Shown in pieces: positions 1 to 42,364 of a stretch of DNA of 42,364 nucleotides (position 1 is the first letter of the stretch; each line of letters starts with the position of its first letter). The DNA is taken from positions 1 to 42,364 of the IMG/VR virus record IMGVR_UViG_3300037674_000157; one strand, given 5' to 3'. The notes beneath the pieces were generated by a model. It saw only the letters and a list, made by a program, of their open reading frames with translations. It was not told the DNA's origin and ran no database searches. This DNA comes from a virus. The position numbers and the translations under genes are program-made.

Positions 1-1212
1 AGATGCAGTTGCACCCCCTAATACTAATGCTTCAGCTCCACCTGTTATATACATATAGTTGTTGGTTTTATGGGATATAGTACCTGCAGTACCTTGTCCA
101 CCACCAGACTCATAATTAGGAATTGTTATTGTTCCATTAACATAAAGAGCACTCCCTGTTCCAGCATGATCAATCTGTAACCCGTGAAATGGACAATTAA
201 CATCAGTTATATTAATTCGTGCAAGACCATTTGAAAGAGCATCATTTCTTGGAGAGGTGATTAATAATGCTTGTTCTCCTGCTGCCATTCCTTCTATGTC
301 TAATCTAGCATCAGGACTCGTAGTTCCTATACCTACTTGTCCACCTGATTCAAATGTAACTCTAGTAGTATCAGTACCAGCTAATTCTTCCCCAAATCTT
401 AAATCTCCATCTGTATTATCTCGCCATATTTCCCAAGCATAGTTAGTAGCAGCAGCATTTGTAATTCTAATAGCTAAAGGTTTTGCTGTTGAACCTGTAG
501 TTGCAATATCTAAAAATGCAGCTGGAGCATTATTTGCTATACCAACTCGATCATTACCACCATCAACAAATAACATATTAGCGTTGTTATTAGACTCAAC
601 TCTGAAATCTACATCAGCTCCTGATTCATTAAATGTTTGTGCTCCGTCTGGGTCAGTACCACCTGCTGCAGCTTCCCAAGCTATATCCGTGCCGTCACTA
701 GTAAGTACATAATCATTAGTGCCTATACCTAGTGCTGTTACATCAGCTGCTGAATTTCCTATTAGTATGCTTCCTCTAGCCAAACTAGCCATCTTAGCTA
801 GTGTTACTGCATTTGCTCCTATCTGGGTTGCTGTTATGCTTCCATCAGGAATCTTTGCTGCAGTAACAGCATTATTTGCTATTTTACCTGTTGTTACATT
901 TAAATCTACAATAGATGCAGTTACTACTGCGTCTGAAGCTAATTTAGCTGCTGTTACTTGATCATCTGCTATATTTAAAGTATTTACTGAATTATTAGCA
1001 AGTTGAACTGTGGTAACAGAGTTTTGAGCAATCTGCGTACCAGAAATAGTATTAAGTGCAATTTGAACTGCTCCAATACTATTATTTGGAATTTGTACAT
1101 CTGTAATAGCATTCTGTGCTATGTGTACAGTAGTTATAGCATTGTCTGCAATAATCGTTCCCGATATCGCATTTGTTGCTATAAATTCTGCTTGTATCTT
1201 GGTTGTTGCCAT
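1..1212 (-). CDS. Tail fibre protein, N-terminal 404 residues (C-terminus beyond the left edge)
   Basis: The frame opens at the ATG at 1212, two bases after the TAA of the upstream 94-residue gene, and stays open to base 1, so the C-terminus is missing. The N-terminal 170 residues are degenerate repeats of the type IADNAV/IANNAV, each about 11-12 residues, typical of trimeric phage fibre shafts. These lead to a glycine-rich stretch with a VLTSDGT.IAWE motif. Residues around 300-360 hold VGIGTTSPDARLDIEG, a short fibre module. The DNA for this module (165-342) aligns without gaps to 8174-8351 in the large fibre gene of this window. By family this is a virion adhesin shaft. The receptor-binding end is not visible, so a C-terminal chaperone domain can be neither claimed nor excluded. 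Fibre call is secure; specificity unknown. Confidence 0.85.
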   Translation of the reverse strand, partial: MATTKIQAEFIATNAISGTIIADNAITTVHIAQNAITDVQIPNNSIGAVQIALNTISGTQIAQNSVTTVQLANNSVNTLNIADDQVTAAKLASDAVVTASIVDLNVTTGKIANNAVTAAKIPDGSITATQIGANAVTLAKMASLARGSILIGNSAADVTALGIGTNDYVLTSDGTDIAWEAAAGGTDPDGAQTFNESGADVDFRVESNNNANMLFVDGGNDRVGIANNAPAAFLDIATTGSTAKPLAIRITNAAATNYAWEIWRDNTDGDLRFGEELAGTDTTRVTFESGGQVGIGTTSPDARLDIEGMAAGEQALLITSPRNDALSNGLARINITDVNCPFHGLQIDHAGTGSALYVNGTITIPNYESGGGQGTAGTISHKTNNYMYITGGAEALVLGGATAS

Positions 1213-1213
1213 A

Positions 1214-1498
1214 TTAATGTGCTGCTATATAAGCGTTACCTGTGGTAACTGCTGCAACGTGAGTAGTTTTTAAGTTACTTGCTGCTCCTGCTACGTTAGG
1301 TGTATCATCGTCTGCATCTACAGGTGCATAAGCTAAGATAATTTCTAGGTGGTCAACGTTACGTTGTACTGTTTCATTTATCTCGGCTTGTGTCATACCT
1401 TTAACTGCAATTTCTGCTGAAGCGTCTGTATTAATACTGTTGATTAATGTTACGCTGTCTGAACCTGCTGATAAGCATTCTGTTACTGTTTGTGCCAT
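1214..1498 (-). CDS. Small fibre-block protein, paralogue of the next upstream gene
   Basis: A 94-residue soluble acidic protein with no signal peptide or membrane segment. The ATG at 1498 has a strong AGGAG ribosome binding site 7 bases upstream. The protein can be aligned by eye with the product of 1515-1781. Both have a G.TQA.....V.R..D.L..IL pattern in the middle and end with A.GN.Y...H or A.DNY...H. I do not recognise the family. Its place between two fibre genes suggests a small virion protein or a fibre assembly helper. The predicted helical middle with a beta-poor tail would fit a chaperone at least as well as an adhesin. The gene itself is secure; function is unknown. Confidence 0.75.
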   Translation of the reverse strand: MAQTVTECLSAGSDSVTLINSINTDASAEIAVKGMTQAEINETVQRNVDHLEIILAYAPVDADDDTPNVAGAASNLKTTHVAAVTTGNAYIAAH

Positions 1499-1514
1499 TT
1501 TATTTCTCCTTTAT

Positions 1515-1781
1515 TTATGAATGGGTTTCTACATAGTTATCGCCAGCAGCAATAGTTGTTATGTAAGATGATTTATCTGTTGAACTATCAGCCACTACTT
1601 CAGGCTTCCTAAGTATTTGCCCCAATGAATCAGTTGTTCTTTTTACATAATCCGTATAATCTGCCTGTGTTTGTCCAGAACATTTAGACATATCCCAAGT
1701 TCCAGCTACTACACCATTAATTAAAGCTGAACAATCATCGGCTAACGCATACCATTTTGATAGTGGAAATTCTTTTGACAT
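1515..1781 (-). CDS. Small fibre-block protein, paralogue of the 94-residue neighbour
   Basis: An 88-residue protein whose ATG at 1781 follows the TAA of the long S74 fibre by one base. The GGAG ribosome binding site lies inside the last codons of the fibre, so translation is probably coupled. The sequence begins MSKEFPLSKWYALADDCSAL and has two Cys residues (17 and 34). The second half matches the downstream 94-residue protein (TQADYTDYVKR against TQAEINETVQR, then LGQIL against LEIIL). The pair probably arose by tandem duplication. The function is unknown. Being sandwiched between two fibres, it is most likely a fibre-associated or assembly protein, but this is inference from position only. 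Confidence 0.75.
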   Translation of the reverse strand: MSKEFPLSKWYALADDCSALINGVVAGTWDMSKCSGQTQADYTDYVKRTTDSLGQILRKPEVVADSSTDKSSYITTIAAGDNYVETHS

Positions 1782-1782
1782 A

Positions 1783-4590
1783 TTATTCTCCTTTATTTTC
1801 TAATTCTTCAACTTTCGCTGAAAGTTCTTGTATTGCTTTAGTTAGCATAGGTATTACTTGGCTATACATAAGTTTGTAAGACAGTTCATTACTTGTATTA
1901 ACAATATGGTCATCTGTCCAGCCTATTGATTCTTCTATAGCTTTAATTTCTTGGGCTATAAACCCTACGTGTTTTATTTTTGATTTTTTAGAATGATCTC
2001 TTTCGCCAAAGTTTTCATCTGTAGGTTTATAATAATTACTTCTATTATCCCAAACATAAGTAACTGGTCGCATTTGATTAACAAAGTTTAAACCTGCATT
2101 ATCGGGTAAAGTTTCTATATCTGTTTTGTCTCGTTGGTCAGAGCCTACAGTCCAATCCACTTTTACTTCTGATACTGCCGTACTAACATTACCAATCACT
2201 ACATTATTACTTCCTGTAGTGACTGTTGTTAAACCATCAGACCCTGCGTCATAACCAATCATTACATTATTACCACCACTGGTTATTTTATCTCCCGCTT
2301 CTCTTCCTACACAACAGTTATTTATGCCAGAAGTATGGTCGTTCATAGCTTGAAAACCGATTGCAGTATTTCCATATCCTGCGGAGGCTGCTGCCATTGT
2401 TTCATTACCGAGTGCTGTATTTTGTGAATTTGAAGCACTAGCACCACCATTGCTGTTCTTGCCAATATATATAGAGTCATTTCCTGTTGTTTCGGTATCA
2501 GCAGCACCTGAACCTATACAAATAAGGTTTCCTGCGTTTGTTATTGCTGTACCAGCTTTATAACCAACAAACACACTATTACTAGCATAAACACCTTCGG
2601 TAGCTTTACCTGCTTCAAAACCAACAGCAGTCAGATAATTCCTTGTAGTTGCTGCGTTTAGAGCTTTAAAACCAACTGCCGTATTAGAAACACCTGTCGT
2701 GTTTGCTGTTAAAGCTTCATGACCAACGGCAGTGTTGTTAGACGCTGTCGTGTTTGCATCTAAAGCATAAGTACCTACAGCTATGTTTGCAGCACCTGTA
2801 GTATTTGCTCCTAAAGCACCAGAACCTACTGCTATATTATATGAAGCAGTTGTATTAGCATCTAAAGCTGCCATTCCTACAGCCACATTTTCTGAACCAG
2901 TTGTAGTTGCTTCCATTGCTGCTTTTCCTACAGCTACGTTATATCCTGCGGTTGTGGCTGTTGTTAGTGCGTTATATCCAAGAGCAGTATTAACCCCACC
3001 TGTAGTGATAGCATCTCCTGCATAAGCACCAACGGCTACATTTTCTGTTCCTGTGGTGTTTACTAACAAAGCATCTCTACCGACTGCTGTGTTGTTTGAT
3101 GCTGTGGTATTTGAGCCTAATGCCCTAGAACCGAAGGCGGCATTGTTAGCACCTGTGGTGTTTGCAGCTAAAGCCTGTTTGCCCGTAGCCGTATTCTCTG
3201 CCCCAGTAGTGTTAACTGTTAATGAAGCATAACCAACGGCTACGTTGTTAGCTGCTGTGGTGTTTGCTGTTAAAGAATTATGACCAAAGGCTGTGTTGTT
3301 ACCTGCTGTGGTATTTGCATTTAATGCAGCATAACCAACACCAACATTATTTGCTCCAGTTGTATTAGTAGCAAGAGAGTGGGCACCAACTGCCACATTA
3401 TTTGATGCTGTGGTATTAGAATCTAAAGCATTTTTACCAACTGCTGTATTCTCTGCACCTGTTGTGTTTGCTACTAAAGAATTATGACCAACTGCAGTGT
3501 TGTTTGCTGCGGTGGTATTAGAATTCAAGGCTCCATTACCCACTCCTGTATTATTAGCACCTGTGGTGTTTGTGTATAAAGCATTGCCACCAACGGCAGT
3601 GTTGTACGAAGCTGTCGTGTTTAATCTTAAAGCAGATGCTCCAACAGCGACATTTGTTGCCCCTGTGCTGTTTGTTAGTAAAGAAAGATGCCCAACGGCT
3701 GTGTTACTGGCTGCTGTGGTGTTAGCTGCTAAAGCAGAATAACCAAGTGCTGTATTATTATCACCAGATGTTAATGCTGCAAAAATATCTACACCTAAAC
3801 CAGTATTATAGTTAGCAGCATCAATAGTTCCTGTAGTAGCATCTCCAATCATTATGGAGCTTGTACCAAAAGTCTTAGCATCTGATAAATCATTTATAGC
3901 AGAAGCTCCACCACCACTTGCATCTTCAAAAGCTGGAGGAGAACCTGCACCTGTTGAAGTTAATACTTGACCATCTGAACCAGTAGCAATAGCTATAGGG
4001 TCTCCATCTGCATCATAACTAATTATGTTTCCGTCAGTTCCACCTGCCATTTTAGCTAGTGTTATTTGATTATCAGCTATGTGTGCTGTGTCAATGCTTC
4101 CGTCTGCATAATGTTCACTATCTATAGAATCATCTGCAATTTTTGTTCCATCTACTGCGTCAGCTGCTAGCTGTGCAGTATCAACTTGACCATCATCTAT
4201 ATGCCTAGTAAGAATACTATTTTGGGCTATCTTAGTGCCGTCCACAGCATTATCAGCTATATTGGCTGTTGCTATTGTATTGGCTGCTATCTGGTCTGTT
4301 GTTACTTGGTTGTCATCTATGTGTTGTGTTAAAATTGCGTTGTTTGCTATTTTTGCTGAAGTAACATTAACATCTACTATATTAGCTGTAACAACTGCAT
4401 CATCAGCTAGTTTAGCTGCTGTGACTGCATCTGCTCCTAGTTGGTCTGTAGTTACTTGTCCATCATCTATATGTCTAGTAAGAATACTATTCTGTGCTAT
4501 TTTTGTTCCGTCCACCGCATTATCTGCGATATTACCTGTCGCAATAGTGTTAGCTCCTATTAGTGCGCTTGATACTTTTGTTATTGCCAT
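1783..4590 (-). CDS. Long tail fibre with YadA-type repeats and C-terminal S74 intramolecular chaperone
   Basis: A 935-residue fibre. The ATG at 4590 follows an AGGAG site with the AAATAA spacer. Residues 1-200 are IADNAV/IDDNQV-type shaft repeats shared with the 1527-residue fibre. Residues 279-652 are 22 tandem 17-residue units of the form NTAVG..AL..NTTG.N (Hep_Hag/YadA head type), followed by degenerate copies. These repeats in YadA-like adhesins build left-handed beta-roll trimers. From about residue 810 the protein has the S74 pattern: SDQRDKTDI (Ser817, Lys822), then HVGFIAQE and a C-terminal coiled coil. In this family the chaperone trimerises and folds the fibre, then cleaves itself off with a Ser-Lys dyad in front of the serine, which would release about 119 residues here. 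Of the fibres visible in full, only this one has S74. Confidence 0.93.
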   Translation of the reverse strand: MAITKVSSALIGANTIATGNIADNAVDGTKIAQNSILTRHIDDGQVTTDQLGADAVTAAKLADDAVVTANIVDVNVTSAKIANNAILTQHIDDNQVTTDQIAANTIATANIADNAVDGTKIAQNSILTRHIDDGQVDTAQLAADAVDGTKIADDSIDSEHYADGSIDTAHIADNQITLAKMAGGTDGNIISYDADGDPIAIATGSDGQVLTSTGAGSPPAFEDASGGGASAINDLSDAKTFGTSSIMIGDATTGTIDAANYNTGLGVDIFAALTSGDNNTALGYSALAANTTAASNTAVGHLSLLTNSTGATNVAVGASALRLNTTASYNTAVGGNALYTNTTGANNTGVGNGALNSNTTAANNTAVGHNSLVANTTGAENTAVGKNALDSNTTASNNVAVGAHSLATNTTGANNVGVGYAALNANTTAGNNTAFGHNSLTANTTAANNVAVGYASLTVNTTGAENTATGKQALAANTTGANNAAFGSRALGSNTTASNNTAVGRDALLVNTTGTENVAVGAYAGDAITTGGVNTALGYNALTTATTAGYNVAVGKAAMEATTTGSENVAVGMAALDANTTASYNIAVGSGALGANTTGAANIAVGTYALDANTTASNNTAVGHEALTANTTGVSNTAVGFKALNAATTRNYLTAVGFEAGKATEGVYASNSVFVGYKAGTAITNAGNLICIGSGAADTETTGNDSIYIGKNSNGGASASNSQNTALGNETMAAASAGYGNTAIGFQAMNDHTSGINNCCVGREAGDKITSGGNNVMIGYDAGSDGLTTVTTGSNNVVIGNVSTAVSEVKVDWTVGSDQRDKTDIETLPDNAGLNFVNQMRPVTYVWDNRSNYYKPTDENFGERDHSKKSKIKHVGFIAQEIKAIEESIGWTDDHIVNTSNELSYKLMYSQVIPMLTKAIQELSAKVEELENKGE
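2635..3756 (-). repeat. 22 tandem 51-bp units encoding YadA-type 17-residue repeats
   Basis: Within the S74 fibre, 22 successive in-frame 17-codon units can be read without a gap, from an Asn codon at 3756 to a Tyr codon at 2635 (22 x 51 = 1122 bases). The unit consensus is N(T/V)AVG..AL..NTTG.(N/S/E). Codons for the same residues differ between units (Thr-Thr and Ala-Val vary in the third base), so the array is old and held by selection on protein, not a fresh DNA expansion. Units 15 to 18 are the most divergent. Degenerate units continue leftwards to about 2230. Confidence 0.9.
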
Positions 4591-4599
4591 TTATTTCTC

Positions 4600-5163
4600 C
4601 TAAGGCTGTGCTGGCCAGTCATAGACTAAGGCCGCTAATGCGTCCACGTCTGAGGCTGCATCTATTGCTGTGCAATGTGTATTTGCTTTTGTTCTTACTG
4701 CTGCTCTATATGTAGTATTTGCACTAGGTACTGCTGTTCCACCTTCTGCTGCTCTTATCACCATCCAATCTGTTGGTTGTAATAATGTTGCTGCAGTACT
4801 ATTTATACTATTTTTATATCTTGATTTTAATCCTTGAGCTGCCACTTCTCCTTCTGTACCTAGGTCATTGTCTTCATCCTCAGACGTGTATAAAGTATCT
4901 GCTAATGCTTTAGCTGTAGCTGTACCATATGTTGCAGTAACTGTATCACTTGCAAAAGTATAAATTTGATCTGTATTTATGTAATTCCTTTCGTCTTTAT
5001 AATTAGTGCTATCTATAACCACCTCATAAATACCTAAGGCTTTTAACTCAGAACTAGTCCACAATCCAAATATATTGGAAGGGTACTGTATGTTGCCTAT
5101 GGTCAATGCCTTAGGTCTTGTGTATAGTTGTGTTATTGTGTCTGATTCTACTCTAGCCCACAT
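4600..5163 (-). CDS. Fibre-block protein with DUF4376-like C-terminus, candidate fibre assembly protein
   Basis: I start this gene at the ATG at 5163 (MWARVESDTI, 187 residues) because a consensus AGGAG lies 7 bases upstream, beyond the stop of the previous gene at 5178. A longer open frame to 5232 would overlap that gene and lacks such a site. The N-terminal half (residues 1-75) looks like the XkdW/tail-associated type. The C-terminal part has the pattern L.PTDWMVIRAAEGG..VP...T.YRAAVR followed by a short helical tail. This is the signature I associate with DUF4376-type and other tail fibre assembly or chaperone proteins. It sits directly between two adhesin genes, as expected for a fibre chaperone. 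The exact family is from memory, not searched. Confidence 0.7.
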   Translation of the reverse strand: MWARVESDTITQLYTRPKALTIGNIQYPSNIFGLWTSSELKALGIYEVVIDSTNYKDERNYINTDQIYTFASDTVTATYGTATAKALADTLYTSEDEDNDLGTEGEVAAQGLKSRYKNSINSTAATLLQPTDWMVIRAAEGGTAVPSANTTYRAAVRTKANTHCTAIDAASDVDALAALVYDWPAQP

Positions 5164-5177
5164 GTTATTTCTCCTGT

Positions 5178-6203
5178 TTATAGTGCCGTTCCTGGCACTC
5201 CTGTTGATGTTACGAATGGGTTTTCTGCCCATGCCGCATATATAAATTTTTGACTATTATGATTTATTGTACTTGTTCCATAACCTGACACTACACCTTC
5301 GGGTCTTACTCCAAACCCATTACTGAATATATCTATAGCTTGATCGTCAGCTTCAGCAGTTGCTGCATTAGCACTAAGCACTGAACCATTTGAATTAAAA
5401 GCTCTTCTTTTAATATCATATATATACCAATTTCTACTTGCTGTTTCGGTATTTTTAATCATCACAAAAGCGGGTTTAAATCCTGTATACGCAAATGGTC
5501 CCTCTTGTGTCTGTCCATTACCAACATAACTGCCAAACCTACTGTAGCCTTGTATCTCTGCCCATAAATAAGCTATAAAAGTTTCTGTATTTTTATTAGT
5601 ATGATCGTTTGTTCCTACTGAAAAAACACTAGTTGTTGGTTCTGTATCATTCCAGAATGTTGCATCATCAGCAAGAGCGTCACCTTCATCTAAATAAAGA
5701 TAATCTGTTGCAGGATCTGCAGCCACATCCCTATGATATAGTGCCCAATGACCTGTATTACTTCCACTCCTCATTTTACAAATCATCATAGCAGGTTTTA
5801 CTCCCAAACTATGTGATATTGTACGAGCTGAACCAGTACCTGTATAACTAACAATATCAAATCCTGCAGTTGCATGTTCTTTCCATTGCCAAGCTACATG
5901 CTCAGAAGTATTTTGGTTTATTCCCACATTTGAACCAAGAGTAAAACCATCTGAATTAAAAGCTGTTAGATGTGCTGAACTATCAGATTCAGAATGAACT
6001 GTACTTGGAAGCAGTTTCTTCTGCACTCCCCTTACTGAATCATACGCTTGATGTTGATACCCTGTAGTTCTATTCTTAATCCAAACTAAATCAGGTTGTA
6101 AATCACTATTCCCAGTATTAGTTAAGGATAAAGTACTTCCATTTCCTGTGTAGGTTTTAATTTGAAAGTATACTGAAGGATCATCTATTGTTGTGTAAGC
6201 CAT
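5178..6203 (-). CDS. DUF7483-like tail adhesin (two repeated modules)
   Basis: A 341-residue protein starting at 6203, with its ATG overlapping the upstream TAA by one base (TAATG). It carries internal repeats of a module with the pattern YTGNGS..., PDLVWIKN or KPAFVMIKN, then W.LY(D)..RG/RR, and a FNSDGF or FSNGFGV motif. One copy is near residues 15-110, a second starts near 115-170, and a third near 225-320. This layout is what I remember as the DUF7483 family of phage tail-associated proteins, often next to a LamG protein, as here. A carbohydrate or surface ligand binding role is inferred from that context. There is no signal peptide and no catalytic motif that I can see. Confidence 0.75.
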   Translation of the reverse strand: MAYTTIDDPSVYFQIKTYTGNGSTLSLTNTGNSDLQPDLVWIKNRTTGYQHQAYDSVRGVQKKLLPSTVHSESDSSAHLTAFNSDGFTLGSNVGINQNTSEHVAWQWKEHATAGFDIVSYTGTGSARTISHSLGVKPAMMICKMRSGSNTGHWALYHRDVAADPATDYLYLDEGDALADDATFWNDTEPTTSVFSVGTNDHTNKNTETFIAYLWAEIQGYSRFGSYVGNGQTQEGPFAYTGFKPAFVMIKNTETASRNWYIYDIKRRAFNSNGSVLSANAATAEADDQAIDIFSNGFGVRPEGVVSGYGTSTINHNSQKFIYAAWAENPFVTSTGVPGTAL

Positions 6204-7768
6204 TATCCATACTCCGCTAAATTTTTAGTGCATAAGGCATAATAGCCTGTGGGTACTGCATGCTCAAAGTTTCCATATCCGTTTGCATCTGCATTACCAC
6301 TACTAGGAGTATAGGGTGGAGAACCAAAATTAAATTCTGCAGTACCTGTACCACTACCACTATACAAAGAAAAACAAGGTAGTAATAAAGTTGCTCCACC
6401 ATCTTCTCCTGTTAATAAATTATTTGCTACTGGGTAAGCTCCTGTTACAGGATTACCCACATTTGATGAAAGTGATCCATCATCATACCATCTAAAGTCT
6501 CCTGTATTAGTAGAACCTATGTTTCTACCTACAAAATATTTTCCATTATCCATATCTATAGCTAGTCCAAAAATATTACCTACTTCCATGTGGCCTGTAT
6601 TATACCCTGTTTGGGTATTAGATGGTTGACCACTTGGTTGAGCTGCTGCAGATGTGTTATTGAATACATATCCTCCGCTAGTAAATCCCCATTGTTTCTT
6701 ACCTTGACCGGCAGCCTCGCCGGCAGTACTGGCATATCCCCAACTTGCATCTGAATTTGCATTTTCAGTTGCAGATGCATCTCGTATACCAAAAAACCAA
6801 TTAGTTTTAGTAGAACCTGTTGCAATTACTTTAATTTCGTAGTACCACTTTCCAGAGCCTACTCCCATTGTCATACTAATATCTCCGTAATTAGCTGCTA
6901 CACTTGTATAACTTAAAGCGCCTTTACTAATAACAGTGCTTACTCCTGCCCTTCTATCATTAATATTAAGAGTACAAAAATTATTAGTAGGAGTATCTGC
7001 AGATTGATCTACTGCTGCTATGTTGTTTTCAGCAAAATCAAAACCACTACCTGTGCTTGCCTCATTATCTCCTAAATTTCCTGAATCAGCAAAATCCATA
7101 TAATATCCACAGTTTCCATGACTACCACTATATTTTTTAGGTTTCCATATTCCACTATCTTCATCAAACTCACCAAACTCTGTAGGTGCTAAAGACTGTC
7201 CATCTACATGATGTACTTCTGCTAAGTAACCACTAAAAAAGGCAGATGCAGTATAATAAGCTAAGTCCTCACCCCATGACTGATAACCGGGACTACCAAA
7301 AGCCTCTGTTAAAGTCATTCCACCATTTTGTGTAATATTAGGAGCAGTTCCCCAAGTTTGCTCAACTCCATTTACATATAATCTTAATCTATTCGCAGCT
7401 GTTCCATCTGTTGAGTCAATTCTTAATACGATATGATACCAAGCTGATGCATCTTTATAAACAGCATTAGTTATAGGTTGTACACTATTCCAAGAAGAAT
7501 CTCCTGAGTACAGTTGTATTTGATCGCTTGCATTAAAAAACATTCTAGAGTATCTTGCTGAATTACCAGCAACTAAAAGATAGTTTGCCCCTAGTTCAGT
7601 TCTTTTTATCCAAGAAGAAAATGTCCCTATTTTTGCATTAGTTGGAGTAGTGGAAATTGAAGCACTTTTTAAATACTGAGAATTATCTGCTTCTAGTCTT
7701 ACAGAATTTTCTATATCATATCCTGTAGATACGCTTCCTCTATTTGCTAGTCTATCCGTAAAAGCCAT
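6203..7768 (-). CDS. LamG/concanavalin A-like plus SPRY domain tail protein
   Basis: I prefer the ATG at 7768 (MAFTDRLANR, 521 residues), one base after the TAA of the large fibre. A GTG at 7795 would add nine residues and overlap the fibre. Neither start has a good ribosome site, so reinitiation after the fibre is likely. Residues about 22-192 form a LamG-like jelly roll (VRLEADNSQYL, FSSWIKR, WYHIVLRID, RLRLYVNG, SGYLAEVHHVDGQ). Residues about 300-470 look like a SPRY domain (GKWYYEIKV, WFFGIRDA, GLAIDMDNGKYFVG). Both folds bind sugars or peptides. With the neighbouring DUF7483-like protein it probably decorates the tail and contacts the cell surface. Domain calls are by motif reading. Confidence 0.85.
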   Translation of the reverse strand: MAFTDRLANRGSVSTGYDIENSVRLEADNSQYLKSASISTTPTNAKIGTFSSWIKRTELGANYLLVAGNSARYSRMFFNASDQIQLYSGDSSWNSVQPITNAVYKDASAWYHIVLRIDSTDGTAANRLRLYVNGVEQTWGTAPNITQNGGMTLTEAFGSPGYQSWGEDLAYYTASAFFSGYLAEVHHVDGQSLAPTEFGEFDEDSGIWKPKKYSGSHGNCGYYMDFADSGNLGDNEASTGSGFDFAENNIAAVDQSADTPTNNFCTLNINDRRAGVSTVISKGALSYTSVAANYGDISMTMGVGSGKWYYEIKVIATGSTKTNWFFGIRDASATENANSDASWGYASTAGEAAGQGKKQWGFTSGGYVFNNTSAAAQPSGQPSNTQTGYNTGHMEVGNIFGLAIDMDNGKYFVGRNIGSTNTGDFRWYDDGSLSSNVGNPVTGAYPVANNLLTGEDGGATLLLPCFSLYSGSGTGTAEFNFGSPPYTPSSGNADANGYGNFEHAVPTGYYALCTKNLAEYG

Positions 7769-7769
7769 T

Positions 7770-10700
7770 TTAGGTTTGTGCCATATTTTGGACACGTCCG
7801 ATTTCTTGCCAGACGGATCCGTTGTATCTAAATGAGAATATATCAGTTTTATTTGCTGTCGCAGTTACAGTTGGTGCTGTACTTGCTGCGAACTCGAATA
7901 TTGTATTCCAAGCCATAGTATAAGCTGTTCCACCTTGTGCTATTTCCACACTAATAATTGCTCCTTCTACTGGATTAGTTGGCGCTTCCATTGTTGAATT
8001 TGCTGAATTTGCAAAGGCCCAATAAGCATTTGATTTAGTTCTAGCGTCCCATGCGACTGCAGCTGCAGTATTACTATTTTGAGCTAAAGTTGCTTGAGTT
8101 ATTCTTGCTGATTTAGATATTGTTGCATAACCATTAACAGCAAGGGCTGCACCTGAACCAGCTGAAGTTCCTGCATGGTCAATCTGTAAACCGTTAAATG
8201 GGCAATTAGGGTCAGTTATATTGATTCGCGCAAGACCATTTGAAAGAGCGTCATTTCTAGCAGATGTGATTAATAATGCTTGCTCTCCAGCCACCATTCC
8301 TTCTATGTCTAATCTAGCATCGGGAGTTGATGTTCCTATACCTACCTGTTCTCCACTATCAATGGTTATTGCTAATGCATCTGCATTATCATCTATACCT
8401 GTTGATCTAAAAGAAGTTAATGTTCCTGTACTTGTAATATTTGGTTGAGCCCCTGTTGTAACTGTAGCTGCTGTACCACTTGTATTACCTGTAACATTAC
8501 CTGTTAATGCTCCTACAAATGATGTTGCTGTTAAAGCTCCAGTACCTGCATTATATGTAATTGCTGCGTCTGTTTTCGGTCCTAAATCTCCTGTTGCTGA
8601 TTCGAAAAGAGCAACATAAGAAGATGTATCTGTTGTATCTGCAACTGTTACTGTTGCTGGTACAATATTTGCTGTACCATCAAAAGAGGTACCACCTATT
8701 GTTCGTGCGGTTGCTAAAGCTGTTGCTGTTCCAGCTAATCCTGTTGTATCTTGGTTAAGTGTATTAACTGTTAAGTCTATATCACCTGTAGCATCTTGAT
8801 ATGTTACAGTAATACCACTTTCAGTATTAGTTGATGTAAACATAGCTCCAACGATATCTTGTGCTTGTTCGTCTGTTAATACTACATTATCTAGTACATC
8901 TGATACTAGTGCTTTCTTAAGTGCGGAATCTGTAGCATCGTAGATCATAAAATGATCTGCCCCAGCTGCTGTTACTTGTGTTAATCCTGAGATTCCTGTT
9001 GCTGGGAATGTGTTAATTTCTGTTTGTGCGTGAGTTCTTGCTTCAACTAGTACTCCTGTTGGAGGTGCTGTTCCAAATGTTAGGGTTGTTCCACTAACAC
9101 TATATGTATCAGCTTTTTGATATACACCATCAAAGAATACTTGTACATTATTTACGTGTCCGGGTGCAGCTGCTAATGTAAGAGTAGTATCACTATTATC
9201 TCCTGTCATTGTATTTACAGCCATGCCTGCACCAGCTACTGCTGCGCTTACATGATAAGTTACTAGACCACGACCACTTACTGGGGCGTCTACCATTGTT
9301 AAAGTTGTTCCACTTACTGAGTATGCATCTTGGTTTTGATATACACCTTCAATAAATACCATTAAATCATTTTCATCTGAAGGAGTTGTGTCTAGAGTGA
9401 ATTCTGTTTCACTACCATCACCTGTAAATTCTTTTCTTGTAAAGGTGCTTGCACCTGAACTTCCACCAATTTCTCCCCAGCTATCAGTATAGCCTTCAAA
9501 TTTACTATCTGTAGTATTATATCGGAACATACCAGCAGCCGCAGATCCAGGTCTTTGACCAGTTGTTCCGTCAGGCATTCTTATTGCCCCAGTACCACTG
9601 AGTACTAAATCGTCAGCTAATTGATCTCCTGTAATTTGATTATCGTCTATATGTCTAGTAAGAATACTATTTTGTGCTATCTTAGTTCCATCAACTGCAT
9701 TATCAGCTATATTGGCTGTTGCTATTGTATTTGCGGCTATCTGATCAGTAGTAATTTGGTTGTCATCTATATGTTGAGTTAGAATAGCATTATTTGCTAT
9801 ATACCCAGAAGCTATTGCAGTTCCTTGCCATACTCCTGTTCCTATTGTTCCAACAGTAACTAAATTTGCTGCTGCAGTGATAGAAGCTTGTGTTCCACCA
9901 GTTACTGTAGCTGCTGTTCCTGAAGCATTTCCTGTAACATTTCCTGTTAAGTTACCTGTAACAGAAGTAGTAGTTAGTACTCCTGTACTTGGATTATAAG
10001 TTAATCCTGTGTCTGTTTCTATTCCTTGTGTACCCGTAGCTCCGTCTACAAAAGCGGGATAAACTGTTTCGTCTGTTGAATTATTAGCTACTGCTGTTAT
10101 GCTAGTTGCTAGTGCTGCAGTACCTGAAGTGTCTTGACTACCTGATGCGTTAACACCTGGTAGGTTAATATTGGCAGACCCGTCAAAGGATACTCCACCA
10201 ATAGTTCTTGCTGAAGTAAGAGTTGCTGCAGAGCCAGTAGTATTTTGACTGCCTACTGCATTAACACCCGGTAGGTTAATATTGGCAGACCCGTCAAAGG
10301 ATACTCCACCAATAGTTCTTGCTGAAGTAAGCGTTGCGGCAGATCCAGTAGTATTTTGACTACCTACTGCATTAACACCAGGTAGGTTGATATTTGCTGT
10401 ACCATCAAAAGATACGCCCCCTAAAGTTCTTGCTGTTGCTAATGCTGTTGCAGTAGCTGCTAAACCAACTGCTATATTGGCTGTACCGTCAAAAGATGTT
10501 CCACCTATTGTTCTAGCACTAGCTAATGCTGTTGCTGTTGCGGCATTACCTGTTGTGCTTCCAGAGCTTCCAGAAGTATTACCTGTTACATTACCAGTAA
10601 GATTACCAGTAACATTACCTTCAAGAGTTGCTACTAATGTGCCTACGGCATAACCTGTACCACTTGTATTTACAGTAGTTGTAGGCGCTGCCTGATTATC

Positions 10701-12353
10701 TTTAAATAATTTCCATTTTCCGCTATCACTAGCATCTCTAAATAATCCTGAATAAAGGTCTTGAGAACCACTAGTGTCATATAGACCATATAGTCCTATG
10801 TCTACTGCATCTGCAGCATTGTTACCGCTCGCTAGTGCTACTAACGGGTCGGCAACTGTAATTGTTGTGCTAGAAACTGTTGTTTGAGTTCCAGCAACTG
10901 TTAGGTTTCCTGCTATTGTTACATTAGTAGGTAAACCAAAATTAATTTTGTTATTTGAAACTGTTGTTTCTATTTCGTTTGCAGTACCTTCAAATGTAAA
11001 AGTATCAGTACCAACTGTAACAGTATCATTTGAACCACTATCTGCAGCGATTGTAAGTACTGAACTTGTAGCTGCTGTACTTGCGGCTGTAATACGTCCT
11101 TGAGCATCAATAGTTATTACTGGGATTGCTGAACTTGAACCATAGGCTGCAGGTGTTACTGCTGTATTAGCTAATTTTGCTGCTGTGACTTGATCGTCAG
11201 CAATGTGAGCAGTATCTATACTTCCATCAGTATAGTGTTCACTATCAATAGCATCATCAGCTATCTTAGCTCCTGTAACTGCATCTGCTCCTAGTTGGTC
11301 TGTAGTTACTTGTCCATCATCTATATGTCTAGTAAGAATACTATTTTGGGCTATCTTAGTCCCGTCTACAGCATTGTCAGCTATATTACCTGTGGCTATT
11401 GTATTAGCCGCTAGTTCTGTAGTTGTTACACTACCTGCTACTATTGAAGCTGTTACAACAGCATTAGTTGCTAATTGATCTGCTCCAACAGCGTCATCTG
11501 CAATCATAGATTGCTCTACTGCGTCTGATTGAATTGTTCCTGCGGCAGTTACATTTCCACTACCGTCAAATGAAGGTGATGTCCAAACGACATCTCCAGT
11601 CATTCCTATTGTTCTTCCTGTTGCTAAAGCTGTTGATGTTCCCGGTACAATATTTGCTGTACCATCGAACGAAGTTCCACCTATTGTTCTAGCCGTTGCT
11701 AGTGCTGTTGCTGTTCCAGCTAGTCCTACTGCTATATTGGCTGTTCCATCGAATGAAGTACCACCTATAGTCCTTGCTGTTGCTAATGCAGTAGCTGTAG
11801 CTGCTAGTCCTGTTGTGTCTTGGTTTAGTGTTCCTATTACTAAATCTACTGTACCATCACCATCTTGATATGTTGCTGTAATACCTGTTTCAGTATTACC
11901 TGTAAACATTCCACCTGCTATATCTTGTACGTTTTCTGTTGTTAATACAGCATCTGTTCCCCAAGATATATCTGTACCATCTGATGTAAGTACTTGTCCA
12001 TTACTTCCTAAAGAGAGTAAAGCAGGGTTTCCACTTGAATCACCATAAAGTATTTTACCTCTAGCTATTCCAGCTAGTTGTCCTATGCCAACGGAATCAT
12101 CTGCTATTTGATCAGCAGTTATTTGGTTGTCATCTATATGTTGAGTTAGAATAGCATTATTTGCTATATAAGTTGATGTTATTGTGCCCGTTAAGATTTC
12201 TCTTGCTGTAATATTATTTTCTGCTATTAAAGTAGAAGTTATCGCATTAGTAGCAATTTCTCTAGCTGTTATGTTATTTTCTGCTATTAAAGTAGAAGTT
12301 ACAGCGTTAATTGCTGGAAAAGTATCTACGGGTCTTTTACCTATATATGCCAT
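7770..12353 (-). CDS. Very long tail fibre (1527 residues)
   Basis: The ATG at 12353 overlaps the upstream TAA by one base (TAATG). The N-terminus MAYIGKRPVDTFPAINAV is a common fibre attachment start in marine phages. The shaft is built from several repeat types: ITSTLIAENNITARE units (60 bp apart near 12217 and 12277), IADNAVDGTKIAQNSILTRH units shared with the S74 fibre, and about ten copies of a TARTIGGTSFDGTANI unit, three of them in a near-identical 111-bp tandem (10161-10493). Middle residues about 1000-1120 hold a FTGDGSETEFTLD.TP module present in many phage fibres. The C-terminus (about 1370-1527) has VGIGTSTPDARLDIEG and then a knob-like region ending with FSFRYNGSVWQEIGR. No S74 chaperone is present. 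It is probably the main long fibre. Confidence 0.9.
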   Translation of the reverse strand: MAYIGKRPVDTFPAINAVTSTLIAENNITAREIATNAITSTLIAENNITAREILTGTITSTYIANNAILTQHIDDNQITADQIADDSVGIGQLAGIARGKILYGDSSGNPALLSLGSNGQVLTSDGTDISWGTDAVLTTENVQDIAGGMFTGNTETGITATYQDGDGTVDLVIGTLNQDTTGLAATATALATARTIGGTSFDGTANIAVGLAGTATALATARTIGGTSFDGTANIVPGTSTALATGRTIGMTGDVVWTSPSFDGSGNVTAAGTIQSDAVEQSMIADDAVGADQLATNAVVTASIVAGSVTTTELAANTIATGNIADNAVDGTKIAQNSILTRHIDDGQVTTDQLGADAVTGAKIADDAIDSEHYTDGSIDTAHIADDQVTAAKLANTAVTPAAYGSSSAIPVITIDAQGRITAASTAATSSVLTIAADSGSNDTVTVGTDTFTFEGTANEIETTVSNNKINFGLPTNVTIAGNLTVAGTQTTVSSTTITVADPLVALASGNNAADAVDIGLYGLYDTSGSQDLYSGLFRDASDSGKWKLFKDNQAAPTTTVNTSGTGYAVGTLVATLEGNVTGNLTGNVTGNTSGSSGSTTGNAATATALASARTIGGTSFDGTANIAVGLAATATALATARTLGGVSFDGTANINLPGVNAVGSQNTTGSAATLTSARTIGGVSFDGSANINLPGVNAVGSQNTTGSAATLTSARTIGGVSFDGSANINLPGVNASGSQDTSGTAALATSITAVANNSTDETVYPAFVDGATGTQGIETDTGLTYNPSTGVLTTTSVTGNLTGNVTGNASGTAATVTGGTQASITAAANLVTVGTIGTGVWQGTAIASGYIANNAILTQHIDDNQITTDQIAANTIATANIADNAVDGTKIAQNSILTRHIDDNQITGDQLADDLVLSGTGAIRMPDGTTGQRPGSAAAGMFRYNTTDSKFEGYTDSWGEIGGSSGASTFTRKEFTGDGSETEFTLDTTPSDENDLMVFIEGVYQNQDAYSVSGTTLTMVDAPVSGRGLVTYHVSAAVAGAGMAVNTMTGDNSDTTLTLAAAPGHVNNVQVFFDGVYQKADTYSVSGTTLTFGTAPPTGVLVEARTHAQTEINTFPATGISGLTQVTAAGADHFMIYDATDSALKKALVSDVLDNVVLTDEQAQDIVGAMFTSTNTESGITVTYQDATGDIDLTVNTLNQDTTGLAGTATALATARTIGGTSFDGTANIVPATVTVADTTDTSSYVALFESATGDLGPKTDAAITYNAGTGALTATSFVGALTGNVTGNTSGTAATVTTGAQPNITSTGTLTSFRSTGIDDNADALAITIDSGEQVGIGTSTPDARLDIEGMVAGEQALLITSARNDALSNGLARINITDPNCPFNGLQIDHAGTSAGSGAALAVNGYATISKSARITQATLAQNSNTAAAVAWDARTKSNAYWAFANSANSTMEAPTNPVEGAIISVEIAQGGTAYTMAWNTIFEFAASTAPTVTATANKTDIFSFRYNGSVWQEIGRVQNMAQT
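10161..10493 (-). repeat. 111-bp direct tandem repeat inside the large fibre gene
   Basis: A segment starting TAGGTTAATATTGGCAGACC on the plus strand occurs at 10161 and again at 10272. A third, more diverged copy starts at 10383, so the period is exactly 111 bases (37 codons) each time. Copies one and two are almost base-for-base the same, including third codon positions, so this duplication is recent compared with the other shaft repeats. In-frame length means gain or loss of a copy changes fibre length without breaking the gene. Confidence 0.9.
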
Positions 12354-12688
12354 TATGATTGCTCCATCACGGATACTATTGTATCGATTGAACTGGAAGT
12401 ATCAGATATAACCTTAATTATATCTCCTGTTTCTAGTACTAATTTTTGATCCCCACCTACTGCAACTAAAGATCCTCCTGTATAAACTTCTGCGTTTTTC
12501 ACTACATAGTAGTGGGCGTTTCCAGAACTATCATATATTCTAATACTTACTAATACAGGGCTAGTACTTGTTACATTTGCACAAGTAAGTCCTATTACAG
12601 TAGTAGTAGTCGAACTGGGTACAGTATACACCGTTGCTTCAGATGTACCTGTAGCTGCTACCGCAGCGTTTTTAAATGTATTTGCCAT
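12353..12688 (-). CDS. Small beta-rich virion protein of the fibre block
   Basis: A 111-residue protein from the ATG at 12688, with an AGGATA-type ribosome site in front. Its TAA overlaps the ATG of the large fibre (TAATG), which suggests coupled synthesis. The sequence is alternating hydrophobic/polar throughout (TVYTVPSSTTTTVIGLTCAN, then VSIRIYDSSGNAHYYVVKNA, then LVLETGDIIKVISD), like an immunoglobulin-like or small beta-sandwich domain. Similar short proteins lie beside fibre genes in many marine phages and are taken to be small adhesin or capsid/tail decoration proteins. I do not know a defined family. No membrane segment or catalytic motif is visible. Confidence 0.75.
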   Translation of the reverse strand: MANTFKNAAVAATGTSEATVYTVPSSTTTTVIGLTCANVTSTSPVLVSIRIYDSSGNAHYYVVKNAEVYTGGSLVAVGGDQKLVLETGDIIKVISDTSSSIDTIVSVMEQS

Positions 12689-12692
12689 ATTC

Positions 12693-12881
12693 TTATCCTA
12701 GTGCTATTGCGAGTGCGATTACGTCATCTTCTATAGCTTGAGCTACTATTGAATTATCTGTTTTACGAAGATATATCTTACCGTCTACAGCGCTTATTGC
12801 AAGTTCACCAACATCTATATCTCCAGTTTCTGGAGCTGTTGTGTTAGTTGTATTCCTTTTTAATTTAATTTGTTGTGTCAT
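12693..12881 (-). CDS. Short fibre N-terminal-domain-like protein
   Basis: A 62-residue protein whose ATG at 12881 overlaps the upstream fibre TAA by one base. The pattern IKLKRNTTNTTAPETGDIDVGELAIS..DGKIYLRKTD is the usual N-terminal attachment domain of phage fibres of the hyaluronidase-like type (KRST..P....L..GELAIN..DG.LY). The 439-residue upstream fibre begins with a similar domain (IIKIKRTTGATAPSSLNAGELAF). Here it ends after about 60 residues with no shaft, so it may be a free-standing adaptor, or the remnant of a fibre that has lost its shaft. Family recognition is good; role is inferred. Confidence 0.75.
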   Translation of the reverse strand: MTQQIKLKRNTTNTTAPETGDIDVGELAISAVDGKIYLRKTDNSIVAQAIEDDVIALAIALG

Positions 12882-14200
12882 TAGCTATATGTCCCACCAT
12901 CTATTGCCTGCATAACGAATCCAGTTCCATTAGATACAGGTATAAAACCTGATGTGCTTGAAGAAGTTAATCCTGTTCCACCTTTATTAACTGCTATCGA
13001 AGTACCGCTCCATACTCCTGTTGTAATAGTTCCAACAGTAACTAAATTTGCTAGAGAATCTATTGCGCTCTCCAAAGTAGCTTCTGTAGTGCTATCAATA
13101 TTATCAATATTTGTTAAAGTTAGACTTCCAGAGTTATCATTAAAAGGATAAGAATCTCCTACTTTAATAGAGTTTCCACCTGAGCCTGCTTCTATATTTG
13201 CTTTTAATGTACCTTGATTTCCCGAAAATACGTTACTATTATCTGTAGCATCTGGTATGAAAGCAAATTTGCCATCTGAATCATCATAACCAAAGAAAGC
13301 ATATTTTGCTCCACTTGAGTTATACTTCATTTTAATACCACGATCTAAGTTATCATCAGAACCAGAAGCTCCTATTTCAAATATTGGATCGGCTATTGCT
13401 ACTGTAGTTGAATTAACAGTAGTAGTTGTACCACTTACTGTTAAATTACCTGTAACTGTTAAATTATCTCCAACTGTTACTTCGGAAGTACCGTGCCCAA
13501 GTGTTACTGGAACACCTGAAGTTGCTGTACCAATGGCTATACCACCAGTAGTATCTGTAGTATCAATATCTACATCATCACTTGCATCAATATCAAAAGT
13601 AGTAGCATTTATATCTACTGCTCCATCTACTGTTAATGATCCGTCTATATCTGTATTATCTAAATTTGTAACTCCATCAACATCTACATTTCCTGAAATA
13701 TCTAAAGTTGCTCCTGTAAGAGTTCCTGATAAAGTAACATTTCTGAAACTTGACACATCTTTATTTGCGTCTACAACTACTGCTTTACTTGCAACTATTG
13801 TTCCTGCTATAGAACCATCTATTAAGTTAAGCTCTGCTGCTGTTGATGTAACACCGTCTAATATGTTTAATTCTGCTGCTGTTGATGTAACTAGTGTATC
13901 TGAGCCAGAAGTACCTATGTACAATGCTGGTGTTCTTACTTCTGAAGCCGACTTATTTGCATCTACAATTAATGCCGAACTTGCTGTAGTAGTCCCATGA
14001 ACATGGTCTAGTATATTAGCAAAGTAATTACCGCCAATTACTGTTACTGCGTTTGAATTTGCTGGGTCACCTATAAATAACCTCTGCCCCATATTGCTCT
14101 GATTCCCAGACCCACCTGAAAATGCTAATTCTCCTGCGTTCAAAGAACTAGGTGCGGTAGCCCCTGTTGTTCTTTTAATTTTAATTATATTTGTTGCCAT
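12881..14200 (-). CDS. Tail fibre with hyaluronidase-like N-terminal domain
   Basis: A 439-residue fibre starting at the ATG at 14200 (AGGAAAAATAA ribosome site). Residues 1-45 are the KR(S/T)T..P..L.AGELAF attachment domain. Residues about 100-135 contain two copies of TSTAAELN(I/L)(L/I)DG, a well-known repeat of marine phage fibres. Residues 150-270 are Asp/Thr-rich beta-helix-like repeats (DIDGSLTVDGAVDI, TVTGNLTVSGTTTTVNSTTV). Residues 280-330 hold a FEIGASGSDDNLDRGI module. The C-terminus reads VGTITTGVWSGTSIAVNKGGTGLTS, also common in fibres. There is no S74 domain or other chaperone. It probably forms a short trimeric fibre. Confidence 0.88.
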   Translation of the reverse strand: MATNIIKIKRTTGATAPSSLNAGELAFSGGSGNQSNMGQRLFIGDPANSNAVTVIGGNYFANILDHVHGTTTASSALIVDANKSASEVRTPALYIGTSGSDTLVTSTAAELNILDGVTSTAAELNLIDGSIAGTIVASKAVVVDANKDVSSFRNVTLSGTLTGATLDISGNVDVDGVTNLDNTDIDGSLTVDGAVDINATTFDIDASDDVDIDTTDTTGGIAIGTATSGVPVTLGHGTSEVTVGDNLTVTGNLTVSGTTTTVNSTTVAIADPIFEIGASGSDDNLDRGIKMKYNSSGAKYAFFGYDDSDGKFAFIPDATDNSNVFSGNQGTLKANIEAGSGGNSIKVGDSYPFNDNSGSLTLTNIDNIDSTTEATLESAIDSLANLVTVGTITTGVWSGTSIAVNKGGTGLTSSSTSGFIPVSNGTGFVMQAIDGGTYS

Positions 14201-14209
14201 TTATTTTTC

Positions 14210-14611
14210 CTAAAATGACCCACCATCTAAGGTGAAGGTCGTGGGAGATGATCCCCCTGCTGAGGCAATTGTGTGCCATTCGTATCCGCCCGATACTTGT
14301 CTGTATACAAAAAGTTCTTCACTAGAAGTATTGTACCATAGATCCCCCTCGGCTAAGTTACTCCCAGAAGGAGTTGAGGATTGTCTATAAAATTGATCTG
14401 CTAAATCTGCTAGTGCGTCTTGTACATTTCCACCTGCTAAACTACCTGTTTGTGTGTAAGTTACATATTCAGCTGAACCTGCTTGAAGAGTTAAATCCGT
14501 AGTAGTAGTTACAGTAATTGGATTATCACTTTGATTTAGTGTAACCGTATTAGCAGTAGCATCAACTGTTACATAGATGGGAGTCTCAGTGATTGTAACT
14601 GTGATAGCCAT
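14210..14611 (-). CDS. Fibre-associated protein, beta-rich N-terminus
   Basis: A 133-residue protein whose ATG at 14611 overlaps the TAA of the upstream gene (TAATG). Residues 1-50 alternate Val/Thr (MAITVTITETPIYVTVDATA) and look like a short beta-sandwich. Residues 50-75 read YTQTGSLAGGNVQDALADLA, a linker seen in tail fibre proteins (VQDAL.(D/E)L). Residues 80-115 hold a EGDLWYNTSSEELFVYR motif, common at fibre tips or in tail-associated structural proteins, where a DLWYNT..(N/E)LYVY strand pair is typical. It is probably a minor virion protein that works with the neighbouring fibre. No enzyme motif. Confidence 0.75.
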   Translation of the reverse strand: MAITVTITETPIYVTVDATANTVTLNQSDNPITVTTTTDLTLQAGSAEYVTYTQTGSLAGGNVQDALADLADQFYRQSSTPSGSNLAEGDLWYNTSSEELFVYRQVSGGYEWHTIASAGGSSPTTFTLDGGSF

Positions 14612-14946
14612 TATCTAGTTACTTCCGGCGTTACAGTTATGTTACCTTGTAGTACTCTAGTTACTGCTCCTACTCCTGATGTTATCTCTAAATCGTATAC
14701 GTATATGCCCTCTTCAATTGCTGATGTAGTACTGTTGGTCATAGTCATTGTTATCTTACCAGCACTAGCATCACTAATCGTGCACGTAAACGTGCCCGCA
14801 ACCGTACCTGAGTCGTGAGTTGATCGGAACTTTGACGCGACTGAATAGCCAGTTAAGTTCATAGCTGAGCTATTTTCTTGCAGGGTTAGAATACGATTGA
14901 AAGTCGCTCCCTGCTCTAGTGTGAAATTGTAGGTTCCTGCTGCCAT
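14611..14946 (-). CDS. Small tail/baseplate protein, BppU-N-like
   Basis: A 111-residue protein, first gene after the promoter at 14999-14971. The ATG at 14946 has GGAG 9-10 bases upstream. The pattern YNFTLEQGATFNRILTLQ...AMNLTGYSVASKFRST, followed by alternating strands to ITVTPEVTR, matches the N-terminal beta-sandwich seen in BppU-like baseplate proteins and in many short proteins next to phage fibres. In that family the domain fixes receptor-binding proteins to the baseplate or tail tip. Here it stands alone, so it may be an adaptor. The fold assignment is by pattern and the role is inferred from position at the head of the fibre block. Confidence 0.75.
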   Translation of the reverse strand: MAAGTYNFTLEQGATFNRILTLQENSSAMNLTGYSVASKFRSTHDSGTVAGTFTCTISDASAGKITMTMTNSTTSAIEEGIYVYDLEITSGVGAVTRVLQGNITVTPEVTR

Positions 14947-14970
14947 TTTATTATTTTCTCCATTTATGTA

Positions 14971-14999
14971 ATTATACCAAAATTTAAGGTATCTGTCAA
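14971..14999 (-). promoter_or_regulatory. Consensus sigma70-type promoter for the fibre block
   Basis: On the minus strand TTGACA (14999-14994) is followed by a 17-base spacer and TATAAT (14976-14971). The spacer ends TGG, giving an extended -10 (TGnTATAAT). All twelve core bases match the consensus. It lies in the 102-base gap between the GNAT-like gene and the 111-residue tail protein gene, about 25 bases before the ATG at 14946. It closely resembles the promoter at 39522-39494, with both ending TTTTGGTATAATT. Confidence 0.9.
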
Positions 15000-15048
15000 G
15001 ATATTTTTTTCTAAGGGGTGTATTAAACCCGGATTATTATGTTTTATT

Positions 15049-15693
15049 TTATGAAACAGTAAAGGTTACATCTGCCCAACCACTGTCTCCACTTTTTAAC
15101 GATTCACATTGTGCAATAGTAATACTTAAATTATCTAAAGATACTGAACTGCCCGCTGAGTTTAAAGCAACATCACTAGAATCCTTAGCTGATGCTGAAA
15201 CAGTCATGCCCAAATTTCCTAGTTTTGTTTTTACTAGTCCGATAGTACTAAACGTTGGGTCATTTTCTACCCAACCTTTGATTGTTGTAATATTCCATTC
15301 ACGCATTAGTCCTACTGCCAATATTTTATGATCTGTGAAGTAACCATTACCTCTATGAGTAGGGTGTATAATATCTGCTCGAACCCATGCTTCTCCAGAA
15401 ACCTCAAAACTATATACTCTTATACCTACAGCAACACCTGCGGGGTTTACTGAAATATAAGTTCTTATAAGAGGTTGATTATTAGGCATAGCATAACCAC
15501 TTTTAATACTAGCGTCTGTGCCTGTTTCATTTTGTGTTATTCTTGCAGAAAACCACTTTAAACGTTCGTCATAAGTAAATGTTCCAACTTCTGGACTTAA
15601 AGGATAATCCTTCCAACACTCCATCCAAAATGTGTAATCGCTTTCTATCATGGGTCTATATACCCAACTATTATTTGCTGTAATTGTAGTCAT
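15049..15693 (-). CDS. GNAT-like acetyltransferase domain protein in the tail module
   Basis: A 214-residue protein starting at 15693, overlapping the TAA of the giant tail-tip gene by one base (TAATG). Residues about 100-150 show the GNAT core: a strand (AWVRADIIHPTHRG) followed by HRGNGYFTDHKILAVGLMRE. This fits the acetyl-CoA loop pattern (Q/R)xxGxG/A and its helix. Next come TTIKGWVENDP and a helix TFSTIGLVKTKLGNLGM, as at the end of the fold. The last 50 residues are beta-rich and not GNAT-like. GNAT proteins transfer acetyl from acetyl-CoA to amines. In phage tail regions the substrate is not known, and it may instead be a structural protein with this fold. Class call is fair, activity unproven. 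Confidence 0.7.
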   Translation of the reverse strand: MTTITANNSWVYRPMIESDYTFWMECWKDYPLSPEVGTFTYDERLKWFSARITQNETGTDASIKSGYAMPNNQPLIRTYISVNPAGVAVGIRVYSFEVSGEAWVRADIIHPTHRGNGYFTDHKILAVGLMREWNITTIKGWVENDPTFSTIGLVKTKLGNLGMTVSASAKDSSDVALNSAGSSVSLDNLSITIAQCESLKSGDSGWADVTFTVS

Positions 15694-18600
15694 TAGTATT
15701 TACCTCCAACCGTCCAGTCTTTGACAGTTAATAATTCATTTTCTGTTTCTACATAGATAACATCTGTGTAGCCTTCTATATATTCTTTCTTGCCTTGATA
15801 TTCTTCTGCTAGTATCCATTCTCCCTCAATTAGTATTGGGTGATCATTTGTTATTTCTAGTTCATCTTCTAGTATGTAGTATCCTTCTCGTTGTTTATGT
15901 ATTATATCTACCACTTTAGTTTTGCCTTCTGGGCTATCTACTTCGTCTCCTATTTCTAATCCTTCAGGTAACATAGCAGGAGTTAGGCATTTACCACCAC
16001 CGCCACCAGAACCTGTTAAATCAAGTATAGAACAAATTAAAATTATTGTATTACTACTTGCAGTATGAGTAATTGTTTTTGTTATTGAAGTAGCAGCACT
16101 ATGTGTTGCTGTTGAAAAAGTCCATGCATCATTACCACTGCCCGTATTAGTTATTGCAAAACCTTCAGTACTTGATCCATCATTTGCTTGAATATTAGTA
16201 CCATTTCTAAGCCATGTGTAGGTTGCTTCATATGTCCCTAGACTTGGGTGAGTTATACTTAGTGTTCCTGTAGTGTTAGTTGCGTTAAAAGTAGATCCAT
16301 TATATGTTGAAAAGTTAGAAGCTGCGGCTCCTGCAGTTATTACAATCGGGCCCCATTCTAAATTTGCGTTTGCGTATGCATCTGCAGAAAATCCTGCTAG
16401 TCCTGTTATGTCAAATTCCCCTGCCGTTTGGTCTGCAGTAGCTCCAGATTCTATTCCATTTAATTTATTATTTGCTGTACTATCAAGGGCTGCTAAGTTT
16501 GCATATTGGGTATCTTGTGTTGTTAGATCAATTGTTCCAGCTCCATTTCTAGGAAATGAAATTGTTGTGCCACTTATAGAGGGTGTTCCTATAACTACAT
16601 TAGTAGGCAAAGTATATTGGGTATCTTGTGTTGTAAGAACAACATTACCACCACCACTAGTAAAGGTTATCTCTCGTCCACTTACGCTTCCGCCTGTAAG
16701 AACCCCACTAGGTAATGAATAATTATTTGCATCTACAGGTGGTTTTGAGCCGCTAACACTACCATAGTCAATACCTGTAATAAATCCTGTACCATTTGTT
16801 AGCTCATTATTATTTGTTATACTACCCGCACTCCAAGTACCTGCGGCAGTAGCTATATATAAAATATTATTAGTAGTATCATAGTAAGTCGAGCCTATTA
16901 CCAAGCCACTAGCTGCGGGTCTGCTACCTATAGGGCCTACTCCTGCTGTGATAGTAGGTACTTGAGAATTTGCATAGTTACTATCAGTAAGACCAAGCAC
17001 TCCTAAACCAGATAAATTTAGATTTATACTCCATTCATCATTCCATATACCTGGTACTGTATAGTCTAAATCTCCCATATAAAATTGTGGATAAGTGAAT
17101 GTCCAAGTACTACTTCCCGCAGGCTTAGTTCCAATAGACCACCAAATAGATTTATCTGCTGCAGCCGTCGGTATTGTAGTTATCCAAGCTCCTGGAGTTT
17201 CGTCTGTTCCTGCAGTTGGAGTGCCTGGGTTAGTCCAACCAGTCTGCAAGTAATAAATTGTAGTAGTTCCTTTACCCTCATCTCCTACATCTCCTTTCTT
17301 AGATTTACTAAAACTGTATTTTTGAGTGTAGTTTACTCCTGATGCTTTAATTACATAAGTTACTATTCCTGAATCTGATCCTGTTCTAACTGCTGTTGGA
17401 GTATAAACTCTTTGATTATTTACTGTAGAAGCAGCTACTGTAATATCATCTTGACCACTTGTTTGTGAAGGTGTAGCAGATATTACTTTATAAGTATTTG
17501 TACCTACATTCCCCCCTGTACTCCCATCATCAAATGTTAATTGTGTTGCTCCTCTATATGCTTCTATTTGAGTTGCCCCGTCTGCTTCATCACTATCTGC
17601 TACTGTTCCATTATTTGCTGCAGGGAAAGGGTGTGAATTATTTGTTAGAAATATAGTAATGGCATTAGTTCCCTCTTTTACTGCAAATATACTTATAGTA
17701 TCAAAAGCTACTTCTGTTTGATTTCCTTCAGCTACTCCTACTTTTACTAAAGAAGGATTAGGACTGAAACCAGCAAAAGTAGCAGGTACAGTAAAATTAT
17801 GAGTATGTGGACTATCTTCATTTATATAAGTACCATCTGGACTAGCAACTTGATGCCCCGTAAATTTAAAATAAGGATTATCAAAGTTTTGTGTAGTTGC
17901 AGTTAATAATAGATTACCTGCAGCGGGGGCTGAGATTACTCCATCTTCGTCATATACTATTGAATAATCTGCTGATGTTAATTTTACTACTTTAGAAGCT
18001 GCCCCACTTGATCCGGGTTCTGTTAAGGGCACTACACCTGACCAGTCATTTGCATCAATAGTATCTTGAGTAGCGTTTGCATTTGCTAATGCTACTGCAC
18101 TTATATGATGCACGTAATCTCCAGAAGCAGGTATTTCTAATTTCCAACTATCTAAAGCTGCGTTTCCATCTACTAATTTTGTTGTTGTTCCAGTTTCTAC
18201 TAAAGCTCCCTCTTCAAAGTTATAGTAAAGAGCATTATTTGGCTTAACAGGTGCTGAAGAACTATCATTTCTTTGGTATAAATCTATTTTTGCATATTGA
18301 TTTGGAGTATCTCCATCTACAATAGCTGTTACCCATTCTCCATGAGCAATGGTATCTGTATTTGTATTACTTGAAGCAGTTGCCATAGTAACCCATCTAA
18401 CCCCATTATCAACTGTTGTAGCCATTTTAACTGGGCTCCATTCGTCCCAGGCTCCTGAAGTTGTTTCTGTTAATGCTTTAGTGCTAAAAGTATAAGTAGA
18501 AGTTTTATCTGCCCCATCTCCATCTGGAAGGGCAGGAGCAGTACTAGAATTATTATTAAGTTTGTATAAACTAACAATGATATTATTTAATCCAGCTGTT

Positions 18601-21600
18601 CCTGCTCCTGTAGTACCTCGTTTTGCTTTTGCTATTGTATATGTTTTTGTTCTTGTTACATCATTTGTATTATCTACGCCACCTACTACACTTCCTTCCA
18701 ATGTTACTGAAAATACTGCCGTTCCAGAATCTGCAGACATAGAATTAACCGTATATACTCCTGAATTTTCATTTATAGATACGTCTACTCCTGTTTCAGA
18801 AGCTACTGAAAAAGATATTTTACTATCTGCTACATCATCACTAGAGTCAGCATTTCCTTTCATTAAAGTATTACCGTAGTAAACTTTGAATGTGCCCCCA
18901 GAGTTTGTAAGAACCGGATTGCCCCCATCATTATCTGCAGGAACTACATGTGCCTCATTTGTTAGTAGCCCTGTTACAGTATTTTGTCCGTCTTTTACTG
19001 TAAATATACTTACTGTGTCTTGTGCAATAATATTTCCACTTGCAGATGCTTCTCTTACTTTTACTGTTACTTGTACTGGAGCATCTCCATCACCGGGCTC
19101 ATTAGCTTGTGGTAATCGGAACTCGTCTCCATCATAGTCAACACTATCAATTGTTCTAGTACCACTGGCAGGTAGAACACTTCCTATAGTACTTGCTCCC
19201 ACCAAAAATTCAAAATAAGGTGTACCTTCTGTATTAAATGTTTCAGTAGTAAAAGTAATAGTACTAGCTTCAGTACCCACTTTAGTAAAATCAATAACAT
19301 GGCTACTAGGTATTAAATTAACAGTTACTGCGCCTGCGGATATAGAAGTTGATGTTCCTGTACTTCCACCAGTTGCACTTACTGGGAAAAAAGCTGATCT
19401 AGTAGTAAAAGATTTAACTCTTGATTTTCTTTTATGTCTTACCCAATAATACTTAGTACCCGCAATAGCTGTAGTATATGCATAACTTTCTGCATTATCT
19501 ACTGTAGCTATGAGGGTAGCATTACTCCTATTATTATCGTTGGAGGCATAAACTTCTGTAGAATCTGTTTCCTCCTTAAATTTATCCCCATTAGTCCAAG
19601 TAATAATAACTGAGCCTGCTTTATCTGTAGTTGTACTAATAGTACTAGGAGGATTTATATTGGGTAGTGAAAAATTCGCACTAGATTGTTGTTCAACTCC
19701 TAATGCTTGCTGTTTTGTAATTTCATAGATGCTATCATCATACTCTCTGGCTTTTACCGAAACCGTACAATTTGCATTAAAATTTAAGTTCTCGATTCTA
19801 AACAGTTTACTAGACCATCCGAAGGAATCATAGTTCATAGCTATAACTTGTCCTACCTTTAATAATAAACCTCTAGGCCCGACGGTAAAACTTATTTCTT
19901 TTGAGAATCTACTTTGGAATAATTCTTTTTCTACTCCAATTCTTCCATTCCAATAATTAGTTATACCTGTAAAAGGAAAGTTTGCCGTTTTTACTATATC
20001 TCTATCTGCTTTTAAAAAGTCAGAATTAAAGAAAGTTATACTTCTAGACCCCCAATTATTTTGAGGATCAGCTACGCTTGATTTGATAGTATTTTTGCCT
20101 TTCTTTTGTGAATCATCTTTCAAGGATATTTTTCCTATTATATCTGAATTTTCTATATAATACGGATTAATATTTTCTTGAGAGGAATTAAGACTTATTG
20201 TTGGAGCTGCTTCTTGTGTTTCTACGTCTAAGACATATTTTCCATTTTCATAAGATAGTATACCATTAAAGTGTGAAAGCAGAGAATTTATATTTGCGAA
20301 TTGAGACTTACCTGTATCAAGTATAAAATTAGTTTGGTGCCTAGTTACTTCTGCTTGATTGTTACGATCCCACCCATAATATCTCCAATATCTTACCCAA
20401 TCAGAATCATATAATTCATATTCAACAGGCATTCCAAAATGCTTTTGTAAGTTTACAGTAGTTGCAGTACCATTTCCTGCTGTTTTATGTAAAACTATAG
20501 GCCCAGCTCCTATAGCATCATCAAATTTACCAATATATGCCATACCATCTGTAGTACCAGTCTCATGAACTGGTTCTACAGCGCTGGTATGTGTTACTGT
20601 AGACGCGGCTCTATAATAGCGTCCTGCAGTAGTATAAATTATATCTCCTTCTGTATACTGTCCATAAGTACTATAGGCTTTAGTAAATTTACCAAGTACA
20701 TTAGTAAGAGTAATAGTTTTATTTACAGTATCAATATCAGTTGAAGCTGACCCTACTGTACCCTGAGCTACTAAATCCCCACTATTCGTAGAACCCCCTA
20801 CTTTTAATTCAAAAACATCTGCTGCTGCTATACCTGTAACGCTTTCTAATTTAACAGTTATATTTGATCTAGCACTACATAATTTTGCTGAAGAGATAAA
20901 AGAGTCAATATCTAAATCTGTACTTGTTAATCCTTTACCATATCGAATATTAGTTAAATAATCAAGTGTTTGTATTGCAGGATTATTAGAGCTTCGTTTA
21001 TCTGCTCCTCTACCTGTTATTGTAAACTTATCAGTTAAAGTTGGAGGAGTATAGAAAGGAGTTGAAAGGGTTATAGTATCACTAGTAGTATCAAAATCTT
21101 CGATTTCTCTTTCTTCCCCTGTAGTAGTATTTTGAAGTAAAGCCCCACGACCAACATAAGTTGTGTTTGTACTATCAAAGTTAGTATCAGCATAGGTATT
21201 AAATAATTCTTTTGAATTTGTTATTCCAGTAATTGAAGAATCAGTCATTTTAAATGTTTTACCATTTTTTATTTTTAATCCTGTACTAGCACTATTCATT
21301 GCAGCTAATGTTTCGGTTGGAGTTGCTAGAGATAAATTAGCGAGTTCTATAGTAACTACATCTCCTACCCATGTGCCTGTTAATAAATAATTACTAAGAT
21401 CTAGCATATATTCAGATGTACTAGTTGTATAGAATTGATAAGAAGTATAAGTACTATTTTTACCTAGAAGTACTGCATCTGCTGTTGAAAATGTACCAGT
21501 TAATTTATTATTAACTATTCTCCATTTTGTATTAGCATCTGTTGCCAGTGGTTGCTTCCATTCATCAGGAAAAGTTTTATCAGTACATAAAGTATAGTTC

Positions 21601-24071
21601 CATGTTATCATGTACCAGTAATCATTATTTGAATTCTTTAACCTTAAATGAGTTCTTGCAGGAGCACCATTTGTAACTGCTAAAGCTGGAGCAGAATCTA
21701 ACTCAAATTTCCACTGAGTTGTTTGTCTATTAGTTTGAAATTCGTACTTATCAATTATTTTAAACTTACCGTTTGCATTTAACCCCGAAGTATCATTAGT
21801 CCAATTAACCCCATCTGTACTGTATTCAACGGCTATCACATCTCCTATTTTAAACGTACCCGCTCTACTTGTAATATCTCCTGGGCTTGCTGGGTTTAAA
21901 ACTTCATCAGGCACATAAGTATTATCATAATTATAACAATCAAGTAGTGACCCTTTAACAACATACTCTATTTCAGGTATTTCTGTGGCATCTGGGCTAA
22001 TTTCAAAACGGGTTGCTGAATATGCGGTATCTAACAACCTATGATTGGAGCTCCAATAAGGTTCTGAGCCTTCATAATAATCTACTTGTCTTTTATACCC
22101 ACCTCGATTTGCAGTTGCTCGTGCTCCAGAACCCCCACCAGAAGTAACACTTCCAATAGTTACTGTTACTGTATCTGCATCTGTATACCCTGAACCTTTA
22201 TTTGTTATTTTTATTGTTGCAACTAGTCTTTCGTTTCCTTCATTATCATTTCCTCTACGTTGTACTTCAGCTGTTGCTGTTACCCCTCCTCCTGATGGAG
22301 CAGATATTAATACATCTGGATTACTAGTATAACCACTACCTCCACTAGTAACTGTCACACTTTCTATCCCATCTGTAAGTTGAGCTGGATTATATAACAT
22401 AGAAGAAGCTAGTTGATTTGCTCTTCCACTAAAAAAGCTAGAATCTATTTTATGTATGCCATCGATACTCCAACTTTTTCTATGTAAAACTCCATTTGTA
22501 CCTGCAGATAGTGCCCCTGCTCCACTCCACCAATCGTTTATTAGTGATGATACTCTGGGGCTCATACCAAAAGGTCCTACAGCTAATGATCTTGCAATAG
22601 CTATTTCACCTTCATCATTAATATCAAATTCAACTGGTTCTCCGCTAATTTCGGTTGGTTCTCCTTCTTTCCCCATTAAAGTCTCTCCATGAGACATTCT
22701 ACCATAACATTGGAGTTGCGTATTATCTTGGTCTGTTCCACCTACCTTTCTAACGTCGTAGTCATTATCATCAGTACATATTAAAGGGATATCATCTATG
22801 TATATATTATATAAGCCATGAATTTCTCCTTCACAGATAGCATCTGCTGTAAATATTACTTTACTATCACTATTTAATGTGTCTGCAAATATTGGATTAC
22901 CATTTATTCTTTGTACACCATAAACTACAGGAAGATATTTTCCTTGTAAATGTACATTTAAATCAACTTCATTTTGTATGTCAACTTGATAAGGTATTTG
23001 TAGGTAATACTTTCCACCAGCAAGACCAGCAATGCCCCCTCTTCTCTTTGCCTTCATCTTAGTTCTAGTTTCTTGAGTAGTATAGTTTGCTATAGCACTC
23101 AAAGAACTTTCAGCATGTAAAAAGCCTAAATCACTTGCATATTCATTTCGTATAGGCTGCACTTCAGCAGGTCTACCATTAGGTTGAATATTTCTATGAA
23201 TTTCATCAGTAGTTAATCTACCCCCTACTTGTTGCCAATCTCCCCAATGACTTGTAAGCCCCCATTTAACCTTTACTCCTGTAGAAGCTTCATCAATAGA
23301 TACATTTTGGATTACTCCTTTAAATATAGTAATACCTGTACTACCCCAAAGTAGGCCTGTATCTGGGTTTGTAAATACTTTATAAATCATTACACTTCTA
23401 TTTATAAAGTTCGGACTAGCGGCTGAGGTGCCTGATATAGTTATTCCTCTTTCTTGTAAAGGAGCCGTTATTTCATCAGATTCTTGAGTTATAGTCCAAG
23501 GGCCATTTCCGCTATTACTAAAAACGTCATCATTTGAATCAGTACCTGTACGAGCTAATTGTAGGGCAGTATTATTACTTAAAAAGCTATCAATAATAAA
23601 AGTTTTATCAATGCTACTAGATTTGAATCTTATTCTGTCTCCTTCTTTAAAACCTTTTTCTACAAAATCTAAAGTGTACCCTTCATATAAATTAGCATTT
23701 CCTAGGACTGGGGCTACTATTCCTCCATTACTTATAGTTGCTGTCATAGTGAGGGCAGGTTTTAAGTCTTCTCCCGCAAGAGTTAAGTTCATTTGGCTGG
23801 CACGAGCTTGTGTGGTTTCCGAGTAATTTCCTATACTTAATATCCTATTTGCTCTATAAACTTGAGCCCCATTACCACTACCGTCATCATATGATATATC
23901 ATGGCTTCCATCAGTGTAGTAAGCGTATCTATTAGCTTCTGTTCCAAAAGTATTAGTATCTGAGTCCTTAGGAAAAGGACGTTCAAATTTTACTAGATGC
24001 GCATAAAGAAAATCTTCATTGTTAAGAAGATTAGTTCGAATGGTACTATTAATAGTTTTTTCTGTTGACAT
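15693..24071 (-). CDS. Giant J-like tail-tip (host specificity) protein with C-terminal Hint domain
   Basis: A 2792-residue protein whose ATG at 24071 overlaps the upstream TAA. Residues 1-560 are a tail-hub-like region (RILSIGNYSETTQARASQMN, Ig-type strands). Residues about 568-640 carry two GSGYT...D.V repeats. Residues about 1225-1455 read as the gpJ-type hub (NSLLSHFNGILSYENGKYVLDVE to WSSKLFRIENLNFN). Residues about 1468-1560 form a fibronectin type III domain (PPSTISTTTDKAG, YYWVRHKRKS). Residues about 1585-2270 contain two copies of a long beta module, each ending in KA(K)RG or KSKKG. Residues about 2270-2690 are fibre-like. From Cys2695 a 98-residue Hint domain closes the protein. gpJ proteins sit at the tail tip and bind the receptor. 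At nearly 2.5 times the length of lambda J this is unusually long. Confidence 0.9.
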   Translation of the reverse strand: MSTEKTINSTIRTNLLNNEDFLYAHLVKFERPFPKDSDTNTFGTEANRYAYYTDGSHDISYDDGSGNGAQVYRANRILSIGNYSETTQARASQMNLTLAGEDLKPALTMTATISNGGIVAPVLGNANLYEGYTLDFVEKGFKEGDRIRFKSSSIDKTFIIDSFLSNNTALQLARTGTDSNDDVFSNSGNGPWTITQESDEITAPLQERGITISGTSAASPNFINRSVMIYKVFTNPDTGLLWGSTGITIFKGVIQNVSIDEASTGVKVKWGLTSHWGDWQQVGGRLTTDEIHRNIQPNGRPAEVQPIRNEYASDLGFLHAESSLSAIANYTTQETRTKMKAKRRGGIAGLAGGKYYLQIPYQVDIQNEVDLNVHLQGKYLPVVYGVQRINGNPIFADTLNSDSKVIFTADAICEGEIHGLYNIYIDDIPLICTDDNDYDVRKVGGTDQDNTQLQCYGRMSHGETLMGKEGEPTEISGEPVEFDINDEGEIAIARSLAVGPFGMSPRVSSLINDWWSGAGALSAGTNGVLHRKSWSIDGIHKIDSSFFSGRANQLASSMLYNPAQLTDGIESVTVTSGGSGYTSNPDVLISAPSGGGVTATAEVQRRGNDNEGNERLVATIKITNKGSGYTDADTVTVTIGSVTSGGGSGARATANRGGYKRQVDYYEGSEPYWSSNHRLLDTAYSATRFEISPDATEIPEIEYVVKGSLLDCYNYDNTYVPDEVLNPASPGDITSRAGTFKIGDVIAVEYSTDGVNWTNDTSGLNANGKFKIIDKYEFQTNRQTTQWKFELDSAPALAVTNGAPARTHLRLKNSNNDYWYMITWNYTLCTDKTFPDEWKQPLATDANTKWRIVNNKLTGTFSTADAVLLGKNSTYTSYQFYTTSTSEYMLDLSNYLLTGTWVGDVVTIELANLSLATPTETLAAMNSASTGLKIKNGKTFKMTDSSITGITNSKELFNTYADTNFDSTNTTYVGRGALLQNTTTGEEREIEDFDTTSDTITLSTPFYTPPTLTDKFTITGRGADKRSSNNPAIQTLDYLTNIRYGKGLTSTDLDIDSFISSAKLCSARSNITVKLESVTGIAAADVFELKVGGSTNSGDLVAQGTVGSASTDIDTVNKTITLTNVLGKFTKAYSTYGQYTEGDIIYTTAGRYYRAASTVTHTSAVEPVHETGTTDGMAYIGKFDDAIGAGPIVLHKTAGNGTATTVNLQKHFGMPVEYELYDSDWVRYWRYYGWDRNNQAEVTRHQTNFILDTGKSQFANINSLLSHFNGILSYENGKYVLDVETQEAAPTISLNSSQENINPYYIENSDIIGKISLKDDSQKKGKNTIKSSVADPQNNWGSRSITFFNSDFLKADRDIVKTANFPFTGITNYWNGRIGVEKELFQSRFSKEISFTVGPRGLLLKVGQVIAMNYDSFGWSSKLFRIENLNFNANCTVSVKAREYDDSIYEITKQQALGVEQQSSANFSLPNINPPSTISTTTDKAGSVIITWTNGDKFKEETDSTEVYASNDNNRSNATLIATVDNAESYAYTTAIAGTKYYWVRHKRKSRVKSFTTRSAFFPVSATGGSTGTSTSISAGAVTVNLIPSSHVIDFTKVGTEASTITFTTETFNTEGTPYFEFLVGASTIGSVLPASGTRTIDSVDYDGDEFRLPQANEPGDGDAPVQVTVKVREASASGNIIAQDTVSIFTVKDGQNTVTGLLTNEAHVVPADNDGGNPVLTNSGGTFKVYYGNTLMKGNADSSDDVADSKISFSVASETGVDVSINENSGVYTVNSMSADSGTAVFSVTLEGSVVGGVDNTNDVTRTKTYTIAKAKRGTTGAGTAGLNNIIVSLYKLNNNSSTAPALPDGDGADKTSTYTFSTKALTETTSGAWDEWSPVKMATTVDNGVRWVTMATASSNTNTDTIAHGEWVTAIVDGDTPNQYAKIDLYQRNDSSSAPVKPNNALYYNFEEGALVETGTTTKLVDGNAALDSWKLEIPASGDYVHHISAVALANANATQDTIDANDWSGVVPLTEPGSSGAASKVVKLTSADYSIVYDEDGVISAPAAGNLLLTATTQNFDNPYFKFTGHQVASPDGTYINEDSPHTHNFTVPATFAGFSPNPSLVKVGVAEGNQTEVAFDTISIFAVKEGTNAITIFLTNNSHPFPAANNGTVADSDEADGATQIEAYRGATQLTFDDGSTGGNVGTNTYKVISATPSQTSGQDDITVAASTVNNQRVYTPTAVRTGSDSGIVTYVIKASGVNYTQKYSFSKSKKGDVGDEGKGTTTIYYLQTGWTNPGTPTAGTDETPGAWITTIPTAAADKSIWWSIGTKPAGSSTWTFTYPQFYMGDLDYTVPGIWNDEWSINLNLSGLGVLGLTDSNYANSQVPTITAGVGPIGSRPAASGLVIGSTYYDTTNNILYIATAAGTWSAGSITNNNELTNGTGFITGIDYGSVSGSKPPVDANNYSLPSGVLTGGSVSGREITFTSGGGNVVLTTQDTQYTLPTNVVIGTPSISGTTISFPRNGAGTIDLTTQDTQYANLAALDSTANNKLNGIESGATADQTAGEFDITGLAGFSADAYANANLEWGPIVITAGAAASNFSTYNGSTFNATNTTGTLSITHPSLGTYEATYTWLRNGTNIQANDGSSTEGFAITNTGSGNDAWTFSTATHSAATSITKTITHTASSNTIILICSILDLTGSGGGGGKCLTPAMLPEGLEIGDEVDSPEGKTKVVDIIHKQREGYYILEDELEITNDHPILIEGEWILAEEYQGKKEYIEGYTDVIYVETENELLTVKDWTVGGKY
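15696..15989 (-). other. Hint (hedgehog/intein) domain at the C-terminus of the tail-tip protein
   Basis: The last 98 residues follow a GSGGGGGK linker. They begin with Cys2695 (KCLTPAM), then have IGDEVDSPEGKTKVVDI (Hint blocks around the first turn) and LEITNDHPILIEGEW (the TxxH block B, Thr2741/His2744), then YVETENELLTVK as in block F. In inteins block G ends HN followed by C/S/T. Here the end is VGGKY with no Asn, so C-terminal cleavage and splicing look impossible, whereas the N-S acyl shift at Cys2695 looks intact. The likely outcome is thioester-driven cleavage or attachment at the Gly-Lys/Cys junction. Confidence 0.85.
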
Positions 24072-24790
24072 TATGGTTGAGCCTCGATTAGGCTTAGATC
24101 AAATTGGTATAAATTGTTTGTTCCAAGAGAATACGAACGAGTGTCTCCACTTTGTATAACTCTAAAAGTTGGGTTTGTAGTAACAAGTGTTGCATTATCT
24201 GCAACTGCTTTTTCTATTGAAGGAGTTACATAGTAGTATCTCTCATCTGCAGCTGGTTGTTCTCCATCTAGATAATTAGTATTATTTGTTACACTCGTAA
24301 CTCTATATACTTTCTTATGATTTGAATTTGCTGAATCAGTAAAAGTAAACATATCTCCAGGTCTCATATTTCCTGTAGTAGTAGCACTGTGATTATCAGC
24401 TTTAAAGTAAGGTGCTCCTGCTAAAATTGCTCCATCTACAATTATGTTACTACCACTAGTAAGTGCTAATGTTGTTCTTGGTGCAGCATACTGAGGTAGT
24501 ACGACTTCAAAAGGTTTTAATCGTCCTCTTTTTTCCATAAGAAAATTAAAGACGGGCTCGAATTGGTCTCGAGTCATTGGGTTATAAGTAATATTTATTG
24601 ACCACCTATGTGCTGCTATGGAACGAGAAGTTACTCGTCCACTATTTGTAATACTTACTGCTGTTGGTTGTACTGAATCAAGTTTTACAGTTGCAAAACC
24701 CGGTCCAACCGTTCCTGATCCTCCCTTTCCTGTTTCCTCTATTGAATAGTTAGGATCTGGTAATCTATTTGAATGTGTTATAACTCCCAT
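24071..24790 (-). CDS. Distal tail / minor tail protein upstream of the tip protein
   Basis: A 239-residue protein between tape measure and tip protein. The ATG at 24790 follows an AGGGGG stretch and comes 3 bases after the tape measure stop. Residues 45-90 (RVTSRSIAAHRWSINITYNP, then FNFLMEKRGRLKPFEVVLPQ) fit the pattern of lambda gpM/Dit-like minor tail proteins, where a bent sheet is followed by F..(F/L)...G...FE...P. Residues 100-230 have an inserted beta domain (LTSGSNIIVDGA, MRPGDMFTFTDSA, KVYRVTSVTNNTNYL) that resembles the oligonucleotide/carbohydrate-binding or Ig-like insertion seen in such proteins. It probably forms a ring that links the tail tube to the tip. Exact family is inferred from place in the operon. 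Confidence 0.75.
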   Translation of the reverse strand: MGVITHSNRLPDPNYSIEETGKGGSGTVGPGFATVKLDSVQPTAVSITNSGRVTSRSIAAHRWSINITYNPMTRDQFEPVFNFLMEKRGRLKPFEVVLPQYAAPRTTLALTSGSNIIVDGAILAGAPYFKADNHSATTTGNMRPGDMFTFTDSANSNHKKVYRVTSVTNNTNYLDGEQPAADERYYYVTPSIEKAVADNATLVTTNPTFRVIQSGDTRSYSLGTNNLYQFDLSLIEAQP

Positions 24791-24793
24791 ATT

Positions 24794-27700
24794 TTAACCC
24801 CCTGGAGCGAGTACCGTAGTATCCACTTCTTCTAAAAATCCTGTTCCGTAGCCGTTTGCAGCTCCTCTGATTGTTTGTATAATAGCTCCTTGATTTGTGT
24901 CTAAGAAGTCTGCAACTCCTTGAGAGTCTATTGTATTAATTGTAAAGTTTACATTCTGTGCCCCGCCGTTTGTTCCAGTAGCTAGTACATCTACTGGTTG
25001 TGTTGGAGTTACTACTTCTGGTCCTTGTTCTCCAACTAGTATTCCTTCTCCTGCATACCCATAACTTCTTATTCCATAAGCTCCACCAGTTGGTCTAAAG
25101 TCATTTGCATTTGAGCCTACGCCTCTTCCACCTCTGAGATAGCTCATTTCTCCACCAGCAGCTCCTCTTGAAACATCTACTTTGTTATCTCGTTTTCCTA
25201 TAGATAAAGCTGTCATTTTTGGTTTTTCGACTTCACCCGCTCCTCCTTGGAACTTAGTCTTAGAAATAATTGCAAGTTGAGCCGCTCCCATTGCAGCAAA
25301 CATAATTCCCATTGCTAATTTGCCATACCAACCAAGACTAGGATCAGCAGCTACTTGCATAATAGACGCAGCTGTACTTACAATAGTTGTAGCCATTTGC
25401 ATCTTTTTGTTTTGTTCAAATGCTTTTTTCTGCATTGCTAATTTTTTAGCTTCTAGTTGTTTTATTTTTGCCATGGATTCTGCTGACTTTCCATCACGTT
25501 TCTTTTCAGCATTAATTTGATTATCTATTTCTGCAACTTGAGCTTTAGAGTTTGCAGCCATCATTTGTCCTATTTGTTGTAAAGCTTGTGCTGCAAATTC
25601 TGCTGTCTCTGCCGCTTTAGCCATGCCAGTTGATTCACTTGCACTTAATACTTTGAAAGCATCTGAAATAGCGTAAGCTCCTTGAATAACGCTACTTATA
25701 AGTTCTCCTTCTGGACCTAACTTAGCTAATTCAGCAGCATACCCCTCCAAGCCTTCTCTCATCATTTGTACGCCTGCTGCTTTTTTAGCAGCATCAGTTT
25801 CTGTATCAAATGGCTTAGATGCTGCAAGTCCTGCACTAATTCCCTCACTGAGGCTTCCACCTTCTTCGTTACTTTTCGTTATAGCTGCCCCAACCGCTTC
25901 TTTTCTTCTTTCCTCTATCTCAGCTAGTTTCTCTTTTAATACTTCTCCACCTGTTCTTATGCCATTCGTTATTCCGTGTTTGAAGGAGTCTGATACAGCT
26001 TTTCCCATATCAAGTTTAAATTGCGCTGCAGCATTTGTCAAAGTTTGTGATAAAGTAGCTTTTTGTAAATCTCCCAATGCTTTTAGATTTTTTATCATTG
26101 CTCCTTTATCAATGCCCGCTTCCTTAGCTTGTTCCTCTGTCAGTAATGCAACCCTTATCATAAGGAGTTGTCTTTCTGCATCAATAATAGACATCTTAAT
26201 TTTAGCTTCCGCTATTGTCATTTCTAGCTTTTTCTTTGCAGACTCTATAGCTGCTGCTGCTTCTTCTTTAGGAGCTAGTTTAACACTACCTCTAGTTTCT
26301 AGGGCATGTACTTGCTGTTCTAATTTGAATCCTGCAAGCTGAGATTCTGTTAGTGCTTTTTGTGCGGCTACTATTTTTTGTTTTGCTTTAAGAGTATCTA
26401 TAGTTGCTTTTGCTGTTGCGGTTTCAGTAGCTTCCAGCTCTTTTGCAGATGCAGTTATTGCTATCGTATTAGTTTTCATTGCGGCTAATACATCTGCTCT
26501 ATTTAATCCTTTATTCAGTAATGCATCTTCTATCTCTTTTATTGTCCCACCTTGTTCTATTATGTCTATACCTTGATCTAATTGGTCTTGAGTCATATTA
26601 TTCTTTCTTAGAATCATTTCATGCTCAGACTTTTTAAGATCTGCAGTGATTTTTAAAGACTTAGCTTCAGCTGTATAACGTGCGACATTTACAGCTTGAC
26701 CGCCAGCTTGAAACTTACTAAGTTGTTTTATTACTCGTGCTAATTCTGATTGTTTTGCTGCTGCCATTATAATAGATTGTCTGTATTGATCTACTTGTTC
26801 TCTTAACGACTCCCATACTGCGCCACTTCCTGTTGCTAATTGTTTTAGTTCTTCTTCGTTAAATAACTTTGAAAAAGGATTGTCTTTCTCAGTTCCCACA
26901 GATTTATAAAAGTCTTTAACCTTTTCAGCGCCTTTCTCTGTGCCATCTGACATATCTACAATACTTGCTGACATAGAATCAAATGAAGCTACTACATCAT
27001 CTACTTTGGTTTTTGTTTGAAAGTTTGAGGTAAACTTCCCCATAGCTTCAGCAGCCCCGTCAATGTTAGATTTAAGTATTGCTAATCTATCTGCTTCTGG
27101 TTTACTTTTAGCTAGAGAATTTTCTTGCACATCGGTTAGTTGTTCTGTTGATCCTACTACTCTTTTATAGGCGGCATTCAAAAGATTTAAAGCATTACTT
27201 CTTTCTATAATAGCCTTAAAAATTGGTAGCTTAAGACCTTCTTTTTCGCCTGCTATTACTAGTTTTTTTAATCTATGTTGGTGTAGTGCATCTTTAAAGA
27301 GTTGCCCATGCACGTCTGAAGCCCTCAGCTGCTCTTTCCTATAATCCTCTAGTATCTGTGTTTGTCTTGTACTTAAAGACATCTCGTCGCCCATAGCATC
27401 TTTCTTAGCCTTAGCGTAATTTTGTTCTGTGCGTTGTAACTCTTCTACAGATATAGCATAGTCTTTTGCTCCTTTTATATTAAAAAAGTCTTTTGCCCCC
27501 TCTGCTCCTGACTCTCTAGCCATTCCTTCTATTTGTTCTTTAACTGTTTTTAATTGTTGGTCTAAAGCTTCGGTCTCTCTATCTAATCCAAATATAGCTT
27601 TAAACTTTTCCCATGCTAAAGCTCCGTCGCTTGCATTTCTTTTGAATTCCTCAAGTGACTTATTCATTTTTATTGTATTTTCACTAGCTTCTGACATTCC

Positions 27701-29566
27701 TTTATTAAAAGCAAGTTGAGCATTATTAGTCTCTATGTAACTTAATAGTCCAGAATTTAGTTGGTCTGTTTGTGTTTTAAACCGTTTAGTAAGGTTTTCA
27801 GAAGCCTCTGATGCGGCTGAAAGACTTTCATCAAAAGCTTTTGATTCTTCACTATTTAGTTTAAGCATTTTTGCAAGTCCAGCACCTAAAGCCATAAGTA
27901 CTCCAAAGGCTATCATAATAGGTCCCATCATTGCCATAAGATTAGAAAATCCTACACCTAGTATACCTACGGAGCCTTTTAAGGCTACCGTGGCCTTTTG
28001 CATACCTTTTAATTTTTTTCTTCCTTCTTCACCTTCAACTACTATTCCGTGTTTTAGTGTATCTCCTAAGTCTTTAAAACCTGCACTCATACCTGACATC
28101 TCAGCTGTTCCTGATATGCCTGCCACGGCTCCACTTGTTTCAGCTTTTGATATTAATTTTTCCTGATTTCTTCCCGCAAGATATTTTTTATCTGCCTTTA
28201 GTTGTTTCTCGTTTTCTGCAGTTATTGTTTTTTCATTTCGTACTATTTCATCTAAGACCTTTTTCTGCTTCCTTAAAACTTTTAGTTCCTTGTCTACAAT
28301 ACTTTTGTATTTGCTTCCTTCTGAAAATTTCTGTTTATCTAATTTAGCTATTCTCTTCTTCGTTAATTCTTGTTTTCTAATATTATCTGTAGTTGAGTTC
28401 ATTTCCGCAAGGTCTGCTTTATCTTGTTTAGATCCTCTCCCATACTGTTTAGCTGTTTCTATACCTGAAAAGTCATCTTGTAATACTTTATTTTTTTCTG
28501 CCAGTATGTGTTTGGTATGGTCTGATTGTGCTTGTGCAGTAGTTCTTAATCCTGCAACATATTTATCTGCATTCTCTTTGGCTTGTATAGCATTCTGAGC
28601 TAATTTTTGATTAAATTGACCAATAGCAGGTATTGCTAATTTTAATAGGCTAAATACTACTACTCCAAATACAAGTGTTAAAGCAGATTTTGAATCTGCT
28701 AACATATTAAGCAAAGGATTAAAAGCTCTATTAACTAAGGATAAAGCAGTTTGAGCAACATCTCCAAGAGCTGCTGCAATTCTTACAAATGCGTCAGGCT
28801 GAATAGTCTCAGCGTATACGGCAAACTTTTTACCCCCTTGTTCAAGTATTTCATTTAAGAAAGCCTGTCTTTTTTCTACTTGTGAGAGTGATGAAACAAC
28901 TTTACCATTATTTCTTGCGAATTTTTGAGCAGCTTCATCTACACGAATAAAAAGTCCAATTTCGTCTAGTATTTCTGGCTCGAGTTTGATTGCACCACGG
29001 AATATTCTATCCATAGCGTCTGGTAAGTTTCTACCTAATGAGATTGCTGCACCTTTTGCAACTTTAGTTAATCCTTCAATTTCCGTAGTACTAAGTCCTG
29101 CACTCGATGCTAAAGATACCTGGCTAAAAGCTTGTGCAAGATCGATTGCTCCACCTGAAGCTATTTGCATCTCTTTAGCTAGATTTTTAATATATATTCC
29201 ACCTGTAGTACTCAATACTTCCATTGATTGAGTTAAGGTGTCAATTTGTGCAGATCTCGAAAGAACTCCGAAAGCTGCTGTTAAGGCAAATACGTTAGCG
29301 GCTAGTAATGCGTAAGCACGAACCAGCCCACCTGACCCGCCTCCCCCGTCAATGCCTTGTTGCATTTTAGAGAAGTTTTTGGTAGAATTGGAAGATATAT
29401 TTGCAGCACCTTTTTCACGACGGTTATATGCGTCACGGGATTTATCGAGTTTCTTTGTACTCTTATCTGCTTTATCAGTAGACTTAGCTAGTTTGTCAGT
29501 TTGTTGTTGTACAACCTTAACTCCCTTAGCGGTAGCGATTACCTCAAATATAATTTTATCTGCCAT
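24794..29566 (-). CDS. Tape measure protein
   Basis: A 1590-residue protein starting at 29566, directly after the TAA of the second chaperone. It is mostly Lys/Glu/Ala-rich helix with long coiled coils (residues about 20-50, 390-460, 1000-1200). Hydrophobic segments lie near residues 84-103, 292-318, 532-565 and 1388-1437, the usual tape measure design. The C-terminus (GYAGEGILVGEQGPEVVTPT) is the conserved end motif of tape measure proteins. In the virion it sets tail length and is ejected during infection. At about 0.15 nm per residue, the known ruler for helical tape measures, the tail would be near 240 nm, which is long for a siphovirus. No lytic transglycosylase or peptidase domain was recognised inside it. 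Confidence 0.95.
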   Translation of the reverse strand: MADKIIFEVIATAKGVKVVQQQTDKLAKSTDKADKSTKKLDKSRDAYNRREKGAANISSNSTKNFSKMQQGIDGGGGSGGLVRAYALLAANVFALTAAFGVLSRSAQIDTLTQSMEVLSTTGGIYIKNLAKEMQIASGGAIDLAQAFSQVSLASSAGLSTTEIEGLTKVAKGAAISLGRNLPDAMDRIFRGAIKLEPEILDEIGLFIRVDEAAQKFARNNGKVVSSLSQVEKRQAFLNEILEQGGKKFAVYAETIQPDAFVRIAAALGDVAQTALSLVNRAFNPLLNMLADSKSALTLVFGVVVFSLLKLAIPAIGQFNQKLAQNAIQAKENADKYVAGLRTTAQAQSDHTKHILAEKNKVLQDDFSGIETAKQYGRGSKQDKADLAEMNSTTDNIRKQELTKKRIAKLDKQKFSEGSKYKSIVDKELKVLRKQKKVLDEIVRNEKTITAENEKQLKADKKYLAGRNQEKLISKAETSGAVAGISGTAEMSGMSAGFKDLGDTLKHGIVVEGEEGRKKLKGMQKATVALKGSVGILGVGFSNLMAMMGPIMIAFGVLMALGAGLAKMLKLNSEESKAFDESLSAASEASENLTKRFKTQTDQLNSGLLSYIETNNAQLAFNKGMSEASENTIKMNKSLEEFKRNASDGALAWEKFKAIFGLDRETEALDQQLKTVKEQIEGMARESGAEGAKDFFNIKGAKDYAISVEELQRTEQNYAKAKKDAMGDEMSLSTRQTQILEDYRKEQLRASDVHGQLFKDALHQHRLKKLVIAGEKEGLKLPIFKAIIERSNALNLLNAAYKRVVGSTEQLTDVQENSLAKSKPEADRLAILKSNIDGAAEAMGKFTSNFQTKTKVDDVVASFDSMSASIVDMSDGTEKGAEKVKDFYKSVGTEKDNPFSKLFNEEELKQLATGSGAVWESLREQVDQYRQSIIMAAAKQSELARVIKQLSKFQAGGQAVNVARYTAEAKSLKITADLKKSEHEMILRKNNMTQDQLDQGIDIIEQGGTIKEIEDALLNKGLNRADVLAAMKTNTIAITASAKELEATETATAKATIDTLKAKQKIVAAQKALTESQLAGFKLEQQVHALETRGSVKLAPKEEAAAAIESAKKKLEMTIAEAKIKMSIIDAERQLLMIRVALLTEEQAKEAGIDKGAMIKNLKALGDLQKATLSQTLTNAAAQFKLDMGKAVSDSFKHGITNGIRTGGEVLKEKLAEIEERRKEAVGAAITKSNEEGGSLSEGISAGLAASKPFDTETDAAKKAAGVQMMREGLEGYAAELAKLGPEGELISSVIQGAYAISDAFKVLSASESTGMAKAAETAEFAAQALQQIGQMMAANSKAQVAEIDNQINAEKKRDGKSAESMAKIKQLEAKKLAMQKKAFEQNKKMQMATTIVSTAASIMQVAADPSLGWYGKLAMGIMFAAMGAAQLAIISKTKFQGGAGEVEKPKMTALSIGKRDNKVDVSRGAAGGEMSYLRGGRGVGSNANDFRPTGGAYGIRSYGYAGEGILVGEQGPEVVTPTQPVDVLATGTNGGAQNVNFTINTIDSQGVADFLDTNQGAIIQTIRGAANGYGTGFLEEVDTTVLAPGG

Positions 29567-29890
29567 TTATTTTCTTTTTATCTTGTCATATTCAGCTTTT
29601 AATTTACGCTGTGACTCATTTACTGTTTCATTTTCTAGAAATAAGAGTAATTCCATTATCCAATCCTTTTGGTATTTTTTTATACCATAAAGCTCAAATA
29701 GTATCTTCGTATTAGTATAATCTTTTCCTATTAACCCAATTTCTGGATATACCTTATTTCCTAAGGAATGGAAAATATTTAAAGCATCTATTACAGAGTT
29801 AGGAAAATCCTCCAAGTCTGGAGGGCATTTTTCCCAATCTATCTCTTCACCAGTCTGCTCTACCATTCGCAGATACTGGTCTTTGGTCAT
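29567..29890 (-). CDS. Tail assembly chaperone, second frame (gpT-like)
   Basis: A 107-residue ORF between the first chaperone and the tape measure. The pattern DWEKCPPDLEDFPNSVIDAL, then LGNKVYPEIGLIGKDYTN, then LKAEYDKIKRK is one I know from marine phage proteins in this operon position. Its frame is +1 relative to the upstream ORF and is open about 75 bases before its ATG at 29890, back into the end of that ORF. The ATG has AGGA directly against it, too close for good initiation. As in lambda G/GT, this region may be made mainly as an extension of the upstream protein by ribosomal frameshift. Independent initiation cannot be ruled out. Confidence 0.75.
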   Translation of the reverse strand: MTKDQYLRMVEQTGEEIDWEKCPPDLEDFPNSVIDALNIFHSLGNKVYPEIGLIGKDYTNTKILFELYGIKKYQKDWIMELLLFLENETVNESQRKLKAEYDKIKRK

Positions 29891-29900
29891 TCCTATAGAA

Positions 29901-30350
29901 TCATTTTGCAGGAATACTTGGAGGCGTTTCTTTATCTGTTCCTTTGAAGTTAGTACGAAAGTTTTCTAAATCAAAGACTACCTCGTTGAGCCAATTATCA
30001 AATTCGCTTGAATTCTCCACTAATAGTAAAGCGTTCTCTTCTGTATACTCTAATAAGGATTTTGGATCATTACTTTTTAAATCTACAAGTAGTAAATCTT
30101 CTAAAAAAGCGAGCTGTAACCCTTTCCAACCTTTTACAGTTGAATTTGTAAATTCTTTTACGAACTTATCATCATCTAATGTTTCTTCGAAAGCCCTTGT
30201 CTTTCTGTTAAATTTGTTTTGTGTGCATTTCTTTCTTAATGCTACTAATTCTTTTCGGGATAAGTTTGCTAGTTCGACTTCGAAGTCCTCTAGTCCGGGA
30301 AACTCGACCCAAGTGGTCTTACTGTCAACCAACAGGTTTTTTAATTCCAT
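29901..30350 (-). CDS. Tail assembly chaperone, first frame (gpG-like)
   Basis: A 149-residue acidic, mostly helical protein starting at 30350 with AGGAG and a slightly long spacer. It begins TTWVEFPGLEDFEVELANLSRKELVALRKKC and contains WKGLQLAFLEDLL, typical of gpG-type tail chaperones (a beta hairpin for the substrate charge, then helices). It lies between tube and tape measure genes, the fixed place of these chaperones. In lambda, G and the frameshifted GT wrap the tape measure during tail assembly. The stop at 29903-29901 is TGA after an AAA codon, and a +1 step there enters the frame of the next ORF without another stop. Function is assigned mainly by position and pattern. Confidence 0.8.
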   Translation of the reverse strand: MELKNLLVDSKTTWVEFPGLEDFEVELANLSRKELVALRKKCTQNKFNRKTRAFEETLDDDKFVKEFTNSTVKGWKGLQLAFLEDLLLVDLKSNDPKSLLEYTEENALLLVENSSEFDNWLNEVVFDLENFRTNFKGTDKETPPSIPAK

Positions 30351-30362
30351 GTGTTATTTCTC

Positions 30363-31304
30363 CTAGAAATATCTATTATTATATTGAGTAATTGAAGCAT
30401 CAAGTGTTGTACTATTATCAGTAGAACTAAAATCATAACTTTGCATATATACCTCACTTGGAGTCATTCTTGCTGTGTAAGTTATTGGATTTAGTCGTAT
30501 TTGAAAGAAAGGAGTAGCATTAGCTGCATTCCCCACTTTCACTGCTTTAATAGTTAAATCAGTATTAGTACTAAAATCATCAAATTGTGTTATATTATTA
30601 TCAGTTTGGTATTGATTGATTGCTCCCGAAACAACTCTTTTCGTTACCGTATAATTAGACGCACGCATTACATTACTAGAATTAGTAACATTTAAGCTGC
30701 TATGGAGGGTTTCAAATGGTGTCCAATCAATGTTATTTTGAATATTCAAAGTAACACTAGTGATATTATTCATATCTAAGCTGTCAGCTGTGACAACTGG
30801 ATAAACCATTAAAGGGGTTCTTGTGGCTGACTCTGATCGAGCTGTGCCAGGAATGGTATAACTTTCGTCTCCCGCCCTTGATAATTTGGTTCCTTCTCCT
30901 TGCAGTCTAATTGTGAAAACGTTATTTGAACCAAAGTCCAAAGCGCCTCCTGTAATTATTGCATTTTCTAATTTAAAAGTACTCTGATTTGTTTGTACAT
31001 ACATATCAAACGATCTTAACTGACCAGCAGTTACATCACTTAATAAATCTATTATGATACTTTCATCTTTTTCATCTGTAAGAGGAACATCAATTTCAAA
31101 GTTAGCCGGGTTGGCTTTCGTTATTGTTGAGCCTTCAAACATTTTTGATTGATCGTGCAGAGTCTTTACTGAGTACGAATCGCTAGCAAATGTTTGATTA
31201 AAAGATATAGCGGAGGAGGTGTAGACTCTATATTTATATAAAGTCCCACCAACCTCGCCATACACTATGTATAGCTTACTCTCCTTGAGAAAACTATAAG
31301 ACAT
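30363..31304 (-). CDS. Second tail-tube-like protein, paralogue of the upstream tube protein
   Basis: A 313-residue beta-rich protein starting at 31304. The upstream tube gene ends 7 bases before it. Parts align by eye with the 544-residue protein upstream: SAISFNQTFASDSYSVKT against GYSFSQGSESTDVTI, and VTLNIQNNIDWTPFET against ISIANNVTYVTPET, followed in both by a long strand ending in (S/A)G(S/A)(L/I)N. This suggests an ancient duplication of a tail tube fold. It could be a tube initiator/adaptor ring, a second tube subunit, or a tail completion protein. It is too long for a chaperone and has no enzymatic motif. The structural role is probable; the precise one is not shown. Confidence 0.7.
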   Translation of the reverse strand: MSYSFLKESKLYIVYGEVGGTLYKYRVYTSSAISFNQTFASDSYSVKTLHDQSKMFEGSTITKANPANFEIDVPLTDEKDESIIIDLLSDVTAGQLRSFDMYVQTNQSTFKLENAIITGGALDFGSNNVFTIRLQGEGTKLSRAGDESYTIPGTARSESATRTPLMVYPVVTADSLDMNNITSVTLNIQNNIDWTPFETLHSSLNVTNSSNVMRASNYTVTKRVVSGAINQYQTDNNITQFDDFSTNTDLTIKAVKVGNAANATPFFQIRLNPITYTARMTPSEVYMQSYDFSSTDNSTTLDASITQYNNRYF

Positions 31305-31310
31305 TTTTAC

Positions 31311-32945
31311 CTAAGCATCTACTGCTCTAGCACTTGCTGCAGAATAACCTGCTTGAGTGTGAGAAGTTGAACCTAAGTATTTGACTTTCATCTCATCTCC
31401 AGTTTGTAGATTAGTTCCATGAGCCGCAAATTCTACGGACACAGATATTAAATCTGCAACTTCAATAGCTGGTATTGATAGATGAGCTTTTGGTAAATTA
31501 AATTCTACGCCTGGGGCTGTAAAGTCATCAGCTCCCATTGCATCTCCATCAGATCCTACTGCACCTGCTACACCCATATATAAACGTAAATCAAATACGT
31601 TTGATACAAGGTCATTAGCGTCAGCTAAGTCTGATAGTAATTGGTTAGATCCATTTGACTTATTATCCAAATACATGTTTAATGAGCCACTAATAGTTCT
31701 AGAACCTGTGAATGAACCAATTGGTTTATCCACGATACCGATTGTTTCTGGTGTTACATAAGTAACATTATTTGCTATAGATATTGACCCACCTGTGATA
31801 TTGATATCATAAGTTCTGTCATCTAAGCCTCCAGAAGCATTACCACCACCTTGAGCATCAGTGTCAATGTATAATGATGATAGTTTGTTTCTTAAGTAAT
31901 CAGCGTCAGCTGGGCCAACGTTGTCTGCAAAGTTATACCCTTCTGCATAAGTATCTGTATTACCACTTGTATGCGTTAGACTTGCGCCATCTGCATCATA
32001 AGCTTCGATTTGATACTTTGAAGGATCTTCAAATGCTGTTGTTACTTGGTCAATAGTTGTTGCGTTTCCGCCCCATGTGATCTGTGCTATTCCGTCGATT
32101 GAAAAATCGATTTCTGCACTATTAATCTGAGCTTGGTTCAACCTATAAGTAGTGTTCTCTAGTACGAAATATATATTAAGTTTCATAAGTTCATGAACAT
32201 CTGATTCTAAAAAGTCGATTGTTGCTCCGCCTGCTGCACCAGTACTGGTAGCTATTGCTGAGCCTGTAGCGTCTGATAGCCCTGTTCCTGCTAATGCAGA
32301 CCACAAAATGTTTTCTACACAGTCATACGTGCCATCTGCTCTCCAACTTGCTGCACCATGAACAAATGGTCTGACATATGTGCCAAACGACCATTCTGCT
32401 GGTGGTAAAGAGTCATTGAATCTCTTTGAGCCTCTATTAGGCGTTGCACCTGCTTCATTGATTGTTACATCAGTAGATTCACTTCCTTGCGAGAAGCTAT
32501 ATCCATCTAATACACCAATTCTAAAACAGTTTGCACTTGTTTCATTACCTTTGAATCGTCCTGTTCCTGCTCTTGCGCCTTCTGCTGTAGTAGTTCCTGT
32601 AACAGTTTTTACTGTTACTACTAGTCCACTTGCACCAGCGTTATTAACGCCTGCAAAGGATTCTACTGCTGATTCAGTTGCTGTTTCATCTACAACAAAG
32701 CCATTACCTCTAAAGTTATTTGGGATTGCTATCGTTTCCACGATGCCACTAGAACCAATAGAAAGAACTATACATTTTGCATTTACGCCTGAGCCAGAAG
32801 TGGTAGCTAAGGTTACGATGTCTCCGACAGCGTATCCAGTACCTTTAGTACTAACATAAGCTGTTAGTATACCCCCACCTGCAGTGGGAACTCCATTAGC
32901 TGAACTAACGAATACTTTGGTATTTCTTGAAAGATTTAAAGCCAT
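31311..32945 (-). CDS. Major tail tube protein (large form with added domains)
   Basis: A 544-residue protein starting at 32945 with AGGAG upstream. Residues about 20-130 are an inserted Ig-like region with the GTGYAVGDIVTL motif, also seen in the tip protein of this phage (GSGYT..D.V). Residues about 135-270 (GYSFSQGSESTDVTINEAGA, FGTYVRPF, CVENILWSALAG) resemble tube subunits. A second tube-like half spans residues about 380-520 (ISIANNVTYVTPETIG, then FNLPKAHLSIPAIEVADLIS). Fused double tube domains with Ig-like additions fit a siphophage major tail protein, and its place between terminator and chaperones agrees. Length is about twice that of a simple tube protein. Confidence 0.8.
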   Translation of the reverse strand: MALNLSRNTKVFVSSANGVPTAGGGILTAYVSTKGTGYAVGDIVTLATTSGSGVNAKCIVLSIGSSGIVETIAIPNNFRGNGFVVDETATESAVESFAGVNNAGASGLVVTVKTVTGTTTAEGARAGTGRFKGNETSANCFRIGVLDGYSFSQGSESTDVTINEAGATPNRGSKRFNDSLPPAEWSFGTYVRPFVHGAASWRADGTYDCVENILWSALAGTGLSDATGSAIATSTGAAGGATIDFLESDVHELMKLNIYFVLENTTYRLNQAQINSAEIDFSIDGIAQITWGGNATTIDQVTTAFEDPSKYQIEAYDADGASLTHTSGNTDTYAEGYNFADNVGPADADYLRNKLSSLYIDTDAQGGGNASGGLDDRTYDINITGGSISIANNVTYVTPETIGIVDKPIGSFTGSRTISGSLNMYLDNKSNGSNQLLSDLADANDLVSNVFDLRLYMGVAGAVGSDGDAMGADDFTAPGVEFNLPKAHLSIPAIEVADLISVSVEFAAHGTNLQTGDEMKVKYLGSTSHTQAGYSAASARAVDA

Positions 32946-33012
32946 TGCTTTTCTCCTATTCTATTTTCTTTGAAAGTACTTAGCTAGGTTTTTACCTGCT
33001 TTGTAATTTCGA

Positions 33013-33465
33013 TTAATACCTACACTCTACTGTCATCTCACCGATTGCTAAGGGAGCTAAAACTCCTTCGTCTGTTGATAATGATAATAAAGTTAAGGAA
33101 GTAGTTTTTAAATTCGGACTTACAGTAGTATCGTAAGACAGAATATCATTGTCGTCTATGACTCTTTCAATGTCTTCCATTAAAATAGCCAAAGCTTCCT
33201 GTGAATCTTCTTGATTTTCTACATAAACTCTTATGTCTACGTTCAAGAATCTCCACTTAAATTCACCAGGCTGATATTGCCTGGCTTCATCTCCAGCGAC
33301 TACACAAATTTTTGGGTACTCCTGGATTTGATCTAAAAATATCATGTTTCCATGAACATTATTAAAAGCGTTAGAATTATATGGGTGTATACCATTAATT
33401 CCTTTAATCTGTTTAACTAGTGCATCTACTATCTTTTTTCTTGCTGTTCTGTATTGTGATGCCAC
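33013..33465 (-). CDS. Tail terminator / tail completion protein
   Basis: A 150-residue protein. The start is GTG at 33465, overlapping the upstream TAG (TAGTG), with AGGAGAG six to seven bases before it. The shape is an N-terminal helix (ARKKIVDALVKQIKGI), then strands ICVVAGDEAR, FKWRFLNVDIRVYVEN, a helix EALAILMEDIERVIDD, and a final strand pair (TSLTLLSLSTDEGVLAPLAIGEMTVECRY). This helix-strand order is typical of the gpU/HK97 gp10-like tail terminator that caps the tube and joins it to the head. Placement between neck genes and tube gene fits. Assigned by fold pattern and position. Confidence 0.75.
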   Translation of the reverse strand: MASQYRTARKKIVDALVKQIKGINGIHPYNSNAFNNVHGNMIFLDQIQEYPKICVVAGDEARQYQPGEFKWRFLNVDIRVYVENQEDSQEALAILMEDIERVIDDNDILSYDTTVSPNLKTTSLTLLSLSTDEGVLAPLAIGEMTVECRY

Positions 33466-34928
33466 TATTCTCTCCTAATTGTTAATTTTTCATCTACTAG
33501 TCCTAGTGCTAGTCCTCTTATGCTTTTGGCAATTAAAGGTTTAGGATTATACCCTGCGGGCCACCTTCTCTTGCCTCTGTTCTCAAATGTTTCATAAGGG
33601 TCTAATCTGTATGAGTATTTTACCATTAGTGTCTGTGCTGCGGGTAAAATTTGTGTTACTTCTGCGGAATTTGAGAATCTTCCTGTCCTATTATTAAGAG
33701 TAGAAGCACTTCCCATGTTTCTTCTAACTTCTGCAGGTAATCGAGCATTTATTGCTCTTTTTACCTTTAGTAACCCTCTTATCTTTTGAGCAAAATCTTC
33801 TGGAGTTTGCCCTGATCCACCTTCTGTTTGTTTTCCTGGTCTTGCACTTTTTGGTAATCCTGCAGCCATTGCTGAGTCTAACCCAAAACTTGCTTTTCCA
33901 TTACTGCCCTTATATTTCTCTTCTTTACTAGCTGTTCTTGAACCGCTTCTAGCTTTTATAGGCTTTTTATATTTAGATAGATTTTTTGCTCTTTTCTTCT
34001 TATAGGCTCGTTTCTTTAAAGGAGTATTAACTATCATGTCTCCAACTATATTTACCATAGAGGGAGAGCCTGTTTGATTAACAAAATCTTTAGCAGAAGG
34101 GGCTAAACTTTCTAAAAGATCATTTAAAGTTTTTACGACTTCTGCTTCTTTGTCGTCATCGTCTTTTTTCTTATCACCTTTATTCTTCTTAGAAGTCTCA
34201 AGAGTATACTGTTGTGTACCTATAAATTTAAGTTCTCCATTACTATACTTAACTACTTGTTTACTAGTATCACTAAGTCCTAATGTGAGAAGTGAATCTC
34301 GAGTTTTTATAAAGTCTGCTTTAACAGCTGGAGATAGTTGATCTAGCTCTAATACTCCTTCTATGATACCAGCGGCTGCAGATGCTCTACCTGCAGAACC
34401 TAAAGCTTTTACGTGACCAATATCAATTGGAGATCTTAAACCTCCACTTTTCTTTTTCGAGTAGCCTGTAAATAATGATTTATAAGTAGAACTCTTTGCT
34501 AAGCCTTGAAAAATCTTTGCGTTTACTTCTTTAAAAATCTTAAAATTATTTGAAGCACCCTGAGCTTTTTTACCTTTTCTTCCGGATTCCCCCTTTTCCA
34601 TAGTAAAGTTTAAAACTTGACCACTACTTCCATTCCTTGTAACTTTTACTGTTGATCCAGAATTTGTGAGAGTTCCTGTTGAAACTTTATTTACCCACTC
34701 CTTTTTTATATCTCTAGCTAAACTTATAAATAGTTTTCGCACTTCTTCAGGTGCGGCTGCTTTATTAGTATGTACCCACTGGTCATTAAACTGTTTTGAT
34801 ATTTCTGAAACATTTATTTCGCACTCGCATGCTCCTGTATTGTATAAATCTTCTAAGTCCCCTCTTACTGCTTTGTCGGCAGTTTTCCATAGTTCTTCTA
34901 ATCGTTTTTTCTGATCACCTGTTGCCAT
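33465..34928 (-). CDS. Conserved Lys-rich neck/tail-completion region protein
   Basis: A 487-residue basic protein whose ATG at 34928 overlaps the connector TAA (TAATG). The N-terminal third is helical and may bind other head-neck parts. The middle is Lys/Arg-rich (about 265-275 KKNKGDKKKDDDD and 305-330 LKKRAYKKKRAKNLSKYKKP), so it may touch DNA. The C-terminal 90 residues contain NNRTGRFSNSAEVTQILPA and SYRLDPYETFENRGKRRWP and end with KLTIRRE. I remember this end as a conserved protein in the same slot of marine phages, between connector and tail terminator. A head-closure or neck role is inferred from this position. No enzymatic motif was seen. Confidence 0.6.
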   Translation of the reverse strand: MATGDQKKRLEELWKTADKAVRGDLEDLYNTGACECEINVSEISKQFNDQWVHTNKAAAPEEVRKLFISLARDIKKEWVNKVSTGTLTNSGSTVKVTRNGSSGQVLNFTMEKGESGRKGKKAQGASNNFKIFKEVNAKIFQGLAKSSTYKSLFTGYSKKKSGGLRSPIDIGHVKALGSAGRASAAAGIIEGVLELDQLSPAVKADFIKTRDSLLTLGLSDTSKQVVKYSNGELKFIGTQQYTLETSKKNKGDKKKDDDDKEAEVVKTLNDLLESLAPSAKDFVNQTGSPSMVNIVGDMIVNTPLKKRAYKKKRAKNLSKYKKPIKARSGSRTASKEEKYKGSNGKASFGLDSAMAAGLPKSARPGKQTEGGSGQTPEDFAQKIRGLLKVKRAINARLPAEVRRNMGSASTLNNRTGRFSNSAEVTQILPAAQTLMVKYSYRLDPYETFENRGKRRWPAGYNPKPLIAKSIRGLALGLVDEKLTIRRE

Positions 34929-35539
34929 TAGTTATAAACTTTGTACATATCTAGTACTCGTTTAATATGGTCTGGAAATCCAGAACTATTAGGGACACTA
35001 CTAGAACCTGGGTTTTCTATTGTTGCTCCTGCAACACTCATTCTTTCCCTGCTTTCATCTTTTAAGTAGTACTTAATCAAATCAAATACTGCTAATTTTA
35101 AATCTTCAGGTGTAGCACTATACCCTGCGGTATAAACTACTTTTACTGCTTTTCTTCCTTTTGGAAAAGATTTGTCCACATTTTCATTAGTGCGAACTAT
35201 ACTATCTGTAAGATTATCAACAACATATTCATATTTACCACTGCTATCGGAATTTTCCTTAATGAGGGTAACATATGCATCTGCCTGTGAATCTCTTTCT
35301 GAAACTGAAGTTACCGCATTAATCGGTCCTTCATCTAACATAACTCTAGTAGTTACATTATCTTTAACATCAAAGTATTCTGTTTTGGCGCTTGAATAAT
35401 TATCAATAAAGTTAGTGCCACAATAGTTTTTAACTAATTGACTAACTGAATCGATTATTACATTAATACGGGCATCTTGTTGAACGCCAGTTAAACCTTG
35501 AAAGTCTTTGTATTGCTGTAATGTTATTAAATCTGCCAT
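34928..35539 (-). CDS. Head-tail connector (HK97 gp6-like)
   Basis: I start at the ATG at 35539 (MADLITLQQY, 203 residues). A longer TTG frame would run through the terminator hairpin. There is no clear ribosome site before this ATG; an AT-rich stretch and the T-tract lie there. The protein opens with the typical connector pattern: LQQYKDFQGLTGVQQDARINVIIDSVSQLVKNYCG. A beta hairpin follows (EYFDVKDNVTTRVMLDEGPI), and late on VVYTAGYSATPEDLKLAVFDLIKYYLKDES, the classic end helix of HK97 gp6/Phage_connect proteins. In HK97-like phages it forms the ring under the portal. Position agrees. Expression past the terminator must rely on read-through or on the upstream promoter being leaky. Confidence 0.88.
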   Translation of the reverse strand: MADLITLQQYKDFQGLTGVQQDARINVIIDSVSQLVKNYCGTNFIDNYSSAKTEYFDVKDNVTTRVMLDEGPINAVTSVSERDSQADAYVTLIKENSDSSGKYEYVVDNLTDSIVRTNENVDKSFPKGRKAVKVVYTAGYSATPEDLKLAVFDLIKYYLKDESRERMSVAGATIENPGSSSVPNSSGFPDHIKRVLDMYKVYN

Positions 35540-35548
35540 AATTATTTT

Positions 35549-35582
35549 AAAAAAATATAGGAGGGAACTCGAGATTCCCTCC
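35549..35582 (-). terminator. Rho-independent terminator after the capsid gene
   Basis: On the minus strand GGAGGGAA (35582-35575) and TTCCCTCC (35567-35560) form a perfect 8-bp GC-rich stem with a 7-base loop. Then comes TATA and seven T residues (35555-35549). It begins 19 bases after the stop codon of the capsid ORF (35601) and ends 10 bases before the ATG of the connector gene. This is a textbook intrinsic terminator in the direction of transcription. Confidence 0.93.
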
Positions 35583-35600
35583 AAATATTCGCATTAGCTA

Positions 35601-37040
35601 TTAACTAGCTTTGTACTGAAGTGCCCAAGCTGAAGTGGAAGCATCGATCATATCGGTGAATCCAAGTCTTTGAGAAGCAACAAGTACTCGTCTCTGATTA
35701 GCTACTTCGTAGTCAGATTCGATTGTCATTCCTCTTAGTCGAGGCATTACATAGTTCTTCGCATATACCGCTATGGCATAAAACTTAGCAACTGCTGGTG
35801 TTGCAAATTCATCACAAACTATGACTTTAGAGCCAAAGACTGATCCGATTTCGCCACGTAGTTTAGTAGCTACGTCGCCAACTAGGTTAACATCTTGGAA
35901 TTCTGCATCTTGCAATAAGCTGTAGTACTCTGTAGAGTTAACGATATACGTAACGTCTGCAGGGTTCATTCCATATTTACCCATATTCTTTCTAGCAGCT
36001 AACAAATGTAGTGCTGTTAAAGATTCAGAAGCAAATGCAGTTGCGGATTGAGTTTTGTTAGATCCAGCCATTGTAACTAGTCCTTCAAATGTCGCTCCAC
36101 TTGTGCCGTAAACGCCGTCTGCGTGGTTACCCACTAACAGTGCATTTTCAACACCTCTTGCGTGTGCTCTTACGATTGATTCTCTGATCAAAGGTAGAAT
36201 TGGCAAGATTGCGTCTTCTTCTGTCTCATTACCTAAGTAAGATTGAGAAATAAGTTTTTTAGTTGAAAGAGTTCTTTCAGTTAAGTCGATACCTGACATA
36301 GTTCCGTCATAAGTATCACCTCTTTCTTCCAAGTTACCATGTGGGCTTGAGCCCGTAGCTGTTTGGTTAGCTGTAAATTCAGCATACCCAGCATCTGGTA
36401 AGATTGGGATTATTTGTGTAGCTGACGCCATTTGGATTTCTCTAAATAACGGAGCTAGTACTAATTCTAGTTGAATATCCCTTTCGATATTAGTTGATAC
36501 TGTTTGTTCAAAATCAGCGGAAGAAACACCCACACCTGAATGTGCGTTAACTTTTTCCATTACTGATCTACCCAGTTTAGTATCGTAACCTTTACCTGTA
36601 GCAAGACCCATTACCCAAGCGTCATCAATGTCGCTTTGGAAGGCTTTTTGCCAGTCAGAGTTATTCCTGTCACCAAAGATTCTTTTAGATTCACGAATTG
36701 CTTCGATTTCTTCTTTTTTATCTTTTAGTGCAGACTGAAGTTCATTGACAACTTTCTCTAAGTCTTCATGTTTTTCTGAAACACGTTTTTCAACGTCATT
36801 CATGAGCTGTTCAGCTCCAGACATTCCAACTTCGACTATTGTTCTAACTTTTTCTTGCTCAGCTTCTGTTTCAGCAGTTTCAACTTCTTGTTGAGCTGCT
36901 TTCTCTTCTGCGTCCGCAAGTTCCTTAGCTTTAGTTTCGGCTTGTTGCATTGCAATTTTAGCAGCAGTTGATTTCGCTACTTCTTCTGCAAAAGCTTTTA
37001 AGTCGATATTAGCTTCGGGAACTGTTTTGTCATTTGACAT
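35601..37040 (-). CDS. Nested start: scaffold-major capsid protein without protease
   Basis: Inside the long ORF the codon for Met191 (ATG at 37040-37038) is preceded by AGGAG at 37051-37047 with a 6-base spacer. This is the strongest site of the region and better than the site before the protease start. Initiation here would give a 479-residue protein beginning MSNDKTVPEA, made of the delta-like coiled coil (about residues 13-120) and the capsid fold. This is the normal length and layout of an HK97-type capsid precursor. It would let the phage make many capsid subunits and few protease fusions from one mRNA. Seen in sequence: the ATG and its site. Inferred: that it is used. Confidence 0.75.
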   Translation of the reverse strand: MSNDKTVPEANIDLKAFAEEVAKSTAAKIAMQQAETKAKELADAEEKAAQQEVETAETEAEQEKVRTIVEVGMSGAEQLMNDVEKRVSEKHEDLEKVVNELQSALKDKKEEIEAIRESKRIFGDRNNSDWQKAFQSDIDDAWVMGLATGKGYDTKLGRSVMEKVNAHSGVGVSSADFEQTVSTNIERDIQLELVLAPLFREIQMASATQIIPILPDAGYAEFTANQTATGSSPHGNLEERGDTYDGTMSGIDLTERTLSTKKLISQSYLGNETEEDAILPILPLIRESIVRAHARGVENALLVGNHADGVYGTSGATFEGLVTMAGSNKTQSATAFASESLTALHLLAARKNMGKYGMNPADVTYIVNSTEYYSLLQDAEFQDVNLVGDVATKLRGEIGSVFGSKVIVCDEFATPAVAKFYAIAVYAKNYVMPRLRGMTIESDYEVANQRRVLVASQRLGFTDMIDASTSAWALQYKAS

Positions 37041-37610
37041 ATTAGTCTCCTGTTTTGAGGTTTTACCCTCGGCTTGTGGCGCAGAAACGTTCTGAGCCTG
37101 ATTATTAAAGTGCGTTTTCCACTCGTCGTATTCTTCCATGCTGTCAAATGACTTCGCAACTGAGAACATAGCTCCCTGATTGCAAGGTACACTAACAACT
37201 GATACTTCGAATAGTTCGGCATCTTTTATTGTATATCCATCGGTTTCTGAGTTATAATCTGCATCCTTGACTCTGAAACCGACTGAAAAGGCTCCAAGAA
37301 CACCATCTTTAATAAGATCTTTTATTTCGCCTGCGGACTTAGAGACTTTAGCTCCAAGTTCGAGACCCTTATCTGTAACTTCCAGTGAAGTTGCACGACC
37401 TATAGGTTTATTATAATCATGATTAAATAAAATTATTGGATTAGTTTTATAATTTTCTAGTCCATTCTTTTTTATCCATGCATCATGGTTTATAACGTCT
37501 CCTGCTCGGTCAATCGCATTAGTAGATGCTAATCCTTTAATATTAACACTACCATCTTCGTCCTCGCCAAGAGTTTTGAAAGTATTAGTCCAATGAAAAA
37601 TTTTCTCCAT
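35601..37610 (-). CDS. Prohead protease - scaffold - major capsid protein in one open reading frame
   Basis: A 669-residue ORF from the ATG at 37610. Residues 1-150 are an HK97 prohead protease (S78 family): GLASTNAIDRAGDVI, ILFNHD with His64, GAFSVGF with Ser109, then LFEVSVVSVPCN. Residues about 160-200 are a linker. Residues 203-310 are a long charged coiled coil, equal to the HK97 delta (scaffold) domain. Residues about 320-669 are an HK97-type major capsid protein (LAPLFREIQMASATQIIPIL, FGSKVIVCDEF, LRGMTIESDYEVANQRRVLVASQRLGF). In HK97 protease and capsid are separate genes 4 and 5; here no stop lies between them. Met191 has its own AGGAG, so two products are likely. The terminator follows directly. 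Confidence 0.93.
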   Translation of the reverse strand: MEKIFHWTNTFKTLGEDEDGSVNIKGLASTNAIDRAGDVINHDAWIKKNGLENYKTNPIILFNHDYNKPIGRATSLEVTDKGLELGAKVSKSAGEIKDLIKDGVLGAFSVGFRVKDADYNSETDGYTIKDAELFEVSVVSVPCNQGAMFSVAKSFDSMEEYDEWKTHFNNQAQNVSAPQAEGKTSKQETNMSNDKTVPEANIDLKAFAEEVAKSTAAKIAMQQAETKAKELADAEEKAAQQEVETAETEAEQEKVRTIVEVGMSGAEQLMNDVEKRVSEKHEDLEKVVNELQSALKDKKEEIEAIRESKRIFGDRNNSDWQKAFQSDIDDAWVMGLATGKGYDTKLGRSVMEKVNAHSGVGVSSADFEQTVSTNIERDIQLELVLAPLFREIQMASATQIIPILPDAGYAEFTANQTATGSSPHGNLEERGDTYDGTMSGIDLTERTLSTKKLISQSYLGNETEEDAILPILPLIRESIVRAHARGVENALLVGNHADGVYGTSGATFEGLVTMAGSNKTQSATAFASESLTALHLLAARKNMGKYGMNPADVTYIVNSTEYYSLLQDAEFQDVNLVGDVATKLRGEIGSVFGSKVIVCDEFATPAVAKFYAIAVYAKNYVMPRLRGMTIESDYEVANQRRVLVASQRLGFTDMIDASTSAWALQYKAS
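37038..37051 (-). promoter_or_regulatory. Internal ribosome binding site and start codon for the capsid part
   Basis: AGGAG (37051-37047) plus ACTAAT then ATG (37040-37038), in frame with the long protease-capsid ORF. The site falls exactly in the linker between the protease and the scaffold coiled coil, which is where a separate capsid gene would begin in HK97-like phages. Confidence 0.8.
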
Positions 37611-37621
37611 ATGTACCTACC

Positions 37622-37912
37622 TTATTTCTTAGCTTTTTTGGGAGCTGCCTTTGCTGCTTTTGGAGCTGCTTTTACTTCAGCCTTAGGGGCTGGAGCAGGT
37701 GCTGCTTCAGAGTTAGCTTTGGCCCATTGGTCTGGAAAGTTGATTTTTAACATCTGAGTCATACGAGACCAAGACCCGAAAGGTCTTTTTGCCGCCATAA
37801 ATCTCATAGGTACATCTGCACCTAGAGCTTTATACTCTGAGGGTGTTAAAACTTTTCCTTGTTCAGCAAAAAAATTTGCTAATTGTTCAAGTACTGCTTT
37901 CTTGTTCGCCAT
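37622..37912 (-). CDS. Small basic protein with homing-endonuclease-associated-repeat-like motif
   Basis: I take the ATG at 37912 (MANKKAVLEQLANFF, 96 residues), with AGGA 9-12 bases before it. A GTG at 37945 is in the same frame but less likely. It overlaps the portal end by 26 bases. Residues 18-60 (VLTPSEYKALGADVPMRFMA to RPFGSWSRMTQML) fit the HNH_repeat/homing-endonuclease-associated pattern with its FGSW signature, a small DNA-binding unit. The last 30 residues are a Pro/Ala/Lys tail like histone H1. It may bind packaged DNA or help packaging or capsid assembly; position between portal and protease is otherwise unexplained. No nuclease residues are seen. Confidence 0.65.
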   Translation of the reverse strand: MANKKAVLEQLANFFAEQGKVLTPSEYKALGADVPMRFMAAKRPFGSWSRMTQMLKINFPDQWAKANSEAAPAPAPKAEVKAAPKAAKAAPKKAKK

Positions 37913-39116
37913 TATCCTGTTCCTCTTCTTGTGGTGGTCTCCCACCGTCTTCGGGGTTTGCTGCGCTACCCGCTATATTAGCTGGGACTCTCAAATCATC
38001 ATGTCCTTCTAAAGGTTCATGCCCCATTGCGTCTCTAGCTTCATTTGGTGTCATTATGCCTGTGTTGACTAGCGTTGCGTAATACGCCGCTTGGTCCCTT
38101 AACTCTGGTTGTAGTGCTGGAATATTTGAAACATTTTCAACAAGTTCAAATCCAAAGTATCTTTCAAAAGCATAAGCTATTTTTCTTACTATCGGGAGAA
38201 TTGTCTCTAGATAGTAAAGTCTGTGATTAGGTCTAATGTTTGCATTATTCCCACCATCTAGAAGTATAGGTGGAACACCCATAGCTTCTAAAATTATTTT
38301 CTCATTCGCGTTGATAGATGATTGAAAGTCTAGTTCTTTAAAATTAATTTTTGTTAAATCATCAACTTCAATTCCACCGTCTAAAATAAGTGGTCGTTTA
38401 CCGCCATTTAAAGGATTATACCTAGTAGCCCAGGCTTGCAGCATTCTTTCTTTGATTCTCTCGGAAAGAGTGTTAGGGCTTTTTAGAACTAATCCTGGAA
38501 CTGCTCCATTCTTGAAGAAGTTATCTTGAAACTTCCTCATGTTATCAAGTAGATACATGGTTCTATATGCTGGTTTTAGTCGAGGTACTCCTCGATAGAT
38601 CGATTTAAATGAGTTTTCTTTAATATGTATTATCTCTTTCGTTGAATAATCGACATGTCCTTCATATGTGAACTTCTCTATGTAAGTACTAGTATCAGAA
38701 TGGATAGTTACATTCTGTGCTGGAAGATGATATAAATGTCTTCCATCAAAATATACGAAAATATTACCATCTATTAGTAGATCAATTATAAGATTTCTCT
38801 TAAAAGTATTGATATCCTGAAATGGATTTGGTTCTTTATTAAGTAATAAATCAACACGAGTTTTTCGAACATTTTCTACTACTGGTGCTACTCCATTTAC
38901 TTTGTTGCTGACATCATATTTGATGTCCGCAGAATCGTCTACGATCATGTTTACAGCCCTATTAACTACTTCTAGTTCTTCATAAGCTGATCTATAATTA
39001 TCTTTGTTTTCTCGGGTATCTAATGTTAACCCTTCGTTTAAGGCTATAAATGACTGAGAAGGGTTTAACTTCTCGTCAGTTTGATTTCTACCTAAAAATC
39101 TGTCATACCATGCCAT
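37887..39116 (-). CDS. Portal protein (HK97 family)
   Basis: I start at the ATG at 39116 (MAWYDRFLGR, 409 residues), which has GAGAG upstream. A TTG at 39137 would add seven residues. It overlaps the HNH gene by 14 bases. Recognisable parts are EIIHIKENSFKSIYRGVPRL, then AYRTMYLLDNMRKFQDNFFKNGAVPGLVLKSP, the hallmark helix and strand of HK97-type portals, and LQPELRDQAAYYATLVNTGIMTPNEARDAMG near residues 330-370. The acidic tail (EEEQDNGEQESST) is usual. Twelve copies form the DNA channel at one capsid vertex, bind the terminase during packaging and the connector later. Size is normal for the family. Confidence 0.95.
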   Translation of the reverse strand: MAWYDRFLGRNQTDEKLNPSQSFIALNEGLTLDTRENKDNYRSAYEELEVVNRAVNMIVDDSADIKYDVSNKVNGVAPVVENVRKTRVDLLLNKEPNPFQDINTFKRNLIIDLLIDGNIFVYFDGRHLYHLPAQNVTIHSDTSTYIEKFTYEGHVDYSTKEIIHIKENSFKSIYRGVPRLKPAYRTMYLLDNMRKFQDNFFKNGAVPGLVLKSPNTLSERIKERMLQAWATRYNPLNGGKRPLILDGGIEVDDLTKINFKELDFQSSINANEKIILEAMGVPPILLDGGNNANIRPNHRLYYLETILPIVRKIAYAFERYFGFELVENVSNIPALQPELRDQAAYYATLVNTGIMTPNEARDAMGHEPLEGHDDLRVPANIAGSAANPEDGGRPPQEEEQDNGEQESST

Positions 39117-39474
39117 GTTTTTCTCTCTGTTTTCCAACCCATCGTTTTTGCTTAAGTGCAGTCACTAATCTTGGTCTCTTACCATAAATACTGTGGAGCC
39201 TTAAGTGGTGGGCTTTGCATAGTGTAGCAGCTTCATTGTAAATCTCATTGTTAAATTCATCAATAAATTTTTCTCGGACATTCATGATTTCATCGGCAGA
39301 AGTGATAGTAATTCTATTACTCCTCAGCCAACTTTCTAATAACTCAGTCATTCCGTAGAAATGGTGAAAGTCTAAATGTTCCGTCGCACCACAGATAAAG
39401 CACTGGGTGTCTTTCTTATATTTAGATTTCGCTTTGTCTCTAACGTACTTGACTAAATCTCGTTTTAAATCCAT
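39103..39474 (-). CDS. HNH endonuclease next to the terminase
   Basis: A 123-residue protein from the ATG at 39474 (AGGAATTT before it), the first gene after the promoter. It has the zinc pair Cys25-x2-Cys28, then LDFHHFYG (His37/His38), and CKAHHLRLH (Cys86, His89, His90), the HNH pattern with zinc ribbon. In HK97-like phages an HNH protein coded beside the terminase binds it and is needed for specific DNA cleavage in packaging. The spot between terminase and portal supports that role over a homing enzyme, although a free-standing homing nuclease cannot be fully ruled out. Lysine-rich ends may contact DNA. Confidence 0.9.
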   Translation of the reverse strand: MDLKRDLVKYVRDKAKSKYKKDTQCFICGATEHLDFHHFYGMTELLESWLRSNRITITSADEIMNVREKFIDEFNNEIYNEAATLCKAHHLRLHSIYGKRPRLVTALKQKRWVGKQREKHGMV

Positions 39475-39493
39475 AAATTCCTATTTATATAAA

Positions 39494-39522
39494 ATTATAC
39501 CAAAAATTCACCTTCATGTCAA
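39494..39522 (-). promoter_or_regulatory. Consensus sigma70-type promoter for the HNH-portal-capsid block
   Basis: Minus strand TTGACA (39522-39517), 17-base spacer, TATAAT (39499-39494), with TGG just before the -10 (extended -10). It lies in the 73-base gap between terminase and HNH genes, about 20 bases before the HNH start codon. The second half of the spacer (TTTTTGG) and the bases after the -10 (TT) are shared with the promoter at 14999-14971. Confidence 0.92.
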
Positions 39523-39547
39523 CATTTATTTTTTGGTAGGTCAAAAT

Positions 39548-40849
39548 CTAAAAAGTACTCGCTGTAGTCTCAAAAGTGTACAGCGCATATCTAATAGCGT
39601 CTGACATATGACTTGCCATATTATGTTTTGGCTTTTCTTTAAGTAAATTTGGGTTACTATCCCATTGATATTGGTCTACACATGATAAAGCTTGTTGACA
39701 TCGTTGGTCAATAATCAAATTATCATTGTCTATGATACCCGCTGTATGCCCAATTCCGTCTAGAATAGACTTTTTAGCATTAATTGTAGAAATATCGTAG
39801 TTTTGTGCAAAGTCAAACCTAGTTTGCTGTGCCGCTGAATCGATATAAATCCAATCAATGTTATATTTCTCTACTCTTTTCCGAATTTCGATAGCATGTT
39901 GTTCTGTAGTTCTTTCAGCGTCCATGTATTCATCTACAAGATAAAATTTTCGTTGATCCCAATCATATGCTATAACGCAGAAAGCTGTAGGATCTTTATA
40001 TCCTACGTCCAATCCTGCGAATACATCCATATTACTAGTATCTAACTGATTAAGGTCTGCGACACACTCTTCAAAATTAAAATTCCAAATTTGTCCCTCA
40101 TAAGTGTTAAAATCTGCCATGTATTCTTGGGCAAACTCCGCTTGGGACATTGATCTTTGTGCTTCTTTGATGTCCTCATCACTGAAGCGAGGGTTTTCAT
40201 GATAAGTGGCTCTTATTGAAGCCCAATCTTTAAATTCATCACTAAATCCTCTGTGATAAAAGTCAGCAAACCAATTATTTCTCCCTCTAGGAGTAGAAAT
40301 AAATACTGCTTTACTATTATCTTTATCTAATGTGGGACGAAGAGCCACATTAAAAGCATCCTTTCCATCAGCAAGTGCTGCTTCGTCAAAAATTATTAAA
40401 TCATATGATCTACCTACAGCAGAATCCACTTGATTTACTGAACCCATTCTTATTGTCGACCCATTTGACAATTCTATTACCTTATCTTTTGCGTTATCTT
40501 TTACCACTTCAAGATCAAAGTGCTTTATTAGCTGTCTTTGTAAATCAAAAGAAATTTGTGATAATGAGTAGTTGGGGGACATAATTAATATGCTGGAGCC
40601 TGGCACGAGTGAAACAAGTTGTCCGATGACATTTGTTATATACGTTTTTCCTTGCCGTCTAGATATAGCGGCGCATACAAATCTGTATTTTGGGTTGTTT
40701 AAGGCATTGATTAATGCCGTTTGAGCCGAATTAGGTTCTATACCTAATAAGTTCATATATTCATCTATAGGTAACTTTATAAATCTTTCAGCTGTACCGA
40801 AAGTCATAATATCTTCGCTAAGAATATCTTTTCTGCTAACATCGAGCAT
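39548..40849 (-). CDS. terL: Terminase large subunit
   Basis: A 433-residue protein starting at 40849, overlapping the upstream TAA (TAATG). N-terminal ATPase: Walker A-like AAISRRQGKT (residues 60-69), Walker B LIIFDE (151-156), and coupling motif ISTPRGR (184-190). C-terminal RNase H-like nuclease: Asp281 in FAGLDVGYKD, Asp337 in YIDSAAQ, and Asp417 in SDAIRYALY. Length is typical of the family. It drives DNA into the prohead through the portal and cuts concatemers. A 77-residue gene sits where a small subunit would be, and the HNH gene follows directly. The presence of the HNH partner hints at cos-type packaging, which is inference. Confidence 0.97.
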   Translation of the reverse strand: MLDVSRKDILSEDIMTFGTAERFIKLPIDEYMNLLGIEPNSAQTALINALNNPKYRFVCAAISRRQGKTYITNVIGQLVSLVPGSSILIMSPNYSLSQISFDLQRQLIKHFDLEVVKDNAKDKVIELSNGSTIRMGSVNQVDSAVGRSYDLIIFDEAALADGKDAFNVALRPTLDKDNSKAVFISTPRGRNNWFADFYHRGFSDEFKDWASIRATYHENPRFSDEDIKEAQRSMSQAEFAQEYMADFNTYEGQIWNFNFEECVADLNQLDTSNMDVFAGLDVGYKDPTAFCVIAYDWDQRKFYLVDEYMDAERTTEQHAIEIRKRVEKYNIDWIYIDSAAQQTRFDFAQNYDISTINAKKSILDGIGHTAGIIDNDNLIIDQRCQQALSCVDQYQWDSNPNLLKEKPKHNMASHMSDAIRYALYTFETTASTF

Positions 40850-41082
40850 TAGTGTATAGTTCTATTTAGTACAGTACCTATTTGGTGCTGATTAACAAAA
40901 TCATCTAGCACTCCTGCTGAGTCGCATACGTTCAAAAGATATAAATACCCCATACATATATTACTCATAACCTGATCAGGCTCAGATACGTGTCCGTCCT
41001 GTTCAGCTTTTTTGTTTAAGATAGACAAAGTCACGCTACAAGTAGCTGCAACCTCTTCTAACCAAACAGTTTTATCGTCCAT
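40849..41082 (-). CDS. Small protein directly before the large terminase, possible small terminase
   Basis: A 77-residue acidic protein, ATG at 41082 overlapping the upstream TAG/TAA region (CTAATG), its own TAA overlapping the terL ATG. It is mostly helical with the core VSEPDQVMSNICMGYLYLLNVCDSAGVLDDFV and three Cys. I see no helix-turn-helix that would make it a clear small terminase, and it is shorter than the usual 140-180 residues. The gene slot is the only support for that role. It may as well be an unrelated small conserved phage protein. The gene itself is well supported by its overlaps. Confidence 0.65.
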   Translation of the reverse strand: MDDKTVWLEEVAATCSVTLSILNKKAEQDGHVSEPDQVMSNICMGYLYLLNVCDSAGVLDDFVNQHQIGTVLNRTIH

Positions 41083-41342
41083 TAGCTAAAAATTACTGGT
41101 GTACCTAATACTTCTGCGTTAGCAGCAAATATTTGATCAGTTTGATCTTTTCTAATGAAAGTTACTTCTCCATCTGCTAGTGTGAAAGACCCTAGTGTAG
41201 CGTCTGCGCTATCTGCAACAGTTACTACTCTATTTGTAGCCCCTGAATTCACAAGTCTAACATCTGTAGAGTTAGAAAATGTGGAAGCTGCACCCACGTT
41301 AACACCGCAAGCTGCTTCAGCAGCGATTACTCTGAAAGACAT
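41082..41342 (-). CDS. Small beta-rich protein, possible minor virion component
   Basis: An 86-residue protein with a strong AGGAGAAATAA site before the ATG at 41342. It is made of short strands with Gly/Ala/Ser turns (VRLVNSGATNRVVTVADSAD, then LGSFTLADGEVTFIRKDQTD), like a small Ig-like or jelly-roll fold; similar short proteins with a DG.VTFIRK-type turn occur near terminase genes of marine phages. There is no signal sequence or membrane segment. A decoration or minor structural role is possible but not shown. Function unknown; the gene call is secure. Confidence 0.7.
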   Translation of the reverse strand: MSFRVIAAEAACGVNVGAASTFSNSTDVRLVNSGATNRVVTVADSADATLGSFTLADGEVTFIRKDQTDQIFAANAEVLGTPVIFS

Positions 41343-41492
41343 TTATTTCTCCTTTACGATTTCTCGTTCTTTTGCTTTTTGCTTGGCTTCAATCATTTTA
41401 TCCTGAATATCGACTTGTCCATCTAAGTTTTTGTCTGTACCATTAATCATGTTCCATAGCTGTTTAGCTTTTTGTTTAAATTTATTTACCAT
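41343..41492 (-). CDS. 49-residue protein with EF-hand-type calcium loop
   Basis: The frame reads MVNKFKQKAKQLWNMI and continues with NGTDKNLDGQVDIQDKMI. Residues 20-31 match the EF-hand loop ligand pattern at every position: Asp at 1, Asn at 3, Asp at 5, Gly at 6, Val at 8, Asp at 9 and Asp at 12. Lys/Glu-rich helices flank the loop, as in a single EF-hand or dockerin unit. Its TAA is directly followed by the ATG of the 86-residue gene, and its last codons hold that gene's AGGAG site. No ribosome site is visible before its own ATG, but a 10-bp hairpin lies just upstream. The protein is too short for a paired EF-hand, so it may dimerise. Function unknown. Confidence 0.7.
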   Translation of the reverse strand: MVNKFKQKAKQLWNMINGTDKNLDGQVDIQDKMIEAKQKAKEREIVKEK

Positions 41493-41505
41493 TTTATTAT
41501 GTGAT

Positions 41506-41546
41506 TGAGCGTACCGCTTAAGAAGTCACTTATCTTGGTACGCTCA
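41506..41546 (-). other. Perfect 10-bp hairpin between two small genes
   Basis: TGAGCGTACC (41506-41515 on plus) and GGTACGCTCA (41537-41546) are exact inverted repeats with a 21-base spacer. It lies in the 78-base gap between the Lys-rich peptide gene and the EF-hand gene. On the transcribed strand no T-tract follows, so it is not a standard terminator. It could be an mRNA processing or stability element, a control of the next gene, or a protein-binding palindrome. Confidence 0.8.
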
Positions 41547-41570
41547 CTCTGTTTTAATTCTGAGAAGTTA

Positions 41571-41654
41571 TTAAGACTTTTTGCCTCTCTTCTTCCCTTT
41601 TTTCTTTTTGGGACGACCCCTTGTCTTCCCATATGTTCCTTTACCGTAAGGCAT
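41571..41654 (-). CDS. 27-residue Lys/Arg-rich peptide with AT-hook-like core
   Basis: The ATG at 41654 overlaps the upstream TAA (TAATG) and the frame ends with TAATAA. The product starts MPYGKGTYGKTRGRP and continues with four Lys, GKKRGKKS: 13 Lys/Arg in 27 residues. GRPKK is an AT-hook core, so minor groove binding of AT-rich DNA is possible. I recall similar MPYGKGTYG peptides near terminase genes in other marine phages, which supports a real gene in spite of its size. It may help DNA packaging or condensation. Role is inferred. Confidence 0.75.
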   Translation of the reverse strand: MPYGKGTYGKTRGRPKKKKGKKRGKKS

Positions 41655-41812
41655 TATTCAGCTTTATAACAAGTCCATGCACCGTAGCATAGTCCAGCTG
41701 CTGCTAATATTTTGGCAACTCCGCCTGTGAACAATACTAGTCCACAAACTACTACTAGAACCGCTCCGTCCCAACTTGTTCTTTCTGAAACTCTACTCTT
41801 TAACCAATCCAT
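41654..41812 (-). CDS. 52-residue small membrane protein
   Basis: The ATG at 41812 directly follows the TAG of the Cys-rich gene, with GGGAGAA as ribosome site inside that gene. After a charged start (MDWLKSRVSERTSWDG), residues 17-45 are hydrophobic (AVLVVVCGLVLFTGGVAKIL then AAAGLCYGAW): either one long membrane helix or two short ones with a GG turn. Size and topology allow a holin or a small inner-membrane virion or regulatory protein, but there is no lysis enzyme nearby, so I do not call it a holin. Coupled to the basic peptide gene by a TAATG overlap. Confidence 0.75.
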   Translation of the reverse strand: MDWLKSRVSERTSWDGAVLVVVCGLVLFTGGVAKILAAAGLCYGAWTCYKAE

Positions 41813-41956
41813 CTATTTCTCCCATTTTTGCTTTGGACACGATGCCCTATTAAGCCTTGCTTTAATCGGCATAAAGCACATACATGCTTTACACACCTTA
41901 AACTTATTTAACTGATCACAGGTACTGCAAACTTTAAGTCTACTTTTGTGAATCAT
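41813..41956 (-). CDS. 47-residue Cys-rich zinc-knuckle-like protein
   Basis: The ATG at 41956 has a strong AAAGGAG site. The sequence has Cys10-x2-Cys13, Cys22-x2-Cys25, Cys27 and Cys40, in the order KVCSTCDQLNKFKVCKACMC, then IKARLNRASCPKQKW. Two CxxC pairs eight residues apart suggest a small zinc ribbon or knuckle that can bind nucleic acid or protein. Basic residues between the pairs agree with nucleic acid binding. I do not recognise a named family with certainty. It is the first gene of the coupled run to the membrane and basic peptides. Confidence 0.75.
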   Translation of the reverse strand: MIHKSRLKVCSTCDQLNKFKVCKACMCFMPIKARLNRASCPKQKWEK

Positions 41957-41998
41957 CTCTTTCTCCTTTAATGTAATAGGCATGATATATTATCAAGG

Positions 41999-42169
41999 TC
42001 AGTCTTTAAATATAATTTTTAGTTCACATCTAATGATATCGCCACTACAATAATGTTTTATAAAAGCAGAAACATTGGTCAATTCTGACTTATTTTCTAC
42101 TTCTATTTCTATTAATGCTTTTGATTTAGCAGATTCCTCTTTCTGACTTAGAGGGGCTATTTCTCTTTT
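41999..42169 (-). CDS. 56-codon frame without a usual start, possible -1 frameshift extension
   Basis: After the UAG of the partial gene, the -1 frame stays open for 56 codons to a TGA at 42001-41999. It reads REIAPLSQKEESAKSKALIE, then IEVENKSELTNVSAFIKH, then YCSGDIIRCELKIIFKD: a charged helix then a short beta-like end. No ATG or GTG occurs in the frame and the only TTG has no ribosome site. The frame is entered exactly by a -1 slip at CCCAAAA (42172-42166). I therefore list it as a candidate C-terminal extension of the partial gene. A sequencing error or a decayed gene are the alternatives. Confidence 0.45.
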   Translation of the reverse strand, partial: KREIAPLSQKEESAKSKALIEIEVENKSELTNVSAFIKHYCSGDIIRCELKIIFKD

Positions 42170-42363
42170 GGGCTATCTTCGTCCTGTAATTGATCTGTTT
42201 CTTCATCTACTTTTTCTGCAACTGCATTAATTGTACCTGCTGTTGTATCTGCTACAAATGCTGTTGTATCTGCTACATCTTCTGCAACAGCTCCAACAAC
42301 TCTAGAGGCAGTTCCTACGGTCATATCTAGTACCCCTGTGGCTACAGCTTTTGTACTATCTAT
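42157..42363 (-). CDS. C-terminal part of an acidic Ala/Val/Thr-rich protein (start may be outside)
   Basis: The frame is open from the right edge to a TAG at 42159-42157, 68 residues. It contains a repeat of VADTTA (DVADTTAFVADTTAGTINAV) and ends in an acidic, Lys-containing tail (DEETDQLQDEDSPKEK). An ATG at 42324 has AGGGG nine bases upstream, so the gene could also start inside the window with 55 residues. An amphipathic helix with small residues is likely. No family is recognised. Eight codons before the stop lie the slippery bases described in the findings. Confidence 0.6.
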   Translation of the reverse strand: MDSTKAVATGVLDMTVGTASRVVGAVAEDVADTTAFVADTTAGTINAVAEKVDEETDQLQDEDSPKEK

Positions 42364-42364
42364 A

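Follow-up and report, generated by a model that had tools for sequence, protein, structure and literature searches.

The tail-tip protein encoded by a marine, T5-like virus that infects bacteria ends in a 98-residue Hint domain, here called Hint2, which, judging from sequence comparison with its relatives, has an about even chance of being a minimal Hint module of type-B-BIL-like character that trims itself off the protein. The window, that is, the whole stretch of 42,364 nucleotides that was analysed, is an IMG/VR virus record carrying a structural module of the T5-like siphovirus type (terminase, portal, protease-head protein, major tail protein, tape measure, distal tail protein and J-like protein), in which the genes for the distal tail protein and the tape measure directly precede the J-like gene. 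Table 1 collects the features of the region.

Table 1. Features around the end of the tail-tip gene, and C-terminal states of the tip protein in relatives.
Feature	Window positions or records	Strand	Basis
J-like central tail fibre / tail-tip protein, 2792 aa	15693..24071	-	ORF; PHROG 31 'central tail fiber J', E=2.9e-30
Last fibre domain before Hint, all-beta	15990..16379	-	Alignment; common to Hint-less and Hint1 relatives
GGGGGK linker, Lys2694 the predicted -1 residue of the cleavage site	15990..16007	-	Lys at -1 in 8/8 Hint2 copies; ends of Hint-less relatives
Hint2, 98-residue C-terminal Hint domain	15696..15989	-	Pfam Vint, AF2, Foldseek, relatives, dN/dS
Cys1 (Cys2695), predicted nucleophile of the N-S acyl shift	15987..15989	-	Invariant, 8/8 Hint2 copies
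Block B, TNDH	15840..15851	-	Invariant, 8/8 Hint2 copies; [TS]NDH in wider family
C-terminal VGGKY, at the place of block G (V-H-N)	15696..15710	-	8/8 copies
GGAGGT, Shine-Dalgarno-like site of the GNAT-like gene, inside Gly-Gly codons	15702..15707	-	8 bases before ATG
GNAT-like gene, 214 aa, start overlapping the J stop (TAATG)	15049..15693	-	Family alignment
State: no Hint	L043-L046, L119-L130
State: Hint1 only, ending VHN-GAKP/E	L040, L041
State: Hint2 only	window, L003, L004, L006, L009
State: tandem Hint1 and Hint2, VHN-GGGGGGG(Y)K-CLTP	L005, L007, L008

Two other observations concern the same record. A single 669-aa ORF (35601-37610, minus strand) matches both the head maturation protease and the major head protein families; in its T5-like relatives the match falls on two annotated genes, and the ORF is a possible protease/major head fusion. 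A 935-aa fibre-like ORF (1783-4590, minus strand), rich in repeats, carries a Peptidase_S74 chaperone near its end; it is the only ORF matched by the S74 profile, which finds nothing in the J-like protein.

The first-pass annotation had proposed that the J-like protein ends in a Hint domain, at 15696-15989 with Cys2695 as its first residue, and a second reading of the ORF gave the same coordinates and residues. Specifically, the last 98 residues, CLTPAMLPEGLEIGDEVDSPEGKTKVVDIIHKQREGYYILEDELEITNDHPILIEGEWILAEEYQGKKEYIEGYTDVIYVETENELLTVKDWTVGGKY, follow the pattern CLTPAM...ELEITNDHP...VGGKY and come immediately after GSGGGGGK, the glycine-rich linker to which that annotation had also drawn attention. 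The Hint identity of this segment is settled by several lines of evidence that agree with one another. The Pfam Vint family (PF14623) matches the 98 residues with E=4e-5 and 23.9 bits, just below its gathering score of 27 bits (17 bits for the whole J protein), and one relative, L023, lies above this cut-off at 31.8 bits. A profile of 18 relatives retrieves the solved Vint domain 8r2c from the PDB with E=8.9e-5, other Hint structures following at E 0.15-0.4. Structure prediction against Hint folds, the check that had been suggested, leads to the same place: the AlphaFold2 model built on the 18-relative alignment (pLDDT 85.7, pTM 0.75) is mostly beta, and its best Foldseek match in the PDB is again 8r2c (E=2e-4, probability 1.0), followed by the gp41-1 intein, the BUBL BIL2 domain and a C. 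thermocellum BIL. The best 30 PDB matches are all Hint domains, and among the viral models sharing this fold are Hint proteins, so named, from uncultured phages. A split intein, with its N-terminal part here and its C-terminal part elsewhere, was also considered and is rejected, because the 98 residues already model as a Hint fold with its final strands and a record-wide search matched Hint2 once only. For the fibre domain that precedes the linker, the AF2 model is of low confidence (pLDDT 72) and, used as a query, gave no significant match in a PDB fold search; a scan with the fibre end returned contigs already known and none further.

Relatives were gathered by searches with the Hint domain and with the GNAT-like protein encoded downstream. 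Eight distinct copies of Hint2 were found in marine viral contigs, all of them ending J-like genes and 76-95% identical, or near that, to the copy of the window, while searches of isolated phages and of bacterial and archaeal genomes returned no Hint2 relative. Cys1 and the Thr and His of TNDH are invariant in all copies, and the His-Asn end of block G is absent from all eight, as had been proposed for the window copy. Among 48 distinct C-terminal Hints from viral contigs, a family whose conservation of Cys1, Met6 and [TS]ND is partly forced by the search pattern, the position of the Asn is Gly in every case, 38 still have His at the preceding position, and G-x-Y never varies, also where further residues follow. 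Consequently, the loss of the Asn is probably old and ancestral, and, of the two changes at block G, that of His to Gly alone looks special to the J group. Hint2 is also shorter than its longer relatives, with 98 residues in all eight copies against 126-135, about 11 residues being gone after Cys1 and a second stretch after a conserved Trp; conservation is strong over the whole domain, beyond the catalytic residues.

The wider family appears in other settings. A protein encoded between the portal and major head genes (L105:2672-4414) of phages whose portal is of the SU10 type ends in a longer Hint relative, so that the family is not limited to tails; another longer relative lies at L071:2210-4324, in a contig that also encodes a portal. 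The DUF4815 proteins of L017:951-5348 and L021:1074-5203 end in the same Hint family. An unannotated fecal 'phage' scaffold, L033, encodes an RHS-type protein with a Hint and resembles a piece of bacterial chromosome more closely than a phage.

The comparison that bears most directly on function is that between tip proteins with and without the domain. At the same genetic place, with the same GNAT-like neighbour and a related fibre end, four C-terminal states were found (Table 1). In 16 Hint-less records the protein terminates GGGK-stop 15 times and GGGKP-stop once, although several of these contigs are near-identical and the independent cases are fewer than 16. Since Lys precedes Cys1 in every Hint2 copy, cleavage between Lys and Cys would recreate the end of the Hint-less protein, and this coincidence, although indirect, is the strongest argument for self-removal: it suggests that Hint2 is an add-on that removes itself. 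One copy, that of L006, speaks against this reading, as it has no Gly run before Cys1 and keeps the Lys alone.

Further indications come from sequence divergence. Pairs of Hint2 copies differ with dN of 0.03-0.17 and dS of 0.35-1.2 (dN/dS about 0.06-0.24, roughly 0.1), whereas for most pairs the GNAT-like gene and the fibre domain show dN of 0.4-0.9 and dS near saturation; the window and L003 are near relatives throughout. In other words, Hint2 has diverged far less than the genes on both its sides, synonymous sites included, a pattern that points to purifying selection on the domain and, most likely, to its exchange as a module between tails.

The nucleotides that encode the end of Hint2 have a second potential function. 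The last J codons read GGA GGT AAA TAC TAA TG, and the six-base anti-Shine-Dalgarno match of GGAGGT is joint-longest among 28 gene starts of the window. Both GGAGG and the TAATG overlap are kept in all eight Hint2 copies, and Hint-less ends too have GG-rich sites before an overlapping or adjoining start. Whether or not they have a Hint, relatives keep the neighbouring gene beside that of the tail tip; the L007 homologue of this gene matches Acetyltransf_1 just below the cut-off (E=9e-4, 19.9 bits against 20.7), and the window copy has no Pfam match. The GGA codon of Gly95 is invariant, but equally so are those of Gly36 and Gly56, so the codons alone prove nothing about a ribosome site. Nonetheless, the likeness of the GGK ends may be due in part to translation signals and to the module having been inserted where an old stop codon stood; the two together can account for the shared ends without any cleavage, which tempers the argument for self-removal. 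The Shine-Dalgarno site leaves unexplained Cys1, TNDH and the in-gene Lys at -1, where no ribosome site is needed.

If Hint2 is active, the following sequence of events can be proposed. After synthesis of the J protein, Hint2 would fold, and Cys2695 would attack the carbonyl of Lys2694 in an N-S acyl shift, with help from the TNDH block. The resulting thioester would be resolved by water or a small nucleophile, releasing the Hint and leaving a fibre that ends GGGGGK, the type of end that Hint-less relatives encode directly. Cleavage without coupled splicing has been reported for type-B BILs, which are devoid of the block G motif (PMC4031507, PMC7765530). We infer the cleavage, its timing and the equivalence of the Hint-less end with the mature end from the comparisons described above. 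As to the benefit, the domain might be a temporary cap, a folding aid or a tolerated passenger. The stretches missing from the shortened Hint2 might, on the other hand, cost it its activity.

This last point is shared by a different explanation, which we regard as rather unlikely, namely that Hint2 stays on the tip, cleavage having been lost or never needed, and acts as a folded cap, an aid to trimerisation or folding, or a ligand-binding end domain. Chaperone-like domains often end phage fibres, as Peptidase_S74 does on another fibre-like ORF here, transient fibre caps have been proposed for Alteromonas phages (PMC10579305), and both the shortening of the Hint and the conservation of the whole domain, rather than of catalytic residues alone, would agree with a structural role. 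A structural cap, however, has no need of a strictly kept Cys1 and TNDH, and relatives produce this type of fibre end with no Hint at all. It is improbable that Hint2 is an intein-like cassette, mobile or neutral, which recombination spreads and which is tolerated through self-trimming, with no benefit to the phage. Its sharp boundaries, from Cys1 to the stop, its patchy presence among relatives and its low divergence with respect to the flanking genes are what such a passenger would produce, but the dN/dS indicates selection on the protein, though possibly for self-removal, and 98 residues hold no homing endonuclease.

The first-pass annotation had offered two outcomes for a Hint without splice residues, trimming of the tip or its covalent attachment to a protein, a glycan or a lipid. 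Trimming at Lys2694-Cys2695 remains the best reading, favoured by the Hint-less relatives that stop at the same Lys. Attachment is very improbable. In such a hedgehog-like transfer, an amine or hydroxyl of the ligand would resolve the thioester, and in principle such a handover of the thioester to a nucleophile, known from Hog domains (PMC7664689), is open to a Hint that lacks block G; however, Hog proteins carry a recognition region after the Hint (as defined in PMC7765530), whereas the J protein ends at its Hint, and attachment is unsupported because no region follows. Moreover, no partner is indicated, and the Hint-less relatives manage without. The least probable explanation is that the end has been conserved chiefly because it serves as a recombination joint and carries the Shine-Dalgarno site for the overlapping gene, protein chemistry being secondary. 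The length of the GGAGGT match, which just two further gene starts of the window equal, and its retention in all copies fit this idea, but the G-x-Y end occurs as a motif throughout the Hint family, even where residues follow, and the site would cover at most the last few residues and not the conserved Cys1 and TNDH.

The self-trimming reading can be extended to the tandem forms. Hint1, the upstream domain of these forms, has a His-Asn end in all five proteins that carry it; the L005 domain matches PT-HINT above the Pfam cut-off, and a five-member profile finds the Clostridium thermocellum BIL structure 2lwy (E=3.3e-10) as the closest solved structure by sequence. By analogy with the A-type BIL mechanism proposed in PMC4031507, Hint1 could excise itself first, joining the fibre to the Gly-rich linker, or simply cleave, and Hint2 could then trim after the Lys that follows this linker, giving a similar end. 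A broader idea, which we consider unlikely, is that marine phages use interchangeable self-removing Hint cassettes as a maturation switch at the end of the tail-tip fibre, with splicing and trimming in tandem, so that all these genes arrive at the same Gly-rich Lys end.

Host binding by a phage is decided at its tail tip. A Hint that trims the tip after assembly or folding would represent a maturation step absent from the literature found; in the open-licence literature, no description of a Hint at a phage tail tip was found. If trimming is true, the Hint-less relatives are a ready prediction of the mature end and, if active, the 98-residue form would be an unusually small natural Hint, useful for protein engineering.

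Among known systems, Hint2 differs from Vint, type-A BILs, inteins and Hog domains in at least one tested feature each, and from type-B BILs in length. Vint (PF14623; Tetrahymena 8r2c) is its best match in sequence and fold, but the Hint2 score is under the Pfam cut-off, the domain sits in a viral tail protein, and no VWA or Vwaint match was found in the J protein, unlike in Vint proteins. Type-A BILs have a conserved C-terminal His-Asn that Hint2 does not have. In contrast to inteins, Hint2 ends VGGKY-stop, with neither His-Asn nor a following nucleophile nor two flanking parts, and the NCBIfam intein profiles do not match it; with respect to Hog domains, the sterol/adduct recognition region is missing. 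A Hint at the C-terminus of tail-region genes is also found in the 'intein domain' proteins of phage NCTB and in Hint proteins of uncultured Caudovirales. Phage NCTB (L032, LT598654.1), a jumbo phage, has three such genes (4753-6273, 6273-6734 and 8098-12012), two of them adjoining and one with a product of 153 aa; its copies, unlike Hint2, end His-Asn, and no presence/absence series or Hint-less end has been described for them. Self-cleaving intramolecular chaperones (S74 and related) resemble Hint2 in being C-terminal fibre modules thought to leave after folding, whereas their fold and catalytic chemistry differ from those of Hint. Type-B BILs, to which Hint2 is likened by its motif pattern (intein motifs without block G), measure 130-155 aa (PMC9185962) against 98, and Hint2, as the last residues of a phage tail-tip protein, has no C-terminal flank; with them it shares Cys1 and block B, the absence of a His-Asn end and a place in variable proteins, and cleavage on the N-terminal side, as would be expected of Hint2, has been reported for type-B BILs.
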